From: Haliea sp.
GTDB taxonomy: Bacteria; Pseudomonadota; Gammaproteobacteria; Pseudomonadales; Halieaceae
DNA length: 64,000 bases
Direction of reading: 5' to 3'
NCBI GenBank assembly: GCA_024642265.1
Contig: JAHEBL010000009.1
Span: 1-64,000 of the forward strand
Part shown: piece by piece, positions 1 to 64,000 of the stretch
How the letters are laid out: each line of letters starts with the position of its first letter
Numbering within the stretch: the first letter of the stretch is position 1
Notes under the pieces: model-generated
What the model was told of the DNA's origin: nothing
The model's input: the letters and a program-made list of their open reading frames with translations, nothing else
Database searches by the model: none
Position numbers and translations under genes: made by a program

Positions 1-75
1 CCCCTACAGTTAAACCGACGATGCAGTACTTCGCCAAGCTCCCATAGCGCCAGAGGCACACGAGCGACACGCTTT

Positions 76-81
76 TATAAT
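76..81 (+). promoter_or_regulatory. Possible -10 box upstream of the DUF4185-like gene
   Basis: A perfect TATAAT lies about 165 bases before the first gene. The -35 region 17 bases upstream (GAGGCA) is poor, so this is a weak call. The stretch 1-47 also reads, in frame 3, as a short peptide ending in TAG at 45-47; it could be the last codons of a gene outside the window but is too short to judge. Confidence 0.3.
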
Positions 82-205
82 ACTTTCAATCTATCCGCCT
101 TGCCTGTTTATTCCAAATAGTTCGCAACAACCGCTTTTGCTCCGATTTTGCTCCTTTTTTCCTCCGGTAATCGTCTCTCCGCTGGCAGAGACTGTTTCCT
201 ATGGC

Positions 206-222
206 GCCACCAATCTGGTGGC
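206..222 (+). other. 5' leader hairpin just before the first gene's ribosome binding site
   Basis: GCCACC, a five-base loop AATCT, then GGTGGC form a perfect 6-bp hairpin. It ends 10 bases before the AGGGG ribosome binding site (233-237) of the gene starting at 245. It could modulate translation or mRNA stability; that role is inference. Confidence 0.35.
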
Positions 223-244
223 CTGAAAACACAGGGGTATTAAA

Positions 245-1501
245 ATGAGCTACGCTCGAGCCAATCCCTCCGAAACAGTGGCGACAACCGCACCGTCCGT
301 AGGTTTCACCCGCAGTTTATTCAAGGCAGGCCTCTGCTCCCTGCTCATATGCTGGCTAACCTGTGGGTGCGGTGGCGGTGGCGGTGGCAGCGACGGTGGC
401 GGCGAAGCCGAGGCGCGGGCGCAGTCGCCGGTCAATGACGAACCGATTGTGATGTCCGTCCGCGACCTTGGTGTGATAAGTCAAAATTCCGCAATCCTGA
501 AGCGCGACGCTGGTATCAGTTTCTGGTACCAGGGAAAATCTGTCTGGTTATTCGGGGACACGCTGCTTGTATCGCCCAATGCTGAAAATCTGACATTTGT
601 CAGCAATACCTGGTCCTTCACCCACGACAGTGACGCAGCCGATGGCATAGACGGCCTTTCTGAACAAGTCGACGCGGTCGGCGCTCCGACCGTTTTTTTC
701 CGGCTCAATGAGCGAGAAAGGGCGTTTAACTCGCGCGACCACGGCGATAGCTGTGAGCTGGAGCCGTGCACGGCACACTGGCACATCTGGCCTGGGGCGG
801 CCGTGGTAGATGAAGACAAGGGCTGGGCTTACATTTTTTACCGCAAGGTGCATGTTGAACGCGGCCTTTTCAAGTTCATTCATATCGGCCACTCCCTCGC
901 GGTTTGGAAAAACTATCAGGAAACTCCTGAGCGGCCGGTCTTTAATTACGTCGATTCCTACCCTACCCTGTTCTTCTCGGAAGAGGGTGAATACGGCTTT
1001 GGCAGTGCCGCTGTTGTTCTCGACAACTACGCCTATATTTATGGCTGTGAACTGGAGAGCGAGCGCATAACCAAGCCCTGTCGACTGGCACGGGTGCCGC
1101 TCGCTGACATCCTGGAAAAAAGCGCCTGGTCGTATTACGGCGGCGATGGTAACTGGTCGACCAACTCCCTTGATGCGGTGGAACTATTCGCTGGCAACGA
1201 CATGATGTCGGTGTTTTTCAACCCCGATCTGCATCGATTTGTCGCCGTCTACAGCGAGCCGCTGGCAGCGAGTGCAATGATGCGCACCTCTCCACGACCG
1301 GAGGGGCCCTGGTCAGCTCCCACTCGATTATTTACCGTGGATGCGCCGGAAAATGTATACGGCTGGGTATACGATTTTCTGGCACATCCGAAATTTTCAC
1401 AGGAGGATGGCAGCAAAATATATATAACCTATACCCGCAAAACCGATCAGATGCACTCGCGACTACACCTGGTCGAGGTCACGTTGGCGCTGCCTCAGTA
1501 A
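245..1501 (+). CDS. Secreted DUF4185-like protein with Gly-rich linker
   Basis: 418 residues. A hydrophobic export segment (about residues 25-40) leads into TCGCG followed by a Gly-rich tether, the layout of many surface lipoproteins, although the residues before Cys40 and Cys42 do not match a strict lipobox. The mature part has WLFGDT at 101-106 and repeated Trp/Tyr-rich beta-strand segments, as in DUF4185 proteins, which are five-bladed-propeller-like and often resemble glycan-acting enzymes. ATG at 245 follows AGGGG (233-237) with 7-base spacing, which fixes the start. The gene stands alone, with the PqiA gene downstream behind its own promoter. Substrate and activity cannot be told from sequence; family assignment is by eye. 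Confidence 0.7.
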   Translation: MSYARANPSETVATTAPSVGFTRSLFKAGLCSLLICWLTCGCGGGGGGSDGGGEAEARAQSPVNDEPIVMSVRDLGVISQNSAILKRDAGISFWYQGKSVWLFGDTLLVSPNAENLTFVSNTWSFTHDSDAADGIDGLSEQVDAVGAPTVFFRLNERERAFNSRDHGDSCELEPCTAHWHIWPGAAVVDEDKGWAYIFYRKVHVERGLFKFIHIGHSLAVWKNYQETPERPVFNYVDSYPTLFFSEEGEYGFGSAAVVLDNYAYIYGCELESERITKPCRLARVPLADILEKSAWSYYGGDGNWSTNSLDAVELFAGNDMMSVFFNPDLHRFVAVYSEPLAASAMMRTSPRPEGPWSAPTRLFTVDAPENVYGWVYDFLAHPKFSQEDGSKIYITYTRKTDQMHSRLHLVEVTLALPQ

Positions 1502-1582
1502 GCGTTTATTCAGGCCGCCCGAATCGACTGACAGCCCCGCGGGTTCTCGCATTCAGCATACTTCATCCGGCAATAACCCTGC

Positions 1583-1613
1583 TTGTGTAACCGCGCGACC
1601 TTTTCGGTATGAT
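1583..1613 (+). promoter_or_regulatory. Candidate promoter of the PqiA-like gene
   Basis: TTGTGT (1583-1588) and TATGAT (1608-1613) are separated by 19 bases and sit about 26 bases before the ATG at 1639. The -10 box is good; the -35 box and spacing are only fair. Confidence 0.35.
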
Positions 1614-1638
1614 ACTGCCTTGCCGCGCAGGAGCTGAC

Positions 1639-2280
1639 ATGTCGACCACACGCAAACTTATGACCCTGGCTCTGATTGCCATCGCCCTGGGCCTGTTATA
1701 CCCGGGAGTTACCCAGCCGGTTCTTACCCTCAGTGGCACAGTAGAAAAGTCCAGGATTGCCGAACTGGGCATTGAAATGATTGCGGGACAGGAAGCCGAC
1801 TCCCAGACCCGGCAGCTGCTCTCCGCCATTTCCGGCTTCTTTGGCTTCGACCAGATAGAAGGAGAGCTGCAGGTTTACACCAGCACGCGCTCCATATGGG
1901 GGACAGTGGAGTCGCTTGCCAGTTCCGGCAATCTGCCGGTGGCGTTTCTTATTGTGTTCTTCAGCCTGGTCATTCCGGTCTTCAAGCTGCTATTGCAGGC
2001 CACCTCCGTGTTCATCGCGCGCGCCGATTTGCGCGGCCCGCTGCTCTGGCTGAACTCGCTCCTGAGTAAATGGTCAATGGCTGACGTATTCGTGATGGGT
2101 CTGCTGGTGGCTTTTCTGGCCGGCAGCGCCGCCGACCAGACCGGCGATATATTGACCATGCACGCCCGCCTCGGCGTCGGTTTTTACTTCTTTCTGGCTT
2201 ACTGCCTGTTTTCAGTGGCAGCCGGTTCAGTACTGCGCGAGTCTCCTCCCGCAGTGACCGCCCCGGTACAGGCTGGCTAG
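1639..2280 (+). CDS. Paraquat-inducible protein A (PqiA) family membrane protein
   Basis: 213 residues from ATG 1639, preceded by AGGAG (1629-1633) at 5 bases; a frame-matched ATG at 1609 lacks a binding site and overlaps the -10 box. One TM helix lies near residues 8-26 and three more in the C-terminal half (about 101-123, 146-163, 178-197). The signature SKWSMADV at 143-150 is typical of PqiA, where it reads SKWSM(V/I)DVF. In E. coli PqiA is an inner-membrane partner of the MCE protein PqiB in envelope lipid transport. Here there is no PqiB/MCE or PqiC neighbour, and only one PqiA domain instead of two. It is therefore an orphan single-domain PqiA; its partner, if any, is elsewhere. Confidence 0.85.
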   Translation: MSTTRKLMTLALIAIALGLLYPGVTQPVLTLSGTVEKSRIAELGIEMIAGQEADSQTRQLLSAISGFFGFDQIEGELQVYTSTRSIWGTVESLASSGNLPVAFLIVFFSLVIPVFKLLLQATSVFIARADLRGPLLWLNSLLSKWSMADVFVMGLLVAFLAGSAADQTGDILTMHARLGVGFYFFLAYCLFSVAAGSVLRESPPAVTAPVQAG

Positions 2281-2682
2281 GCTGCCTCCAGGCTGGTCAG
2301 CCTGCCTGTGCCTGCTCAACGCCTATGACTCCGATCTCGACAGCTGGACGGCACCGATCGCCACTATGGAAAGCCGAAACACAGGGCCGGTCTAACGGTG
2401 CTCCAGACTGTCGGGGCTCTACAGGAATAATTCACTATTGCGATGCTTCGGCATTAGCCCCGTTTCAGGTATACTCCGCGCCGGCGTTCAGATAGGCTCC
2501 CGCCGTATTTCGGCCAGCCAGACCCGGTACTCCCCGAGCATCCCATGATTGACAGCTCACAGGCTTGACGGCCGGGTTTATTGCACCGACTAATGCCAAT
2601 ATTTTTATTAAAATTCAGACAGTTATCGCGGCCGCAGTGAAAATCCGGCTGCCCAGGAAAACACTCTCGCAGGACACAACTT
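2281..2682. other. 402-bp non-coding gap with a small hairpin and promoter-like boxes
   Basis: No gene is visible. Directly after the PqiA stop a hairpin CAGGCT-GGTC-AGCCTG (2289-2304) could act as a weak terminator but has no T-run. At 2470-2475 a clear TATACT lacks a good -35 box; a transcript from there would have about 200 bases of leader or be a small RNA. I could not fold it into any known RNA family. Confidence 0.4.
2565..2594 (+). promoter_or_regulatory. Candidate promoter of the coiled-coil gene
   Basis: TTGACG (2565-2570), an 18-base spacer and ACTAAT (2589-2594; four of six consensus bases). It lies about 90 bases before the ATG at 2683. A second perfect TTGACA at 2549-2554 lacks a matching -10 box. 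Confidence 0.35.
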
Positions 2683-3228
2683 ATGCTGACAGCCAACAAA
2701 CTCGAAAAAATTATCGAACTCGAAGACAACCTCCGTGGTGAGTACCAGGCAAAACTGGACGCGAAATCTGCCGATATCGAACGCCTTCAGAAGGAGCTCG
2801 CAGACCAGAAGGAACAACTGCAGGCCACGATAGACAGGCAGCTGGCTACCATTACCGACCTTTCCGACAAGGCCACTGCCAACCAGAATATTGAACAATT
2901 GAACCGGGAATTGGGCAATCGCAGCGAGAAACTGCAGGACGAGGTGTCCAGTCTGAAGAAAAGGGTGAAAGCCCTGCAGAAAGACCTTGCCAGTGAGCGC
3001 GAGCAGGTCAGCAAGTTGACGCAGTATGATCCCGCAAGGATGAAAAAGAACCTCGATACCAACAAAAAGAAACTGGCCGAGAAAACAGCGGCGAACGAGT
3101 TACTGCAGAAATCCCTCAGCAAAACCAAAACTGAAAACGCCGAGCTGCAACACAAAATCCAGGAGCTGGAAGGCAAGCTGGCGGAGCTGGACGCAGACGG
3201 CAACACCGAGGAAGAAGCCGCCGCGTAG
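2683..3228 (+). CDS. Coiled-coil protein of unknown function
   Basis: 181 residues, almost all predicted helix: rich in Glu, Lys, Gln and Leu with heptad-like spacing from about residue 4 to 170 and ending in an acidic, Ala-rich tail. There is no signal peptide or membrane segment, so it is probably cytosolic. No catalytic motif is visible. A weak CAGGA precedes the ATG by about 8 bases. Basic stretches (KKRVKALQ, MKKNLDTNKKK) alternate with acidic ones, which suits a filament or scaffold, but this is inference. It stands apart from the DUF2452 gene that follows, although no strong terminator separates them. Confidence 0.75.
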   Translation: MLTANKLEKIIELEDNLRGEYQAKLDAKSADIERLQKELADQKEQLQATIDRQLATITDLSDKATANQNIEQLNRELGNRSEKLQDEVSSLKKRVKALQKDLASEREQVSKLTQYDPARMKKNLDTNKKKLAEKTAANELLQKSLSKTKTENAELQHKIQELEGKLAELDADGNTEEEAAA

Positions 3229-3322
3229 GCACGCAAAGGCCGGCCGCCTTCGGGGCTGGCGGGGTAATCGGGGGGGAGTTTATGTGCGTATATCCCCCAC
3301 ACTCCATCTGGAACACACGCAC

Positions 3323-3898
3323 ATGCCTGACCACCCGAATCCCCAGGGCAAGGGGCTGGCTCCCGTACTGGAGCTCTGGGAATCGAACCGCCCGCAGAAC
3401 CTGACGGCAAAGCAACCGCGCATATTATTAAACGACTACGTCGTATCCCTGCTGGTCTTGTCAGCAGAATTCAGTTTCAAGCCGGTCGTGGGCAATCCAT
3501 ACCACCTGTATCGCAGCAAGGGCAGCTGGCGCCTGTCGTTGATAGCTCCATGGGAATGGACCAGCACCGACCCCGGTATCTATGTGGGATCCTGTTACCT
3601 GCGCACCGATATGACCTGGCATATCAGCCCCGCCGATGACCTCGACCGCCACCCGAGCCTGGTCGATGACCTCGCGGACTTCGTCAAAAAATTTGTGGAT
3701 AGCCTGCACGCTCAGGATACCGTGGAGGCAGGACTGCCATTTTATGTCGCTGGCCTGCCATTCTATCAACGCCTGCTTGCCACCGGACTGGCGAGCTCTA
3801 TCAGGGAGACCGCGCGCATTAGCGGCCTTGCCGGTCGGGATGCCCGGTTCTGGCTGGGCATTTCGGGTACTGGCAATGTCTGCATGTTGACCGGCTGA
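3323..3898 (+). CDS. DUF2452-like protein
   Basis: 191 residues from ATG 3323. A GTG at 3284 in the same frame would add 13 residues and has the better ribosome binding site (GGGGGGAG, 5 bases upstream), so the true start is open. The N-terminal NPQGKGLAPVL and the later WRLSLIAPWEW and LRTDMTW stretches resemble DUF2452, a cytosolic family of unknown function. Its stop overlaps the start of the DUF427 gene (TGATG at 3896-3900), so the two are translationally coupled and probably work together. No signal peptide or catalytic motif is evident. Confidence 0.6.
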   Translation: MPDHPNPQGKGLAPVLELWESNRPQNLTAKQPRILLNDYVVSLLVLSAEFSFKPVVGNPYHLYRSKGSWRLSLIAPWEWTSTDPGIYVGSCYLRTDMTWHISPADDLDRHPSLVDDLADFVKKFVDSLHAQDTVEAGLPFYVAGLPFYQRLLATGLASSIRETARISGLAGRDARFWLGISGTGNVCMLTG

Positions 3899-4365
3899 TG
3901 ACCAGAGAATCAGTATGGGACTACCCCAGGCCCGCTATATGCATGGCCTTCCAGGGTAGTCTGAAAATTATCCACGGCGGCGAGGTACTTGCGCAGACGG
4001 CTGCAGCCTACCGGACGCTGGAAACCTCCCACCCACCCACCTACTATTTCCCACCCGGTGATGTTGACATGGACCGGCTTTCTCCCAACGGGTATCGTTC
4101 ATTCTGCGAATGGAAAGGCGAGGCAAGCTATTTCGACCTTCAACTTGCCGATAAGGTGATCCGTAATGTCGCCTGGGCTTATAATGCTCCCAGCCCATCA
4201 TTTCGGCATATACGCGGCTACCTGAGCTTTTACGCCTCCAGGGTTGATGCCTGCTTCGTGAATGACGAGCGGGCCGAAGCACAGGAAGGGGATTTCTACG
4301 GCGGCTGGATTACGGCCAACATCGCAGGACCCTTCAAAGGCGCGCCCGGCACTGCCGGTTGGTAG
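3898..4365 (+). CDS. DUF427 domain protein
   Basis: 155 residues. The opening ESVWDYPRP, central LETSHPPTYYFPPGDV and FCEWKGEASYFDL are hallmarks of DUF427 (PF04248), a compact beta-rich fold of unknown biochemical role, sometimes annotated as a nucleotidyltransferase-like domain. Length fits a single-domain member. The ATG overlaps the stop of the upstream DUF2452-like gene, and the SDR gene follows after 37 bases, so this is the second gene of a probable four-gene operon (3.3-6.7 kb). What the operon makes is unknown. Confidence 0.85.
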   Translation: MTRESVWDYPRPAICMAFQGSLKIIHGGEVLAQTAAAYRTLETSHPPTYYFPPGDVDMDRLSPNGYRSFCEWKGEASYFDLQLADKVIRNVAWAYNAPSPSFRHIRGYLSFYASRVDACFVNDERAEAQEGDFYGGWITANIAGPFKGAPGTAGW

Positions 4366-4402
4366 ATCCCCACATCCTGACAAGGGAGCTGGAAGCACCT
4401 GC

Positions 4403-5902
4403 ATGAATGGATACAGCACAGCGGCGACCAAGGCTGAGGGAGCACGTTATCTGGTGTTTGGCGCATCCGGGTATATCGGCACCAACCTGGTACCCTTCCT
4501 GCAAGAACGCGGTATAACGGTACGTGCCGCCGCTCGCAATCCCGATGTACTCAAGGCGCGCAACTGGCAAGGTATCGAACTGGTGCAGGCCGACGCTTTG
4601 GACGCTGTCAGTCTGGGCAGCGCCCTGAATGGCGTGGATGTCGCTTTCTACCTGGTGCACTCGATGGCAGCAGGCAGGAATTTCAGTAAGCTCGACCTGA
4701 CAGCCGCCCGCAATTTCGCCGCAGCCGCAGCCGGCGCCGGCGTGCAGCGTATCGTTTACCTCGGCGGCCTGGTGCCGGAAGACGCCAGCGGTGAACACAT
4801 CGTATCCCGTCGCGAAACCGGCGATGCACTGAGAAGTGGCCCCATACCGGTAACAGAAGTAAGGGCGGGAATAATTGTAGGACCCGGATCGGCGGCCTTT
4901 GAGGTGATGCGGGACCTGGCACTGAATCTGCCAGTGATGGTCGCGCCGCGCTGGGTAAGAGCCAAGTCGCCGCCTATCGCCCTGGAGAACCTGCTGGTCT
5001 ACCTGCTCGGCGTTGCACGCAATCCCCAGGCTGCAGGTCAGGTCTATGACGCAGCCGGTCCGGAACAGGTCAGTTATGAGGAGATGATGGTGCTGATGGC
5101 AGATATCGCGGGCAAGCGTCCGCCGCGAATCATTCCCGTGCCGATCCTGAGCCCCGGTCTCTCTTCCTACTGGCTAGGACTTGTCACGGCGGTACCCCCC
5201 GATATAGCCAAAGCCCTGATAGGCGGTTTGAAACACGACTTCTATGCAGACGACGCACGCCTGCGCCAGCTTGTACCGCAGAACCTTTTGACAGTTCGGG
5301 AGGCGATCACCGCGGCTTTCGCCGCCGAGCGGGAGCACCAAATGCTGGCACGCTGGACAGAGGGTGCATTTGACCAGCGCGGTTTCAGGCATGACACCGC
5401 GTTTTACGCCAAGAAAGCCGGCGGCTCTGCACGGGGGCCAGCCTCACCCGCCGCGCTGTGGGCACAGGTGATACGGATTGGCGGAAGCAACCGCTATTAC
5501 TACATGAACTGGCTCTGGTGGGTGCGGGAGTTCATGGACTGGTGCGTCGGTGGTGCGGGATTTTCCCGGGGGCGCCGCGATCCTGACGACCTGCGCCTCG
5601 GCGACGTCATAGACTACTGGACAGTCATAGGGATTGAACCAGAGCGACACCTCACCCTGCATTTCGGCATGAAGGCCCCCGGCTCGGGTATACTCGAATT
5701 CGATTTGCGTCCGGTAACGGAAGGAGCTACCGAGATAACCATTACGGCCTACTGGCACCCCCGCGGCGTTTGGGGATTACTGTACTGGTATGCCCTGGTT
5801 CCGGCCCACCTGTTTATCTTCCGCGGCTGGACCCGTGCTATCGTGCGTCGTGCGCAGGCCGCGCCGCTGAGTCCGGAGTCCCCCCGGGCTGTTGACCAAT
5901 AG
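4403..5902 (+). CDS. NAD(P)-binding SDR fused to C-terminal DUF2867
   Basis: 499 residues from ATG 4403, with GGAAG seven bases upstream. An upstream in-frame ATG at 4262 lies inside the DUF427 gene and is unlikely. The N-terminus has the atypical/extended SDR nucleotide motif GASGYIGTNL (about residues 17-26) and an NmrA-like layout with LVHSM and YLGG segments. The C-terminal third (from about 345) contains YYYMNWLWWVREFMDW and the DUF2867 pattern ending in a hydrophobic WGLLYWYALVPAHLFIF segment. Such SDR-DUF2867 fusions are common proteins of unknown substrate; oxidoreductase activity is inferred from the fold. Confidence 0.85.
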   Translation: MNGYSTAATKAEGARYLVFGASGYIGTNLVPFLQERGITVRAAARNPDVLKARNWQGIELVQADALDAVSLGSALNGVDVAFYLVHSMAAGRNFSKLDLTAARNFAAAAAGAGVQRIVYLGGLVPEDASGEHIVSRRETGDALRSGPIPVTEVRAGIIVGPGSAAFEVMRDLALNLPVMVAPRWVRAKSPPIALENLLVYLLGVARNPQAAGQVYDAAGPEQVSYEEMMVLMADIAGKRPPRIIPVPILSPGLSSYWLGLVTAVPPDIAKALIGGLKHDFYADDARLRQLVPQNLLTVREAITAAFAAEREHQMLARWTEGAFDQRGFRHDTAFYAKKAGGSARGPASPAALWAQVIRIGGSNRYYYMNWLWWVREFMDWCVGGAGFSRGRRDPDDLRLGDVIDYWTVIGIEPERHLTLHFGMKAPGSGILEFDLRPVTEGATEITITAYWHPRGVWGLLYWYALVPAHLFIFRGWTRAIVRRAQAAPLSPESPRAVDQ

Positions 5903-5943
5903 CGGCGTCCGGTGCCGGCAGCCACATAACATGGAGATCGCAA

Positions 5944-6726
5944 ATGGCATATAAACTACCGGGGTTCATTCCGGAGGAGTTGCGCCAACTGGCCAGGTTC
6001 ATCCCGAAGACCGGCTGGGAAGTCATCGACTGGAAACCCATGCTGGGATCTATGCGCACAGTATCGTGGCGCTATGTCAGCCGCCGGGGCGTCGACAAGC
6101 TCGCCGCGCAGACCCGCGAGGTCGCCAGCCATGTAAGGCTGGTCGCTTCCCCTGACGACGTAACACCCCTGGTTGATATTGGCGACAAGCGACAGCTGCG
6201 ACAATCAGGCGACGATATCCTCAGGCTCTACTTTTCCCAGTGGCTGGTCGCGCAGGGTATGTTCATAGACCTGCGACTGGCGCGCTTCGGAGTAGATGAT
6301 GCGGGATTACTGTTTACGCCCAATGGGCTGTGGATTCAGCTGAGGCCCGACTTCCGCGAGGGCATGATAGCGCTCTACCGCTCTTTCTACAGCTCCGATG
6401 ATGATGCCTTTGATAAGGCGTTGAGGCAGATGGGTATGCTGCGCGGCGACCTGTCTCCAGCTGCCGAGGACGAACTCAAGAACTTGCTGTTCCAGCACTT
6501 CGGCATTGACCAGCGGTCTCAGCGGTTTTCTATTGACGCCTTCAAGGCCTCGTTTGACGAGTTATTCGCTTTCTTTGTTTCCCACCAATACAAGTTACAC
6601 AGTGATTTCGTGTTCGTAGGTTTCTACCTGATCACGTTGTACCTGACGCTGGAACAACTCGGGCAATCCCATAACGTCAGGAAAATCTGTGCGGACGTCC
6701 TGCTGAGTCCGGGCAGCGGCCAGTAA
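5944..6726 (+). CDS. Uncharacterised mostly helical protein
   Basis: 260 residues. ATG 5944 follows GGAGA at a normal distance. I do not recognise the family. The N-terminal 40 residues include FIPKTGWEVIDWKP; the remainder is helix-rich with acidic/aromatic patches (FYSSDDDAFDKAL) and a hydrophobic C-terminal helix (FVFVGFYLITLYLTL) that could dock on a membrane. No signal peptide. It lies 41 bases after the SDR-DUF2867 gene and completes the probable operon begun by the DUF2452 and DUF427 genes. Confidence 0.75.
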   Translation: MAYKLPGFIPEELRQLARFIPKTGWEVIDWKPMLGSMRTVSWRYVSRRGVDKLAAQTREVASHVRLVASPDDVTPLVDIGDKRQLRQSGDDILRLYFSQWLVAQGMFIDLRLARFGVDDAGLLFTPNGLWIQLRPDFREGMIALYRSFYSSDDDAFDKALRQMGMLRGDLSPAAEDELKNLLFQHFGIDQRSQRFSIDAFKASFDELFAFFVSHQYKLHSDFVFVGFYLITLYLTLEQLGQSHNVRKICADVLLSPGSGQ

Positions 6727-6811
6727 AAATGACAGAGATGCGCCAGCCTGCCCGGGAAGCCTTCTTCGTCACAGCGATGTCCGACAGGCGGAGCGCAGGA
6801 GCCGTCGACCG

Positions 6812-8353
6812 GTGTGTATGATTGTCCGCATGCTTAAATCTGACTCGGGCATCAACAGAACCGCCGGGGCGTGTTTACTGACTTTCTCGCTCCTGCTGTC
6901 AGCTTGCGTCACGGTTGCTCCGCAGCGGGACAGGCCAGCGGACCTGGCCCTCGAACCGGAACCAGCCGGGCAATGGCACAACCTGGAGGGGCTGGATCAC
7001 CACAACTCTTTTGTGCCGATGAACAAGGGCTCGACAGCTCTGGACTGGCGTCTGCGCGCCCTGCGGGGGGCCGGTCGAAGCATAGATCTGCAGACATTCA
7101 TCTGGGAGGATGACTTGTCCGGGCGCAGCCTCACCCGCGAAATACTCGCCGCAGCGGACCGTGGCGTGAAAGTGCGCGTGATTCTGGACGATGCCTTTCT
7201 GACACACGGCGACCCTGTATTGCGCGCCCTGTCCGAGCATCCACTGATCAGCTATCGAGTTTATAATCCACTGGCCTACAGGGCAGAAAACCCCGCGCTG
7301 CGCGGGCTGGAAAGCCTCGAAGAGTTTTCTCGAATCAATCACCGGATGCACAACAAACTGCTGCTGGTTGACGGCCGGGTCGCAGTTGTAGGTGGTCGGA
7401 ATCAGGCTGACGAATACTTTGGTTATCGGGATGATCACAATTTCAGGGACTTCGAGCTTATTATCCATGGACCTTTCGTTGCCGAGTTGTCAGGTGCCTT
7501 TGACCTCTACTGGAACGACCCGTGGTCGATACCCGTGGAGGACCTGGTCGACGCCGAGCTGAGAATGAGCTCGGCTGAGGTCGAGGCCTGGCTGGACGGC
7601 GTGACCGGACAACTGGAGAAATCCGGGCCAGCCTCTGCGGAAGACTGGCTGGCCTTGTTCGAATCGGGTCACCGCGGCACAGTGGAGCTCATTGTAGACA
7701 GCCCCGCCGATGACAGTCCCGCGATTGATTTGCCCGTGCAGCTGGCCAACGCTTATATCAAGCGCATAGATTCAACCCAGCGAGACTTACTTCTGGTTTC
7801 GGCTTACTTTATTCCCACGACCGCACTCACGGAGGCAATCGAACGTGCGGTGGCGCGCGGGGTAAGAGTGCGGATACTGACCAACTCTCTTGGTTCTAAC
7901 AATCATATTGCAGCACATGCTGCCTATGCCCTCCATCGCCCCGCATTACTTCAAGCCGGTGCCGAACTCTATGAGCTGCGCGCCGATGCCAGCACACGCG
8001 CCCTGTACACAGTTAACGGAGGCAGTGACGACATTCTCGGGCTACATGCCAAGCTGGCCTTGTTCGATGATTGCTGCCTTCTCGTCGGTTCTTCAAATCT
8101 CGATCCGCGCTCGCTGCGCCTCAATACGGAAATAGCGGCACTGGTGGACAGCCCCGGCCTCAATTCGCATTTGCGGGAACTACTCGCGGTAGATTTGCTG
8201 CCAGCAAACGCGTGGCAGGTTAAGCTGAAGGACGCCAATGTATTGGTATGGACTGGTCCTGACGGCGAGGAACAGACCACGCCCCCTGCATCCTTTATCA
8301 TGCGCGCCGAGTCGTGGTTTTTCGGGTTGCTTCCCATCGAAGATCAAATGTGA
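6812..8353 (+). CDS. Phospholipase D family lipoprotein
   Basis: 513 residues from GTG 6812, with AGGAG nine bases upstream; ATG 6818 and 6830 are alternatives. A lipobox LLSAC at 28-32 marks lipidation at Cys32 and export. Two HKD catalytic motifs are intact: HNKLLLVD at 180-187 and HAKLALFD at 412-419, each followed by the expected Gly-rich GG/GSS-N signature. This is the layout of PLD/cardiolipin-synthase-like enzymes that hydrolyse or transfer phosphodiester bonds in phospholipids. Periplasmic lipid-anchored members are known as putative PLD lipoproteins; the substrate here is unknown. It is 85 bases downstream of the unknown gene and may have its own promoter. Confidence 0.9.
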   Translation: MCMIVRMLKSDSGINRTAGACLLTFSLLLSACVTVAPQRDRPADLALEPEPAGQWHNLEGLDHHNSFVPMNKGSTALDWRLRALRGAGRSIDLQTFIWEDDLSGRSLTREILAAADRGVKVRVILDDAFLTHGDPVLRALSEHPLISYRVYNPLAYRAENPALRGLESLEEFSRINHRMHNKLLLVDGRVAVVGGRNQADEYFGYRDDHNFRDFELIIHGPFVAELSGAFDLYWNDPWSIPVEDLVDAELRMSSAEVEAWLDGVTGQLEKSGPASAEDWLALFESGHRGTVELIVDSPADDSPAIDLPVQLANAYIKRIDSTQRDLLLVSAYFIPTTALTEAIERAVARGVRVRILTNSLGSNNHIAAHAAYALHRPALLQAGAELYELRADASTRALYTVNGGSDDILGLHAKLALFDDCCLLVGSSNLDPRSLRLNTEIAALVDSPGLNSHLRELLAVDLLPANAWQVKLKDANVLVWTGPDGEEQTTPPASFIMRAESWFFGLLPIEDQM

Positions 8354-8361
8354 AGAAAAAA

Positions 8362-8431
8362 CGTGCCTGCCCTGGCGATAGGCGGGGTAAGCCGAACCGA
8401 TTTTGACTTCACCTTGGCACATGCAGGCACG
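8362..8431 (+). repeat. Inverted repeat enclosing a motif pair found again near 63.8 kb
   Basis: CGTGCCTGC (8362-8370) and GCAGGCACG (8423-8431) are perfect 9-bp arms around a 52-base loop, in the gap between the PLD and channel genes. The loop holds TAGGCGGGGTAA (8379-8390), 8 bases, then GATTTTGACT (8399-8408). The same two words occur at 63816-63827 and 63846-63855 with an 18-base spacer. Function unknown; it may be a regulatory or RNA element. Confidence 0.5.
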
Positions 8432-8486
8432 ACACGCGTACAATCATCCCGGAATCACGTCATCGAACAGCAGGGGCAAAGCCAGA

Positions 8487-9731
8487 ATGAGCAGATTTGT
8501 CGGCCGGTTTGACCCGGAACTCTCCTGGAAATCATGGACTGCTATCATCATATTCGGCTGCGGCTTCTTCGCTCTCGTGGCTGGGGTAGGCGTTTCCGAC
8601 AGACCGGCTGTGCCCGAGGCCGACCTGCTTACCAAGGCCTATTACGCCCTGGGCCTCTTTGTCCTGGGCGGGCTGGATCTCGGCACCCCAACCACCGGCC
8701 CACTTTACGGGCGCGTCTTGCTATGGGTGGCGTATTTTGCGGCGCCGGTCTGGACTGCTTCTGCCGTGTTCGAAACCATACTCAGCGCATTGCGCCCGCC
8801 TGCCTGGCACGTCAGAAGCATCAAGAACAAAATCATCATATTGGGAGGCGGGGAACTCACACTCGGATTTCTGAACAGAATCACTGCGGGCGGCAATTCG
8901 CGCCGCGTAATAGTGATCGCCGATGAGACAAAGCATCCGCAGCTCGGCGCACTTCGTTCCTACCGGGGAATCAGGGTCTTCCTGGTCTCCGGGGACCAGA
9001 TGCACCGTCTGCGACGGTACCCATTGCACGAGGCGCACAGATTCCTGCTGTTGAGCGAGAACGATCAAATCAACTTCGAAGTTGCCAGCATACTGCTGGA
9101 CCAGGATCCGGCGCTGGGACCGAAGATTGTCTATCATATATCGAACCTGCGCTTTCTCCGGGTATTGAAAGACACCAGGGTCGTCCGGCAATGCACCACC
9201 TTCAACGAGTACGAACTGGCCGCGACCCAGCTGGCCAGGAAACAATTGATGCAGAGGTTCAATGACACCGAACACAGGGACACGGTGGTGCTGGCCGGGT
9301 TCGGCCGCTTCGGCCAGAGCATACTCGAGCAGCTGGAGCGGCACGCTTCGGGCGCATTCAGCCATGTGGCGATAATAGACCTGGATGCAGAGCAGCAGGC
9401 ACTGATCGCCGACGAACAGATTGTGGGCGAACGCGAATACAAACGTCACACCTACGAGGGGGACATCGACGACCCGGAAGTCTGGCAAAGGCTGTTCAGT
9501 GACGTTGTCACCGGAAAAGAAGAGCCGGTATTCCTTATCACCACTGGCGACGACGACACCAATCTGCGCTGCGCAATCTGGCTACGCAGCAAGTTCCCGA
9601 ATGCGTTGATTATTTCGCGAACCCTTGCACCTTCGTACTTTGCCAGGGGCGTATGTGAAGAACACAATGTTGTCAGCGTGAATACAGCAGAGCTGGTACA
9701 GGCGTCCATCCCACACGCCTGGTATCGATAA
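8487..9731 (+). CDS. Potassium-channel-like protein with two TrkA-N/RCK domains
   Basis: 414 residues; start at ATG 8487 after AGGGGC, not the in-frame ATG at 8403, which lies in the inverted-repeat element. Two hydrophobic segments (about 14-35 and 70-95) flank a loop carrying LGTPTTGP where a channel pore loop would be; it lacks a canonical TVGYG filter. Two Rossmann units follow: ILGGGE near 115 and LAGFGRFGQS near 268, with downstream acidic ends, as in RCK/TrkA-N gating domains that bind nucleotides or ligands. It probably controls K+ (or other ion) flux at the inner membrane. The noncanonical filter leaves ion selectivity open. Confidence 0.8.
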   Translation: MSRFVGRFDPELSWKSWTAIIIFGCGFFALVAGVGVSDRPAVPEADLLTKAYYALGLFVLGGLDLGTPTTGPLYGRVLLWVAYFAAPVWTASAVFETILSALRPPAWHVRSIKNKIIILGGGELTLGFLNRITAGGNSRRVIVIADETKHPQLGALRSYRGIRVFLVSGDQMHRLRRYPLHEAHRFLLLSENDQINFEVASILLDQDPALGPKIVYHISNLRFLRVLKDTRVVRQCTTFNEYELAATQLARKQLMQRFNDTEHRDTVVLAGFGRFGQSILEQLERHASGAFSHVAIIDLDAEQQALIADEQIVGEREYKRHTYEGDIDDPEVWQRLFSDVVTGKEEPVFLITTGDDDTNLRCAIWLRSKFPNALIISRTLAPSYFARGVCEEHNVVSVNTAELVQASIPHAWYR

Positions 9732-9754
9732 GCACTAGCAGGCCGCTAAACGCC

Positions 9755-9985
9755 TTATTCGCCTCGCTGGTAGCGCTCCAGTTCATCGGGATCGAACCCG
9801 GTGTCGTTATCGATAAGCGGGTCTCGCATAAAGTCCTGATCCGGTTTTATGCGGGTAGCACGGGCTATTATTTTTCGACACAGACGATCCAGTAAGGAAT
9901 TGTTGCGCGAGGCGCGTTCAGCCAGCCACAGAGTCAGTTTGGCGGAACGTTCGCGTCTGCGCAGCTCGCGCGCATCAGGAGTCAT
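9755..9985 (-). CDS. Small protein coupled to a molybdopterin oxidoreductase
   Basis: 76 residues, Arg- and Asp-rich, predicted helical at the N-terminus (RELRRRERSAKLTLWLAERA) and acidic at the C-terminus (DNDTGFDPDELERY). Its ATG overlaps the stop codon of the upstream oxidoreductase gene (ATGA, 9982-9985), strong evidence for translational coupling and a functional link. No family recognised. It could be a chaperone or small subunit for molybdoenzyme assembly, but this is guesswork from position. An in-frame ATG at 10111 would lie deep inside the oxidoreductase gene. Confidence 0.75.
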   Translation of the reverse strand: MTPDARELRRRERSAKLTLWLAERASRNNSLLDRLCRKIIARATRIKPDQDFMRDPLIDNDTGFDPDELERYQRGE

Positions 9986-12258
9986 ACCACCTCCCCACCG
10001 GCCTCCGGGCCCGGGACAGGCTGAGTTGCCAATTTGACTATACGGCATGGCACTCCCTTGAGGTGCGGAATGCCTTGTTCCCTGTCGAGATAGTCCTCGT
10101 CGTCCCGACAAAGTTGCGCGTCTGAATATTCAAGCGCGCCAGAGAGGTGGCCAGCACCCTGTTTCATCTCCGGCTTCCACCAGCCGTGCGGTATCCGCAC
10201 CAGGCCGTCGGGCATGGCATCACGAACTCCCACCTTGACCGATATTTTTCCGGTCTGGTTCTCCACCTCGACCCATTCGTCCTCAAGGAGCCCGTGCGCC
10301 CGCGCTGTACCGGGGCTGACGAACATGACCGGTTCTGGACTGCGCTTGCGCATGTCCGGGACCTGGCGCTGTGCCGTCTGGAAATACCCGTCCTCCCGGA
10401 CGCCGGTAAACAATTTCAGTGGATAGTCAGCGTCGAGCGGCGGATCTTCCCGGAAATAAGGCAGCGGATCAAAGCCCAGGGCTTCGAGCACGGACGACTT
10501 CAGTTCAACCTTGCCGCTGGGCGTGGCAAATCCGGTGCGCAAGTATTTCCTGAACTCGGGCCTGGCGAAATACATTTCAGTGCTGCGGGCAAATTTCCGG
10601 AAGGACATACCGGTTCCTCGCAGGCGATCATCGTAGAAAGATTCCAGGTCACTCCAGGGCACAATATCGGGCCGATCCAGCGCGCCCGCCAATTTCTTCC
10701 AGAAATCAAAGGTACTGGTTGCCTCACCGGGCGGTTCCATGGATTTTTCCGAGGCGCGATAGGACGACATCCAGCCAAAGCTATCGGTAAGCCAGGGGCG
10801 TTCGAGCCAGCTGTCACCGGGCAGCACATAGTCAGCCAGCTGTGCGGTCGGCGTCATGAAGTGTTCGTGAACCACGATGAGGTCCTGATTCATCATCGCT
10901 TTTATGATCAGCGGCATATTTGCGTAGCTGAGCACAGTGTTGTTACCCAGTGCAAAGAACGCCTTCACCGGATATGCCCCCTCCCCTGCCATAGCGCGGA
11001 AAGTGGCGGAGGGGTTCGCCATATAACAACCGGTTATCTGGTTGGGATACTCATGCCCCCAGACCCGTTTCATGGGCTCCGCGAATGCATGTTGACCCCG
11101 GTAGGTGAAAGCGGGGTGGGTATCCGAGCCAAGTTGTTTTGCTTTTTGTTCATCGGACAATATTTCGTGCATTTCAATCGTCGACTCGGGCACGATATCC
11201 GGATGAAACCCCTGCAGGGTTTCGCCACCCGGCACGTCAAGGTAACCACATATGGCCCGCAGTATGCTCTGCAGACGTATCCCTGAGGTGCTGTTGCGCT
11301 GCATGTCCGTTATTGGGGTCCAGGGGATGATAGAAGGGCCCGCGGTCGCGTAGAGACGGGCAGCCTTTGCAATCATTTCAGGGGCACAACCGGTCAGTTC
11401 GGCCACGCGCGCCAGCGGATATTCGTTGACCCGGGCACACAGTGCCTCAAAGCCGGTGGTCCACTGTGCGACAAAGTCACGGTCGTAGAGCTCTTCGTCG
11501 ATAATGACTTTCAGCCAGCCAAGCAGCATTGCCGCGTCGCTGCCGGCTTTCAGGGGCAGCCAGATATCGGCGACCTCTGCATTCGAACTCCTGCGTGGGT
11601 CCATAACTATCAATTTTGCACCGCGAGCCTGGGCACTACGGATAAAGTTGAAGATCGGGGTCCAACTGTGCCGCCGGGGGTTGTGTCCGATCAGCACGAT
11701 ACATTTGGTATTGTTGAAATCCCCCATGGGAAACCAGCCGTATGTCATCCGGTTGATAGCAGCCGTATTACCGGCGCAAAGCGCCACCCCGCTGATCCAG
11801 TTTGGTGAGCCGATATGATTCATCACGCGCCGGCCGAGCCCGTGATCGGTGCAGGTATTCCACTGGCTGGTAGACACTGCCCAGGCCTCCGGGCCATATT
11901 CCTTGATAACCGACTTGAGCCGCTGACCGATATCCGCCATGGCCTCCTCCCAGCTGACCCGCTCCCATTCCCCGGAGCCCCGCTCCCCAACGCGCTTGAG
12001 CGGGTGCAGTATCCGATCCGGGTGGGCAAACGCCTTCGGCGCGATAATTCCCTTCATGCAGATATTGTCGCGAAAGATCGGATTGTCGGAAGACCGGACC
12101 CTCACCACCCTGTCCTTTTTGACTTCGGTAACAACACTGCAGGCGATATCACAGGTCGAACAGATAACACGGTGGGTCTCGACACCCTCTCTGGGGTTGC
12201 GCTTGTGGGGCGTTGCAGCTGCGACGGCTTGCGGATCAAAAGGGACGGGGGCCGGCAT
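9982..12258 (-). CDS. Molybdopterin-dependent oxidoreductase with 4Fe-4S site
   Basis: 758 residues. An N-terminal [4Fe-4S] motif has Cys33, Cys36, Cys40 and Cys67. Cys161 in VALCAGNTAA sits where the molybdenum/tungsten ligand is expected in the DMSO-reductase superfamily, suggesting Cys ligation. The C-terminal molydop-binding beta-barrel domain (from about 630) is present, with RIPHGWW. There is no twin-arginine signal, so the enzyme should be cytoplasmic. No Fe-S electron-transfer subunit or membrane anchor is adjacent; only a 76-residue coupled protein. The substrate is unknown; annotated relatives are often vague formate-dehydrogenase or nitrate/thiosulfate-reductase-like proteins. The divergent HxlR gene may regulate it. 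Confidence 0.9.
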   Translation of the reverse strand: MPAPVPFDPQAVAAATPHKRNPREGVETHRVICSTCDIACSVVTEVKKDRVVRVRSSDNPIFRDNICMKGIIAPKAFAHPDRILHPLKRVGERGSGEWERVSWEEAMADIGQRLKSVIKEYGPEAWAVSTSQWNTCTDHGLGRRVMNHIGSPNWISGVALCAGNTAAINRMTYGWFPMGDFNNTKCIVLIGHNPRRHSWTPIFNFIRSAQARGAKLIVMDPRRSSNAEVADIWLPLKAGSDAAMLLGWLKVIIDEELYDRDFVAQWTTGFEALCARVNEYPLARVAELTGCAPEMIAKAARLYATAGPSIIPWTPITDMQRNSTSGIRLQSILRAICGYLDVPGGETLQGFHPDIVPESTIEMHEILSDEQKAKQLGSDTHPAFTYRGQHAFAEPMKRVWGHEYPNQITGCYMANPSATFRAMAGEGAYPVKAFFALGNNTVLSYANMPLIIKAMMNQDLIVVHEHFMTPTAQLADYVLPGDSWLERPWLTDSFGWMSSYRASEKSMEPPGEATSTFDFWKKLAGALDRPDIVPWSDLESFYDDRLRGTGMSFRKFARSTEMYFARPEFRKYLRTGFATPSGKVELKSSVLEALGFDPLPYFREDPPLDADYPLKLFTGVREDGYFQTAQRQVPDMRKRSPEPVMFVSPGTARAHGLLEDEWVEVENQTGKISVKVGVRDAMPDGLVRIPHGWWKPEMKQGAGHLSGALEYSDAQLCRDDEDYLDREQGIPHLKGVPCRIVKLATQPVPGPEAGGEVV

Positions 12259-12335
12259 CTTGCTTTCCTCGGCAGTGCGACGGACAAAACAGTCCGGGCA
12301 GCAGACAAGTTAGTACCGACTGGATGCCGAGTCAA

Positions 12336-12348
12336 TCCATTTAATGGA
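12336..12348. promoter_or_regulatory. Palindrome in the divergent oxidoreductase/HxlR promoter region
   Basis: TCCAT-TTA-ATGGA is a perfect 5-bp inverted repeat with a 3-base centre in the gap between the two divergent genes. HxlR-type dimers bind such palindromes, so it is a candidate operator for both genes. The ATG at 12344 falls inside it, which argues against that codon being the HxlR start. Confidence 0.4.
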
Positions 12349-12409
12349 CTTACTTGCCGGGTATCGGGTAGAGTTCAAGTGCAGACATGACTGCCTTGAG
12401 GAGTCGCAA

Positions 12410-12907
12410 TTGAAATGGACTGAAGTGAGCGAACAGCAATGCTCCGTCGCGCGCGCTTCCGCCGTGCTCGGGGATCGCTGGACACTGCTGCTGCTGAGCG
12501 ACATTTTCCTGGGTGTTCGGCGCTTCGAGGAATTCCAGGAACGCCTCGGCATATCCCGCACCACCCTCACCAGCAGGCTGAAGTTACTGGAGAAGCATGG
12601 GGTGATTTCGAGGGTGCGCTACCAGGATAACCCGCCCCGTCATGAATATCGGCTTACCGGCAAAGGGCATGACCTGTTCCCCGTACTTTCAACCATCATC
12701 AACTGGGGCGATAAATATTACACAGATGACTATGGCCCCCCGATTCTGCGGCAGCACATAAATTGCGCAACAGACGTACAGCCGATTCTCTGCTGTCCCG
12801 ACTGCCATGATGAGATCGACGCCCGCTCAATCAAGGCACGCAGACGGCCCGAACGCAAAGGGGTGCCAGACGTGCGACGCGGACCTGTGGTGCGGAGCGG
12901 GAAATAG
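12410..12907 (+). CDS. HxlR-family winged-helix regulator
   Basis: 165 residues from TTG 12410, preceded by GAGGAG (12398-12403) at 6 bases; the in-frame ATG at 12344 lies in a palindrome and adds residues not usual in the family. CSVARASAVLGDRW at 11-24 and RFEEFQERLGISRTTLTSRL at 38-57 are classic HxlR wing-helix features. Cys11 is the conserved redox/ligand-sensing cysteine of many members. The C-terminal tail has further cysteines, including CCPDC near 128-132, which could bind metal. It is divergently transcribed from the molybdopterin oxidoreductase and most likely controls it; the inducer is unknown. Confidence 0.85.
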   Translation: MKWTEVSEQQCSVARASAVLGDRWTLLLLSDIFLGVRRFEEFQERLGISRTTLTSRLKLLEKHGVISRVRYQDNPPRHEYRLTGKGHDLFPVLSTIINWGDKYYTDDYGPPILRQHINCATDVQPILCCPDCHDEIDARSIKARRRPERKGVPDVRRGPVVRSGK

Positions 12908-12953
12908 GCTTCAACGGGCCACACAAGCGGCCGCGCCACCCTGTGCGCGCGTG

Positions 12954-13802
12954 TTATCTGCCCATCATGCCGCGAATGGCGCTGGGGATATCGGCAGGGA
13001 ATACCACTGTTTTGCTGTTGTCGGACTTGGCGATATTCTCCAGTGACTTCACATACTTTTCGCCAAGCAGATAGACCACCGGCATTTCCTTGTCACCGAT
13101 AGCGCTGGTGACCATCTCAATCGCCTGCTTACTCGCATTGGCGAGAACGACCTGCGCCTCCGCATCACGTCTGGATGCCTCCAGTCGCCCCTCTGCCTCG
13201 AGGATGGCGGCTTGTTTATCGCCATCCGCGCGGGTCACCGTAGCCCGGCGCGCCCGTTCCGCCGCGGCCTGCTCCTCCATCGCGTGCTGCATGGTTCCGG
13301 ACGGGTTAATATCCTGAATCTCAACGGTTTTCAGGGTAATACCCCAGTCGGAAATATCGTCTGATATCGAGTTTTTCAAATGCGCCTTGATTCTGTCCCG
13401 CGAAGACAGGGCATCATCCAGATCCATTTCACCAATAATCGAACGCAGGGTCGTCTGCACCAGGGTTTGTATTGCGATACGGAAATCCTCAACCCCGTAA
13501 ACCGCCTTCTCAGGAGAGATGATATTGATGTAGGCAACCGCGTTCGCAATGATTACCGCGTTATCACGCGTAATCACTTCCTGGGAAGGAATATCCAGCA
13601 CGATGTCTTTGGTGGTCGCCTTGTAGGCCACTGCATCAATAAATGGAATGATAATGTTGAGGCCGGGATTGAGCGTCGAATGGTATTTTCCCAGACGCTG
13701 CACCACCCATTTGTAGCCCTGCGGCACCAGGCGGACGCCTTTTGCCAGGGTAATCACCACCAGTAAAAATAGCGCTACAACTACAGCAAGTCCGGCTTCC
13801 AT
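12954..13802 (-). CDS. Stomatin/prohibitin (SPFH) family membrane protein
   Basis: 282 residues. One N-terminal TM helix (about 4-20) precedes an SPFH domain (VPQGYKWVVQRLGKYHSTLNPG) and then a charged coiled coil with AAAERARRATVTRADGDKQA (about 170-230). This is the slipin/QmcA layout. These proteins oligomerise into membrane scaffolds and often associate with proteases or microdomains. It is 32 bases downstream of an NfeD-like gene, the well-known SPFH-NfeD pairing, which strongly supports the call. The C-terminal IPSAIRGMMG is typical of this group. Confidence 0.9.
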   Translation of the reverse strand: MEAGLAVVVALFLLVVITLAKGVRLVPQGYKWVVQRLGKYHSTLNPGLNIIIPFIDAVAYKATTKDIVLDIPSQEVITRDNAVIIANAVAYINIISPEKAVYGVEDFRIAIQTLVQTTLRSIIGEMDLDDALSSRDRIKAHLKNSISDDISDWGITLKTVEIQDINPSGTMQHAMEEQAAAERARRATVTRADGDKQAAILEAEGRLEASRRDAEAQVVLANASKQAIEMVTSAIGDKEMPVVYLLGEKYVKSLENIAKSDNSKTVVFPADIPSAIRGMMGR

Positions 13803-13834
13803 CGTCTACTCCTCAATCAATGACTGGCAAAAAA

Positions 13835-14287
13835 TCAGGCTTTCTCGACCACCAGGGCATTACCCGAAACATCAATGACCCTGACACGATCGCCTTCGGC
13901 AAGCGGTTCCCTGGCAATTATCATCCACTCGTCGTCACCCAGTATCGGCGCGGGAAAGCGCAGGCGGCCCCGCTTTTCGGGACCGGGGCTAACGATAACC
14001 TGGCCGACCTCGCCCACGATGGCCTCTCTGGACAGACCCGCCTTGGTCCTGTCGACCGAAAGCGGCTTCAAATACCTGAACCAGGCAAAAGCGAGCACAG
14101 AGGAAAGAACAGTCCAACTGAAAATCTGCCAGTTCAAACCGATGGCGGGAAAGAAATACAGCATCAGGCCGATAAGGATAGCCGCCACACCAAACCAGAG
14201 AATAAAAAACGTGGTCAGAGCGATCTCGCTTACTACCAACACAACACCGAATACAATCCAGTGCCAGTACAGAATCTCAAATGGCAT
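13835..14287 (-). CDS. NfeD-like membrane protein
   Basis: 150 residues: three or four TM helices in the first 80 residues (WHWIVFGVVLVVSEIAL and following) and a C-terminal soluble OB-fold domain with the pattern GEVGQVIVSP...GDRVRVIDVSGNALVV. This is the short NfeD form without a ClpP-like protease domain. It forms a two-gene operon with the downstream SPFH gene; partners of this kind assemble into membrane microdomain complexes. Confidence 0.88.
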   Translation of the reverse strand: MPFEILYWHWIVFGVVLVVSEIALTTFFILWFGVAAILIGLMLYFFPAIGLNWQIFSWTVLSSVLAFAWFRYLKPLSVDRTKAGLSREAIVGEVGQVIVSPGPEKRGRLRFPAPILGDDEWMIIAREPLAEGDRVRVIDVSGNALVVEKA

Positions 14288-14439
14288 TACAGACCCCCGG
14301 TCCGTCTATTTTGTGTAATCTTAGCGAATGGGCTCACCAAGGTATACTGATCTTCTCGAGCGCGGCGGGTGAGTCGTGTCATAGCGGTCCCGCTCATACC
14401 CGTGACTTGCGGCGGTTAACCTCACTGGAGACAAGTACG

Positions 14440-15312
14440 ATGAAAATTGCCGCCACGTCCTGCTGCAAACTCCAGCAGGTGAACCCGCAGCCCGTATGGC
14501 GTGAAATCATGGAGGAGTCGCCGGATGTGCTGATCCTTGCCGGTGACAATATCTACCTCGATGATAACCAGCACGACCAGCCCCGCAAGCTGCGCGCGGA
14601 ATTACAAGCCCGCTACCACGCACAGTTGCATGAGGTGCATTACGCAGCACTGCTGGCAGACCTGCACGGCCGGGGCGCCACCTTGCTGGCCACATACGAC
14701 GACCACGACTTCCTGGGTGACAATCGCTATGGCGAGGACCATGATCCGGCCCTGCGGGAGACCGCACGGGAGGAGCTCGTCCGCACGTTTGCCGTGCCCA
14801 TGACCGGCAGGGATGTCTACTCTGTAACCCATACTGCGCTGGCAGATATCGTGGTACTGGACGCGCGCTTTTATCGGGCGGACCCCGCCAGGTCCCGGGA
14901 GGACGACAACGCCATTCTGGGTCCTGGCCAGTGGGACTGGTTTGAGAGGGTCCTGCGGCGCTCATCAGCGAGATATCTGCTGGTGGTCTCCAGCTCTACC
15001 TACCACGATTTTGGTGGTGAATGCTGGGAACAGTATCCGCTCGCGTTCGCGCGCATGCGCAGGCTGCTGACTGGCAGAGCGGGTGCAATGATTATCTCCG
15101 GCGACGCTCATCGCAACGCCTTGTATGACGACAGCGGAGTCATGGAGATTGTGACTTCAGGGGTTTCCCAGAAAAGCATGGTCTTTGGCACCACGCGAAA
15201 AAACTACGGTATCTTCAGTTTCGATGAGCACTGCATGCGCGCCGAGCTTCGAAGCCTCAAGGCCGGCAGCCGGTTTGACATTTCAATCAGCCTGGATAAC
15301 TGGCAGTTGTGA
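14440..15312 (+). CDS. PhoD-like metallophosphatase/phosphodiesterase
   Basis: 290 residues from ATG 14440 (CTGGAGA upstream); an in-frame ATG at 14281 overlaps the NfeD gene start and is unlikely. GDNIYLDD at 35-42, YDDHDFLGDN near 86-95 and SGDAHRN near 224-230 are the metal-ligand motifs of PhoD-type alkaline phosphatases. No convincing signal peptide, so it may act in the cytosol, unlike Tat-exported PhoD. The N-terminal Cys8-Cys9 is not a lipobox. Likely hydrolyses phosphodiesters or phosphomonoesters; substrate unknown. Confidence 0.85.
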   Translation: MKIAATSCCKLQQVNPQPVWREIMEESPDVLILAGDNIYLDDNQHDQPRKLRAELQARYHAQLHEVHYAALLADLHGRGATLLATYDDHDFLGDNRYGEDHDPALRETAREELVRTFAVPMTGRDVYSVTHTALADIVVLDARFYRADPARSREDDNAILGPGQWDWFERVLRRSSARYLLVVSSSTYHDFGGECWEQYPLAFARMRRLLTGRAGAMIISGDAHRNALYDDSGVMEIVTSGVSQKSMVFGTTRKNYGIFSFDEHCMRAELRSLKAGSRFDISISLDNWQL

Positions 15313-15361
15313 CACTGACCCGGGATGCGCTCACATACAGGCCGGCACGGCAGTACGCCGC

Positions 15362-17512
15362 CTACCGAACCGGCACTCCAAGGTGATATAGCGCGAACGC
15401 GTAAGCTTCGGCAATTTCGTACAACTGGCTGTATCGACCCGAGCGGCCGCCGTGGCCGGCGCCCATATTGATTTTCAGGAGCAGCTGGTTGTCATCAGTC
15501 TTGAGTGCGCGCATCTTTGCCGTCCATCTGGCCGGTTCCCAGTAAGTCACCCTCGGGTCGTTGAGGCCGCCGGTGACCAGCATCGGGGGATAGTCCGCGG
15601 GCGCAATATTGTCGTAGGGACTGTAGCTGCGGATCAGGTCAAAGGCCTGCGCATCGAGAAGAGGATTCCCCCACTCCGGCCACTCCGGCGGTGTCAGCGG
15701 AAGACTGTCATCCAGCATGGTGTTGAGCACATCGACAAACGGTACATCGAGAATCGCCGCAGCCCACAGCTGGGGAGCCCGCAGCACCGCAGCCCCGATC
15801 AATTCACCACCGGCACTGCCGCCGTTGATCGCGATTCGACCGGCGCGGGTGTAGTCGCTGGTCACCAGAAACCGGGCGACATCGACAAAATCGTTGAAAC
15901 TGTTGGTGCGCTTTTCCAGCTTGCCGCCCAGGTACCACTGGTAACCCATCTCGTCGCCACCGCGCACATGGGCTATGGCATAGATGACTCCCCTGTCCAG
16001 CAGCGACAGCCGGTTGGCAGAAAAACCCGGCTCCAGGCCGATGCCGTAGGCGCCGTAGCCATAGAGGAATAACGGGGCAGTGCCATCACGCGGCGTATCC
16101 CGATGATAAACCAGCGAAACCGGGACCAGGGCGCCGTCACGGGCCAGCGCCCACACCCGCTCGGTGACGTACAGGCTGCGCTCGTACCCGGAAGGTAAAC
16201 GCTGGCGTTTTCGCAGTGTCAGTGAACCGTCCGCCGGCCGATAGTCATATACCGAGTCCGGAGTCACCATGGACTGGTAATTGATGCGCAGGACATCGGA
16301 AGCCAACTGCGGGTTGTTGCCCAGCGATGCGTAGTAAACCTTCTCGGGAAAGCTGACGTGGTACTGCCTGCCATTATTTTCGAGGACGCGGATGCGTTTC
16401 AGTCCTTCCGACATTTCCTCTACCGCAAGCAAGTCCTGAAGCAGCGCAAATTTCTGGTAGTACACCTTGTCGGATGAGGGCAGCAGGGTTTCCCAGTGCT
16501 CCGGTCCGGGGGATTGTTCCGGCGCGGTGGCAATCCTGAAGTTGACGTGATCATCGTTGGTACGGATATAGAACAGGCCATCACGATGATCCATATCGTA
16601 GTAATGCCCTTCCCGTCTGGGCGCCACCACTTGTGGGTCCCCGCCGGGCCTATCCAGCGGCAGTATGCGTATCTCGGAGGTCCGGTGGTCCCCAAGGGCG
16701 ATAAAAAGGTATTGGCGCGACTGGCTGCGGGAAATCGACAGGAACTTTGAGTGGTCGGGCTGGTAAAACACTTCGCGGTCACCCACTGGGGATGACCCGA
16801 CCGTATGCGCCTTCACCCGCAAGGAGTACCAGGCCTGATCCTCCAGCGGGGAGTAAAAGAACGTGCTGCTGTCTGCTGCCCAGACAATATCGCCGCTGAT
16901 AGCGTCCAGCCCGTCGTCGTGGCGGCGCCCCGTACCGAGTTCATCCACGTAGATTTTACTGCGCTCGGAACCATCCATATCGGCAGCCCAGGCAAGCCGG
17001 CGCCCGTCAGGGCTGACGGCAAGCGCTGTCAGGCTAAAGTACTCCTGACCTTCGGCCTCGGCCGACTCGTCAAGTATGGCAGTGAACTCGCCGCCGGTTT
17101 CAGGCTTTCTCTCCCACAGCCGATACTGGGAACCCTCCCGGTAGCGCCAGCGGTAAATATAATCGCCGTCCTGCCAGGGAACCGACTCCTGGCCCTCTTC
17201 GATACGCCCTTTCATTTCCTCGTACAGGGTATCAACGGCGGGCTGCAACGGCGCCATCTGCTGTTCGAACCAGCTATTTTCGGCCTCCAGATAGGCCAGT
17301 ATGTCGGGGTCGTCCACCTCGGGGTAGGACGCATCCCTCAGCCACAGGAAGTCGTCGTGCAGGGCTTTGCCGTGGTATTCGCGGCTGGTAGGGATTCGTT
17401 TCGCCACCGGCGGCTGTGCACTATCCGACTCGAGGCCAGCTGTTGGCGACTGGCAGGCTCCGAGCACGACAGCCAGCAGGAGACCAGCCAGACCGTTCAG
17501 TATGAGATGCAT
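15362..17512 (-). CDS. Oligopeptidase B-type S9 peptidase, lipoprotein
   Basis: 716 residues from ATG 17512, which gives a clean signal peptide and lipobox (VVLGAC); a longer in-frame start at 17599 would push the signal inside the protein. The beta-propeller occupies the middle, and the C-terminal hydrolase domain has GGSAGGEL (catalytic Ser), GGLNDPRV (Asp) and GAGHGG (His), the S9A oligopeptidase B triad. It should cleave peptides after basic residues in the periplasm, unlike the usual cytosolic enzyme. The neighbouring acyl-CoA ligase gene is upstream on the same strand. Confidence 0.92.
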   Translation of the reverse strand: MHLILNGLAGLLLAVVLGACQSPTAGLESDSAQPPVAKRIPTSREYHGKALHDDFLWLRDASYPEVDDPDILAYLEAENSWFEQQMAPLQPAVDTLYEEMKGRIEEGQESVPWQDGDYIYRWRYREGSQYRLWERKPETGGEFTAILDESAEAEGQEYFSLTALAVSPDGRRLAWAADMDGSERSKIYVDELGTGRRHDDGLDAISGDIVWAADSSTFFYSPLEDQAWYSLRVKAHTVGSSPVGDREVFYQPDHSKFLSISRSQSRQYLFIALGDHRTSEIRILPLDRPGGDPQVVAPRREGHYYDMDHRDGLFYIRTNDDHVNFRIATAPEQSPGPEHWETLLPSSDKVYYQKFALLQDLLAVEEMSEGLKRIRVLENNGRQYHVSFPEKVYYASLGNNPQLASDVLRINYQSMVTPDSVYDYRPADGSLTLRKRQRLPSGYERSLYVTERVWALARDGALVPVSLVYHRDTPRDGTAPLFLYGYGAYGIGLEPGFSANRLSLLDRGVIYAIAHVRGGDEMGYQWYLGGKLEKRTNSFNDFVDVARFLVTSDYTRAGRIAINGGSAGGELIGAAVLRAPQLWAAAILDVPFVDVLNTMLDDSLPLTPPEWPEWGNPLLDAQAFDLIRSYSPYDNIAPADYPPMLVTGGLNDPRVTYWEPARWTAKMRALKTDDNQLLLKINMGAGHGGRSGRYSQLYEIAEAYAFALYHLGVPVR

Positions 17513-17598
17513 TATGTCAGTCCGGCGGGGAAAGGAGACAACATACTGTAACCCGAGGCCACAGAACAAGTTGTGGATGTTTACCTGGGGCTTCGCCA

Positions 17599-19197
17599 CT
17601 ATCCGGCGATCGAGTGAGCCCGCCGCAAGGCCGGTTTGTCGATTTTACCTGACGCATTCAGCGGCAGGCTCGCCACCCGTATCCAGCGGCGTGGCGTTTT
17701 GTAAGGGGCGAGAAAGCGCCTGCAGTGCTCGCTGAGCTCACCGTCACTGGCCTCAGCATCGAGTTGCAGCACAACGCAAATCGACTCTCCCCACTGCTGG
17801 TCCGGCAGACCTATCACCGCGCAGTCCCTTACCGCCGGATGGCGGCGCAACACTTCCTCCACCTCCCTGGACGCCACATTTTCGCCGCCGCTGATGATCA
17901 TGTCTTTCTTGCGATCAACGATGTAGAGGTAACCCTCGGCGTCAAACCGGCCTATATCCCCGGTGTGCAACCAGCCATCAACAATCGCCCGGGCAGTGTC
18001 CTCAGGCCGGTTCCAGTATCCCTTCATACACTGGCGGCCCTTGACCAGGATTTCGCCGCTCTCGCCAGCCTCACACAGCCGGCCATTCTCATCGAGCAGC
18101 CTGATCTCAACAGTCGGGAGCGGCTTGCCCACCGATTGCAACAGTTCAGCCCGCGTATCAGCCGCCAGCCGGTGATCCGCGACAGTCAGGAAAGCGGCGC
18201 TGCCGGATAATTCCGTCATACCATAACTCTGGCAGAGCCCCACACCCGTCTCCGCCAGCAGCCGCCTGAGCAGGGTCTGCGGCATGGCGGACGCGCCATA
18301 GCCGATGGTGCGCACCGACTGCAAATCGGCGGGACTGAAATCGGGATGATCCAGCAACATGGCGATCATGGTCGGAGCTAGGGACATGGTCGTCACCCGC
18401 AGCTCGCGACAGGCAGCAAGCGTAGTTGCCGCATCGAAGGACCTGACCAGTACCACCGCGGCGCCATATTGGTGCTGCAACAGGACGTTGTGCGCGGCGA
18501 CATGGAAAAGGGGAAATGGGTATAGATATTTGTCGGTGGCCTCCACCGGCCGCCCCAGTGCGGCGGAACGCAAACCCGCCATGAATGACTCGTGGGTCAG
18601 CACCGCACCCTTGGGACGCCCGGTGGAGCCCGACGTATACAGTATCCACACCGGGTCAGTGGGATCGGTGCGAGGCAGCTCGACAGCAGGCCCGCTCTCG
18701 AGCCACCGCTGATAGCCGGCTCCCAGGTCGATGACGGCCATATCAGCAGCAAGCTCCTGCTGGCCCAGCAGGGGTTGCAGCAATTCGGGGTCGCCGAACA
18801 GGGTGGTCACCCCGGCAGATTGCAACTGGTATGCCAGCTCGGCCGGCGCCAGCCTTGCATTGAGTGGCACCAGCACCCTGCCACTGGCGGGCACGGCATA
18901 GATCAGCTCGATAAACTCCGGGCAGTTCCAGGCCAGCACCGCTACCCGATCTCCCACGGCGCCCGTGCCGGCCAGGCGGGCCGCCAGCGCCAGCACCCGG
19001 TTATTCATTGAGGCGTAGGTGGTCGCCTTACCATGCCACCAAAGGGCAACCCCATCGGGCTGGCGCTCGGCTTGTATAGCAAGCAGTTGCTGCAGTGTGT
19101 CGCAGGGGGCCGTAAGGGCTGGCACGCTTACCTCGGATAGCTTGTTGATCGATGAACCGCTGCGATTATCAGATTGCAGGTGCTCCCCGGCAAGCAT
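17599..19197 (-). CDS. AMP-dependent acyl-CoA synthetase/ligase
   Basis: 532 residues. All ANL-superfamily motifs are visible: the P-loop YTSGSTGRPKG, the YGMTE motif, GWLHTGD, and C-terminal NASGKIDK with catalytic Lys. It activates a carboxylic acid (probably medium or long chain or aromatic) with ATP and CoA. The N-terminus is uncertain: GTG at 19125, preceded by GAGG, would give a start just before ALTAPCDTLQQLL, more usual for the family. Nearby SDR, CaiB and enoyl-CoA hydratase genes suggest a shared CoA-ester catabolic theme. Confidence 0.9.
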   Translation of the reverse strand: MLAGEHLQSDNRSGSSINKLSEVSVPALTAPCDTLQQLLAIQAERQPDGVALWWHGKATTYASMNNRVLALAARLAGTGAVGDRVAVLAWNCPEFIELIYAVPASGRVLVPLNARLAPAELAYQLQSAGVTTLFGDPELLQPLLGQQELAADMAVIDLGAGYQRWLESGPAVELPRTDPTDPVWILYTSGSTGRPKGAVLTHESFMAGLRSAALGRPVEATDKYLYPFPLFHVAAHNVLLQHQYGAAVVLVRSFDAATTLAACRELRVTTMSLAPTMIAMLLDHPDFSPADLQSVRTIGYGASAMPQTLLRRLLAETGVGLCQSYGMTELSGSAAFLTVADHRLAADTRAELLQSVGKPLPTVEIRLLDENGRLCEAGESGEILVKGRQCMKGYWNRPEDTARAIVDGWLHTGDIGRFDAEGYLYIVDRKKDMIISGGENVASREVEEVLRRHPAVRDCAVIGLPDQQWGESICVVLQLDAEASDGELSEHCRRFLAPYKTPRRWIRVASLPLNASGKIDKPALRRAHSIAG

Positions 19198-19218
19198 GCC
19201 ATCGCGGCAAAACTCCCA

Positions 19219-20109
19219 TCAGGGTGAAACCTGCCTGTTGGCGGCGCGGAACCATGTGCGACTCGCGGTCATATTCAGGGCCAGTCCCGCAAATATCAAC
19301 ACCATGGCCAACAGTTTCCACCAGGGCATCGGTTCCGCTAGCAACACCGCTGACGCCGACATGCCGAACACCGGGACCAGCAGGGCCCAGGGAGTTACCG
19401 TCGCTGCTGTATAACGGTTGAGCAGCATATTCCAGAGGCCGTAACCGATCATCGTATTGCCGACACTTTGCCAGACCACCACGGACCAGGCCTTCCAACT
19501 GGCCTGCATCAGGTCCCCCGCAATACCGTCGAACCCATACGAATAAAGTGCCATCAGCGCCAGGGGCGGGACCGAGAACAGCGACGACCAGACCAGGAAA
19601 GCCAGGATGTCGACATCACCAGCCCTTTTAATGATCATGTTGCCACAGGCCCAACTGGCGGCGGCGACCAGCGCCACGGCAACGCCCAGATGCGTGGTTT
19701 GGCCGTCGGTATACCCGATAATCAGGGCCAGGCCGAGGAAAGACACACACAATGCGACGACTTGCTGGCGCCTGACGGTTTCGTTTGCCAGCACCAGTGC
19801 CAACAGCACTGTAAAGAACACCTGCATCTGCAAAAGCAGGGATGCCAGGCCGGGTGTGATATTGTCACGCATGACCCAGTACAGCAGGCCGAACTGGCCA
19901 AAGCCGATAAACAGGCCATAGCTGGCCAGGTTCACCCATGACGTTCGGGGTCTGGGAATAACAAGAATCAGGGGAAACGCGACCAGCACAAAACGCAGCA
20001 TCGCGAATGTAAAAGGTTCCAGTTCATCCAGGCCATAACGAATAAAGACAAAATTGGTGCCCCATATAAAGGCGACCAGGAGCGCGACACACTGGTGAAC
20101 AATTCTCAA
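19219..20109 (-). CDS. EamA/DMT-family transporter
   Basis: 296 residues with about ten TM helices in two repeats and the EamA features FIWGTNFVFIRYG near the N-terminus and LLVPVFGMSASAVLLAEP in the second repeat. These drug/metabolite transporters export amino acids, nucleosides or other small molecules; specificity cannot be read. Start is TTG 20109 with GGGAAG upstream. It lies 21 bases before the acyl-CoA ligase gene on the same strand and may be cotranscribed with it. Confidence 0.9.
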   Translation of the reverse strand: MRIVHQCVALLVAFIWGTNFVFIRYGLDELEPFTFAMLRFVLVAFPLILVIPRPRTSWVNLASYGLFIGFGQFGLLYWVMRDNITPGLASLLLQMQVFFTVLLALVLANETVRRQQVVALCVSFLGLALIIGYTDGQTTHLGVAVALVAAASWACGNMIIKRAGDVDILAFLVWSSLFSVPPLALMALYSYGFDGIAGDLMQASWKAWSVVVWQSVGNTMIGYGLWNMLLNRYTAATVTPWALLVPVFGMSASAVLLAEPMPWWKLLAMVLIFAGLALNMTASRTWFRAANRQVSP

Positions 20110-20273
20110 TACGGCTTCCCGCTACACTGTAAGCGTCAAATTAATGCGTGTACCAGGATGGACATTACCACGCTATCCTTGGGAGGTTGCTAAATTCTCC
20201 ACTGGCATATACCAGCCGGCCAAAGTCCAGGGCTCAAACAGACATTAATCAGTTCAACAACAGGGGTGCACCA

Positions 20274-21041
20274 ATGCCAGTCAAAAAGCGCAGGGTCATT
20301 ATTGTCACCGGATCATCCTCGGGTATCGGCGCAGCCGTGGCGCGTCTTGCCGCCGGACGCGGCTACAACGTGCTGGTCAACTACAACAGCAACCGGGCGG
20401 GGGCCGATGCGGTGGTGGCAGAATGCCGAGCACTGGGAGCAGAAGCGATAGCGGTAGGTGCCGACGTGGCGGACGACGGTGATTGCCGCAAGCTGGCAGC
20501 GGCCGCAGAGGAAGCCTGGGGGCGCATAGACGTGCTGGTCAACAACGCGGGCACCACGAAACTCTGTCCGCACAGTGATCTGGACGGGCTGGATGCCGAG
20601 GATTTCCACCGCCTCTACGCCGTCAACAGTATCGGCGCTTTCCAGATGATTCGCGCGGTTGTGCCGGTTATGAAACAGACCGGGGGCTCCATCGTCAACG
20701 TCGCCTCGGTGGCGGGCCTGATCGGTGTCGGTACCAGCCTGGCCTACGCCTGCTCCAAGGCGGCATTGCTCGCCATCAACAAGTCCATGGCGCGCAATCT
20801 CGGGCCAGAGATCAGGGTAAACGCGGTCTGCCCGGGATTCGTCGAAGGCGAGTGGCTGCAGGGCCTCCTGGGTGAGGAAATGTACGGCGCCGTCAAGGGC
20901 CACTACCAAACCCGGGCCTCTACCGGGCAGGTAATGACTCCGGAGACCGTCGCGGAAAATATCTGGTTTTTTGCCGATGGCGCGCCCAATGTCACCGGCG
21001 AGCATCTGTTGATGGACGGCGGCGCGACCCTGCCCTACTGA
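20274..21041 (+). CDS. Classical short-chain dehydrogenase/reductase
   Basis: 255 residues from ATG 20274, with AGGGG upstream; an earlier in-frame ATG (20148) adds unrelated residues. TGSSSGIG (cofactor loop), NNAG, and the catalytic YACSK are all present, with Ser before the tyrosine. The C-terminal DGGATLPY is normal. It oxidises or reduces an alcohol/ketone with NAD(P); substrate unknown. It is divergent from the DMT transporter and convergent with the CaiB gene. Confidence 0.92.
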   Translation: MPVKKRRVIIVTGSSSGIGAAVARLAAGRGYNVLVNYNSNRAGADAVVAECRALGAEAIAVGADVADDGDCRKLAAAAEEAWGRIDVLVNNAGTTKLCPHSDLDGLDAEDFHRLYAVNSIGAFQMIRAVVPVMKQTGGSIVNVASVAGLIGVGTSLAYACSKAALLAINKSMARNLGPEIRVNAVCPGFVEGEWLQGLLGEEMYGAVKGHYQTRASTGQVMTPETVAENIWFFADGAPNVTGEHLLMDGGATLPY

Positions 21042-21059
21042 GCGGGGCCACCCCCACCA

Positions 21060-22271
21060 TCAACCGATGATTCCCCTTGCCTGCAGGTCGGCTATGGTCC
21101 CGGCCTCGACGCCGAAATCACTGAGAATCTGCACACTGTGCTCCCCGACCTCCGGTGCCGGGGAGGGCTGGCTCTTGCGCGCCCCGGTCACATACAGGGG
21201 ACTGTCCACGGTGCGGCCGCTGTCGTCGCTGAAATCGCTGAGCAATCCGGCAGCAGCAACCTGCACATCCGCGCAGTGGTCGGCTGCTTTGGCGATGCGA
21301 CCGCAGGTGATGCCCCACTGGGCAAAGTTGGCCTCCCAGTGGTCCCAGTCCTGCTGGGCGATGACCTCACGGACCAGGTCTGTCAGCTCCCGATTGTGCT
21401 GGTGACGCGTCGCCATGGTCGCGAAGCGCGTATCCTCCAGCCACTCTTCATGGCCGAGGCAGCGGGCCAGGCGGGGCCATGCCGCGTCCTGCACCTGGGG
21501 CAATATGGTCAGGAGGAACCAGCGGTCATCCCGGCATCGGTAGATCTGGGTGAAGGCGCTGACCTTGTCCTGATCCAGGCGCTTGTCCATATTCGCACCG
21601 TCCAGGGCCGCCTGAACCATAAAGCCGTTGGACCACAGGCCGTTCGCCAGGAGCGAACTACCCACCATGGCGCCCTGCCCGGTGCGCTGGCGCTGGTAGA
21701 GGGCAGTGACAATGGCCCCGTAAAGGCTACAGGACGCCATATGGTCACCCATGCCCGGCACGGAGAGCGCCGGAGGGGTATCGCCGGAGGCCCGCACGCT
21801 GTCCATCAACCCCGAGCGCGCCCACCAGGCGGTGGCGTCGTAGCCGCTACTGCCCGCCTCCGGGCCCGACTCGCCGTAGGGGGTAAAAGAGGCGTAAATC
21901 AGCTTCGGGTTGATCGCGCTGACATCGCTGTAGCGCAGCCGCAGGCTTTCCCGCACGCCCAGCGGATAGTTGGTTATGAAAACGTCAGCCCGGCGCACGA
22001 GCAGGTCCAGCATCTCCCGACCTTCCGGCTGCTTGAGATCGACGCTCAGGCTTTGCTTGCCCCGGTTGGTCAGCCGCCAGGGGTAGTTGAGATCACAGGT
22101 GGGTACCCCGGGCAGCTGTCGCAGGCGGCGATAACCGTCCCCGCTGCCGGGCGGTTCTATCTTGATAACCCGGGCACCAAAATCCGACAGAATCGTGCCT
22201 GCGGCGGGGCCGGCTATGAAGCTGGCGCAGTCGATAACCAGCAGGTCGCTGAAAAGAGATTGTTCCGCCAT
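21060..22271 (-). CDS. CaiB/BaiF family III CoA-transferase
   Basis: 403 residues from ATG 22271, with AGGTGA seven bases upstream. The family core is clear: LVIDCASFIAGPAAG, the KIEPPGSGD loop and VPGMGDHMASCSLYGAI with Asp176 as the expected catalytic aspartate. Family III transferases move CoA between carboxylic acids. The enoyl-CoA hydratase-family gene lies about 105 bases upstream on the same strand, so both may form one CoA-ester operon. Confidence 0.92.
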   Translation of the reverse strand: MAEQSLFSDLLVIDCASFIAGPAAGTILSDFGARVIKIEPPGSGDGYRRLRQLPGVPTCDLNYPWRLTNRGKQSLSVDLKQPEGREMLDLLVRRADVFITNYPLGVRESLRLRYSDVSAINPKLIYASFTPYGESGPEAGSSGYDATAWWARSGLMDSVRASGDTPPALSVPGMGDHMASCSLYGAIVTALYQRQRTGQGAMVGSSLLANGLWSNGFMVQAALDGANMDKRLDQDKVSAFTQIYRCRDDRWFLLTILPQVQDAAWPRLARCLGHEEWLEDTRFATMATRHQHNRELTDLVREVIAQQDWDHWEANFAQWGITCGRIAKAADHCADVQVAAAGLLSDFSDDSGRTVDSPLYVTGARKSQPSPAPEVGEHSVQILSDFGVEAGTIADLQARGIIG

Positions 22272-22376
22272 GTGTACGCTCACCTGAGAAGTATTTTGGT
22301 GTTCACCCTGTGGTCATGAGCATAGACGGGATCGCCCGGCTTGTCCTGCCCTGGACCGATTCCCCCTGGCACCCCG

Positions 22377-23231
22377 TCATTCCTCGCGGTTACGACCCTG
22401 GGGAATATTGCGGCCGCTGTCGCGCCATTCCACCGCCGCCGCAAAGCCATGGGCTTCGGCATAGTCCTTGAACCAGGCCCCCTCCGGCGAGTGACGGGTT
22501 ATGCCGTCGAACAGTGTGGCGATCATCTGGGTGTTGGCCAGCCCCATATTGTCGTAAGCCTGGTTGATCATGAGTTTTTGCATCATCAGCTGGTTGCGCG
22601 GCACCCCGGCCATGCGCTCGGCCAATTGCATCACCCGATCCTCCAGAGCCGGGGGTTCGACCGCATCGAGCACCAGCCCCATCTCCTTGGCTTCCCGGCC
22701 TGTGACCAGGTCCCCGGTAAGCAGCATACGCTTGGCTTTCTCGGCGCCGAGACGATAGACCCACATGGCCGTGGTGGGGCAGCCCCAAACCCGCGCGGGG
22801 GGATAGCCGATGCGGGCATCCTCCTCCATGATCACGAAATCGCAGGCAAGGGCGATATCGGAGCCGCCGGCAACCGCCACATGGTGCACCTTGGCTATGG
22901 TGGGTTTGTAACTGCGCCAGAGAGAACTGAAATGGTCGGTGCAGGCCTTCATGAAGCGATAATCCCGCATCGGGTCCCAGGGCATCTCCTGGACCCCGGC
23001 ATTCTCACCCGGTTTCTCGGCAAATTCCTTCAGGTCGTAGCCTGAGCAGAAGCCCCCGCCCGCCCCCTGCAGGATAATCACGTGCACCCCGTCATCGTCA
23101 TTGGCTTTTGCCACCGCGGCGGAGATCTCCGCGGGCATTTGCGCGGAGATGGCATTCAGGCGTTCCGGCCGATCGAGGGTAATGCGGGCGATGCGGCCTT
23201 GAGTTTCATAGCGCAGGGAAGAAAAGGTCAC
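22377..23231 (-). CDS. Enoyl-CoA hydratase/isomerase family protein
   Basis: 284 residues. I chose GTG 23231 because GAGGA sits 7 bases upstream and the protein then begins at the canonical crotonase strand; an ATG at 23339 would add 36 unusual residues. LDRPERLNAIS, the oxyanion segment GGGFCSGYDL, and VAGGSDIALACDFVIMEEDARIGYPPARVWG mark the crotonase superfamily. At the second acidic position usual in hydratases the sequence reads WGCPTT, so the exact reaction (hydration, isomerisation, hydrolysis) is uncertain. It probably acts with the adjacent CaiB-type transferase. Confidence 0.9.
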   Translation of the reverse strand: MTFSSLRYETQGRIARITLDRPERLNAISAQMPAEISAAVAKANDDDGVHVIILQGAGGGFCSGYDLKEFAEKPGENAGVQEMPWDPMRDYRFMKACTDHFSSLWRSYKPTIAKVHHVAVAGGSDIALACDFVIMEEDARIGYPPARVWGCPTTAMWVYRLGAEKAKRMLLTGDLVTGREAKEMGLVLDAVEPPALEDRVMQLAERMAGVPRNQLMMQKLMINQAYDNMGLANTQMIATLFDGITRHSPEGAWFKDYAEAHGFAAAVEWRDSGRNIPQGRNREE

Positions 23232-23448
23232 GGTCGTATCCTCGGTAATTTCAGGTAATTTAACACGCCGGACTCGATAGACAAGCCGCGCCAGAGACGG
23301 TGGCCACGCCAACAGCTTTGCGCACACGATGCGAACCACTACACTAAGCTGTCACTGATTCTCGGTGGTACAAGCGATTATTTGTGCCAGCTACAGAATA
23401 AACGCCTGCCGGCCCGGTCGCCCCCGCGGCGTTGAGAAGGAAACGACT

Positions 23449-24078
23449 ATGACGATGATGAAAGCCCTGGTCCTGGTCAGTTGCATCGCCCTGGCGGGCG
23501 CGGCACTGGGCGATGAGTCTGCGCCGGAAGCCGCGCTTGACAGTTTTCACCGGGCCGCTGCCAACGCGGATACTGCAGCCTACCTCGCGGCAATGACGGA
23601 CGACGTGGTATTCCTGGGCACCGATGGCAGTGAACGCTGGCAGGGCAGCGAGTTTCGCGATTTCGCCGCGGCTCATTTCAGCGCCGGCCGGGGCTGGACC
23701 TATGTTCCCGTGCAACGCGATATTACCGTTTCAGCCAACGGCGACATCGCCTGGTTTGACGAGCTGCTGCAAAATGACGGGCTGGGTACCTGTCGCGGCA
23801 GTGGCGTGCTGGTGAAATCAGTGAACGGCTGGAAGATCGCGCAATACAACCTGAGCGTCCCCATACCCAATGCCATTGTGCGCGATGTTGCCACCGACAT
23901 CGCGGCGCTGCAGTCGGCGCCGGGCACAGTCGACCGCGCTGCGGCTGCGGGTGCTGCAAGCGTATCGTCCGCTTCCGCCGCGGGTGTTCCTGCGGTCGAC
24001 CCGGAGCCGGCGGAAACGGCAACCCGGGATGGTTGTTCAAAGAAACGGTTCAAGACAAACAGGAAAGCCGGCTGCTAG
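23449..24078 (+). CDS. Secreted SnoaL/NTF2-like protein with cationic C-terminal tail
   Basis: 209 residues from ATG 23449, with AAGGA upstream. A Sec signal peptide (residues 1-22) precedes an NTF2/SnoaL-like (DUF4440-type) domain, about 26-145, with LDSFHRAAANADTAAYLAAM, VVFLGTDGSERWQG and a GSGVLVKSVNGWKIAQYNLS end. It is followed by an Ala/Ser/Pro-rich linker and a tail with DGCSKKRFKTNRKAGC, two cysteines around a basic patch. The core resembles ketosteroid-isomerase-like proteins without an obvious catalytic set. The tail is unusual for the family. Confidence 0.8.
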   Translation: MTMMKALVLVSCIALAGAALGDESAPEAALDSFHRAAANADTAAYLAAMTDDVVFLGTDGSERWQGSEFRDFAAAHFSAGRGWTYVPVQRDITVSANGDIAWFDELLQNDGLGTCRGSGVLVKSVNGWKIAQYNLSVPIPNAIVRDVATDIAALQSAPGTVDRAAAAGAASVSSASAAGVPAVDPEPAETATRDGCSKKRFKTNRKAGC

Positions 24079-24116
24079 CCGGGCAACCGGGGGAGCTACA
24101 CCACTGGGGATGACCC

Positions 24117-25394
24117 ATGTCCGCACCGAGACCATCCAGCTTCATACTTATCCTGCTGACCAGCCTTTATTTTTCCCAGGGCTTGCCCGCCGGACTGCTG
24201 GCCCATGCGCTGCCCGCGCTGCTGCGCCAGCACCAGGTGTCACTGGAGTTCATCGGCTACCTTGAGTTGCTGGCACTGCCCTGGATGCTGAAATTCATCT
24301 GGGCTCCCTACGTGGACCGGTTTCACTTTCGCAGCACAGGCCCCCACCGCAGCTGGATACTACCGATGCAGGGGGCCGTCATTCTCCTGCTGCTGGCCCT
24401 GAGCCAATTCGATCCCGGGCTGATATTCGGTTCCTATCTGGTGCCTTTTTTCGCCATCCTAATCTTGTTCAATATGTGCTCCGCCACCCAGGATATCGCC
24501 ACCGATGGCCTCACGGTGAAGCTGCTGCCCAGCGAGTGGCGGGGCCTGGGCAACAGCATCCAGGTATCGGGTTACAAGCTGGGAATGATTATCGGCGGCA
24601 GCCTGCTGTTGCTGGCTATAGACCGTATCGGCTGGCAGGCCAGTTTTGTCGTCCTCGCGGGCCTGCTGGGGCTGCTGACCCTGCCCGCTCTGGTGTTTCG
24701 GGAGCGACCGGACATCAATTCGCCCGGGCCAAACGACCCGGCGCCCGCTTCTCCTGCCTTTTCCTGGGAGAGCAATCTCGACTTCTTCAGGCAGCCACAA
24801 ATTGCCCTGTGGCTAGTGGTGTTGATGTCTTACAAACTCGGTGATGCCTTCGGCTCCGGCATGGTGAAACCCATGCTGGTGGATGCCGGCCTGACGCTTT
24901 CGGCCATCGGCAGTCTCAGCCTGGCGTCCTCGGTCGCCGGCATGCTGGCCGCCATCGTCGGCGGCCTTCTTTACTACCGTCTCGGACCGCGCCTGACCTT
25001 GCTGGGATTCGGGCTGCTACAGGCCATTGGTATTGGTGGTTTCGCTGTTATCGCCTCGGGCCATGCCCAGATGAGCACTATTTATGGGGTGATGCTGTTC
25101 GAGCAGATGGCTGATGGCATGTCTACTGTTGTCCTGTTTGCGCTGATGATGGACCAGTGCAGGGAGAATCACGAGGGTGCAGACTACAGCCTGCAGACCT
25201 GTTGCCAGGTCATTCTGTCGGGGTTGGTTGGCATGGCCTCGGGCTGGGTGGCCAGCCGGGTGGGCTACGAATCGCTGTTCCTTACCGCGGGCCTGCTGGG
25301 CGCCGTGGTGCTGGTGCCGGCGTGGTATTTCCTCAATCGCAGGCCCATAGCCCAACGCCTGGAGAGCCCGCGTGCTACAGGGACAACGCGGTAG
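24117..25394 (+). CDS. MFS transporter, AmpG-like
   Basis: 425 residues, about twelve TM helices. The opening LYFSQGLPAGLLAHALPALLRQ and LPWMLKFIWAPYVDR are characteristic of AmpG/acetyl-CoA-transporter-like MFS proteins, which import cell-wall muropeptides or related compounds. The gene starts 38 bases after the SnoaL-like gene and may be cotranscribed. True AmpG function is not certain. Confidence 0.88.
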   Translation: MSAPRPSSFILILLTSLYFSQGLPAGLLAHALPALLRQHQVSLEFIGYLELLALPWMLKFIWAPYVDRFHFRSTGPHRSWILPMQGAVILLLLALSQFDPGLIFGSYLVPFFAILILFNMCSATQDIATDGLTVKLLPSEWRGLGNSIQVSGYKLGMIIGGSLLLLAIDRIGWQASFVVLAGLLGLLTLPALVFRERPDINSPGPNDPAPASPAFSWESNLDFFRQPQIALWLVVLMSYKLGDAFGSGMVKPMLVDAGLTLSAIGSLSLASSVAGMLAAIVGGLLYYRLGPRLTLLGFGLLQAIGIGGFAVIASGHAQMSTIYGVMLFEQMADGMSTVVLFALMMDQCRENHEGADYSLQTCCQVILSGLVGMASGWVASRVGYESLFLTAGLLGAVVLVPAWYFLNRRPIAQRLESPRATGTTR

Positions 25395-25454
25395 CTACTC
25401 TCTCAAGCGGTTTTTCGGTACATTGGGTATTCACCTCACAAGCCGGGAGCCGAT

Positions 25455-25673
25455 ATGGACCTCATGGAAATCTCTGAAAAACGTAAAATGGGCAGGGAAG
25501 AAGCGGCAAAATTCCTGCACACGATCGCCGACTCCCTGGCCCGCCAGAATGCGTTGGATCTCATCCGCAACGGCATCAAGATACATGTCAAGGTGCCCGA
25601 TGAAGTCACGCTCGAACTTGAAGTCGAGATAGAAAGCGATGAATCCAGCATCGAGATAGAGATCAGCTGGTAG
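25455..25673 (+). CDS. Amphi-Trp domain protein
   Basis: 72 residues: a helical first half (EISEKRKMGREEAAKFLHTIADSL) and a beta-rich, strongly acidic second half of alternating charged/hydrophobic residues ending in the invariant EIEISW. This is the small amphi-Trp family, whose function is unknown. ATG 25455 is supported by length and by the family's usual beginning. Gene follows an MFS transporter by 60 bases and precedes a VOC protein by 21. Confidence 0.85.
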   Translation: MDLMEISEKRKMGREEAAKFLHTIADSLARQNALDLIRNGIKIHVKVPDEVTLELEVEIESDESSIEIEISW

Positions 25674-25694
25674 GGGTATTTCGGGTCCGTCGAT

Positions 25695-26111
25695 ATGATT
25701 AACGTAGCCGGTCTGGATCACGTGGTTTTACGCACATCCCGCATGGATGAGATGCTGTATTTTTACGGCACCGTTCTGGGCTGCCCGGTGGAACGGGAGC
25801 TGTCCCCTGAGTTCGGACTGGTGCAGTTGCGGGCGGGCTCCGCGCTGATCGACCTGGTGGCCGTCGACAGTGAACTGGGCCGTGCCGGGGGTGGACCACC
25901 CACGGAAGGTGAAAACAATATGGATCATTTTTGCCTGCAGATAGAGCCACAGCCAGAGGAGGCAATCAGTCAATATCTGGCGTCGCACGGTGTCGAGGCC
26001 GGAAAGTTCGAGCGCCGCTACGGTGCCCAGGGGTACGGTAACTCCATCTACCTGCGCGATCCCGAGGGTAATATCGTCGAGCTGCGCAACTCAATAGATA
26101 CCAGCCAGTGA
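25695..26111 (+). CDS. VOC/glyoxalase superfamily protein
   Basis: 138 residues with one vicinal-oxygen-chelate layout: LDHVVLRTSRMDEMLYFYGTVLG at the N-terminus, a central MDHFCLQIEP, and LRDPEGNIVELRN at the C-terminus. His9, His and Glu near the ends would be the metal ligands. It may isomerise a thiohemiacetal, act as a dioxygenase or confer resistance; not decidable. It is 21 bases after the amphi-Trp gene. Confidence 0.9.
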   Translation: MINVAGLDHVVLRTSRMDEMLYFYGTVLGCPVERELSPEFGLVQLRAGSALIDLVAVDSELGRAGGGPPTEGENNMDHFCLQIEPQPEEAISQYLASHGVEAGKFERRYGAQGYGNSIYLRDPEGNIVELRNSIDTSQ

Positions 26112-26154
26112 CCTTTTTATAGCCATTGTCCGTATATAACCCGCATCGTCATGG

Positions 26155-27492
26155 ATGGGAATCGCGTTGGTTGCCCAGTTATTAAAAACACGCCTGGTAC
26201 CGGACCTGTCCGAGTTACTGGAGCCCGATGAGGACGCCCGGGTCTGCAAGGAGATCCCGGCGGCGGCCTGTCGTGAGCAACCTCACAGCCGGCTTGTCCA
26301 CATAACCGCCCTGACCCTGACCAAGATGGGCGATAGCCTGGTTGATGCCAAGCTGACCCTCACCTGGTTACTCGGCGCGCTCGGTGCCCCCACCGCCATG
26401 GTGGGCGCTCTGGTACCAGTGCGGGAGTCGCTGGCGCTACTGCCGCAACTGGCGGTGGGGCAGTGGATCAGGGAACACCCGGTGCGCAAGGGATTCTGGA
26501 TTATCGGCAGCCTGGTGCAGGCATGTGCCCTGCTGGCGATGGCTCTGGTCGCGGCGTTCCTGCAGGGCGCTGCGGCGGGGTGGTGCATTATCGCGGCCCT
26601 GGCACTGTTTTCCATCGGGCGGGGTGTTACCTCCGTCGCCGCAAAAGACGTGCTTGGCAAGACCGTGGACAAGAGCAGGCGCGGCAGCGTGAGCGGGATT
26701 GCCACGTCGATTTCAGGGCTGGCAGCCATCGGCATGGGCGCTGCGCTGCTATGGTTTGGTGCGCCCCGGGGCAGCGAGCCCCTCGTCATACTGCTGTGCG
26801 TCGCCGCCGTTCTCTGGCTGGCGGCCTGCGCGGTCTACGCCACGTTGCGTGAGCAGCCCGGAGCCACGGAGGGTGGCAAGCAGGGGCTTCAAGGAATCCT
26901 GGACAACCTCAGCGATACCTGGAGAAATACACAGCTGCGCAGCTTCCTGGCCACCCGCACCCTGTTGATCAGCAGTGGTCTCGCCGCGCCATTCTATGTC
27001 AGCCTGGCCAGCCAGCGTGGCCAGCAGCAACTGGGCGAGCTGGGCTTGCTTGTGCTGATGGCGGGCGTCGCCAACCTGGTAAGTGGTCGCGTATGGGGTC
27101 GCCTGTCTGACCGCTCCAGCCGCTGGACAATGGCGATTGGCGGCGGCCTCTGCGCAGCACTGTCGCTGACCGTAGCCAGCGCCGTCGGTCTGGATTGGGC
27201 AATCGGCAAGGCCGCGCTGTGGTACGGACTGGTGATTTTCGTGTTCTACCTCGGCCACGCGGCCATCAGGCTGGGCCGCAAAACCTACCTGGTGGATATG
27301 GCAACACCGGAAAATCGCGCCCAGCTGGTGGCCGTCAGCAATACCCTGATCGGCGTTCTGTTACTGGTGATAGGCGGACTCTCATCCTGGCTGTCACACC
27401 TGGGCATCCTGCCCGTGCTCTACTGCCTGGGCGCAATGAGCGCGGCCGGTGCACTGATGGCCCTGCGGCTGCCTCCAATTGAGCGCGACTGA
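26155..27492 (+). CDS. MFS transporter
   Basis: 445 residues with about twelve TM segments after a 50-residue soluble N-terminus. The loops between helices carry the expected basic motifs (GQWIREHPVRKG, SGRVWGRLSDRSSRW). Substrate unknown. It lies 43 bases after the VOC gene and 45 before the M3 peptidase, so it may be part of a same-strand run from 24.1 to 29.3 kb. Confidence 0.88.
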   Translation: MGIALVAQLLKTRLVPDLSELLEPDEDARVCKEIPAAACREQPHSRLVHITALTLTKMGDSLVDAKLTLTWLLGALGAPTAMVGALVPVRESLALLPQLAVGQWIREHPVRKGFWIIGSLVQACALLAMALVAAFLQGAAAGWCIIAALALFSIGRGVTSVAAKDVLGKTVDKSRRGSVSGIATSISGLAAIGMGAALLWFGAPRGSEPLVILLCVAAVLWLAACAVYATLREQPGATEGGKQGLQGILDNLSDTWRNTQLRSFLATRTLLISSGLAAPFYVSLASQRGQQQLGELGLLVLMAGVANLVSGRVWGRLSDRSSRWTMAIGGGLCAALSLTVASAVGLDWAIGKAALWYGLVIFVFYLGHAAIRLGRKTYLVDMATPENRAQLVAVSNTLIGVLLLVIGGLSSWLSHLGILPVLYCLGAMSAAGALMALRLPPIERD

Positions 27493-27537
27493 CAGCGCGT
27501 GACACACTACACGCAACCCATTTTTCCAGGAGAACTT

Positions 27538-29346
27538 ATGAATGCGCCCCAGTGGGACCTGTCCATCGCCTATAGCGGCCTGGATGACCCGAAAATACCT
27601 GCGGATATCGCCTTCGTTCGCGAGCGACTCTCTGAGCTGTTGCGGTGGTGCGAGGCAGCCGAGCAGGGCCCTGTGCTACAACAGGCGCTGACTCAGTCCG
27701 AGCTGGCCCGGATTACTGCCTACAACCTGGCGGAGTATGCGAGCTGCCTGCTGGCCGTCAACAGCGGTAACGAGGACGCCCGAAAACTCAGCGGCCAGGT
27801 GGACAAACTGCTGGCGGAACTGGACCAGGCGTTCGAGCCTTTCGATAATCGGCTGATGCGCATCGACCCGGCCGAACTGGAACAGGTGCTTGCGGCAGAG
27901 GATGACACTGGCCCCCTGGAACGTTTTCGCTTTGCGATCGAACGGCGGCGCAGCTTGCGTGATACCCGGCTGGACGTGGCCGAGGAGCAATTACTGTCAC
28001 TGATGGCAGTAGACGGCCACACCGCCTGGTCACACCTTTACGACCGCCTGACCGGTGCTTTGGATGTCGAACTCAAGCTGCCCGACGGCAGCAGCGAGGT
28101 GCTGGGCCTGTCCCAGGCAGCCAGCATTGTGAAGGGCAGCGACAGCCTGCGCAGGGAGCCGGCATGGCGCGGGATACGGGCGCAAATGCAGACCCATGCG
28201 GAGTCCATCGCCGCTATCCTGAACGCCCTGGCGGGGTGGCGGCTCAGCGAATACCAGAAACGCTCCCATACCAGGCCAGTCCACTTCCTGGACGCCAGCC
28301 TGCACGCCAGCAGGATTGATCGGCGAACCCTGGACTGCCTGCTCGAGGTCACCTGGAACAACGTGGAGGTGGGGCGAAAGGCGGCGAGACTGATGGCAGA
28401 GCTATACCAGACAAAATCGCTCGAACCCTGGGACGAGCTGGCGTCAATGCCCGCGCCAGCGGGCGTCAAGGTGCGGGAATACAGCTTCCCGGAGGCCATC
28501 GAGATCATCCGCAGATGCTTTACCGGCGTTCACCCGGAGATGGGCGCCTTTGTTGAGATGATGGTGGAGCGCGGCTGGATCGATGCAGCACCGCAACCGC
28601 GCAAGCAACTGGGCGCTTTCTGCGGTGGCTTTGCAGCCCACCGAACCCCGATAGTATTCATGACCTGGGGCAACAGCATGTCGGATGTCCTGACCCTGGC
28701 CCACGAGCTGGGTCATGCATTTCACTCCTGGGTAATGCGTGACCTGCCATTCAGCCAGAGTAACTACCCCATGACCCTGGCTGAAACGGCCTCAATCTTC
28801 GCCGAAAGTGTCGTCCGGGACGAGATGTTTGCGGCGGCGGAGTCCAGCTATGAACAGCGCCTGATGTTGTTCGAGGAAATGTCGTCAGCGTTGGGGTTCC
28901 TGATCAATATTCCCGTGCGGTATGAGTTCGAACGCGACTTTTACCAACAGCGCGCCGCCGGCGAGTTGAGTGTGCGGGCCTTGCGTGAACTGATGGCCGC
29001 AACCTGGTCCCGCTGGTATGGAGACTCGATGAGCCAGGCCGACGACCTGTTCTGGGCGAGCAAACTGCACTTCAGTATTGCCGATGTGAGTTTCTACAAT
29101 TATCCGTATCTGTTCGGATACCTGTTCAGCAAGGGCGTGTACGCCCAGCGGAAGCAGCGCGGCGAAGCCTTTTACGATGACTACGTCAAACTGCTGCGCG
29201 CGACCGGATCAATGAGTGCCGAGGAGCTCGCCAGGGAGCATCTCCAGATCGACCTGGCAGAGCCTGATTTCTGGCAGGCAAGTATCGATATCGCGAGCGC
29301 GCAGATCGATGCGTTTGAGCGGTTGCTACGGGAGGAACATGCCTGA
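27538..29346 (+). CDS. M3 family oligoendopeptidase F-like
   Basis: 602 residues from ATG 27538 after CAGGAGA (8 bases). HELGH at 389-393 is the zinc-binding site and MTLAETASIFAE the usual third-ligand region with Glu. Length and order fit oligoendopeptidase F (M3B), which degrades small peptides in the cytosol; no signal peptide is present. The upstream in-frame ATG at 27499 has no binding site. Confidence 0.95.
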   Translation: MNAPQWDLSIAYSGLDDPKIPADIAFVRERLSELLRWCEAAEQGPVLQQALTQSELARITAYNLAEYASCLLAVNSGNEDARKLSGQVDKLLAELDQAFEPFDNRLMRIDPAELEQVLAAEDDTGPLERFRFAIERRRSLRDTRLDVAEEQLLSLMAVDGHTAWSHLYDRLTGALDVELKLPDGSSEVLGLSQAASIVKGSDSLRREPAWRGIRAQMQTHAESIAAILNALAGWRLSEYQKRSHTRPVHFLDASLHASRIDRRTLDCLLEVTWNNVEVGRKAARLMAELYQTKSLEPWDELASMPAPAGVKVREYSFPEAIEIIRRCFTGVHPEMGAFVEMMVERGWIDAAPQPRKQLGAFCGGFAAHRTPIVFMTWGNSMSDVLTLAHELGHAFHSWVMRDLPFSQSNYPMTLAETASIFAESVVRDEMFAAAESSYEQRLMLFEEMSSALGFLINIPVRYEFERDFYQQRAAGELSVRALRELMAATWSRWYGDSMSQADDLFWASKLHFSIADVSFYNYPYLFGYLFSKGVYAQRKQRGEAFYDDYVKLLRATGSMSAEELAREHLQIDLAEPDFWQASIDIASAQIDAFERLLREEHA

Positions 29347-29569
29347 ATCCCTTCGCACAGCGGCGCAACCTGCTCCCCCTTCCCCTGAATCGGCATAAGC
29401 CGCGCGTTGGCTGACTATCGCCGCCCGGATACCCGGGGTGCGCTTCCCGGTCTGCCATAATCGGCTCGCGCTACACGAACAGGCAGCCCCAAGCCGCGCT
29501 GGCATCACCTGTACAGCTGTTCTATGCTGTTTAGACGCTTTCGCCCTGTAAAATCACGGAGGATGGACC
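29347..29569. other. 223-bp gap before gltS
   Basis: No gene. Near the end is ACGGAGGA, the ribosome binding site for the GltS gene. No convincing terminator or operator found. Confidence 0.4.
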
Positions 29570-30769
29570 TTGGCAATAAGCCTCGATGCCATGCAGACCC
29601 TCGCCGCTGCAATAGCGGTTTTGTTAGTTGGTGCTGCAGTGCAGGCAAGGGTAGGCTTTCTGCGGAACAACAATATTCCGATCCCCGTGGTGGGTGGATT
29701 GCTGTTTGCCGTTCTGACCACCGCCATATTCCTCGGTTTCGACCTTCGCATCGGCTTCGACATGCAGCTGAGAGAGCCCATGATGCTGGCCTTCTTTACC
29801 ACCATCGGGCTTGGCGCCGACTTTCGCCTGTTGGTGCGTGGCGGCCCCAAGTTATTGCTCTTCAGCCTGGTGTGCGTCGCCTACCTGATTCTGCAGGATG
29901 GCCTCGGTTTGATGGCCGCAGTAGGTATGGACCTGCACCCGCTGGTAGGCCTGCTGGGGGGCTCGATAACCCTGTCCGGGGGACACGGCACCGGCGCTGC
30001 CTACGCGGAACAGTTTGCCGACGTGCAGAATATAGCCGGTGTTATGGAACTGGCGATGGCGTGCGCCACTTTCGGGCTGATACTGGGTGGCCTTATCGGA
30101 GGACCGGTGGCAGGGCGTCTTATCCGTCTGCACGGCCTGGAATCGACAGCAGGCCACCACGATAAAGCTGACATCGAAGAAGAGGAAACGCATGACCCCA
30201 TCGACAGCGACACGCTGTTGTGGGCCCTGTTTACGATACTGGTTTGCCTCATCGGAGGCCTGGCGTTCGCCGGTGTCATGGCTGGCGCCGCGTTCACCTT
30301 GCCGGGTTTTGTCTGGTGCCTCATGATCGGTGTGGCCGTACGCAACCTGGAACACCTGGTGCCACGACTGTCTGTTCACCGCCCCACCGTGGATATGATC
30401 GGCACGATTTCGCTGTCCATCTTTCTCGCCATGGCCCTCATGTCCCTGCGCCTATGGGAATTGCTCAGCCTTGCCGGACCCTTGCTGGTGATGCTGCTGA
30501 TACAGACGGGGGGCATGGTGCTGTTTGCCAGCCTGGTGACATTCCGTTTCATGGGAAGCAACTACGACTCGGCCATCATCGCCGGTGGCCACTGCGGATT
30601 CGGCATGGGCGCAACGCCTACCGCGGTAGCGAATATGGAGGCCCTGACCCAGCGTTTTGGGCCGTCGCCGGAGGCCTTCCTGGTCGTCCCACTGATGGGC
30701 GCATTTTTTATCGACTTTCTCAATGCACTGGTTATCCAGGGTTACCTGGCTCTGCCAATATTTGGTTAG
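29570..30769 (+). CDS. gltS: Sodium/glutamate symporter family protein (GltS)
   Basis: 399 residues from TTG 29570, eight bases after ACGGAGGA; an internal ATG at 29591 is the next choice. Ten or so TM helices, the N-terminal NNIPIPVVGGLLFA, the GGHGTGAAYAEQF loop of the first repeat and GGHCGFGMGATPTAVANM in the second are diagnostic of GltS, which imports glutamate with Na+. The next gene begins only 5 bases later and encodes a TAXI-type lipoprotein, an unusual partner for GltS, so the actual substrate may differ. Confidence 0.93.
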   Translation: MAISLDAMQTLAAAIAVLLVGAAVQARVGFLRNNNIPIPVVGGLLFAVLTTAIFLGFDLRIGFDMQLREPMMLAFFTTIGLGADFRLLVRGGPKLLLFSLVCVAYLILQDGLGLMAAVGMDLHPLVGLLGGSITLSGGHGTGAAYAEQFADVQNIAGVMELAMACATFGLILGGLIGGPVAGRLIRLHGLESTAGHHDKADIEEEETHDPIDSDTLLWALFTILVCLIGGLAFAGVMAGAAFTLPGFVWCLMIGVAVRNLEHLVPRLSVHRPTVDMIGTISLSIFLAMALMSLRLWELLSLAGPLLVMLLIQTGGMVLFASLVTFRFMGSNYDSAIIAGGHCGFGMGATPTAVANMEALTQRFGPSPEAFLVVPLMGAFFIDFLNALVIQGYLALPIFG

Positions 30770-30774
30770 CAGAC

Positions 30775-32295
30775 ATGTCAGTCAGCCAAAACCGTCGCTT
30801 TACATATCTGTTAACGATCGTGATCCTTTGCCTTACCGGCTGTGATCGCGGGCCAGACCGGGAGCGCCTGCAGCAGGATTTACAGAGTCGACTCGACCAG
30901 AACTTTCAACAGGACCTGTTTGCGGTGGAGGATTTTCAACGCACAGGCTCAGCCCCGTTCAGGGACCTGGAGCACGATCTTTCCGGAGTATATGCCTACT
31001 ACGATGCCGAGCTGGAGTTGCTCCAGGACTACAGCCTGAGCGAATGGCAGGGCCTGAACCTGGGAACCCTGGCCTACGCGATCGGGGCCACCGAGTCGGG
31101 CATAGAGGGCTTCCATGCCCAGGGTAACGTGCAGGGCGACGTACTCAAGGTTCATGGGCGCTTTGCCTACACCCAGGACCAGCAGGGAGACTGGAAATCG
31201 CTTGATGAGGAATCCGGACCGCGCCCGGCACACAGGCCAGAGCCCGCTGTAGAGAGCCAGGGGCCGGGACCTGAATCCGTATTAAAAGAGGCCCGATCCC
31301 TGTTGACGAAAGCCACCGAGTACAAAGCTGGGAGCCGGCAGGGCCTGATCATCGAAGAACTGGACACGGCTGTTGATCGCATCGACCTGCGTCTTGCCAG
31401 ACTCGAAGGCAAGATTTTGCTTGGCGCAGGCGTGGCGCCGGGCACCTACTACTCTTTTGGCGAGGCACTGAGTCGTTATGCCGGGCAGCGGGACATCCCC
31501 ATATTCAGCGCGGCCTCCGAAGGAAGTGTCGCAAATGCCAGCAGCCTGCAGGCAGGCAGGCTGGACTTCGGGCTGGTACAGTCCGACGTGGCGCAGTTGT
31601 TGTACGGGGGCCTGATTGGCGAGGGGTTTTTCCCCAACCGGGAACTACGGGGCGTCGCGAGCCTGTGGCCCGAGGCCGTGCATTTGCTGACGCTGGAGGG
31701 CAGTGGTATCCGCCGGCTGGCGGACCTGCAGGGTCGCCGTGTTGCCGTGGGCCAGCGCGGTTCAGGCAGCCGGGTCAATGCGGTGCTGCTGGGCCTCGCG
31801 GCCCGGATTGATGCTGGAGAATTTCCCGACATTCTCGAGATCAGCCTCGCCAGGGCAATCGCGCAACTCGAAAGCGGCGACATAGATGCCCTGTTTCTGA
31901 CGGAGGCGATCCCGGCCCCATCGATCCAGGCGCTGGCGGCAAAGCGCAACGATCTGCGCTTTTTGTCAGTGCCGCCCGAGCTGTTCGTACAACTGGCGGA
32001 AAACCATTTCGTGTATTACCCGATGACCGTACCGGCGAAAACATATCCTGGACAAACCGAGCCTTTTACCACCCTCGGCCTGGCTGCGGCACTGATGACC
32101 CATGCCCGGGTCGAGGACAAAAAGGTAGAGGAGATGCTCGAACTGCTGCTGACCGGCGGTGACGAACTGGCTCGCAAGTACTATCGGGCAGCGTTCATTT
32201 CACGGGAGACGATGCGACTGGGTCTGGCGGTACCGCTGCATCCTGCAGCCGCGCGATTTTACGATCGCTACGACCAGCAAAGGGCTGCACCGTAA
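30775..32295 (+). CDS. TAXI-type TRAP solute-binding lipoprotein with extra N-terminal domain
   Basis: 506 residues from ATG 30775. Lipobox ILCLTGC puts lipid on Cys23. Residues about 24-160 form an extra domain (LQQDLQSRLDQNFQQDLF and later YYDAELELLQDYSL) of unknown fold, then a linker and helix, then the TAXI solute-binding domain (about 215-490) with GTYYSFGEALSRY, SVANASSLQAGRLDFGLVQSD and GRRVAVGQRGSGSRVNA. No TRAP membrane subunits are present. It is 5 bases after gltS and surely cotranscribed. It could feed ligand to GltS or sense it; inference only. Confidence 0.88.
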   Translation: MSVSQNRRFTYLLTIVILCLTGCDRGPDRERLQQDLQSRLDQNFQQDLFAVEDFQRTGSAPFRDLEHDLSGVYAYYDAELELLQDYSLSEWQGLNLGTLAYAIGATESGIEGFHAQGNVQGDVLKVHGRFAYTQDQQGDWKSLDEESGPRPAHRPEPAVESQGPGPESVLKEARSLLTKATEYKAGSRQGLIIEELDTAVDRIDLRLARLEGKILLGAGVAPGTYYSFGEALSRYAGQRDIPIFSAASEGSVANASSLQAGRLDFGLVQSDVAQLLYGGLIGEGFFPNRELRGVASLWPEAVHLLTLEGSGIRRLADLQGRRVAVGQRGSGSRVNAVLLGLAARIDAGEFPDILEISLARAIAQLESGDIDALFLTEAIPAPSIQALAAKRNDLRFLSVPPELFVQLAENHFVYYPMTVPAKTYPGQTEPFTTLGLAAALMTHARVEDKKVEEMLELLLTGGDELARKYYRAAFISRETMRLGLAVPLHPAAARFYDRYDQQRAAP

Positions 32296-32370
32296 CCTGA
32301 CTGCCTTCGGCAGGGATAACTGCGTCCGGGACCAGCAAGCCCCACAAGCCGGCCCGAGCAACCTCCCGCG

Positions 32371-33405
32371 TCAGTCCCGCCAGGCACAGATTCCCAGTGA
32401 GCCACCCTTGGACAAGACCTGCAGTGCCTTCTTTTCCTTGACCAGTTTGGTTTTGCCACCGCGGTCACAGACGACTGTTCGCTCCGCCCAGCCGGACATA
32501 TCGACCAGTATCTGGTCGAAATGACGGTACTGCACGTCGTGTCCCTCTGACGGGTACAGTCGCGTAGTCACAGTCGCATTCGAGTAGCCCTGCACCCAGC
32601 GATTTACGTGCACAGATGGCGGGGTAGTCTCGTCGGCCTCTCCATAATAGAGAAATACGGGGGCTGAAACGGCAGAGAGATCCGGCAGCTGCTGATTGAG
32701 GCAATACAACTGCAGCTCGTGGTGTAAGGCATCGGGGGCGCCGACCTGCCCGGACATGTTGAAGGTTCTGGCGGCGTCGTCGAAGGCTGCATCCTGGAAA
32801 CCGGGTATCCTGTGGACGGGACTCTCTGCCGGGAACCCGAACCAGTTCATGGGGTTCTGGGTGTAGAAAGTGAGGGCATCCGCCGGTACCACACACTCAA
32901 GTGAACCCGGGTCAAAATACGTCAGGGCGGAGGCGAGGTGCACGGACTCGAGCCGGCGGGCATTGCGTGCGGCTATCGCGGCGGAATAGGGTCCGCCACC
33001 CGAAATGGCAAACAGGCTGAATTCTCTCACACCGAGATGTTCAAGTACTTCCTCCACGTCGTCCGCGTAATCGGCGTAGTCAAGGGCACTGTCAAAGGCG
33101 GTATTCCCAAAACCGTTGCGTTCCACCGCGATGAACCTGAGCTTCAGCTCTTCCCGGGTGGTGCGCAAGAACTCCATCAGGGCAAACACCCGGCCGCTGG
33201 TTCCTCCACCCCCGACGAAAACCACCGGTCGCCAGTCATCATCACCTTCATCCAGATAAAAGATAGTACGACCCGAGGTGGCAGACTCGAGCGCCTTCAT
33301 CGTAGGCCCGACAGAGTCGAAATCCTGCTGCAACTTCGGCTGGGCATAACTGCCGGCAGCGGCCAGAACCCAAAGTACTAATAGAAATTTTCTCACATTT
33401 ATCAC
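32371..33405 (-). CDS. Secreted alpha/beta hydrolase
   Basis: 344 residues with a Sec signal peptide (1-21, AAAGSYAQ). The oxyanion GGGGTS (65-70), nucleophile elbow SGGG with Ser135, acid Asp258 in GEADET, and His289 in SEGHD form a complete triad. A C-terminal basic segment (GGKTKLVKEKKALQ) is unusual and follows the fold. It probably cleaves an ester or lactone in the periplasm. An internal 45-bp stretch (codons 250-263, positions 32615-32659) recurs exactly at 35181-35225, where it disrupts an FkbM gene. Confidence 0.9.
   Translation of the reverse strand: MINVRKFLLVLWVLAAAGSYAQPKLQQDFDSVGPTMKALESATSGRTIFYLDEGDDDWRPVVFVGGGGTSGRVFALMEFLRTTREELKLRFIAVERNGFGNTAFDSALDYADYADDVEEVLEHLGVREFSLFAISGGGPYSAAIAARNARRLESVHLASALTYFDPGSLECVVPADALTFYTQNPMNWFGFPAESPVHRIPGFQDAAFDDAARTFNMSGQVGAPDALHHELQLYCLNQQLPDLSAVSAPVFLYYGEADETTPPSVHVNRWVQGYSNATVTTRLYPSEGHDVQYRHFDQILVDMSGWAERTVVCDRGGKTKLVKEKKALQVLSKGGSLGICAWRD
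32615..32659 (+). repeat. 45-bp exact repeat, copy 1 (inside hydrolase gene)
   Basis: Identical to 35181-35225 over 45 bases; flanks differ on both sides. It encodes the Asp-loop of the hydrolase and is native here, so it is the probable donor. Confidence 0.95.
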
Positions 33406-33641
33406 CAGTATCGGCTGTGCGGCGGGTAAAGCCGCCGGAGCCGGTTGTTTTACGCATGCAAAAGTCTAGACCAACTTCAAGGTGTCGCAAACAGAACCCT
33501 TGATTCCCCAGCCTGCGCAGTTCAACGGGTGTCGCTTGACCCAGGCAATGCGGTCCGCCAGCGGATTGTAAACTTCTTTGTGATGGTGCTAGTCTTCCCG
33601 ATCGCCATTGTTATGCACTGACTGCATGTAGGAGCAATTTT
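33406..33641. promoter_or_regulatory. Divergent promoter gap with hairpin and shared element
   Basis: Contains GGCGGGTAAAGCCGCC (33421-33436), a short hairpin upstream of the hydrolase, and the 38-bp element described separately. It separates the hydrolase from the TerB-like gene. No gene is visible. Confidence 0.4.
33441..33478 (+). repeat. 38-bp shared non-coding element, copy 1
   Basis: Begins CCGGTTG and ends CCAACTTC, with AAAAGTCTAG at 33461-33470 inside. It matches 39095-39132 at about 32 of 38 positions without gaps. It lies 35 bases upstream of the hydrolase start (minus strand) and about 165 bases upstream of the TerB-like start. Possible regulatory element; function unknown. Confidence 0.6.
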
Positions 33642-34586
33642 TTGACTATTGCAGATGTCACTTTCGAGGATTTTATCCGCTTCTGGGCCCGCCTTTCGCT
33701 CGCGCTTATTGTTGTAGAAGCATACCTGACGGTAAACAAGATCTGGATACGCAAACACGAGGCAGTTGTCGCGGAAAGTGTATCAGTTTCAGCTCAACTG
33801 CTGGCCCTCACCACAGGCATACCCTTCGTCGCGCTCTACATCAACGAAGGTGCGTACGAGGGAGCGATAGGCGACGGAATCATACTGCTGGTCAATCTTG
33901 CCATGATAGCCATTGGTGTCGGATTCTGGGTGGAGGGTCGCAGGGAATCCGGATTCTGGGGTAACCTGAAAAGATCTCTGCGCACCGAGCGCAGTGAGGC
34001 CGGCGCGCTCGCGGGAGAACTGTTGCACCCGGTTGCGGCCAGGGATGTCTTGAAGATACTGCTCGATATGGCGCTTATCGATGGTGAGTTTGATGAGCGT
34101 GAAAGAAGCTTCATAAAAGACGTAGCGCTGCGCTGGAATATCGATTTTGAGGAACTCATTCAGCAGCTGGATACAGAAGTGCGATCCGGGCATTCCTTCA
34201 GTCAGCTGCGGGCATCACTGGAGCGCTACCTGGCCAAATCGCCACCACATGAGCAGGTCCGTCAACTGGGCGATGTACTCTCCATGCTGATTTCAGTGGA
34301 CGACAATGTGGGTGAGGAGGAGAAGATGATGATGGACGAGCTGGGAGGCATGATCGGAGGGTATATTTCCGGCTCTGAAAAAAGCAGTTACCACGTTTTC
34401 ATCGCGCCACAGAGCCCCCGGCAGGAAGCCGCGCTGGAAGAAATCATGCCCGGACTGGTAAAACAGCAAAGACTGGGGGGCGAAGTGCTGGTGGTGGGTA
34501 GATACCACTCCCGGGCCTACGCCGAAATGGTCTGTGACCGGTACAGGCAAGCCGGCTACCTCACGGTGGCTGAAGAAAGCTTGTAA
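33642..34586 (+). CDS. TerB-like membrane protein with SPOR-like C-terminus
   Basis: 314 residues from TTG 33642 (TAGGAG upstream). Three hydrophobic segments (about 14-32, 48-66, 78-98) precede a soluble helical domain (about 130-235) with LDMALIDGEFDERERSFIKDVA and LISVDDNVGEEEKMMMDELGG, the DUF533/TerB pattern of acidic helical bundles. The last 70 residues (LGGEVLVVGRYHSRAYAEMV and AGYLTVAEE) look SPOR-like, a fold that binds septal peptidoglycan. TerB domains are linked to tellurite and stress responses. A 34-codon stub of a second copy lies at 40020-40143. Confidence 0.75.
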   Translation: MTIADVTFEDFIRFWARLSLALIVVEAYLTVNKIWIRKHEAVVAESVSVSAQLLALTTGIPFVALYINEGAYEGAIGDGIILLVNLAMIAIGVGFWVEGRRESGFWGNLKRSLRTERSEAGALAGELLHPVAARDVLKILLDMALIDGEFDERERSFIKDVALRWNIDFEELIQQLDTEVRSGHSFSQLRASLERYLAKSPPHEQVRQLGDVLSMLISVDDNVGEEEKMMMDELGGMIGGYISGSEKSSYHVFIAPQSPRQEAALEEIMPGLVKQQRLGGEVLVVGRYHSRAYAEMVCDRYRQAGYLTVAEESL

Positions 34587-34688
34587 CTGCGGGGCAAGGC
34601 ATCAGGTGCAGCCCGCCTCCTCACTATGCGTGCCACGCAGTGAAAGATGGCGTGTCCAGACCGTTGACTCGAATACCGGAAGGAGAGC

Positions 34689-35213
34689 ATGAGTCCAGGC
34701 GAAAAGCTCTACAGATTTCTCTGTAGCAGTGAGTGGATACCACAACGCCTGCAGCGCCACCTGTATAAACGGCTCGCCCGAGGTGGCAGCGCGCCTGACA
34801 TCCCGTTTGTAACTGATTTCTTCGGCCTGCAATACCGGGGCAACCTGAACAACAACATCGATTTCAATATTTACTTCTACGGTGCGTTCGAAAAGCCACT
34901 GCTGTTCTTTCTGCGGGATACTCTTGATGCTCTTGGTGGGGCGCACAGCGTGTTTGTCGATGTCGGGGCCAACGTTGGGCAGCACTCGCTGTTCATGTCC
35001 GCTCAAGGAGTACAGGTTCACGCCTTCGAGCCATTTGGGGTCGTGCGGGAGCAGTTTCTCGAGCAGATCAGCACCAACCACCTCAATAATATCAGCGTCT
35101 ACCCGGTTGGACTGAGCAACGAAAACATCAGCCTGCCGTTCTTTGCCCCTACCGGGACAAACGCTGGCATCGGTTCCTTCGATGGCGGGGTAGTCTCGTC
35201 GGCCTCTCCATAA
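34689..35213 (+). pseudogene. Truncated FkbM-family methyltransferase
   Basis: Starts at ATG 34689 after AAGGAGA and reads MSPGEKLYRFLCSSEW, then matches the intact gene at 40147-41094 for about 165 codons (VFVDVGANVGQHSLFMS is the SAM-binding loop). A 57-base run (34838-34894) is identical to 40296-40352. After GSFDG it runs into a 45-bp piece identical to part of the hydrolase gene (35181-35225) and stops. The C-terminal half with KIDVEGYE is lost, so it is unlikely to be active. Confidence 0.85.
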
Positions 35214-35225
35214 TAGAGAAATACG
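35181..35225 (+). repeat. 45-bp exact repeat, copy 2 (at the FkbM break)
   Basis: Exact copy of 32615-32659, in the same strand orientation, at the point where similarity to the intact FkbM gene ends. The flanks share no further homology with the donor. It looks like filler DNA copied into a deletion junction. The rest of the gap to 35391 (about 165 bases) has no gene that I can support. Confidence 0.9.
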
Positions 35226-35391
35226 CATGTTTCCTGCGTTAACAGCTACTTGAGCGGAATCAGTTTACTCGCGGTTTTGTTACCCTGCAGGCTGTCGGCG
35301 CAGTACGCAGCCTTCCCGCGCCCGGTTTCCGCAAAGACGGCAGAAGTCGCACCCCGAGAACCGGCAGTGTCCGGCAAACCGCTACTCCAAA

Positions 35392-36849
35392 CTAGAAACC
35401 ACCACCGGTGCGAAAACCACCGCCGCCGCCCCGACGAGGCATGCCCCGGGGGATACGCATGCCCCCGCCGAGGCCACCGCCCAGGCCTCCCCCGCGGGGG
35501 AAGGGAATATTCCAGGTACCCGCACGCGGCCTGAAACCGCCGGAACCGAAGTCCGGATTGGCATCCATGCGGCGATAACGCTGTTCCCGCTCCAGCGTTC
35601 GCCACAGCTCCTGATCCGTAGCGGTACCCTGCAGGAACTGGCCCAGGATCATCGCCAGCAATGCCTCGTTGCCAAAGCCCGAGTGCACACTGTCGAAGCG
35701 ATGCTGCTTGAAACGACGTCGCACCCCCTCCAGTTCCTGCATGCGGCCATAGTGCCGCTGCCGCACCCGCTTATGCTCGACAATCGCCTCGCTGAGATCG
35801 CGCAAGCGCTGGTTATCCGCTTCCAGCTCCCTCACCAGCAAGTCGTCCTCGGCCGTCGCTGTCGCGCGGGCGTAATCGTAGAGCGTGAGCAAATCCTCGT
35901 GCTCGAAGGCGCCGCTCAAGGTATCGAGCGCCCGCCGGAACAGGGTATCCTCGCCACTTGAGAAGCTGGCGCGTTGATTTTCGAGCTCATGTAACTGCGC
36001 TTCTGCCTCGTCTATGTCGGCATCCACCTGGTCCAGTGCCGCCTGCGCCGTTGCCAGAGACTCCCGCAGGTCGGGCAGGCCACCTTCTCCGGCGGCAACC
36101 TCTTCAAGCGACTTGAGCCTGGCGAACTCCTCGTCCGCTTCTCCGGCAACCCGCGCCGCGTGCTCCTGCAGGCGCTTGGGAATTTCCTGCAGCCGGGCGT
36201 AATTCGGCCGCGCATCCTGGTAACCGCACATTCGGGCCACCCACCCGTCGAGGAACCGCGACAGCGGATTCGCCCCGTAACGGGATGTCCCATAGCCGCG
36301 CTCCCAGAGATAGGAGAAAAGGGGATCCTGCTGGTAAGGCCTGCCCTTATCCTTGTGCATGTCTTCGGCCTGGGCCTGCTTTTCCCGTGCCTGAATCGCC
36401 ATACGTTCTGCTTTTTGCGCGCGCTCCAGCTGTGCACGGTAGGCTTCGTCCCGATCCAGCCTGGCCTGGGTGGCCGCCTCCGCGACATCCAGCGCCCCGG
36501 CAGCTTCCACCGTTTTCTCGCTCGCGGCTTCTCGCTTGCGGTCCAGCTCCTGCTGCAACAGCCGATTGGCATCGATCTGCTGTTTTATCGCCGCCAGTTC
36601 CGCCACTCTCTCCTGCAGAAGCTCATTCACGCGCCGGCCCGCCGCATCCAGCCCCTCCCTGAGTTCGCCACTGACCATACTGTCGAGGCGAATCTGTGCC
36701 ATGCGCTTGTAACGGTTGGCCTGGGCCTGCTGAAGCTCCAGCTGCGAACTGCTTACGCGGTCTATCTGCTGGTCGACTTCCTGGACCTGGCGGTGTATTT
36801 CCTTGAGCCCCGCGTCGAGACTCGCCAGGGTCTGGCGTCCTGTTTGCAT
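35392..36849 (-). CDS. Large coiled-coil protein with Gly-rich C-terminal tail
   Basis: 485 residues. Two long helical coiled-coil blocks (about 5-165 and 220-395) are separated by an aromatic-rich linker (YQQDPLFSYLWERGYGTSRYGANPLSRFLDGW) and end in a glycine/arginine/phenylalanine tail (residues about 430-485). No signal peptide or TM helix, so it should be cytosolic or associate with partners. Last gene of a three-gene operon, 11 bases after the DUF6384-like gene. I do not know its function; the layout suggests a scaffold or cross-linking partner. Confidence 0.8.
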   Translation of the reverse strand: MQTGRQTLASLDAGLKEIHRQVQEVDQQIDRVSSSQLELQQAQANRYKRMAQIRLDSMVSGELREGLDAAGRRVNELLQERVAELAAIKQQIDANRLLQQELDRKREAASEKTVEAAGALDVAEAATQARLDRDEAYRAQLERAQKAERMAIQAREKQAQAEDMHKDKGRPYQQDPLFSYLWERGYGTSRYGANPLSRFLDGWVARMCGYQDARPNYARLQEIPKRLQEHAARVAGEADEEFARLKSLEEVAAGEGGLPDLRESLATAQAALDQVDADIDEAEAQLHELENQRASFSSGEDTLFRRALDTLSGAFEHEDLLTLYDYARATATAEDDLLVRELEADNQRLRDLSEAIVEHKRVRQRHYGRMQELEGVRRRFKQHRFDSVHSGFGNEALLAMILGQFLQGTATDQELWRTLEREQRYRRMDANPDFGSGGFRPRAGTWNIPFPRGGGLGGGLGGGMRIPRGMPRRGGGGGFRTGGGF

Positions 36850-36860
36850 CTGCTTCGTCC

Positions 36861-37772
36861 TTACCAGGTTGTCAGCGCGGCGCCGGTAGTGGGCAGCAGG
36901 TATTCCGGGGTGAGGTAGCCACGGCGTTTTACCCCGAACCAGCTCTGCTGAATAATGCCGTCATCCTGTTTGTCGGCGGCGATCCGCTCAAACAGCGACT
37001 CATCCACCCGCAACCCCCACTTACTGACCTTGTAGCTCTTGCCGTCTTCCTCATTGACCACAGTGCGGGTAAGGGTCCTGCCATCGGGCGCAATGGCTTC
37101 CACTATAAGGTAATAGTTGCGGGCACTGCTATTGGCATCCGGAATCCGCCAGATCCCACTGCGCTCACCCGGCCGTGATACGATGCGCAGCTCATATTCC
37201 TGCTCGATTTCCGTCTGCAATGCGCTCATCTGGTCGAGCAACTCCAGCACCTGGGCCTTCTCACCGCCGGCGAGTGCCGACCTGCCGCGACTGTAGAGTG
37301 ATTCGCTGCGCTCCCGGGCCGCTTCGCCCTTTGCGACCTGCAACAGAAGTTCGTGCTGCTTTTCCAGCCGCGCCGGCAGCGCTGCCAGCTCACGTTCCGC
37401 CGGGCCGCGAATCAACAGGGTATAGGCAAGCAGGGCGATCAGTATCGCACCCAGTCCCAGCAGCAGCGGCCTGCCCCATTTACCTCGGCCGACATAAAGA
37501 CGCGCCAGGCGGGTCTGGAAACTCTCACGCGGCGGTGTATAGCTGAAGCGGTCCTCCTTGAGCGCCGCCACCCCCTCCTCCAACACGTGGTCAGGAACAT
37601 CGATACCCTGGGAAGCGTAGATTTCCCGCAGGCGCTCTATCAGCTTCCGGTCCCTGTCCTGCGCATTCAACTCACGCTCAATCAGAACCTGCTGGTGGCG
37701 CAGCGTGTCCACCACGTCCATGGCCAGCATGACATCGTCGAGGGGTTGCTTGTCTGCGCCCGCCTGCGCCAT
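36861..37772 (-). CDS. DUF6384-like single-pass membrane protein
   Basis: 303 residues from ATG 37772 (a GTG three bases upstream is possible). It opens with LDDVMLAMDVVDTLRHQQ and a helical region, has one TM helix (about 122-140, LLLGLGAILIALLAYTLL), then a coiled-coil segment and a beta-rich C-terminal domain (VNEEDGKSYKVSKWGLRVDES). This resembles DUF6384. The topology suggests a cytosolic N-terminus and periplasmic C-terminus. It is the middle gene of a three-gene operon and lies 14 bases after the first. Confidence 0.75.
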   Translation of the reverse strand: MAQAGADKQPLDDVMLAMDVVDTLRHQQVLIERELNAQDRDRKLIERLREIYASQGIDVPDHVLEEGVAALKEDRFSYTPPRESFQTRLARLYVGRGKWGRPLLLGLGAILIALLAYTLLIRGPAERELAALPARLEKQHELLLQVAKGEAARERSESLYSRGRSALAGGEKAQVLELLDQMSALQTEIEQEYELRIVSRPGERSGIWRIPDANSSARNYYLIVEAIAPDGRTLTRTVVNEEDGKSYKVSKWGLRVDESLFERIAADKQDDGIIQQSWFGVKRRGYLTPEYLLPTTGAALTTW

Positions 37773-37786
37773 CACCTAATCCCGTG

Positions 37787-38992
37787 TCAGGCGCGTGTGG
37801 TGGCGGAACGCTGCTCAACCGGAAAATCGAGCGGCAGTGCCTTGCCCTCTTCGACCAGCTTGGCGAGTCGTTGCTTGCCGTCCTCCACCGCGTGGCGAAT
37901 CTCTTGCGCGTTCTGGGTGCTGAGGGTGCGCATCTCTTCGATAATTTTGGCGGAGTTCTCCTGGTAGCGGACCACTGAATCCACCAGCTTCTGAACCGAC
38001 TGCGCGGCAATCGTCGGGCCATAGCCCGCCTTCAGTGCCTCCTCCTGGACCTTGCCACCGATATCGGCGAGATCTTCCATGCTCTTGCCGATACCCTCCT
38101 TCATCGCGTTTACTGTCTGGGTGCTCTCGTGGAGACCAAACAGCCCGGTGAAGGACGCGGTGAGAGCTGTCAGCACTGTTTCGTTGGTACCGAAGAAACT
38201 GATGGCCTGCTGGTACACCCGCTCCTTGGCACTGGTCGTCTGCAGCAACCTCGCCATAATCACTTCCGAGGAGTTGTAGCCGACGGTCAGGTTGTCCGAA
38301 AGATCCTTGGCAATCTGGTAGCGGCGGTCGTGGAACTGCACTTCACGCAACTTCTCGTCCCGCGCCAGCTCCAGCCTTGCTCTCTCCGCGGGTTCACTGC
38401 CCTGGTAGGCCTCGATGGCCTGCATCGATTTTTGCAACTCCGTCTTGGCGTTTTCCAGCTGCTGTTCGGCCTTTTCGAGGACTTCGAGGGCGAGAATCTC
38501 GGACTCCTTCATGGCGCCCCGGAAATCCTGGTAGGCATTGAGAATGAGGTGTTCGCGCTGGATCTGGTCCTTCGAATCACCGGCCACCTCCATATAGTTG
38601 GTCTTGATCGACTCGAAGCGGTCAGGGATATCACCCCGCGTAACCTTCATCCACACGTTGCCGATACGCTCGAACGTGTCGAGCTTGCCGTCCTCCACCT
38701 GCTCCACCATGCTCTTGGCATCGTCACGGATGCTGTTGAAGGCTTCGGTGATTTTCTCGTAACGATCTCCCAGCTCCATCCCGCTGACCTGTTCACGTAC
38801 CACCTCGTTGAACAGCGAGGCCTGGTTGAGGGTTCGCGCAATAGCCAGGGTCTTGTCCTGGTCCAGATCGGAAATCTGGTCAATCAGGTCAATGATGGGG
38901 GCCTCGTCCGTGGTTTCCGGCACCAGGTTGAGGTCGCGCAGGGCGTTCAGCGCTTTGTCGAGGTACTTGAGGGGTTGCGGGGCACTGCTCAT
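37787..38992 (-). CDS. Helical cytosolic protein, first gene of the three-gene operon
   Basis: 401 residues from ATG 38992, seven bases after CAGGAGA; an upstream in-frame start at 39058 has no binding site. Almost entirely alpha-helical with several coiled-coil segments (about 55-110, 150-215 and 300-395). The later part, SAKERVYQQAISFFGTNETVLTALTASFTGLFGLHESTQTVNAM, loosely resembles TelA/toxic-anion-resistance proteins, but I hold this as weak. Relatives are sometimes labelled cell surface protein without experimental basis. No signal peptide. Confidence 0.7.
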   Translation of the reverse strand: MSSAPQPLKYLDKALNALRDLNLVPETTDEAPIIDLIDQISDLDQDKTLAIARTLNQASLFNEVVREQVSGMELGDRYEKITEAFNSIRDDAKSMVEQVEDGKLDTFERIGNVWMKVTRGDIPDRFESIKTNYMEVAGDSKDQIQREHLILNAYQDFRGAMKESEILALEVLEKAEQQLENAKTELQKSMQAIEAYQGSEPAERARLELARDEKLREVQFHDRRYQIAKDLSDNLTVGYNSSEVIMARLLQTTSAKERVYQQAISFFGTNETVLTALTASFTGLFGLHESTQTVNAMKEGIGKSMEDLADIGGKVQEEALKAGYGPTIAAQSVQKLVDSVVRYQENSAKIIEEMRTLSTQNAQEIRHAVEDGKQRLAKLVEEGKALPLDFPVEQRSATTRA

Positions 38993-39094
38993 GAAATTTC
39001 TCCTGCGATTGTCGGTTCCAGACGCTGCCGGTCTGAAGCATACCAACCCCTGGCGCACAACAGAGGCGGCTCAGGGGGAGGCGTACATCCGGGA

Positions 39095-39132
39095 CCGGTT
39101 GCTTTTTGCAGGAAAAAGTCTAGCCCAACTTC
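39095..39132 (+). repeat. 38-bp shared non-coding element, copy 2
   Basis: About 84 % identical, ungapped, to 33441-33478, including AAAAGTCTAG (39113-39122) and the CCAACTTC end. It sits between the divergent three-gene operon and the rhomboid gene, as copy 1 sits between hydrolase and TerB-like gene. Possible shared promoter or operator. Confidence 0.6.
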
Positions 39133-39239
39133 CTCGCATAGCAAGCGGCATCCCGGGACCGGTAGCGTCGACACCAGGCTGCATGGACTTTCGAACCGAG
39201 TGCCCCTATGCTTTTCAGGCTTGCCTCCGGACTGACGCC

Positions 39240-40016
39240 ATGTTTCCTCTGCGCGATGACAACCCTCACTTCCTGACACCCTGGGTCACCTACGGCATTA
39301 TCGGGCTCAATGTTTTTGCCTGGGTTTTCCTGCAGGGCATGGGGGCGGAGCCCGCACTGTCGCGGTCGGTCTGTAACCTGGGGCTGATGCCCGCCGACCT
39401 GCTGGGCACCCTTCCAGCAGGCACCGAGTTCCAGGTAGGCCCACAGACCTGGTGCGTACTCACCGATGCCCCCGCCATCCATACGCTGTTTACCTCGATG
39501 TTCATGCACGGGAGCTGGATGCATATCATCGGTAATATGTGGTTCATGTGGGTGTTCGGCAACAACGTCGAGGACTCAATGGGCCACACCCGCTTCGCCT
39601 GCTTTTACCTCATATGCGGCCTGGCCGCCGCTCTGGGCCAGACTTTGTCCAACCCCGACTCGGGCATTCCCATGGTTGGCGCATCCGGTGCGATCGGCGG
39701 GGTGATGGGAGCATATATCGTTCTCTACCCCAAGGTGCATGTTCACATGCTTATTTTCCTGGGCTTCTTCATCACAGTAATCGCAGTACCGGCGGTGCTG
39801 ATGCTGGGCTACTGGTTGCTGCTGCAATTCATAGGCGGGTTCGGCTCCATTGGCGCGGAGGGCGGAGGCACCGCGTTCTGGGCTCACATAGGCGGATTTG
39901 CAGCCGGCGCCGGGCTGATCACTTTTTTCAAGGTGCCCGAGCTGGTCAATCGCCACCCCTACCACGGACTCCAGCAGCCGACCTCACCGAACCGCAACTG
40001 GCAGAGGATTCGCTGA
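39240..40016 (+). CDS. Rhomboid family intramembrane serine protease
   Basis: 258 residues from ATG 39240; the sequence then begins MFPLRDDNP as usual for bacterial rhomboids. Six or more TM helices. The catalytic serine lies in GASGAIGGVMG and the histidine in HIGGFAAGAG; HIIGNMWFMWVFGNNVED is the N-terminal signature helix. The large L1 loop (about residues 45-90) holds two cysteines. Rhomboids cleave single-pass membrane proteins; the DUF6384-like protein of the divergent operon is a conceivable substrate (speculation). Confidence 0.92.
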   Translation: MFPLRDDNPHFLTPWVTYGIIGLNVFAWVFLQGMGAEPALSRSVCNLGLMPADLLGTLPAGTEFQVGPQTWCVLTDAPAIHTLFTSMFMHGSWMHIIGNMWFMWVFGNNVEDSMGHTRFACFYLICGLAAALGQTLSNPDSGIPMVGASGAIGGVMGAYIVLYPKVHVHMLIFLGFFITVIAVPAVLMLGYWLLLQFIGGFGSIGAEGGGTAFWAHIGGFAAGAGLITFFKVPELVNRHPYHGLQQPTSPNRNWQRIR

Positions 40017-40019
40017 GGC

Positions 40020-40143
40020 GGCACAGGAGCTGGACGGTGTATTGACCATGCTGATTTACGTGGACGAGAGTGTCAGTGAAGAAGGACCCATGATGATGGA
40101 CGAGCCGGGGGAGCTGCCGTTTGCCCCGCACTGGCAGTTCTGA
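40020..40143 (+). pseudogene. Remnant of a second TerB-like gene
   Basis: In one frame this reads QELDGVLTMLIYVDESVS and then a MMMDE block before a stop at 40141-40143. It aligns with the intact TerB-like protein at residues around 210-240 (RQLGDVLSMLISVDDNVG and MMMDE). Neither the rest of the gene upstream nor the C-terminus is present. It lies just before the intact FkbM gene, the order seen in copy 1. No start codon or binding site suggests expression. Confidence 0.75.
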
Positions 40144-40146
40144 CAG

Positions 40147-41094
40147 GTGGCTTCCGGCGAACAATGTTACAGGTTCCTCTGGAACAGAAAGTGGGTACCG
40201 CGGCGCCTGTTGCGCCACCTGTACAAGCGCCTCGCCCGGCGCGGGGCCGCGCCTGATATCCCCTTCGTGGCCGACTTTTTCGGCTTGCGCTACCAGGGCA
40301 ACCTGAACAACAACATCGATTTCAATATTTACTTCTACGGTGCGTTCGAAAAACCTCTGCTTTTCTTTCTTCGGGATACATTCACTAAACTTCCCGGTGA
40401 ACAGCGGGTATTTGTCGATATCGGCGCCAATGTCGGGCAGCACTCGCTGTTCATGTCAGCTCAAGGAGCACAGGTTCATGCCTTCGAGCCCTTTCGCCAG
40501 GTGCGCGAGCAGTTTATGCGACAGATCGAAGCCAACGGGCTGCAGAATATCAGCGTCCACCCGCTGGGCCTGGGCAACGAGAATACCCGCTTGCCGTTTT
40601 TTGCTCCCACCGGAACGAATGCGGGTATTGGCTCCTTCGACGCCGGCAGTGTCGGTAAGGGCAATGTCAGTATAGGTGAGCTCCAACTTGCCCGAGGGGA
40701 TGATTATTTTTCACGCCACGGTATCGACAGGATCGATTTGCTGAAAATCGATGTGGAGGGATATGAGAAACTGGTGCTGGAAGGGTTACGGGAAAGCCTG
40801 CTCCGCGAGCGCCCGATTGTCGTATGTGAGATGACCTTCGGCAATGCGCTGTCTTTTGCCTCGATTGAGGATTTGCTGGAGCATCTGCCGCCAGACTATG
40901 CGCTGTTCAGCTTCGCCAGGCGCAAGGCCGACGGCTCAAAGGCGCGCCGGCGCAATGCGCGCAACCGACGCTCCGGCATCTACCGCGTTATTCCGCTTAC
41001 CTGCCTGCTCGACAGCGGCCAGGAAGACGTTATCGCCTGCCCGCTCGAGAAAAGCGAGCTGCTGCCGCGCAGCAATCCTGGCGCCGGCTCATAA
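40147..41094 (+). CDS. FkbM-family SAM-dependent methyltransferase (intact copy)
   Basis: 315 residues from GTG 40147. SAM-binding core VFVDIGANVGQHSLFMS (about residues 78-94), acidic HAFEPF and KIDVEGYE (about 200-207) are conserved FkbM features; FkbM methylates hydroxyl groups of sugars or polyketides. The N-terminal WVPRRLLRHLYKRLARRG is basic and shared with the truncated copy. The ribosome binding site (GACAGG) is weak. The gene begins 3 bases after the TerB stub stop, as a read-through of the old arrangement. Confidence 0.88.
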   Translation: MASGEQCYRFLWNRKWVPRRLLRHLYKRLARRGAAPDIPFVADFFGLRYQGNLNNNIDFNIYFYGAFEKPLLFFLRDTFTKLPGEQRVFVDIGANVGQHSLFMSAQGAQVHAFEPFRQVREQFMRQIEANGLQNISVHPLGLGNENTRLPFFAPTGTNAGIGSFDAGSVGKGNVSIGELQLARGDDYFSRHGIDRIDLLKIDVEGYEKLVLEGLRESLLRERPIVVCEMTFGNALSFASIEDLLEHLPPDYALFSFARRKADGSKARRRNARNRRSGIYRVIPLTCLLDSGQEDVIACPLEKSELLPRSNPGAGS

Positions 41095-41166
41095 CGCGCT
41101 TCCTGCTCTGTGTGGGGATGAGAATGAAGCAGCCTGGCGCGCACCAACCGGCTGCAAAAAACAGTT

Positions 41167-43053
41167 TCAGGGTGCAGTTCCCCTGCCCTCTCTCAGGATC
41201 AGGTCCCGGCGGGCGAGAATCGCTTCGATCTGCCGGGGATGCAGGTATTGCGACAGCTCACTGCTGAGCTTGTCCTCGTCCAGGGATTCCAGGCGCCCAC
41301 GCAGCAGGTCGGAAACATCAATCGTCACCTTTTGATACTGCTTGGGCCGCTTCTTGGTCGAGCGGAACGCCCTGCTGTGGTCTATCAGCTGCAGCATCAG
41401 ATCGTTTTTGGTCCACAGGATATTGCCAAGGTTGCGATCGTCATTGTGAATAAGAATGTCGAATACAACGCGCAGTCGGTACTGCTCATACTGTTCACAG
41501 TACCCAATGAATTCCGGCTGCTGTTCGAGGCGTTCAGTTTCCGTGATTGAGTTGTCTACCCAGTCCGACAACGCACCCTCCTGCCCCTCTACCGTGGTGA
41601 CCACGGCGGTGGGCACGACCTGCAGGTCGAGCATCCGATCGAGCTTGTAGGCGACGACATCGTAGACATAGCGATCACTGTCATCACTGCGCCTGGAAAA
41701 GTAGCTGGATTTCGACTGCAGACCCGGGTCAGTATCCTCGTACTTGAACACGGCGTCGTTGGTAATGCCGTCCTTTTGCTGTGTGACACGCTTCGGCTTG
41801 GTGATACCGGCTCCAATGGATTCAACATTGACCACGGGGGCCGTGAGCATGAATTGCTCCAGTTCCGCGTCACTCATGCCCGAAAGGCGCCGGGCGATGC
41901 TGCGCTCCTCCGTGACGGGCTGCTCCTGCCGGGCGCCACCAAGGTAGTGCACATAGTCTGGACCGCTACCTGAAATTAATGCCGATGCGCGGCCCTTGTA
42001 GACGCTGGTGAGCATGCCGGTGTCCAGCCTGATCGCCAGGCCGTCCATCCGTTCGAGCACTTCACCCCGTGTGGGGGTGTGTCCCATTACTACCTGCCTC
42101 GCCCCTACCTTCTTGAGAAACCGCTCGGTATTGAACGACTCGGAATAGGGATTGCAAAGGGCGGTACCGCGGTACCAGTTGGGGCTTTCTTCACTGAACA
42201 GGTATGCCTTCTGTGCCTCGAATACCGTATTGACCGCGGGGAACCAGTTCGCCTTCTTGCGGGGATTGGCTGCGGCGAACTCTTCCACCCGGGCGGTCAG
42301 AAAATCCAGCCGATCGTGGTAGTCGACGTACCATGGCATTACACCCGCGGCCCGCAACTCTTCCATGCTCGCCAGAAAGTCTCCCAGCTCCCCCTGAAGT
42401 TTGCCATTGATGGACGCCAGGGACTCCTGTACTGCCTCACTGGCAATACCGCCGTGCATATAAACCTTGTCATTGACCTTGATGACGAAGGGCTGTTGGA
42501 TCAGCCAGCTGCCGATGGCGCCGTCCCGGGAAAAGGCCTTGCGCAACGCAATGAAGCCCCGCGGGTAGGCATCGTCGAAGCGCTGCCGAGCGTCAGCCTC
42601 GCTGCCACCGGGATTGAATGCGCGGTACTGCGCATACACCTCGTCCCGCTCTGCCTGGGTTTCTTCCGCGGCGAAAGCGGCAAACTCCTCAGGTGATGTA
42701 TACCTGAGGTCTCCGGTCATTATCATGACTTCGTGGTTGCCCAGCACCAGGTGCACGGCTCCCCCTGCCTGGGCCGCCTGTTGCTCGAGCTTCATCAAAA
42801 GCTCTATGACTTTGCGCGAATCAGGCCCGCGGTCCACCAGATCACCAAGGGATACCAGGTGGGTATTCCCACCGCTCCAATTGAGCTGCGCATCCACCAC
42901 ACCGACTTCCTGCAGCATGGTCGACCAGTCCTTGTAGGCGCCGTGAACATCGCCAAAGGCCACCACCCGCCCCGGGGCGTCAATATCATACTCAGCGGCC
43001 AGCGCACTCGCCGAAAGAAAGAAAACGAACACCCATATAGAAAAGCGGTTCAC
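41167..43053 (-). CDS. Secreted metallophosphatase fused to an atypical kinase-like domain
   Basis: 628 residues from GTG 43053, which gives a clean signal peptide (MNRFSIWVFVFFLSASALAA); a TTG at 43107 would precede it. The first half is a PPP-type metallophosphatase: GDVHG near 34-38, GDLVDRG near 70-76, GNHE near 105-108. The second half (from about 410) has KPKRVTQQKDG then AVFKYED, an ATP-lysine-like site, and HNDDRNLGNIL with LIDHSRAF near 536-561, resembling the catalytic and metal loops of PI3K/HipA/FAM20-like kinases. Such opposed activities in one exported protein are rare. Kinase activity is inferred. Confidence 0.8.
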   Translation of the reverse strand: MNRFSIWVFVFFLSASALAAEYDIDAPGRVVAFGDVHGAYKDWSTMLQEVGVVDAQLNWSGGNTHLVSLGDLVDRGPDSRKVIELLMKLEQQAAQAGGAVHLVLGNHEVMIMTGDLRYTSPEEFAAFAAEETQAERDEVYAQYRAFNPGGSEADARQRFDDAYPRGFIALRKAFSRDGAIGSWLIQQPFVIKVNDKVYMHGGIASEAVQESLASINGKLQGELGDFLASMEELRAAGVMPWYVDYHDRLDFLTARVEEFAAANPRKKANWFPAVNTVFEAQKAYLFSEESPNWYRGTALCNPYSESFNTERFLKKVGARQVVMGHTPTRGEVLERMDGLAIRLDTGMLTSVYKGRASALISGSGPDYVHYLGGARQEQPVTEERSIARRLSGMSDAELEQFMLTAPVVNVESIGAGITKPKRVTQQKDGITNDAVFKYEDTDPGLQSKSSYFSRRSDDSDRYVYDVVAYKLDRMLDLQVVPTAVVTTVEGQEGALSDWVDNSITETERLEQQPEFIGYCEQYEQYRLRVVFDILIHNDDRNLGNILWTKNDLMLQLIDHSRAFRSTKKRPKQYQKVTIDVSDLLRGRLESLDEDKLSSELSQYLHPRQIEAILARRDLILREGRGTAP

Positions 43054-43165
43054 GGCAGGTTTATCTCGCTGGCGAATTGAATCGACATGAATCACTGGCG
43101 CGATCAAGCAAGCACCTGATTGATTCTAGCTTCAAAACCCGCGTTTGCCATTTTAACGGCGCACA

Positions 43166-43513
43166 TCAGTCGGCGGAATCCCTGGGGAGTGAGGGATGAC
43201 TCAGGTTCAACATGTATTCCGCCGCTGCTTCGACATCGTAATCGCTCAAACCAGGCTCTCCCCCCTTCGCAGGCATGCTCAGGTACCCCTGCTTTACATG
43301 TTCGAACAGCACCGCCTCCCACAATGCCGAACGCCCGGGCCAGTCATCCGGCTGCTCCGTTATCGGCGCGCCACCGGCGCCTGTATCATGGCATTTCGCA
43401 CATGCGGAAGCATAAACCCGCTGCCCATCCTCGACTCGCTGGGGTGAGGCAACGATATCTGCACCAGATAATAACAGCCCGGCAAGCAGACCGACTCTCA
43501 CAGCATTACCCAT
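43166..43513 (-). CDS. Small c-type cytochrome
   Basis: 115 residues from ATG 43513, with GGGAGA six bases upstream. A signal peptide (about 1-22) precedes CAKCH at 38-42, the heme-attachment site, and a Met-containing MPAKGG at 80-85 supplies the axial Met. Size and layout fit a class I cytochrome c (cyt c5-like) acting as a periplasmic electron carrier. The neighbouring fused phosphatase-kinase is on the same strand, 112 bases downstream. Confidence 0.92.
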   Translation of the reverse strand: MGNAVRVGLLAGLLLSGADIVASPQRVEDGQRVYASACAKCHDTGAGGAPITEQPDDWPGRSALWEAVLFEHVKQGYLSMPAKGGEPGLSDYDVEAAAEYMLNLSHPSLPRDSAD

Positions 43514-43570
43514 GGTTATTCTCCCACTTAAACAAATCGCCAGCAGCACACGACCGGGAATAATCGGGAT

Positions 43571-45202
43571 TCAGTCTACCCGTATCCGCATTTTACCCTC
43601 GGCCCATGCACCGTCAAAATCAGTTGCTCGCAGTACCACCTCAACTTCGGTGCCGGGTTCGCCAGGGGCTCTTCCGCTGAAAAAGAGCGAGTCCGACTGG
43701 AAATTCAGCCAAGTCGGCAGGGCCTCGGACGAGTCCAGGCACGCGGTGAATGCCAGAACCTCCCCCTCGTCAGGGTCTATAAACGTGTCCGCGGGCAGCT
43801 CAAACGCAAAAGAACATCCGGGCTCCACCACCCGATCCTCAATAAGCCGATATAAACGGGGGGGCAGGTTGAGGCCCGCCTCCTTCTCCTGCACATGAAA
43901 TTCCTTCGCAACCGCAACTGCCAGTCCCAGCCATACCATAGCCAGCACCATGTTGACCGTGGCAAATTCCCCGACGCCAAACTCAAACCAGTGTAGTCCC
44001 ACATAGACCGCCAGGGCCTGGGCGAGATCGCCAAAGCGCCAGAAAAAGCCCTCGATGGTGGTCTTCCCCTCGTACTTCTTCGCGGGACTCAAGGGGAGAT
44101 AAAGGGCGTGCCGGGTGGTATTCATCAGGGAGTAATCGGTTGCATTCTCAAATAGCTTCACCACCCTGATAATGCTGAATATGGGTATGAAAACCACCAT
44201 GCCGTAGCCGATTATGGCGATGATTGGCAGCACGAGAATCGCGCCTCTCACGCCGATCCAGCGCAGAATCCGGGCTACCACGAACACCTGCAGCAGCAGG
44301 GTCAGCAGATTGACGATGGAAAAAAATGAGCCGTAGAAGCCGGCGATCACCCCGCCCCTGTCGATAGCCGGGTCAGCGGCGACAAGATCGTTTGCATGGC
44401 GCACTACCAGCTCCGCAAGAATGTACTCGCCGGTGGTGTTCACCCAGTTCAGCAGGATAATCAGCAGGGCCAGCAGCAACAGGTAACGGTCATTCAGGAC
44501 CAATGAAAAGCCACCCCAGAAGCCGGCTTTCTCGGCATCGTTGCCGGGTCGGTCCTGCGCGGTGGATCCCGGCGGGATGGACTCATGTCCCCAGCGAACA
44601 CAGGGGATGGTCAACGCGAGCAAGCCCGCCGCAATGAGCAGCAACGGCCATGGCCCGATCTGGCGAAACAGGAAACCGCTCAGGGCGGGGGCCACCAGGC
44701 CACCCAGGGTCGCTCCCACCATTATAAGGGGGAAGAGACGCTGGCCGCTCTTCACGTTGAAACTGTCGGCGGCAAAGGCCCAGAACTGGGCGGTGATCAT
44801 CACGCTGAATATGCCAACCCAGACGTAATAGGCAAACCCGATATTGAAACCCGCGCGACCCAGCAGGTAGAACAGCAGCAGGTTAAACAGGAAAAAGCCA
44901 GTGACATAACGGGTGAGCTGCCGCCTGTCGATACGACGAAAAAGCGCGCCGTAAAGTGGGACGACCAGCAATAGAAGCCCCGCGGTAACCGCGTAGGCAT
45001 AACTCTTGAACTCAGCACCGGACCCGGCCAGCAGCAAGGGTTCGCGGACCGTCTTCAAAATGTAATAGGACAGCATCAGCAGCAGCGCGTAGCTGAAAAA
45101 TATCATCACGCTGCGCCCTTCACCCGGGCGCAGCCGCGTAAACAAGCTCAGCAGCCTGTCCAGCCTGGTCAATCTGTAGGGCCATTCTGCCATGCCGGGC
45201 AC
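43571..45202 (-). CDS. ATP:ADP-translocase/MFS-like transporter fused to an Ig-like domain
   Basis: 543 residues. The N-terminal 425 residues have about twelve TM helices with features of the Npt/ATP-ADP antiporter group (SYYILKTVREPLLL near the first helix, NATDYSLMNTTRHALYLPL in the later half). The last 90 residues (about 450-543) read as a dystroglycan-type cadherin/He_PIG beta-sandwich: FIDPDEGEVLAFTACL, LPTWLNFQ, LFFSGRAPGEPGTEVEVV. A transporter carrying such an Ig-like tail is unusual; whether the tail faces outside depends on helix count, which I cannot settle. Confidence 0.85.
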   Translation of the reverse strand: MPGMAEWPYRLTRLDRLLSLFTRLRPGEGRSVMIFFSYALLLMLSYYILKTVREPLLLAGSGAEFKSYAYAVTAGLLLLVVPLYGALFRRIDRRQLTRYVTGFFLFNLLLFYLLGRAGFNIGFAYYVWVGIFSVMITAQFWAFAADSFNVKSGQRLFPLIMVGATLGGLVAPALSGFLFRQIGPWPLLLIAAGLLALTIPCVRWGHESIPPGSTAQDRPGNDAEKAGFWGGFSLVLNDRYLLLLALLIILLNWVNTTGEYILAELVVRHANDLVAADPAIDRGGVIAGFYGSFFSIVNLLTLLLQVFVVARILRWIGVRGAILVLPIIAIIGYGMVVFIPIFSIIRVVKLFENATDYSLMNTTRHALYLPLSPAKKYEGKTTIEGFFWRFGDLAQALAVYVGLHWFEFGVGEFATVNMVLAMVWLGLAVAVAKEFHVQEKEAGLNLPPRLYRLIEDRVVEPGCSFAFELPADTFIDPDEGEVLAFTACLDSSEALPTWLNFQSDSLFFSGRAPGEPGTEVEVVLRATDFDGAWAEGKMRIRVD

Positions 45203-45371
45203 CGGACCAATCCACTTCTTTTTTACGATAGTTCAATCGATCAAGGAAAGCACGGCTTTGCACCAGCAATCCACGCGGTCCATCAGCGGGCCTGGGGTTG
45301 GACGGCGCCCTGATCCAAGCGCGGCCGGTGGTCTTTCTGCTAGAATCCAGTAATCCTGCGCTGTAGGAAAA

Positions 45372-47429
45372 ATGATGGATATCAAGCAAATTCTTGCGCA
45401 GCTCCAGCACAGGGGCGTCACACGGGTGGCGACAGTCTACGCCGCGGCGGCCTGGGCGCTGTTGCAGGTAGCCGATGTGTTGTTCCCCATCGTGGGTCTT
45501 GGCGACAACGCAATCACCCTGGTACTGCTGCTCGCCTGTGCAGGTTTTCCATTGTCCGTGGCCCTGGCCTGGGTTTTCGACCTGACACCCGGCGGCCTGG
45601 TAGAGACGGAATCAGAAATACTCAATACCGAAAGGTTTCATTTAACGCTGCCGCGAATCACGGCAGTCATAGCCAGTGTGTTCCTCATACTGCTGGTAGG
45701 CTATCTGTACCTCGAACGGCTCAGCAGTGACAGCCTTAGCCTGTTCGAGGAGGTTGCGGACTCCCCGGGTCAGGCCGAACTACCCTATTCCGCGGCGAAC
45801 GACGGGCGGGTGACGATCGCCGTATTGCCATTTGTGAACTTCAGCGATTCACCCGACATGGGCTATTTTGGTGACGGCCTCGCGGAAGAGATCCTCAACC
45901 TGCTCGCGAAGCTGGGTGAGTTGAACGTATCGGCGCGATCATCTTCCTTTTATTTCAAGGACAAGAGTGTCGACATTCCGACCATCGGACGTCATCTGGG
46001 CGTAAAAAACGTTCTCGAAGGCAGCGTAAGGCATGACGGAAACCGGATTCGCGTCACTGTGCAGCTGATAGAGGCGGAAAACGGGTTTCACCTCTGGTCC
46101 GAAACCTATGATCGGGATCTGGTGGATATTTTGAATCTGCAGGATGAAATAGCGATGGAGGTGGCCAGGAACCTGCAGGTAGTGCTGTCAACGGAGTCCA
46201 GAGAGTTACTGGAGCGCGAACTGACTGTCGACCCGGACGCGTATGACTACTACCTGCGAGGGCGTGATTACCTGCGTCAGCCACATGTCGAACAGACGCT
46301 GAAGAATGCACAGAATATGTTCAGGAAGGCAGCGCAACTGTCCCCGGATTATGCGGATGCCCTGGCAGGCCTGTGCGATACCCTGCTGTTCCAGTACTCA
46401 GATAAAAAGGAACGGAGCATTTTCGTCGCGGCTGAAAATGCGTGCCTGCAAGCACAGTCGCTGGATAGTCACTCACCCGCCGTTCATATTGCCCTGGGTA
46501 ACCTGTATCGCGACTCAGGCCAGCACGCATTGGCCGAGCGGGAATTCAACCAGGCGTTGACACTGAAAGGGACCGCGGTCGACGCCTATGTCGGTCTGGC
46601 TGAGACATATATAGCGCAGGAAAAATACGCTCTTGCAGAACAGACACTGGTGAGGGCAATCGAATTGCAGCCCAAGAACTGGGCCACCCTGATGGCAATG
46701 GGGCGCTACCTGTTCAATGTAGGGCGCGTCGATGAGTCGATAGCCTATTTTCAGCGCGTTGACGATCTGCTCCCCGAAAGCAGGGTCGCATCCAATAATC
46801 TGGGAGCCGCCTACTACCTGATGGGGCGCTACCAGCAGGCCGCCTCAGCCTGGGAGAATGCACTGGGCGGATCTTCCAATACCAACGTTTTTCTCAACCT
46901 CGGTTCCAGTTACTTTTTCCTCGGTCGATTCGATGATGCTGCCCAAATGTATCAGCAGGCGCTGGAGCTCGCACCCGAGCACTTCGAGGTATGGGGAAAC
47001 CTCGGCGATGCCTATCGCTACTCCACAAACCAGGCTGGGCGTGCCGATGCGGCCTACCGCCGCGCGATTGAACTGGCCGAACAACACCTGCAAATCAATT
47101 CCTCCGATGCGGTCGCCATCGCCGCGCTGGCACACTACCAGGCTTGTATCGGTGACCGTGATCCGGCTTTGCTGAATATCAGCCTGGCTGCTCAATTGGC
47201 GCAGAAGGATATGTTCGTCTACTATTTTTCAGCTACGGCACTGGCCGCACTCAACGAACCCGAGCAGGCCCTGGACTCCATTCGCAAGGCACTCTCGCTC
47301 GGTTATCCGCCGCATATGGTAAAGGCGGATATCGGCCTTGCCAGGCTGAGAGAATTACCGGGCTTCGAAACCGCACTGGGACTACAGGACCGCGATGGCA
47401 GCCGGGAAACTGAAGGAGACAAGCCATGA
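45372..47429 (+). CDS. Membrane-anchored TolB-like/FlgO plus TPR protein
   Basis: 685 residues. Three TM helices (about 22-40, 44-62, 95-113) begin the protein, with the phrase RVATVYAAAAWALLQVADV typical of predicted adenylate-cyclase/CadC-type signalling proteins. A TolB-N/FlgO domain follows (IAVLPFVNFSDSPDMGYFGDGL, about 155-275) and then tetratricopeptide repeats to about residue 670. It has no DNA-binding or cyclase domain, so it is probably a scaffold or sensor. ATG 45372 with GGAAAA upstream. It overlaps the lipoprotein gene by 4 bases. Confidence 0.85.
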   Translation: MMDIKQILAQLQHRGVTRVATVYAAAAWALLQVADVLFPIVGLGDNAITLVLLLACAGFPLSVALAWVFDLTPGGLVETESEILNTERFHLTLPRITAVIASVFLILLVGYLYLERLSSDSLSLFEEVADSPGQAELPYSAANDGRVTIAVLPFVNFSDSPDMGYFGDGLAEEILNLLAKLGELNVSARSSSFYFKDKSVDIPTIGRHLGVKNVLEGSVRHDGNRIRVTVQLIEAENGFHLWSETYDRDLVDILNLQDEIAMEVARNLQVVLSTESRELLERELTVDPDAYDYYLRGRDYLRQPHVEQTLKNAQNMFRKAAQLSPDYADALAGLCDTLLFQYSDKKERSIFVAAENACLQAQSLDSHSPAVHIALGNLYRDSGQHALAEREFNQALTLKGTAVDAYVGLAETYIAQEKYALAEQTLVRAIELQPKNWATLMAMGRYLFNVGRVDESIAYFQRVDDLLPESRVASNNLGAAYYLMGRYQQAASAWENALGGSSNTNVFLNLGSSYFFLGRFDDAAQMYQQALELAPEHFEVWGNLGDAYRYSTNQAGRADAAYRRAIELAEQHLQINSSDAVAIAALAHYQACIGDRDPALLNISLAAQLAQKDMFVYYFSATALAALNEPEQALDSIRKALSLGYPPHMVKADIGLARLRELPGFETALGLQDRDGSRETEGDKP

Positions 47430-47854
47430 ATACCATTCGAAAACGGTTTGGAACGCCCTGTGGGCAGGCAGCGGCAGTGGTAGCAGTTGTTTCCATGCTG
47501 GGAGCCTGCACCCTGATTGATCCTGGAAGCACCAAACCCGATATACCGGTAAAAATCACCTTTAACGAGTCGCACTGCCCTACCGGGGTTGATCCGGATA
47601 ATCCGACTGTGGACAAGGCGAGCAACCAGCGCCTCGTATGGCAGGCGGTAGATGGGGTGGGCAATCCGATTGATGAAGGTTTCACGATCTGGTTCGACCC
47701 GTTCAAGGGCAGACCGCTTACTGCCAACAGCAAGGGCTACAAGAAATCGCCTCCCTTTGATCGCAATACTCCGGTGAACGTGCAGTACAAATACACTGTC
47801 GTCGGAGAGCGCTGCCCCGACAAGCCATACGATCCGCGTTTTTTCCTGAATTAA
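47426..47854 (+). CDS. Small lipoprotein of unknown function
   Basis: 142 residues. Lipobox SMLGAC marks lipidation near Cys28; the mature protein carries two more cysteines (NESHCPTG and GERCPDK) that may form a disulfide. It is beta-rich with no recognised domain. Its ATG overlaps the stop of the TPR gene (ATGA), so the two are coupled and may form a membrane-spanning pair. Confidence 0.85.
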   Translation: MNTIRKRFGTPCGQAAAVVAVVSMLGACTLIDPGSTKPDIPVKITFNESHCPTGVDPDNPTVDKASNQRLVWQAVDGVGNPIDEGFTIWFDPFKGRPLTANSKGYKKSPPFDRNTPVNVQYKYTVVGERCPDKPYDPRFFLN

Positions 47855-47860
47855 CCCGGA

Positions 47861-48874
47861 TCAGGGTGCCGGATCGGCGGCAGTCGATGCCACCTGGCCC
47901 TGTGCAAGCGCAGGTGCTACCTGATCGACAAACAGTCTGAGACTTTTCCAGCCCAGTGCCGGGGGGCATCCACCCACCAGCGGTGAGAGATGCAGGGAGT
48001 CGGTTTCCCTGATGACGTCTACTGCCTGCTGCGGCGTCAGGACCCGGTACTTACCCTCCTCACGCAGGCTCTGCAGATCCTGCGCAAAAGATTCGGCATA
48101 GGCGCGCCGGGTACTGTGGCGCCAGCTGCCGTAGGCCAGTGCATCGTAGAGCATGAACTCACCCATCTCTCGCCATCCCTCCTCCACATCCTCGGCGATA
48201 TAGGTTGTCGCTGGATAATTGGGCAGCAACACAAAGCCGCCTGAAAACTCGCACCGCCGGCACTCCTCGTGGTAACACTCCACCAGGGAGTGGTCATCGA
48301 TCCCGGGGAAAAACGGGAGCTTCAGCCGCGCTGCCCGCCGCGCGGCAACAGCGCTGTTGCCGCCCACGGCGATCATCGGATGCGGCTTGCTATAGGGTCG
48401 GGGCAGCACGGTTATTTCCTCGCCCCGATAGAGGAACGGCTCTCCCCGCCAGGCCTGGCGCAGAATATCCAGGGTGGTTTCCAGCTGTTTACCCCGCCCG
48501 GCCCAATACCTGTCCAGCGCGTGGTATTCGGACTCCCGGTAACCGATCCCCGCGATCACCGTCAACCTGCCGCGGGCAATGATGTCGAGTACGGCCAGAT
48601 CCTCGGCCAGTTTTATCGGGTCGTACAGGGGCACCAGCAAGGCCCCGATGCTGATCAGGGCGTGACGGGTGCGGGCCGCCATCGCGGTGGCGACGGAGAG
48701 GGGGGCCGGCAGATAGCCATCAGCAGTATTGTGGTGTTCCGACAGTCCGATGACGTTCACCCCCCTGCCATCGGCATAGGCCGCCATCTCCAGCGCCGCG
48801 TGGTAAAGCTCCGCCGCCGGGGTCGCATTGCCGGGCGGGCAGCGAAAATCAAAGCGCATCACAATTGTCGCCAT
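47861..48874 (-). CDS. LLM-class flavin-dependent oxidoreductase
   Basis: 337 residues from ATG 48874 (GGAG seven bases upstream). A luciferase-like TIM barrel: GLSEHHNTADGYLPAPLSVA near the N-terminus, GRLTVIAGIGYRESEYHA in the middle, and PHPMIAVGGNS. These enzymes use F420 or FMN to oxidise or monooxygenate small molecules. Substrate unknown. It converges with the upstream lipoprotein gene, 6 bases apart. Confidence 0.9.
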   Translation of the reverse strand: MATIVMRFDFRCPPGNATPAAELYHAALEMAAYADGRGVNVIGLSEHHNTADGYLPAPLSVATAMAARTRHALISIGALLVPLYDPIKLAEDLAVLDIIARGRLTVIAGIGYRESEYHALDRYWAGRGKQLETTLDILRQAWRGEPFLYRGEEITVLPRPYSKPHPMIAVGGNSAVAARRAARLKLPFFPGIDDHSLVECYHEECRRCEFSGGFVLLPNYPATTYIAEDVEEGWREMGEFMLYDALAYGSWRHSTRRAYAESFAQDLQSLREEGKYRVLTPQQAVDVIRETDSLHLSPLVGGCPPALGWKSLRLFVDQVAPALAQGQVASTAADPAP

Positions 48875-48922
48875 CACGGAACTCCGGTGCGTAACGTCAT
48901 CTGGCCTGCCGTTGGCGGTGGA

Positions 48923-49402
48923 CTAGGAATGCTTGAATTTCACCTTTTCCCGGCTGACGAATTCGCCGCCGGCTGCCAGCCAGGCCTTGATCACCCTGCC
49001 AGCATCCCTGGCGGGGTTGTAGATATCTTCCTCCCGGGAAAACAGTCCATCACCGGCATAGGTCAGCCGCGTCCAGTTGGGAAAGCCGAAACCCTCGTGG
49101 TCGGCTTGGCTGGGATGATCAAGCAGATTGATAACCTCCATGGTGATCGTGCCGCTTGCCTCATCGAAGGCGACCCAGGATTGTGGAAAGCGCATATGGG
49201 GAAACGGCGCCATGACGTCGGTGATCCACTGCTGGATCGCCGCCCTGCCCTTGAACTCACCATAAGCGTGCTCAACATAGTCGGCATCCTCGGTAAACAA
49301 CGAGGCCCAAATCGACCAGTCCCCGCTGCGCGAAGAGCGATCACGCTTTTCATTATAAATTTCCAGGGCCTGTTCCAGTTCCTGTCTGCTGAATGCTGGC
49401 AT
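48923..49402 (-). CDS. SnoaL/NTF2-like protein
   Basis: 159 residues from ATG 49402 with AGGGAG six bases upstream; the earlier in-frame M at 49507 overlaps the dinB end. A cone-like NTF2 fold: YVEHAYGEFKGRAAIQQWI and MRFPQSWVAFDEASGTI. SnoaL-like proteins bind or isomerise hydrophobic small molecules. It is on the same strand as the LLM oxidoreductase, 48 bases upstream, and the two may share a substrate. Confidence 0.88.
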   Translation of the reverse strand: MPAFSRQELEQALEIYNEKRDRSSRSGDWSIWASLFTEDADYVEHAYGEFKGRAAIQQWITDVMAPFPHMRFPQSWVAFDEASGTITMEVINLLDHPSQADHEGFGFPNWTRLTYAGDGLFSREEDIYNPARDAGRVIKAWLAAGGEFVSREKVKFKHS

Positions 49403-49490
49403 GTAGTTGCTCCCTCGCGCTATGGCATTGTTTTCTTTGGATTCTGGCACACATAGAGCCTGTCGTGGTAGGTCGCACCCGGGCAGCCCG

Positions 49491-50606
49491 TCAGAAATCG
49501 AACGCACGCTGGGGGTTCGCCCGCGGCGGGGCAGGCTCAGCGATCCGGGGCGATTCCGGGCCGGCCAGACCCGACAGGGTCAGGCCAAGCAGGCGCACAC
49601 CCTGTGGCACCGGTAATAACTGCTCAAGCAGGCTCGCGGCCATGGCGCGGAATTGGTTCTTCCGGGTGATGTACGGGTCACTGGACCTTGCCCGTGTAAT
49701 CTGCCGGAAATCCGCATACTTCACCTTCAGGGTAACCGTCCGTCCTGTCACACGGTTGCTTTCGATCCGCTGCCATGCAGTATCGACGATACGCTCCAGC
49801 GCCTCGCGCAGGGCGGGCTCCTCCAGCAGGTCCTCGCTGTAAGTGCGCTCGCAGCCGACGGACTTGCGGATACGATTCGGTCGAACCGGCCGCTGGTCCA
49901 CGCCCCGGGCAGCATGGTACAGATAGTCGGCTGACTTGCCGAAATGCTCGCGGAGAAACATCATATCCCGGCTGCGCAGGTCGGACCCCAGCTGAATTCC
50001 CAGTTGCCCCATGCGTTCAGCGGTCTTCGGCCCCACACCATAAAAGCGCCGCACGGGCAGGGAGGCAACAAAGTCGGCTCCCTCATGTGGCCGGATAACA
50101 CAGATCCCGTCCGGCTTGTTCTGGTCCGAGGCGATCTTGGCGAGGAACTTGTTGTAGCTGACACCGGCGCTGGCTGTCAGGCCGGTTTCTTCACGTATTG
50201 CCAGCCGGATCATTTGCGCCACCCGAACGGCGCTGCCAAGTCCCTGCTTGTCGAGCGTCACGTCAAGGTAGGCTTCATCCAGCGAGAGGGGTTCGACCAG
50301 GTCGCTGTGGCGGGAAAAAATCTGCCGTATCTGGCTCGAGACCTCGCGGTAGACATCAAAGCGCGGCGGCACGAACACCAATGACGGGCAGCGCCGCGCC
50401 GCGGTCACCGAAGGCATCGCTGAGCGCACACCGAACTGACGCGCTTCGTAGCTGGCCGCTGCGACCACCCCCCGCTGGGCCGATCCACCCACTGCGACGG
50501 GTTTTCCGCGGAGCTGCGGATTGTCGCGTTGCTCCACGCTGGCAAAAAAGGCATCCATATCGATATGGATGATTTTCCGGTCCGGGCTGTCGCTGGTTTC
50601 GGGCAT
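49491..50606 (-). CDS. dinB: DNA polymerase IV (Y-family)
   Basis: 371 residues. HIDMDAFFASVEQRDNP at the N-terminus supplies the first catalytic Asp; LSLDEAYLDV supplies the Asp-Glu pair; SAGVSYNKFLAKIASD and KSVGCERTYSEDL are characteristic Y-family palm and little-finger features. The last residues, PQRAFDF, look like a beta-clamp binding peptide. It performs error-prone lesion bypass. The tyrosine phosphatase gene begins 8 bases upstream on the same strand. No obvious LexA box was found. Confidence 0.95.
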   Translation of the reverse strand: MPETSDSPDRKIIHIDMDAFFASVEQRDNPQLRGKPVAVGGSAQRGVVAAASYEARQFGVRSAMPSVTAARRCPSLVFVPPRFDVYREVSSQIRQIFSRHSDLVEPLSLDEAYLDVTLDKQGLGSAVRVAQMIRLAIREETGLTASAGVSYNKFLAKIASDQNKPDGICVIRPHEGADFVASLPVRRFYGVGPKTAERMGQLGIQLGSDLRSRDMMFLREHFGKSADYLYHAARGVDQRPVRPNRIRKSVGCERTYSEDLLEEPALREALERIVDTAWQRIESNRVTGRTVTLKVKYADFRQITRARSSDPYITRKNQFRAMAASLLEQLLPVPQGVRLLGLTLSGLAGPESPRIAEPAPPRANPQRAFDF

Positions 50607-50614
50607 GGCGATGA

Positions 50615-51637
50615 CTAGTGCAGGTAGCGATCCTTGAGTCGCTTCACCTTGTCCTCATCCAGTGAAAGTGCCGATTCATAAAAGTGGTCTTTGGATTCGT
50701 AACGCCTTCTTATCTCCTCAAAACAGGCCCGGATGTACTCGGGCCGAACTTCCAGCATCGGCCGCAACACTTCTGCGGAAACTGCCGCACCCGTGTGATC
50801 GGAAAATTCGCTGGAAAGGCGCTGGATTTCCTTTTCTATCGGCAGGTAACGATTGGTGAGCAAGTAATCCTGCACGATGGCGTCCTCGCCGACGCCCAGT
50901 ACATCCAGGATCAGGGCCGCACCGAAGCCCGTCCGATCCTTGCCCGAAGCACAGTGAATCAGTAATTGCTGGTCTCCCGCCAGCAGCAACTGGAACATCT
51001 CCGCATACCGTGGCATCTGGCTGATGACAAAATCCCGGTTGATTTCCTCCATGAACCCCGCCGCATCATCAACCGCTATAATCCCTTTGTGCAGGTTTTC
51101 CAGAAAGCTGGCGGAGCTGCCGGGCATGATGGGTAAACTCGCAAGCAGCGGCATGTTTTCAGCGTGCAACAGTGTGGGCTCAAGTTCCTGCTCCAGTACC
51201 TGTCGAAAGTCACAGATCAGGGTCAGGCCCAGGCGCCGGACGTAGCCCCTATCAACATCGGTCAGTCCCGATAATTTGCTTGAGCGGTAGAGCTTGCCCC
51301 ATTTCAGGCGACGCCCGTCCTCTGCCTCGTACCCGCCCAGGTCGCGAAAGTTGTGAGTGCCCTGCAGGCTCAACTGGCGCTCCGCCAGTATCACCGCCTC
51401 GCCCCGCTCGGTCTCCAGATAGAAGTAATGCCTTACGTCCTTGTCCGGGTTGAGCAGCAGCGCGTCGTGTCCGGTCGAGTAAAGTAATGGCGTGCCCAGC
51501 TCCTTGCCGGTGTAATAATGGTCGGGGTTATCCGCCATATAGATAGCGACTCTCTGCCCCGGTCTGGCAGTGCGCCAGCTCACCCGATAATTGCCGTCCC
51601 CATCACGTTCGACATGGCACGCACCCAGATCAAACAT
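50615..51637 (-). CDS. Tyrosine-protein phosphatase (Y_phosphatase3 type)
   Basis: 340 residues from ATG 51637 with GGGAAGAG upstream. The active-site loop HCASGKDRTG (Cys near residue 229, then Arg) is the C-x5-R motif of dual-specificity phosphatases; NFRDLGGY is the conserved N-terminal Y_phosphatase3 feature. An Ig-like N-terminal domain (about 1-75) with VSWRTARPGQRVAIY is present. It dephosphorylates phosphotyrosine or phospholipids. Operon with dinB. Confidence 0.92.
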   Translation of the reverse strand: MFDLGACHVERDGDGNYRVSWRTARPGQRVAIYMADNPDHYYTGKELGTPLLYSTGHDALLLNPDKDVRHYFYLETERGEAVILAERQLSLQGTHNFRDLGGYEAEDGRRLKWGKLYRSSKLSGLTDVDRGYVRRLGLTLICDFRQVLEQELEPTLLHAENMPLLASLPIMPGSSASFLENLHKGIIAVDDAAGFMEEINRDFVISQMPRYAEMFQLLLAGDQQLLIHCASGKDRTGFGAALILDVLGVGEDAIVQDYLLTNRYLPIEKEIQRLSSEFSDHTGAAVSAEVLRPMLEVRPEYIRACFEEIRRRYESKDHFYESALSLDEDKVKRLKDRYLH

Positions 51638-51848
51638 CGAACTCTTCCCTGCTATCAAGCTGTTTCAAGAATCCACCCCGGCCGGGCATCAGTCCCTGCA
51701 GCCGCTGCTGCCCCGCCATCCGGTGATAGTAAACCAGGAAAGGGCACACCGGGTGATCTGCATCATCATATCCGCAGCTCCACAATTGCTGTTCCAGCCC
51801 GGGTAACGGCAGCGGGACCGCCACCCTGGACCACCCATTGGCAGTCAT
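51630..51848 (-). CDS. Possible small protein overlapping the phosphatase start
   Basis: 72 residues from ATG 51848, ending inside the first codons of the phosphatase gene (8-base overlap). Codon third positions are GC-rich like its neighbours and no other gene fills the interval. The sequence has several Trp/Tyr/His residues and no recognised domain. It could be a coupled leader gene; equally it may be an unused frame. Confidence 0.45.
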   Translation of the reverse strand: MTANGWSRVAVPLPLPGLEQQLWSCGYDDADHPVCPFLVYYHRMAGQQRLQGLMPGRGGFLKQLDSREEFDV

Positions 51849-51951
51849 ATATGGCCATAATCAGGTTGTTCATGGCCGCCGCCCGCCAGGCTCTGGGCGA
51901 GCGCCCGAGGGCTGTATACACTCGCCCTTTTCACAATTACAGGTAATCCCT

Positions 51952-53184
51952 ATGAACCGCAACCAGGACCTGCTCAACCCGCTCGTGATGGGTGACGAAG
52001 TCTCCATGCACGCATTGTTCAGGCACCTGCGCGAGGAGGATCCGGTCAGCCTCGTCGAGCACCCGGATTTCGAGCCGTTCTGGGCGATCACCAAACATGC
52101 AGACATCAAACATATCAGCCAGAATAACGCCGCTTTTCTCAATAATCCCCGCACCGTGTTGGTCCGCAAGGATTTTGAAAAGGCATTGCTGGAACAGTTC
52201 GGCACCCGCAACGGCCTCGAAACTCTGATCCACATGGATAATCCCAAGCATCGCAAGCTGCGCAATGTCACCCGGGACTGGTTCAAGCCGGGCCCCATCG
52301 ACAGGCTGACCGGGGATGTGCAGGGTATAGCCAGGGCCTATGTGGACAAGATGGAGGAAATGGGCGGCGAGTGCGACTTCGTCAAGGACATTGCGCTGCT
52401 CTATCCGCTGCGGGTGATCATGTCGATAATCGGTGTTGCGCCGGAAGAAGAAGCCATGATGCTGAGACTGACCCAGGAGTTGTTCGGCGGCCAGGACCCC
52501 ACCCAGTCCCGCGGGCTGGAAGTGAGCGACGGCCTGGGAGTGCTGATGGACTTCTTTGGCTACTTCACCGCCGTGGTGGAGGATCGCAAAAAGAATCCCA
52601 CCGGAGACCTCGCGTCCCTGCTCGCCAATGCCCTGGTGGACGGCGAGCCGATGGAGGCACTCGACCAGATCAGTTACTTTATCATCACCGCCACCGCCGG
52701 CCATGACACAACCTCCGCCACGATTGGAGGCGGCATGAAGGCGCTGCTGGAGCACCCGGACCAACTGGCAAAATTGCGCGATAATCCCGAACTGGCAAAG
52801 CAGGCAGCCAGGGAGATGATTCGCTGGGTGTCGCCGGTACGGCATATGATGCGCACCACCACCGAGGCCCTGGAGCTGCGCGGCAAATCGATCGCCGCCG
52901 GAGAAAGCCTGTGCCTGTGGTATCCGTCGGCCAATCGCGACAGCGAGATGATTGATAACCCGGATGTATTCGACATCGAGCGGGACAATCGCAACCAGCT
53001 GGCCTTCGGCTACGGCGGCCATATGTGCCTGGGGCAGCACCTCGCGGTCCTGGAAGTGGAGATGTTTTTCCGCGAACTGCTGCCCCGCCTCGACCATATC
53101 GAAATGGCGGGCGATCCCGACTGGGTTCAGGCAATATTTGTCGGCGGCCTCAAGTCAATGCCGGTGCGATACAGGTTCCGCTAG
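51952..53184 (+). CDS. Cytochrome P450
   Basis: 410 residues from ATG 51952. The I-helix AGHDTT (about 248-253), the ExxR as EMIR near 290, and the heme-binding FGYGGHMCLGQ with Cys near 358 are intact. No membrane anchor, as in soluble bacterial CYPs. It hydroxylates a hydrophobic substrate with electrons from a ferredoxin or other partner not in this window. An earlier in-frame ATG at 51838 has no homologous N-terminus. Confidence 0.95.
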   Translation: MNRNQDLLNPLVMGDEVSMHALFRHLREEDPVSLVEHPDFEPFWAITKHADIKHISQNNAAFLNNPRTVLVRKDFEKALLEQFGTRNGLETLIHMDNPKHRKLRNVTRDWFKPGPIDRLTGDVQGIARAYVDKMEEMGGECDFVKDIALLYPLRVIMSIIGVAPEEEAMMLRLTQELFGGQDPTQSRGLEVSDGLGVLMDFFGYFTAVVEDRKKNPTGDLASLLANALVDGEPMEALDQISYFIITATAGHDTTSATIGGGMKALLEHPDQLAKLRDNPELAKQAAREMIRWVSPVRHMMRTTTEALELRGKSIAAGESLCLWYPSANRDSEMIDNPDVFDIERDNRNQLAFGYGGHMCLGQHLAVLEVEMFFRELLPRLDHIEMAGDPDWVQAIFVGGLKSMPVRYRFR

Positions 53185-53353
53185 TTCCGGCTCAGGCCGC
53201 TTGAACCGATCAGCCCGGGCCTGCGTTTTACGCCCGGCGCGAGCGCTGCATCAATACTGAGCCAGATTCCCGTTTGCCACGTACACCACCCTGACGGCCC
53301 TTAGCACGGGCCGTGCCCTCGTCCACGTGATGAACAATGCCAAAGGAGAATCC

Positions 53354-54532
53354 ATGCCACAGCCAGACAGACAGCAGCAATCGCGAATGGCCACAATGCC
53401 CACTCATATCCGACGGCTGGTGCCCGCATTGCTGGCAATCGTTGTTGCGATATCCGCGTGCTCTACCACCGCGCAGCAAGACCCTTTCAGAGTGACCGAA
53501 GTGGCGAAATTTGAGCAGCCCTGGGCGATGGCTTTCCTGCCAGATGGGCGCCTGCTGGTCACCGAAAAGCGGGGGGCACTGATGCTGGTTTCGCCAGAGG
53601 GCAGCTTCAGCGAGGTGGCCGGCACTCCAGCGGTAAATTTCGGTGGCCAGGGCGGACTCGGTGATGTGGTACTGCATCCCGCTTTCGCGGATAACGGGCT
53701 TGTCTACCTCAGTTACGCGGAGCTGGGTGAGGGCGGGTCCGGTGCGGTGGTGGCCAGAGCGCGACTGCAACTGGATGCAATACCCGCCCGACTGACCGGC
53801 CTTGAGGTGATCTGGCGCCAGGCCCCAAAGGTGAGTGGCGAGGGACATTACGGCCACCGCATCGCTTTTGGTCCCGACGGATATCTGTGGATCAGCTCGG
53901 GAGAGCGGCAAAAATTTGACCCCGCACAGGACATGCAGGGCAACCTCGGCAAAGTCGTCCGTCTCAATGATGACGGCACCGTCCCGGCAGACAATCCTTA
54001 CGCCGCGGAAGGTGGCGTTACCGCCCAGATCTGGTCCCTTGGACACCGCAACCCTCTGGGACTGGCCTTCGATAACCAGGCACAGTTGTGGGTGTTGGAG
54101 ATGGGACCACTGCACGGAGATGAGCTCAACCTCGTAAAGAAGGGAGAGAATTACGGCTACCCCATCGTTTCTGATGGCGACCACTACGACGGCACCCAGA
54201 TTCCCGACCACAGCTCGCGACCGGAGTTCGCTGCCCCGGCGCTGTCCTGGGTGCCCGCCATCTCACCCTCCAGCCTGATCTTCTATAATGGCGAGCAGTT
54301 TCTCCCGTGGCAGGGTGACGCGCTGATAGGCGGCCTTTCATCGAAGTCGTTGGTGCGTGTCCGGGTCGACGGCGCTAACGCCGTGGAAGCACAGCGCTTT
54401 GACATGGGTGAGCGCATTCGCGCGGTGGCACAGGGCCCCGATGGAGCGATCTGGCTGCTGCAGGATGGCAAGAACGCGGGTGCCGGCAAGCTGCTGAAAC
54501 TGACCGCTGCAGACGCGCCGGGTCAGAACTGA
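53354..54532 (+). CDS. PQQ-dependent aldose-sugar-dehydrogenase-like lipoprotein
   Basis: 392 residues from ATG 53354, AAGGAGA five bases upstream. Lipobox AISAC gives lipidation near Cys35. The six-bladed beta-propeller of the GDH-B/YliI family is recognisable: [39 protein letters not shown] (His base), and [13 protein letters not shown]. It oxidises aldose sugars or related alcohols in the periplasm using PQQ and calcium. PQQ synthesis genes are not in this window. Confidence 0.93.
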
Positions 54533-55473
54533 CTGGAGAAGACCACGCCGAACACTACAGCGGTCTCGAAATCTGACCTGGCTATGACCTTGCCCCGCTG
54601 ATTTTCCTTGCGCAAACTCCCCTCAAACTCGGTGCCCAACAGGGCGCCGACGCTCGTTCTTGGCCACGGTGTATAACTGACCGTCACCAGCAGCGGCAGC
54701 GATTTGTCCTCGCCAAAACCGTCTTTTTGGGTGACATCGTTATCCAGCGCAAACCGCGTTCTCTCCGAACGCCCGGTCAGGCCAACACGCCACTTCTCGG
54801 CCAGCTCGTAATTCAGGGTCAGGCCAGGCCCCTGGGAAGCTGCCAGTCCCCGCCCGGTGGTCAGTGACAGTCGCGGTGTTATCTTCCAGTCGATAAGGAT
54901 GATGGGAAACGCGTTGCTGCCCCCGCCCAATTCCGTGAACCAGCCAAAACCCGGACCGAGAGTAAGCGAGTCTGAGAACTTCCAGCCGGCTGCCGCGATG
55001 ACGCCCTCTGTCCTGCCATCGTCGAAGTCGGCCCCTTCCTCGTAAAAGCTGCGCACACTGGGGATCACGATAACGTCGGCGCGCTCTGCAGGTGAAAAAC
55101 GGACCGGCACGGACAGGGAATAATCCCGCACATTCCCCCAGGGCCGGGTGCCACCCACCTGTGCCCCTGACGAGAACTCATAATCGGCGTAGCCGGCCCC
55201 GAGCGAGAGGGAAACGCTGTTGCGGCGATCCCAGGCATAACCGACGCTGGGTTGCAGGTACACACGGCTGACGCTGAATTCGCCATCACCGGTCTTCAGG
55301 TCGGCGTCCATCTGGTGCACCGCTCCGCCTGCAAGTCCCCATACCCAGGGGCCACGGCTGTTCGCCTCGCCTGCGGGCTGGGCCGATAAAGGCAAGGCAC
55401 AAAACACGCCCACAGACGCAGCAATAGTCCTGAAGCACTTTGTAAAAATCGGGGTTGGCATGGATCGCGACAT
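54523..55473 (-). CDS. Outer-membrane beta-barrel protein
   Basis: 316 residues from ATG 55473 (ATG 55461 is nearly as likely). A signal peptide ending LPLSAQ precedes alternating amphipathic strands ([26 protein letters not shown]) and ends in Phe (VVFSSQF), the C-terminal signature of outer-membrane proteins. It looks like a 12-14 strand barrel of unknown function. The 3' end overlaps the convergent sugar dehydrogenase gene by 10 bases. The RND operon follows on the same strand but has no TolC component. Confidence 0.85.
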
Positions 55474-55590
55474 CTCCTGGGGAATCCTCTTTATTTGTCG
55501 GGTCAATCTCCCGGATGGTTTACATCCCGCTTCACGGGAGCCGGATGCACGGCAAAATTAACATCCGGTTGACCGGTCTCCGGGGCCCGA

Positions 55591-58500
55591 TTACTGCAAC
55601 TGACCCTGCGGATGGGTGGAAGACTGCCCGCGATATCTTGCCAGAAACTCCCTCACCGTAACCGGAAGCGCCAGCATGGCCGGCGTTGCGACCAGTGTGA
55701 GAATAGTCGCAAATGACAGGCCGAAGACGATCGCCTGTGACAGCGGCGCCCAGAACAGCGCCATTTCACCGTTGGCTGTAATACTGCGCGAGATCAGGTC
55801 AACAGACAGGCCGCAGGCCAGGGGCAGCAATCCGAATACCGTGGTGACGGTCGTCAGGAGCACAGGACGCAAGCGCTGGGCCGTTGCCCTGACAATCACT
55901 GCCCGGGTATCCATTTCGGGGTGCATCCTGCGCACGTGGTTGAAGGTGTCTATCAGAATGATGTTGTTGTTAACCACAATGCCCGCCAGCGCGACCACTC
56001 CCACACCGGTGAGGATCGCGCTGAAGGGGTTGCCGAGAATCAGCAGGCCCAGCAACACTCCCGCGGTTGACATAACAACCGCCAGCATTATCAGGGCACT
56101 CTGGTAAAAGCTGTTGAACTGGGTAACCAGCAGGATAAACATCAGCGCCAGGGCCAGTAAAAACGCGACACCCACAAAAGCCATCGAGTCGGCCTGTTCC
56201 TCGTTGGCGCCGCGGAAACGGATCTTGATGGCCGGGTCGAAATCCTGTTGCTCCAGCCAGGTTTCGATCCGGCGCACCATCGTATCGGCCAGCACGCCAT
56301 CGACCACGTCCGCGCGTATCAATTCCACCGGTATGCCGTCTACCCGGCTGAGGGTATCCACACCCGGGGCGGGCTTGATCTGCACGAAGTTCCTGAGGGG
56401 AACCATGCCCTGGCTGGTACTGATGCGCAGCTCGTCCATCGCCCGGATACCGCGATCGTCCCGGGGATATCGCACCCGGATATCGACGGCATCATCGGCC
56501 CCGTCAGGGCGGTATTCGGCGACCTTGACGCCATTTGTGACCAGTTGCACAGCGATGCCCGCTGAGGAGACATCGGCGCCGTATATGGCTGCCTGTGCCC
56601 GGTCCACCTCAATGCGCCACTCGATTGACGGCAACGCGGATGTATCGTCTATATCGAGAAGCTCGGGGAGAGAGTCCATATAAGCCCGGATCCGGGCCAT
56701 GGCGGGCTCCAGCAATGCCCGCTGACGCGAGGTAAGCTCGATCTGGATCGGCTTGCCGACCGGGGGGCCCTGCTCCAGGGGCAACAGTTCTACATGGATA
56801 CCAGCCAGGTGCGCGGTACGCCTGCGGATCTCGCGGATAATGGCATTGCCGGTGGTTTTGCGCTCTGACTCCGGGTAGAGCTCCAGGAATATCGAGCCGA
56901 TACGATCCGAACTACTGCTGGTCCCGCGACTCCCGGCGCCGCTGCCGGGCAACAGCGTCTGGCTGTTGACAAAGCGTATGCCCGGCACCTGCAGAATTTC
57001 GCGCTCAACCTCGAGCACCAGTGCGTTGACTTCACTGGCGGAAAAATTGCCCCGGCCCAGCACCGAAACCTGGACGAACTGGGGCTCGGCATCGGAGAAA
57101 AATATCGTACCGACACCGAATTTGCCGTAGGCCCAGAAAATACTGAACAACATCCCGGCAATAAGTCCCAGCGCAAGCTGTGGTCGACGGCAGACTCGCG
57201 TCAGCAGGCGGGCAAAACGCCCCGTTGTCGATTGCAGCAGGGTCGGATCACCGGATTCCAGCAGGTGCATGGCCTCCGCCGTTTTGCGACTGTGGCCGGA
57301 CGGCCTGCCAAACATTGAGCCCAGCACCGGGCCGAACAACAGGGCGTACAGCAAGGATCCGGTCAGCACCGTAAACACCGTCACCGGGAGATATCCCATA
57401 AACTGGCCGGCCACGCCGGGCCAGAACACCAGGGGAAGGAAAGCCGCCAGCGTGGTCGCGGTGGATGCGGTGACCGGCCAGAACATGCGTTTCACCGCCT
57501 CGGCGTAAGCAGCCTTGTGCCCCATACCATCGCCCATCATGCGGTCGGCGTACTCGGTGACAACGATACCGCCGTCAATCAGCATCCCCAGCCCCAGCAA
57601 CATGCCGAACATCACCATAAAATTGAAGGTGTAGCCCAGCTGATAAATGATTATGACGGAAAACAGCAGGGATACCGGAATCCCCAGCCCCACGATGAGG
57701 CCGCTTCGGAAACCCATGGCCGCCACCACCAGTACCATCACCAGCGCCAGTGCCGTCACGATATTGCCTTCCAGCTCCCTTACCTGGAGCTCGGCGAATT
57801 CTGCCTGGTTCTGCGACACCACCAGCTCTATACCCGCGGGAATCAGCGGACGCGCGGCTTCCACGATCGCCAGCACCTGTTCCACGCTATCGATGACATT
57901 GGCGTCCGCTCGCTTGGTGACTTCGATGGAAATGGCGTCGCGACCGTTATAGCGCGCATAGCTGGTACGATCCTTGAAGGTCCTGCGCACCGTGGCCACA
58001 TCCTGCAGGGTGACTATTTTGTCCCCTGAACTGCGGATAGGCAGATCGAGGATATCAACGGCCTCTTCGACTACAGCCGGGACCTTGACCGAAAAGCGCC
58101 CTTTACCGGTGTCGATGCTACCGGCGGGAATCAGGCGATTGTTGCGCTGCAGCGTGCTTAACAGCTCCTCGCTGGAAATACGGTAAGCGTTGAGGGCATC
58201 GGGGTCGATCAGCACCTCAAGCAACTCCTCCCTGTGCCCCTGCAGGTCTGCGGCGAGCACGGATGGAATCGACTCTATATCATCCCGAAGTTTCAGTGCT
58301 GTCTGGTAGACGCTGCGTTCGCTGGCATTCTCACCAATAAGGTTGACCTGCACTATTGGAAAGTCATCGACCGTGAGCTCCTGAACAAACGGCTCCTCCG
58401 CCGTGCTGGGCATCTCTGCCTTGGCCCGGTTCACCGCCTCGCGCACATCACTCAGGGCCTGGTTGAGATCCCGGGTGACATCAAACTCGACGAAAAAAAC

Positions 58501-58770
58501 AGCCATCCCCTCCGACGCCGTGGACTTGAGCTCCACCACGCCCTCGAGCTTGCGAAGTTCGATTTCCATGGGCTGGACCAGCAGGCGCTCGGCATCCTCC
58601 GGGGAGATACCTTCATGCATCACACCGATATAGTAGTAGGGCAGCTCGATATGGGGATCGTTGGCGATAGGCAGCAAGGCGCGCGCAATGAAGCCCACTA
58701 CCACCAGTACCGCCAGCAATGACATAGTGGTGCGGGTTCGGCCGATGGCCGACTCGATGAGAGAGGTCAT
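55591..58770 (-). CDS. RND efflux permease
   Basis: 1059 residues with the RND layout: TM1, a large periplasmic loop, TM2-6, second loop and TM8-12. The TM4 proton-relay region reads MLIDGGIVVTEY, keeping one Asp but with Gly at the second of the Asp pair seen in HAE1 pumps, and the TM10 lysine region reads GIVVNNNIILIDTF, with Asn instead of Lys. It probably belongs to a divergent RND group with a different coupling. It overlaps the adaptor gene by 4 bases (58767-58770). Confidence 0.93.
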   Translation of the reverse strand: MTSLIESAIGRTRTTMSLLAVLVVVGFIARALLPIANDPHIELPYYYIGVMHEGISPEDAERLLVQPMEIELRKLEGVVELKSTASEGMAVFFVEFDVTRDLNQALSDVREAVNRAKAEMPSTAEEPFVQELTVDDFPIVQVNLIGENASERSVYQTALKLRDDIESIPSVLAADLQGHREELLEVLIDPDALNAYRISSEELLSTLQRNNRLIPAGSIDTGKGRFSVKVPAVVEEAVDILDLPIRSSGDKIVTLQDVATVRRTFKDRTSYARYNGRDAISIEVTKRADANVIDSVEQVLAIVEAARPLIPAGIELVVSQNQAEFAELQVRELEGNIVTALALVMVLVVAAMGFRSGLIVGLGIPVSLLFSVIIIYQLGYTFNFMVMFGMLLGLGMLIDGGIVVTEYADRMMGDGMGHKAAYAEAVKRMFWPVTASTATTLAAFLPLVFWPGVAGQFMGYLPVTVFTVLTGSLLYALLFGPVLGSMFGRPSGHSRKTAEAMHLLESGDPTLLQSTTGRFARLLTRVCRRPQLALGLIAGMLFSIFWAYGKFGVGTIFFSDAEPQFVQVSVLGRGNFSASEVNALVLEVEREILQVPGIRFVNSQTLLPGSGAGSRGTSSSSDRIGSIFLELYPESERKTTGNAIIREIRRRTAHLAGIHVELLPLEQGPPVGKPIQIELTSRQRALLEPAMARIRAYMDSLPELLDIDDTSALPSIEWRIEVDRAQAAIYGADVSSAGIAVQLVTNGVKVAEYRPDGADDAVDIRVRYPRDDRGIRAMDELRISTSQGMVPLRNFVQIKPAPGVDTLSRVDGIPVELIRADVVDGVLADTMVRRIETWLEQQDFDPAIKIRFRGANEEQADSMAFVGVAFLLALALMFILLVTQFNSFYQSALIMLAVVMSTAGVLLGLLILGNPFSAILTGVGVVALAGIVVNNNIILIDTFNHVRRMHPEMDTRAVIVRATAQRLRPVLLTTVTTVFGLLPLACGLSVDLISRSITANGEMALFWAPLSQAIVFGLSFATILTLVATPAMLALPVTVREFLARYRGQSSTHPQGQLQ

Positions 58771-59879
58771 GGCTGCGCTACTTGTGTGCTGCGCTCGTCT
58801 GAGTAAACCGGTTCGACAATCTCACCCACGGAGACAAACTCCTGCCCCACCGTTATCAAGCGGGTGGTTTTGGGCAGCCCGGTAACCCAGACACCGTCGG
58901 GGCCATCTTCGATGATCCGTATCTTGTGAAACCTCACCCGGTTGGACCTGTCGACAGTGCGCACGCCTATCTCGCCCTGGTCATCAAGCGCAAACAGAGC
59001 CGGTGAAATCTGATGTGCCTTCACATCACCCAGGCCAAAACGCACGCTGACGGTCAGGCCCGAACGAATACTGTAATCGCCATTCTCCACGGTAATCTCG
59101 ATCGGGTAGGTCCGGGTTAGCGGGTCACTCTGCTTGCCGACAAAGGTGACCACGCCCTCAATGTCCCTGCCTGTACTGGTGCGCGCGGAGACACGACCCC
59201 CCAGCCGCAGGCTCTCGACTTCGGTCTCGGTGACATCGGCCCTCACCAGCATCGGATCCAGGTCGATGAGGGTGGCACAGACCGCCCCGGGAACCGCATA
59301 GTCCCCGGTGTTCATATGGAGATCCTCTACCACGCCGCTGAAGGGCGCGCTGATCCGCGTACGCTCAAGATTGAGTACCTGGCGGCGCAACTGGGCGCGC
59401 GCGGCCTCCAGCCGGGCCGCCGCGGCCGCTATCGCCGTCCGGGACTGCAGGCCCTGCTCCTTGAGTTTGAGGCTGCCCTCATACTGGATCCTGGCGTCCT
59501 CAAGGGCGGCCTCGGCCTCCGCCACCGCGGCATCACGGTCGTCCACCGCCACTTCGCACAACAGGTCGCCCTCCTCTACCCGCATGCCGCGCTCCACCGG
59601 CCGGGATACCACTGTGCCGGCAATCTCGGCCATCACCTCCACGGCGCGCTTGCTCTCGGTCCGGCCGCGCAGCACCAGAAAGCGGGTGCGCGACTCCGAT
59701 TTGATGACCTCGGCGCGCACCCTGGCGGGCTCGCCCGCAGCAGCCCCCACAGCCCCCTCCTCCTGGATAGCAAGCGCGGGGTGCTCCTGCGGCGCGGATT
59801 CACCGAAAAACAGCCCCGACCCCAGCCAGACCAGAAGGCCGACAGCTACGATCGTTGCAGAGATGAGATTCCTGGACAT
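58767..59879 (-). CDS. HlyD/MFP periplasmic adaptor of the RND pump
   Basis: 370 residues: N-terminal TM/signal segment (7-25), barrel-sandwich hybrid with AEIAGTVVSRPVERGMRVEEG, helical hairpin (about 120-185) and beta-barrel. It joins the RND permease to an outer-membrane channel. It overlaps the permease start by 4 bases. Upstream are no regulators; the promoter is in the gap near 59.9 kb. Confidence 0.95.
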   Translation of the reverse strand: MSRNLISATIVAVGLLVWLGSGLFFGESAPQEHPALAIQEEGAVGAAAGEPARVRAEVIKSESRTRFLVLRGRTESKRAVEVMAEIAGTVVSRPVERGMRVEEGDLLCEVAVDDRDAAVAEAEAALEDARIQYEGSLKLKEQGLQSRTAIAAAAARLEAARAQLRRQVLNLERTRISAPFSGVVEDLHMNTGDYAVPGAVCATLIDLDPMLVRADVTETEVESLRLGGRVSARTSTGRDIEGVVTFVGKQSDPLTRTYPIEITVENGDYSIRSGLTVSVRFGLGDVKAHQISPALFALDDQGEIGVRTVDRSNRVRFHKIRIIEDGPDGVWVTGLPKTTRLITVGQEFVSVGEIVEPVYSDERSTQVAQP

Positions 59880-60006
59880 TTACGGTTACTGACACCTGGC
59901 GCCTGCGAGGCGGGCATTATACTGGCTGGACCGACCCCCCCACTGTGACATGTTTCACACGATTTGGCCTTCCCACGCTGTTGTACGGCCGCAATGCCAC
60001 AACGGA

Positions 60007-60669
60007 CTATAAAGGCTCGTCCTGGTCGGCCACGACGGCGGAGTCGGAAACCAGGGAATGCATCCAGTAGCCTTTTGCCTGGCTAAACCGGTATAGCAGC
60101 GCAGCCAGGGCTATCAGCAGGGCTACAATGGACGTCGGACCATGGTTATCACTCAGCCACAGCACCAGGCCGAACATGCAGAACAGGCATACGACCAGGA
60201 TCGTGGCGCTGTAGTCCCGCCAGCTGGCCGGCTCCACCTTGCTGAAAAAATAGTCGTTTGCAGGATCCTGGCGGGCCTGCCGCATGGTCAGGTGGCTGCC
60301 CATGGTAGCCACCGCGAATACAGCGCCCAATAAAACGAACCAGACAGCCAGTAAGCCCGGCCGCATCAGGTCGATCATCGCAAACTCCAGCAGGCCAATC
60401 AGAAACGGGATCAGGGTGTCTTCCAGCGAGGGAAGCCAGGTGAAACGCAGAACAAAACTGACGTAGAAGACCCAGATCAGGAGAATACCCACCAGCATAA
60501 CCAGCAATTGCAGCCAACCGACGACTGCCTCCAGCCCTGCCTGCCAGAGAAAACTGCTGTCCTCTATCCTGCTCCAGAATAACTCCAGTGCCAGTGCCTG
60601 TATCATACTCAGGATCGTGAGGATGATGGAAGGCAACAGGTCTTTCGCGCGATCCAGGTTACTCTGCAT
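60007..60669 (-). CDS. Multi-pass membrane protein of unknown function
   Basis: 220 residues from ATG 60669 (GGAGA eight bases upstream); the longer frame to 60882 is not supported. Six or so TM helices (ILTILSMIQALALELFW, LLVMLVGILLIWVFYVSFVL, and onwards). No conserved family recognised. The topology suggests a small integral membrane protein. It stands between the RND operon and the VOC gene, divergent from the latter. Confidence 0.75.
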   Translation of the reverse strand: MQSNLDRAKDLLPSIILTILSMIQALALELFWSRIEDSSFLWQAGLEAVVGWLQLLVMLVGILLIWVFYVSFVLRFTWLPSLEDTLIPFLIGLLEFAMIDLMRPGLLAVWFVLLGAVFAVATMGSHLTMRQARQDPANDYFFSKVEPASWRDYSATILVVCLFCMFGLVLWLSDNHGPTSIVALLIALAALLYRFSQAKGYWMHSLVSDSAVVADQDEPL

Positions 60670-60970
60670 TGTGTAAAGTCTCCGTAAAATATGACGTCCC
60701 GACAGCGACATGACGTTACATCGCCCAGGGCCAAGGGGTTGTGGATAATCCCTGCAGCCTAGTTGCTCCCCCGGAGACGGGCAAGTGTGCTGGCGGCGGC
60801 AGGATAGTCCGCATACAGCAGCCGGTCTTCTGGTGCGGGCCCGCTCTCTTGTGCAACCAGCGAACATCCGCGACCGGTTCACTGATGCCGGCCCCCTTTA
60901 AACGTTCTTGTATCGCTGGATAGATCGACTAGACTCTAACTCCTCGCAACCACACCAAGGGAAAACAGGT
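60670..60970. other. 301-bp divergent promoter region
   Basis: No gene. ATGACGT occurs twice, at 60691-60697 and 60710-60716 (19 bases apart), just upstream of the membrane-protein start and could be operator half-sites. A lone TGTGGATAA (60741-60749) matches a DnaA box but is isolated. The VOC gene has its own promoter (see 60908-60935). Confidence 0.4.
60908..60935 (+). promoter_or_regulatory. Candidate promoter of the downstream VOC gene
   Basis: TTGTAT (60908-60913), a 16-base spacer and TAGACT (60930-60935), about 35 bases before ATG 60971. Confidence 0.45.
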
Positions 60971-61351
60971 ATGTTCAGTCACATCATGGTTGGCGCCAAT
61001 GACATTGAAAAATCAAAGGCTTTTTACGATGCGATCCTTGCAGAACTGGGCCATGAGCCCGGCGTCTTCGATGACAAGGGCCGCTGCTTCTACTTTACCC
61101 CCACGGGCATTTTTTCCATCACCAAACCCATCAACGGCGAGCCTGCCGGCCCTGGCAATGGCAACACAATAGGCTTTGCGGCCGCGGATCCGGCGGCGGC
61201 TGATCGCTGGCACGCCACAGGCCTCGCCAATGGCGGCAGTGACTGCGAGGACCCGCCGGGCGTGCGCGAAGGCGCGGGCGGAAAACTGTACCTGGCATAC
61301 CTGCGGGACCCGTCAGGCAACAAGTTATGCGCCCTGCACCGCCTGGCGTGA
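60971..61351 (+). CDS. VOC/glyoxalase superfamily protein
   Basis: 126 residues. FSHIMVGANDIEKSKAFYDAIL, TIGFAAADPAAADRW and YLAYLRDPSGNKLCAL give the VOC fold with His4 and metal-ligand sites. Short single-domain member; role (glyoxalase, resistance or isomerase) cannot be decided. ATG 60971 with AAGGGAAAACAGG upstream. Confidence 0.9.
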   Translation: MFSHIMVGANDIEKSKAFYDAILAELGHEPGVFDDKGRCFYFTPTGIFSITKPINGEPAGPGNGNTIGFAAADPAAADRWHATGLANGGSDCEDPPGVREGAGGKLYLAYLRDPSGNKLCALHRLA

Positions 61352-61402
61352 GCTGAACAAACCAGTCGGGACTGCTTCAGGTACCCGGGGAAAGCTGCCT
61401 TA

Positions 61403-62884
61403 TCAGATCGGCTCTGGCTCACCGCGGGCATTGATTGACTGCACGTGCCCCCGGTTGAGCAGTCGTGGCTCGGCCACGCCGCAGGAGTGAGCGATCACTT
61501 CCACCTCGTGCATCAGGTTGCGGGCGTAGCTGGCCACCCGGGCTGCCTTGTCGGTGGGATCCAGGCCTTTTTGCAGGTCTTCATCGTGAGTGGTTATACC
61601 GGTGGGGCAGGTGTTCTTGTTGCATTGCAGGGACTGTACACAACCCAGGGCAAACATGAACCCCCGGGCGGAGTTGACGCAGTCCGCGCCGAGGCACAGG
61701 CAGGCCGCCACCCCGGCAGGGTTGATCATCTTGCCCGAGCAGATAACCCGGATTCGCTCGCGCAGGCCGTGCGCCACCAGCACATCCACCAGCAGTGGCA
61801 GACTGCGCTGGATGGGCAGCCCCATGTAATCTATCAGGCTCTGGGGGGCAGCACCCGTGCCGCCGTCAGCGCTGTCCACAGTAAAAAAGTCAGGGGCGTA
61901 TTCAAGACCACGCTGCTGGATATGCAGGCACATCTCATCCAGCCATTCCGACTGGCCTATCACCGCTTTTATCCCCACCGGTTTCCCGGTCACGGACCGG
62001 ATACGATGAATCATGTCCAGCAGGTTGTCGATGGACTGGATGTCCCGGTGACGGTTAGGGCTCAGTGAATCCTGCCCCTGCGGGATGCCGCGGGTGCTGG
62101 CAATCACCTCGGTGACCTTGGCGCCCGGCAATATGCCGCCCTTGCCGGGCTTCGCCCCCTGGGACAGCTTGATTTCGAACATGCGCACCGCTTCGTGGTT
62201 CGCAATGGCCCTGAGCTTGTCGTCGCTCAGGTTGCCCTGCTCATCTCGCACGCCATACTTGGCGGTCCCTATCTGGAATATCAGGTCACAGCCGCCCTCC
62301 AGGTGAAACGCGGAGAGCGCACCTTCACCCGTGTTCAGCCAGATTCCCGCCTGCTTTGCGCCACGCGACAGTGCCCGCACAGCCGGGGCGGACACGGCAC
62401 CAAAACTCATGGCGGAAATGTTGAAGAACGACGTGGTGCTGTATGGGTGCAGGGCGTAGCCTTCGCCAAAGGTGATCGCGCTGCGCGGCTTGACCTCCTC
62501 CTCCAGGGGAGGGAAAAGGCCGTTGAGAAAAATGAAATCGCCCGGCTGGTTGAGGGGATGCGTGGAGCCAAAGGCCACGGTGGAATCGATGTTTTTCGCG
62601 GCCCTGTAGACCCAGGCGCGCTGGGCCCGGTTGAATGGCAGCTCTTCTCTGTCCAGCGCAAACAGGTACTGCCTGAAGAACTCGCCCAGGTGTTCAAAAA
62701 AATAGCGGAATCGGCCGATTACCGGGTAGTTGCGGCGAATGGTCTGCTTTTTCTGGGTAACATCGGCGATATACATGTACAGCACCGCCAGAATGAGCAG
62801 AACTATAAGACAGGCCAGGGCCAGCGTACCGTATTCCAGAAACTTGACTACAAAGCCCTGCAGTCTATCCAACTCGACTTCCAT
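61403..62884 (-). CDS. Membrane-anchored glutamate-synthase-like FMN enzyme
   Basis: 493 residues from ATG 62884 (AGGGGA six bases upstream). One TM helix (about 17-42, LALACLIVLLILAVLYMYI) anchors a central glutamate-synthase domain with FNISAMSFGAVSAPAVRALSRGAK, GGILPGAKVTEVIASTRG, and the 3Fe-4S cysteines in CVQSLQCNKNTCPTG. It lacks a glutaminase domain, so it resembles the FMN-binding glutamate-synthase-family enzymes of archaea and many bacteria, whose true reaction is often unknown. The TM anchor is characteristic of this subgroup. Confidence 0.9.
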   Translation of the reverse strand: MEVELDRLQGFVVKFLEYGTLALACLIVLLILAVLYMYIADVTQKKQTIRRNYPVIGRFRYFFEHLGEFFRQYLFALDREELPFNRAQRAWVYRAAKNIDSTVAFGSTHPLNQPGDFIFLNGLFPPLEEEVKPRSAITFGEGYALHPYSTTSFFNISAMSFGAVSAPAVRALSRGAKQAGIWLNTGEGALSAFHLEGGCDLIFQIGTAKYGVRDEQGNLSDDKLRAIANHEAVRMFEIKLSQGAKPGKGGILPGAKVTEVIASTRGIPQGQDSLSPNRHRDIQSIDNLLDMIHRIRSVTGKPVGIKAVIGQSEWLDEMCLHIQQRGLEYAPDFFTVDSADGGTGAAPQSLIDYMGLPIQRSLPLLVDVLVAHGLRERIRVICSGKMINPAGVAACLCLGADCVNSARGFMFALGCVQSLQCNKNTCPTGITTHDEDLQKGLDPTDKAARVASYARNLMHEVEVIAHSCGVAEPRLLNRGHVQSINARGEPEPI

Positions 62885-63036
62885 TGTGTTCCCCTGTCAG
62901 TCCTTTTGGCGCAACATGCTACAACAGGATTGCGCGGGACAAACCATACCAATTTTTTCGCCCCCGGTGGTAACACGCAACAAGCTGACGCACGGTCAGG
63001 CCCGCGAACGCCATTTAAAGGGGTAGATCGGGGCGA

Positions 63037-63750
63037 TCAGTAGGAAGTGGCTTGCGAGATGCTGCTGCCGCGGAAGCTTTTAGTCAGGGCGTTTCTGTAG
63101 CGTTCGTGCAGGATTTTTACCCGTTTGACGTAGGTCCGGGTTTCCTCAAAGGGCGGGATACCGTTGTAGCGTTCCACCGCTCCAGGCCCGGCATTGTAGG
63201 CCGCGGTAGCCAGCAGGGTATTGCCACCGTTCTGATCCAGCAGCCAGGCGAGGTAGCGCACGCCACCCCGGATATTCTGTTCCGGTGCAAGGGCGTCCGC
63301 TACGCCCATATCCTGTGCTGTTGCCGGCATCAGCTGCATCAGGCCGAGCGCGCCCTTCTTGGACCTGGCCGCCGGCCTGAAGGCCGATTCGGCGTGGATG
63401 ACGGCCCGCACCAGCGCCGGATCTACCTGGTACCTGTCAGCCGCCGAGTTGATCGCATAACTGAAGGCGTCCAGTTGCAGCGGAGTATTATGCCAGTCAA
63501 CCCGGGATTTCAGGTTACAGGCAAAGCAGGAGAGTTGTACCACCTCATATCTTCTCCCCACCGGGGCCTGGTCGGAATACGAGCGGACGCCATTTTTGTC
63601 ACGGTACTTGTAGATCTTCATGGGCTGCTGGACTGGAGCCGACTCGGCCGCTGCCGGGCTATTGTCCTGGGCAGCACCATCCACGTCCGCCAGGACGTGC
63701 AATGAACAGCACCAAAAAAAAGCCAGGAAAAGCCCCGATAAAACCTTCAC
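63037..63750 (-). CDS. Lytic transglycosylase (SLT) with DUF4124 domain
   Basis: 237 residues from GTG 63750, which puts a signal peptide (1-22, ending HVLADVDG) at the front; an ATG at 63798 would put 16 basic residues before it. A DUF4124-type segment (KIYKYRDKNGVRSYSDQAP, 45-63) with CFAC at 75-78 precedes the SLT domain with catalytic Glu121 in HAESAFRPA, GLMQLMPATA and AYNAGPGAV. It cleaves peptidoglycan between MurNAc and GlcNAc and may open the wall for envelope remodelling. Confidence 0.93.
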   Translation of the reverse strand: MKVLSGLFLAFFWCCSLHVLADVDGAAQDNSPAAAESAPVQQPMKIYKYRDKNGVRSYSDQAPVGRRYEVVQLSCFACNLKSRVDWHNTPLQLDAFSYAINSAADRYQVDPALVRAVIHAESAFRPAARSKKGALGLMQLMPATAQDMGVADALAPEQNIRGGVRYLAWLLDQNGGNTLLATAAYNAGPGAVERYNGIPPFEETRTYVKRVKILHERYRNALTKSFRGSSISQATSY

Positions 63751-63815
63751 GTCATATTGTCTTCTTCTTTTTCCCCGGCCCAATTGTAGCCCAGCCACAG
63801 GCGCGACACACCGCG

Positions 63816-63855
63816 TAGGCGGGGTAAAAAGGGCAGAAAAGTACTGATTTTGACT
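63816..63855 (+). repeat. Second copy of the TAGGCGGGGTAA ... GATTTTGACT pair
   Basis: TAGGCGGGGTAA (63816-63827), 18 bases, GATTTTGACT (63846-63855). The first copy (8379-8408) has an 8-base spacer, so the spacing differs by ten bases, one helical turn. It lies upstream (minus-strand sense) of the transglycosylase. Unknown function. Confidence 0.5.
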
Positions 63856-63958
63856 ATTTACGCTGACTTCCGCCGACCCTGCGGACCCCCTGAATCCGTC
63901 GTCCGCACTTGCACCGCGTGATTGAGAAGCACCGGACTGGCCGGCACCGGGGCTGCTC

Positions 63959-64000
63959 TTAAGGCAGAACCGTCATCATCAGAAAGCCGGTAAACGCCGC
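63959..64000 (-). CDS. Possible C-terminus of a membrane protein (partial)
   Basis: Reading from the window edge on the minus strand, thirteen codons spell AAFTGFLMMTVLP followed by TAA (63959-63961). Hydrophobic and plausible as the last residues of a membrane protein whose body lies beyond 64000. Too short for certainty. Confidence 0.3.
   Translation of the reverse strand, partial: AAFTGFLMMTVLP

Follow-up and report, generated by a model that had tools for sequence, protein, structure and literature searches.

A predicted exported fusion of a Shewanella-like phosphatase with a kinase-fold domain in Halieaceae, and its relatives with one degenerate half

The bifunctional kinase/phosphatase enzymes PFKFB, Pnkp and AceK carry opposing or linked phospho-activities in a single chain, and bacterial Pnkp joins its kinase to a phosphatase of the PPP type; unlike the protein described here, all three are cytoplasmic, have other kinase folds and have known substrates. 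Among the kinases with which the C-terminal half of this protein is compared below, CtkA, HipT and Fam20C are protein kinases, and neither CtkA nor the PI4KII enzymes are known to have a phosphatase domain. Regarding the phosphatase half, Shewanella-like phosphatases have been described (available parts of PMC535813 and PMC2887360), and the Shewanella enzyme is characterized in the accessible part of PMC5454105 as a metallophosphoesterase that acts as a tyrosine phosphatase. The solved chains of the Shewanella cold-active protein-tyrosine phosphatase (1v73, 2z72 and 2zbm; 331–342 aa) are without a kinase domain, unlike the fusion. A literature search returned no description of such a phosphatase–kinase fusion in the titles and abstracts among the matches listed, most subscription journals lying outside its coverage. 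The available part of a survey of the Legionella kinome (PMC9758233) places additional families of bacteria close to the FAM20/CotH group and notes no such fusion, and the portions at hand of PMC7948968 and PMC10870513 contain nothing on one.

The protein is encoded on the reverse strand of the window, by which we mean the whole stretch of 64,000 nucleotides of Haliea sp. contig JAHEBL010000009.1 that was analysed, by an open reading frame at positions 41167..43053 that starts with GTG at 43053 and specifies 628 amino acids. A preliminary description, made from the sequence, had reported a metallophosphatase joined behind a signal peptide to a kinase-like region; the coordinates proved correct and all the motifs that it quoted (GDVHG, GDLVDRG, GNHE, AVFK, HNDDRNLGN and LIDHSRAF) were located in the translated frame. 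The N-terminus, VNRFSIWVFVFFLSASALA-A, reads like a Sec signal and its maximal 12-residue hydropathy is 2.35, which supports the proposed export signal; the putative signal peptide covers approximately residues 1–20 (42994..43053, reverse strand), as judged by reading and hydropathy, with a predicted cleavage site. All 29 fusions of the window's clade reach a 12-residue maximum of at least 2.17, and of the 47 parsed sequences among 50 other relatives 46 reach 1.6 or above, the remaining one (L136) standing at 1.59; the three unparsed rows are L166, L167 and L169. The mature full-length protein was modelled with AlphaFold2 from 29 aligned sequences with a pLDDT of 89 and a pTM of 0.88.

By its motifs and predicted fold, the N-terminal domain (approximately residues 24–362; 41968..42984, reverse strand, delimited by profile, PDB sequence and fold matches) is a Shewanella-like (Shelph) PPP phosphatase, and phosphatase activity is predicted for it. 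Reading and alignment place the metal motifs GDVHG at 42940..42954, GDLVDRG at 42826..42846 and GNHE at 42730..42741, all on the reverse strand, and these are followed by GHTPT (42070..42084, reverse strand) and then by LDTGML, which corresponds to the (I/L/V)D(S/T)G motif of bacterial PPPs as defined in the available part of PMC2887360. The Shelph motif set (GDxHG, GDxxDRG, GNHE and (I/L/V)D(S/T)G) is thus complete in the window protein. The Pfam Metallophos profile matches the fusion protein at E 1.1e-12, and the phosphatase half gives in addition a weak match to TIGR04075 (Pnkp). In the PDB sequence search the best matches were 2z72, 1v73 and 2zbm (1e-31 to 5e-31), and the full model superposes on the same three structures at Z 31.2–31.4 (31.4 for 1v73, with an rmsd of 2.3 Å over 268 residues and 31% identity over them), the next rows being at 21.5. 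The N-terminal domain model hence adopts the fold of the Shelph group, and the window protein has in common with the Shewanella enzyme and with the Shelphs/SLPs this fold, the metal motifs and the (I/L/V)D(S/T)G motif, so that the assignment to the PPP-type metallophosphatases is upheld. Within the window's clade, the motif residues of the phosphatase half are kept in 28 of 29 aligned sequences.

The C-terminal domain (approximately residues 385–622; 41188..41901, reverse strand, delimited by the structure model and fold matches) is the kinase-like part of the protein. Its top profile matches are HipA_2 (PF20613; E 3.6e-6, over 44 residues only) and the SCO1664 family (TIGR03843; E 4.2e-7), both matching all 24 members of alignment A1 at E ≤ 1; neither family is known to have a signal peptide or a phosphatase domain. 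HipA_2 scores 26.9 bits with the whole protein and 28.3 bits with the C-terminal piece alone for a cut-off of 27, and it is the sole kinase-side profile to reach its cut-off, and this only with the isolated domain. TIGR03843 (33 bits for a cut-off of 172.4), PI3_PI4_kinase (PF00454; E 0.003, 19.8 bits for 27.1) and Pfam Fam20C (E 0.046, 15.8 bits for 26.8, with 1/24 members matching at E up to 1) all remain below theirs. Structure prediction of this domain, proposed in the preliminary description as a check, was run with AlphaFold2 on 29 aligned sequences (pLDDT 78, pTM 0.78); a kinase fold was found, and the opposite outcome, a model with no kinase fold, was not seen. The top Foldseek match of the model is DrFam20C1 (E 9.8e-7), and VIA-align gave Z 15.3–16.5 with PI4KII, 13.6–15.3 with Fam20 proteins and 13.2–13.9 with CtkA, followed by HipT (9.3–11.7), HipA (9.3–9.5) and CotH (9.4), other kinases (ATM, mTOR, CDKL1) being at about Z 9. 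The model therefore has, at the level of the fold, the two-lobed architecture of the Fam20/PI4KII/CtkA group, a shared kinase fold being in itself no proof of activity. The link to Fam20 rests on the fold, since by sequence the kinase profile found nothing better in the PDB than matches at E 0.38–0.96 (hydra Fam20 xylosylkinase and Fam20A).

A complete set of catalytic residues can be placed on this fold. In the available part of PMC5865150, hydra Fam20 is described with a Lys133/Asp152 ion pair and with Asp299 as catalytic base, and in the HMMER alignment (weak, E 0.38), with correspondence to the published numbering made by counting residues, K437, D460 and D539 fall on Lys133, Asp152 and Asp299. 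Lys437 of the VFK motif (41743..41745) would thus be the ATP-binding lysine, Asp460 of SDRY (41674..41676) the ion-pair acid and Asp539, in the catalytic loop HNDDRNLGN (41422..41448), the base, while LIDHSRAF (41365..41388) contains Asp558 and is the predicted equivalent of the DFG motif; all are on the reverse strand. Asn544 of the same loop is predicted to be a metal ligand, which we assume by analogy with kinase motifs. The five residues (ATP lysine, acidic partner, catalytic Asp, and metal Asn and Asp) are invariant in 29/29 sequences, that is the window and 28 others. Like the Fam20 kinases of the secretory pathway, the window protein has this fold, the ATP lysine, the ion-pair Asp and the catalytic Asp in equivalent positions and a predicted extracytoplasmic setting; it differs by a DRN in place of DRH, a Fam20C profile score below cut-off, the fused phosphatase and its bacterial origin. 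With PI4KII and CtkA, the Helicobacter kinase, it shares the fold, the PI3_PI4_kinase profile being below cut-off. Taken by model and residues, the C-terminal domain is a kinase fold of the PI4KII/Fam20/CtkA type with a complete, conserved catalytic set and predicted activity, and the fold matches (Z 13–16) and the full catalytic residue set support the earlier comparison of this region with Fam20, PI3K and HipA kinases.

The same architecture recurs in Halieaceae. A search for homologues, likewise proposed at the outset, covered 97 genomes, of which 24, counting that of the window, have a near-full-length relative. The kinase domain was identified in 28 named loci, most of them from Halieaceae, with L063 coming from a K189A-clade MAG and L065 from one labelled Deltaproteobacteria; the two sets overlap, being largely of the same species, and are not independent. 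This recurrence argues that the fusion is not a chance event, and the invariance of the five kinase residues in all 29 rows accompanies it. The kinase-domain profile matches 31/140 genomes of the window's family, including G002, where the domain is degenerate, and G026, where it is a 90-aa fragment; in the window's own genome the single match is the fusion itself. Farther afield, two genomes besides the window's own match this profile in a class-wide draw of 369, and a phylum-wide search of 398 genomes with the kinase alignment added one weak match (G814, E 1.4e-4). No relatives were detected on viral contigs with either the fusion protein or the kinase-domain alignment as query, and among plasmids 5 records gave matches, all of them short, confined to the phosphatase and covering less than 80%.

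Outside the window's clade, a second state of the protein was found in two other gammaproteobacterial families. In family f155, reached via outside genomes, 7/53 genomes match, 4 of them at full length, and in family f196 80/101 genomes match, about 70 at E below 1e-110, and 30 of these loci were fetched. These families provide 36 of 37 degenerate-kinase fusions, the last being L033, a divergent relative from a genome of the window's genus that is no paralogue of an intact copy, genome G002 showing this one alone. The phosphatase positions are intact in 37/37, and among the kinase residues K437 is kept in 2, D460 in none (Arg or Lys in 31), D539 in 2, N544 in 6 and D558 in 3, so that 25 sequences keep none of K437, D539, N544 and D558, 11 keep one and 1 keeps two. 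The reverse case is L063 (450-2081), which keeps the five kinase residues and is 57% identical to the window protein in the kinase half, with 9/10 checked phosphatase positions lost and a phosphatase branch of 7.9 changes per column; it is a naturally occurring pseudophosphatase with an intact kinase domain attached.

In a quick tree of the phosphatase domain, 13 unfused rows (support 100), 29 rows with an intact kinase (99) and 36 with a degenerate kinase (81) form groups and L033 is unplaced; L101, identical to L068, L037, which the pattern did not pick up and whose genome G015 is represented by L169, and the short matches L105–L107 had been dropped. The tree is compatible with one fusion event, and active relatives of the fold, rather than the tree, suggest that the kinase domain was originally active. 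In the window's clade, the mean identity is slightly higher for the kinase domain than for the phosphatase (0.662 vs 0.633; 28 rows, L063 left out), whereas in the degenerate-kinase clade it is lower (0.475 vs 0.540; 36 rows, L033 left out).

With 37 of 37 relatives having a degenerate kinase domain beside an intact phosphatase, and L063 the converse, either half appears dispensable; the two activities are thus not always needed together, which argues, as far as sequences can tell, against a strict need for both in one chain. The preliminary description had suggested a self-resetting modification switch, and this idea, in its simple form, is weakened by the separation of the two activities in relatives (none of the 37 has more than two of the four key kinase residues, and L063 shows the opposite loss). 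Regulatory pseudokinase domains are known, and the kinase-fold domain could serve chiefly to regulate the phosphatase by sensing a nucleotide or ligand, with phosphotransfer minor or absent even where the residues are intact. Such a role would explain why the 37 fusions retain a degenerate kinase domain and a cysteine pair (see below) with an intact phosphatase, but we regard it as fairly unlikely for the window protein: catalysis seems to have been selected in its clade, since the five catalytic residues are kept in 29/29, even in L063 whose phosphatase is degenerate.

Regardless of the state of the kinase domain, two cysteines are shared by the fusions. Cys300 in the phosphatase domain (42154..42156, reverse strand) and Cys519 in the kinase domain (41497..41499, reverse strand) are kept in 66/66 (29/29 and 37/37, L063 included) and are the sole cysteines beyond the signal in 60/66. 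Unfused Halieaceae Shewanella-like relatives lack the cysteine conserved in the fusions: none of 13 has a cysteine at the position of Cys300, and 12/13 have no cysteine at all after residue 25. This pattern suggests an inter-domain Cys300–Cys519 disulfide, and as such a bond requires an oxidising compartment, its prediction supports export.

A further question is on what the C-terminal domain would act. It may use a lipid, a sugar or a small molecule, or catalyze some other kinase-fold chemistry such as AMPylation, as the closest folds include lipid kinases (PI4KII) and, next to Fam20C, the xylosylkinase Fam20 of hydra, and the kinase fold is known to host other chemistries (available part of PMC10870513). 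The protein kinases CtkA, HipT and Fam20C are found at similar or lower Z, which does not discriminate, and overall we judge a substrate or chemistry of this kind unlikely.

In lineages with a degenerate or absent kinase domain, a second gene accompanies the phosphatase. N1, a gene of roughly 360 aa, is adjacent or one gene off in 18/20 degenerate-kinase flanks, which had been picked before N1 was known, and it adjoins 6/6 of the strongest unfused phosphatases, also found before N1 was known (a weaker unfused match, G075, E 3.8e-17, being left out of the count); the adjacency of N1 to the 13 unfused phosphatases of the tree is by selection, as these were found through N1. By reading, N1 has a signal-like N-terminal segment, conserved cysteines and the motif order E, GNTD, HN, PYDFD, which in our view recalls that of CotH kinases. 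Identification as a CotH kinase was unconfirmed by Pfam, NCBIfam, PDB profile search and hhalign: 1/17 sequences match the CotH profile, at E 0.0057 and below cut-off, the N1 consensus gives no CotH match, and hhalign returned a probability of 3.8, or with more rows 12 (local) and 30 (global). N1 could not be aligned with the kinase domain of the fusions. The cysteine-rich N1 family (L138–L156 except L152, and L158–L177), for which no curated family was found, lies mostly beside Shewanella-like phosphatases.

Within the window's family, N1 is present in 19/140 genomes, the window's own being without it; in 14 it adjoins a phosphatase gene (13 unfused and 1 degenerate-kinase fusion), and the remaining 5 genomes have an intact fusion at some other site. 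None of the 29 intact-kinase loci yielded N1, the short matches in L157 (35 aa) and L061 (76 aa) being discounted, as they come from one over-long N-terminal query frame and overlie the fusion gene. It may be that kinase activity is provided in these lineages by the adjacent exported CotH-like protein, the fused domain having decayed. As the phosphatase has a kinase-like partner, either fused and intact or separate as N1, in most loci examined, an extracytoplasmic phosphorylation module is favoured over a chance fusion.

The surroundings of the intact-kinase form are different. In the window, a c-type cytochrome gene (43166..43549, reverse strand) separates the fusion gene from a gene for a membrane protein of the TLC ATP/ADP-carrier family (43571..45202, reverse strand), and an FkbM-type methyltransferase gene (40147-41094, forward strand) is convergent with the fusion gene; the 28 other loci of the clade contain no match to either the cytochrome or the methyltransferase. 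The window TLC gene scores 44.9 bits with Pfam TLC (cut-off 21 bits) and six homologue neighbours 38.6–85.7, and with TIGR00769 (NTP/NDP exchange transporter) the window gene scores 33.9 bits, below the cut-off of 387. Its C-terminal Ig-like He_PIG domain makes it an unusual fusion; Pfam recognizes He_PIG also in the TLC genes adjoining L041 and L154, and in that of L040 with a weak match.

A TLC gene is found within about 0.5 kb in 16/29 intact-kinase loci against 1/20 degenerate-kinase loci. In 14 of the 16 it is directly downstream on the same strand, in L040 convergent and in the window upstream beyond the cytochrome gene; for the other 13 loci, the flanks fetched contained no TLC gene. 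Across the family, TLC is present in 27/31 genomes with the kinase domain against 10/109 without it (Fisher p 1e-16, not corrected for descent; 2 of the 10 below the Pfam cut-off), and by genus in 12/14 against 3/14 (p 0.002), while control genomes have it in 0/14. Genus g5 runs against the trend, its sole kinase genome being without TLC and five others having TLC without the kinase. Since one TLC gene adjoins a degenerate-kinase fusion (genome G002, L154) and 13/29 loci have none nearby, TLC may serve something else. L154 (G002:C753), from the window's own genus, combines a degenerate-kinase fusion, N1 and TLC in one locus.

A second transporter gene, encoding an SDF (Na+:dicarboxylate) symporter fused to a solute-binding SBP_bac_3 domain, lies 67–93 bp upstream of the fusion gene in 16/29 loci (identified with Pfam for L043, 2666–4825, and with BLAST for the remaining ones), the window locus being without it. 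That the locus serves nucleotide or solute scavenging, with the phosphatase hydrolysing external nucleotides or phosphoesters, TLC and SDF-SBP importing the products and the kinase domain incidental, would suit these transporter neighbours and the ApaH-type nucleotide hydrolases among PPP relatives, but is very improbable given a phosphatase nearest to the Shewanella protein-tyrosine phosphatase, not to ApaH, and strictly conserved kinase residues.

The explanation that we prefer, and to which we accord an even chance, is that the protein is an exported two-domain enzyme writing and erasing phosphate outside the cytoplasm. In this enzyme, the Cys300–Cys519 disulfide would fix both domains together after export, the C-terminal domain would move phosphate from ATP onto an extracytoplasmic target and the phosphatase would dephosphorylate this or a partner target. 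Periplasmic ATP could be supplied through ATP/ADP exchange by the TLC-family carrier encoded next to the fusion, or in some other way where no TLC gene is nearby, and the binding domain of the SDF-SBP symporter, where this gene is next door, is a candidate target or partner. Against the proposal stands the general view that there is no ATP in the periplasm. More tentatively, and with well under an even chance of holding in all its parts, we propose a bacterial extracytoplasmic phosphorylation system that would comprise its own writer and eraser as well as a source of ATP, in which a TLC-fed, Fam20/PI4K-like kinase would be disulfide-locked to a PPP phosphatase, and which elsewhere would use a separate exported CotH-like kinase together with a pseudokinase remnant.

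Little is documented about phosphorylation outside the cytoplasm of bacteria, where ATP is generally considered to be absent. Because natural separation-of-function variants exist (degenerate kinase, n=37; degenerate phosphatase, n=1), the roles of both halves and of the predicted disulfide are open to direct dissection. A conserved and apparently exported kinase-phosphatase, often with an adjoining gene of the ATP/ADP-carrier family, is a concrete, testable candidate for extracytoplasmic phosphorylation.
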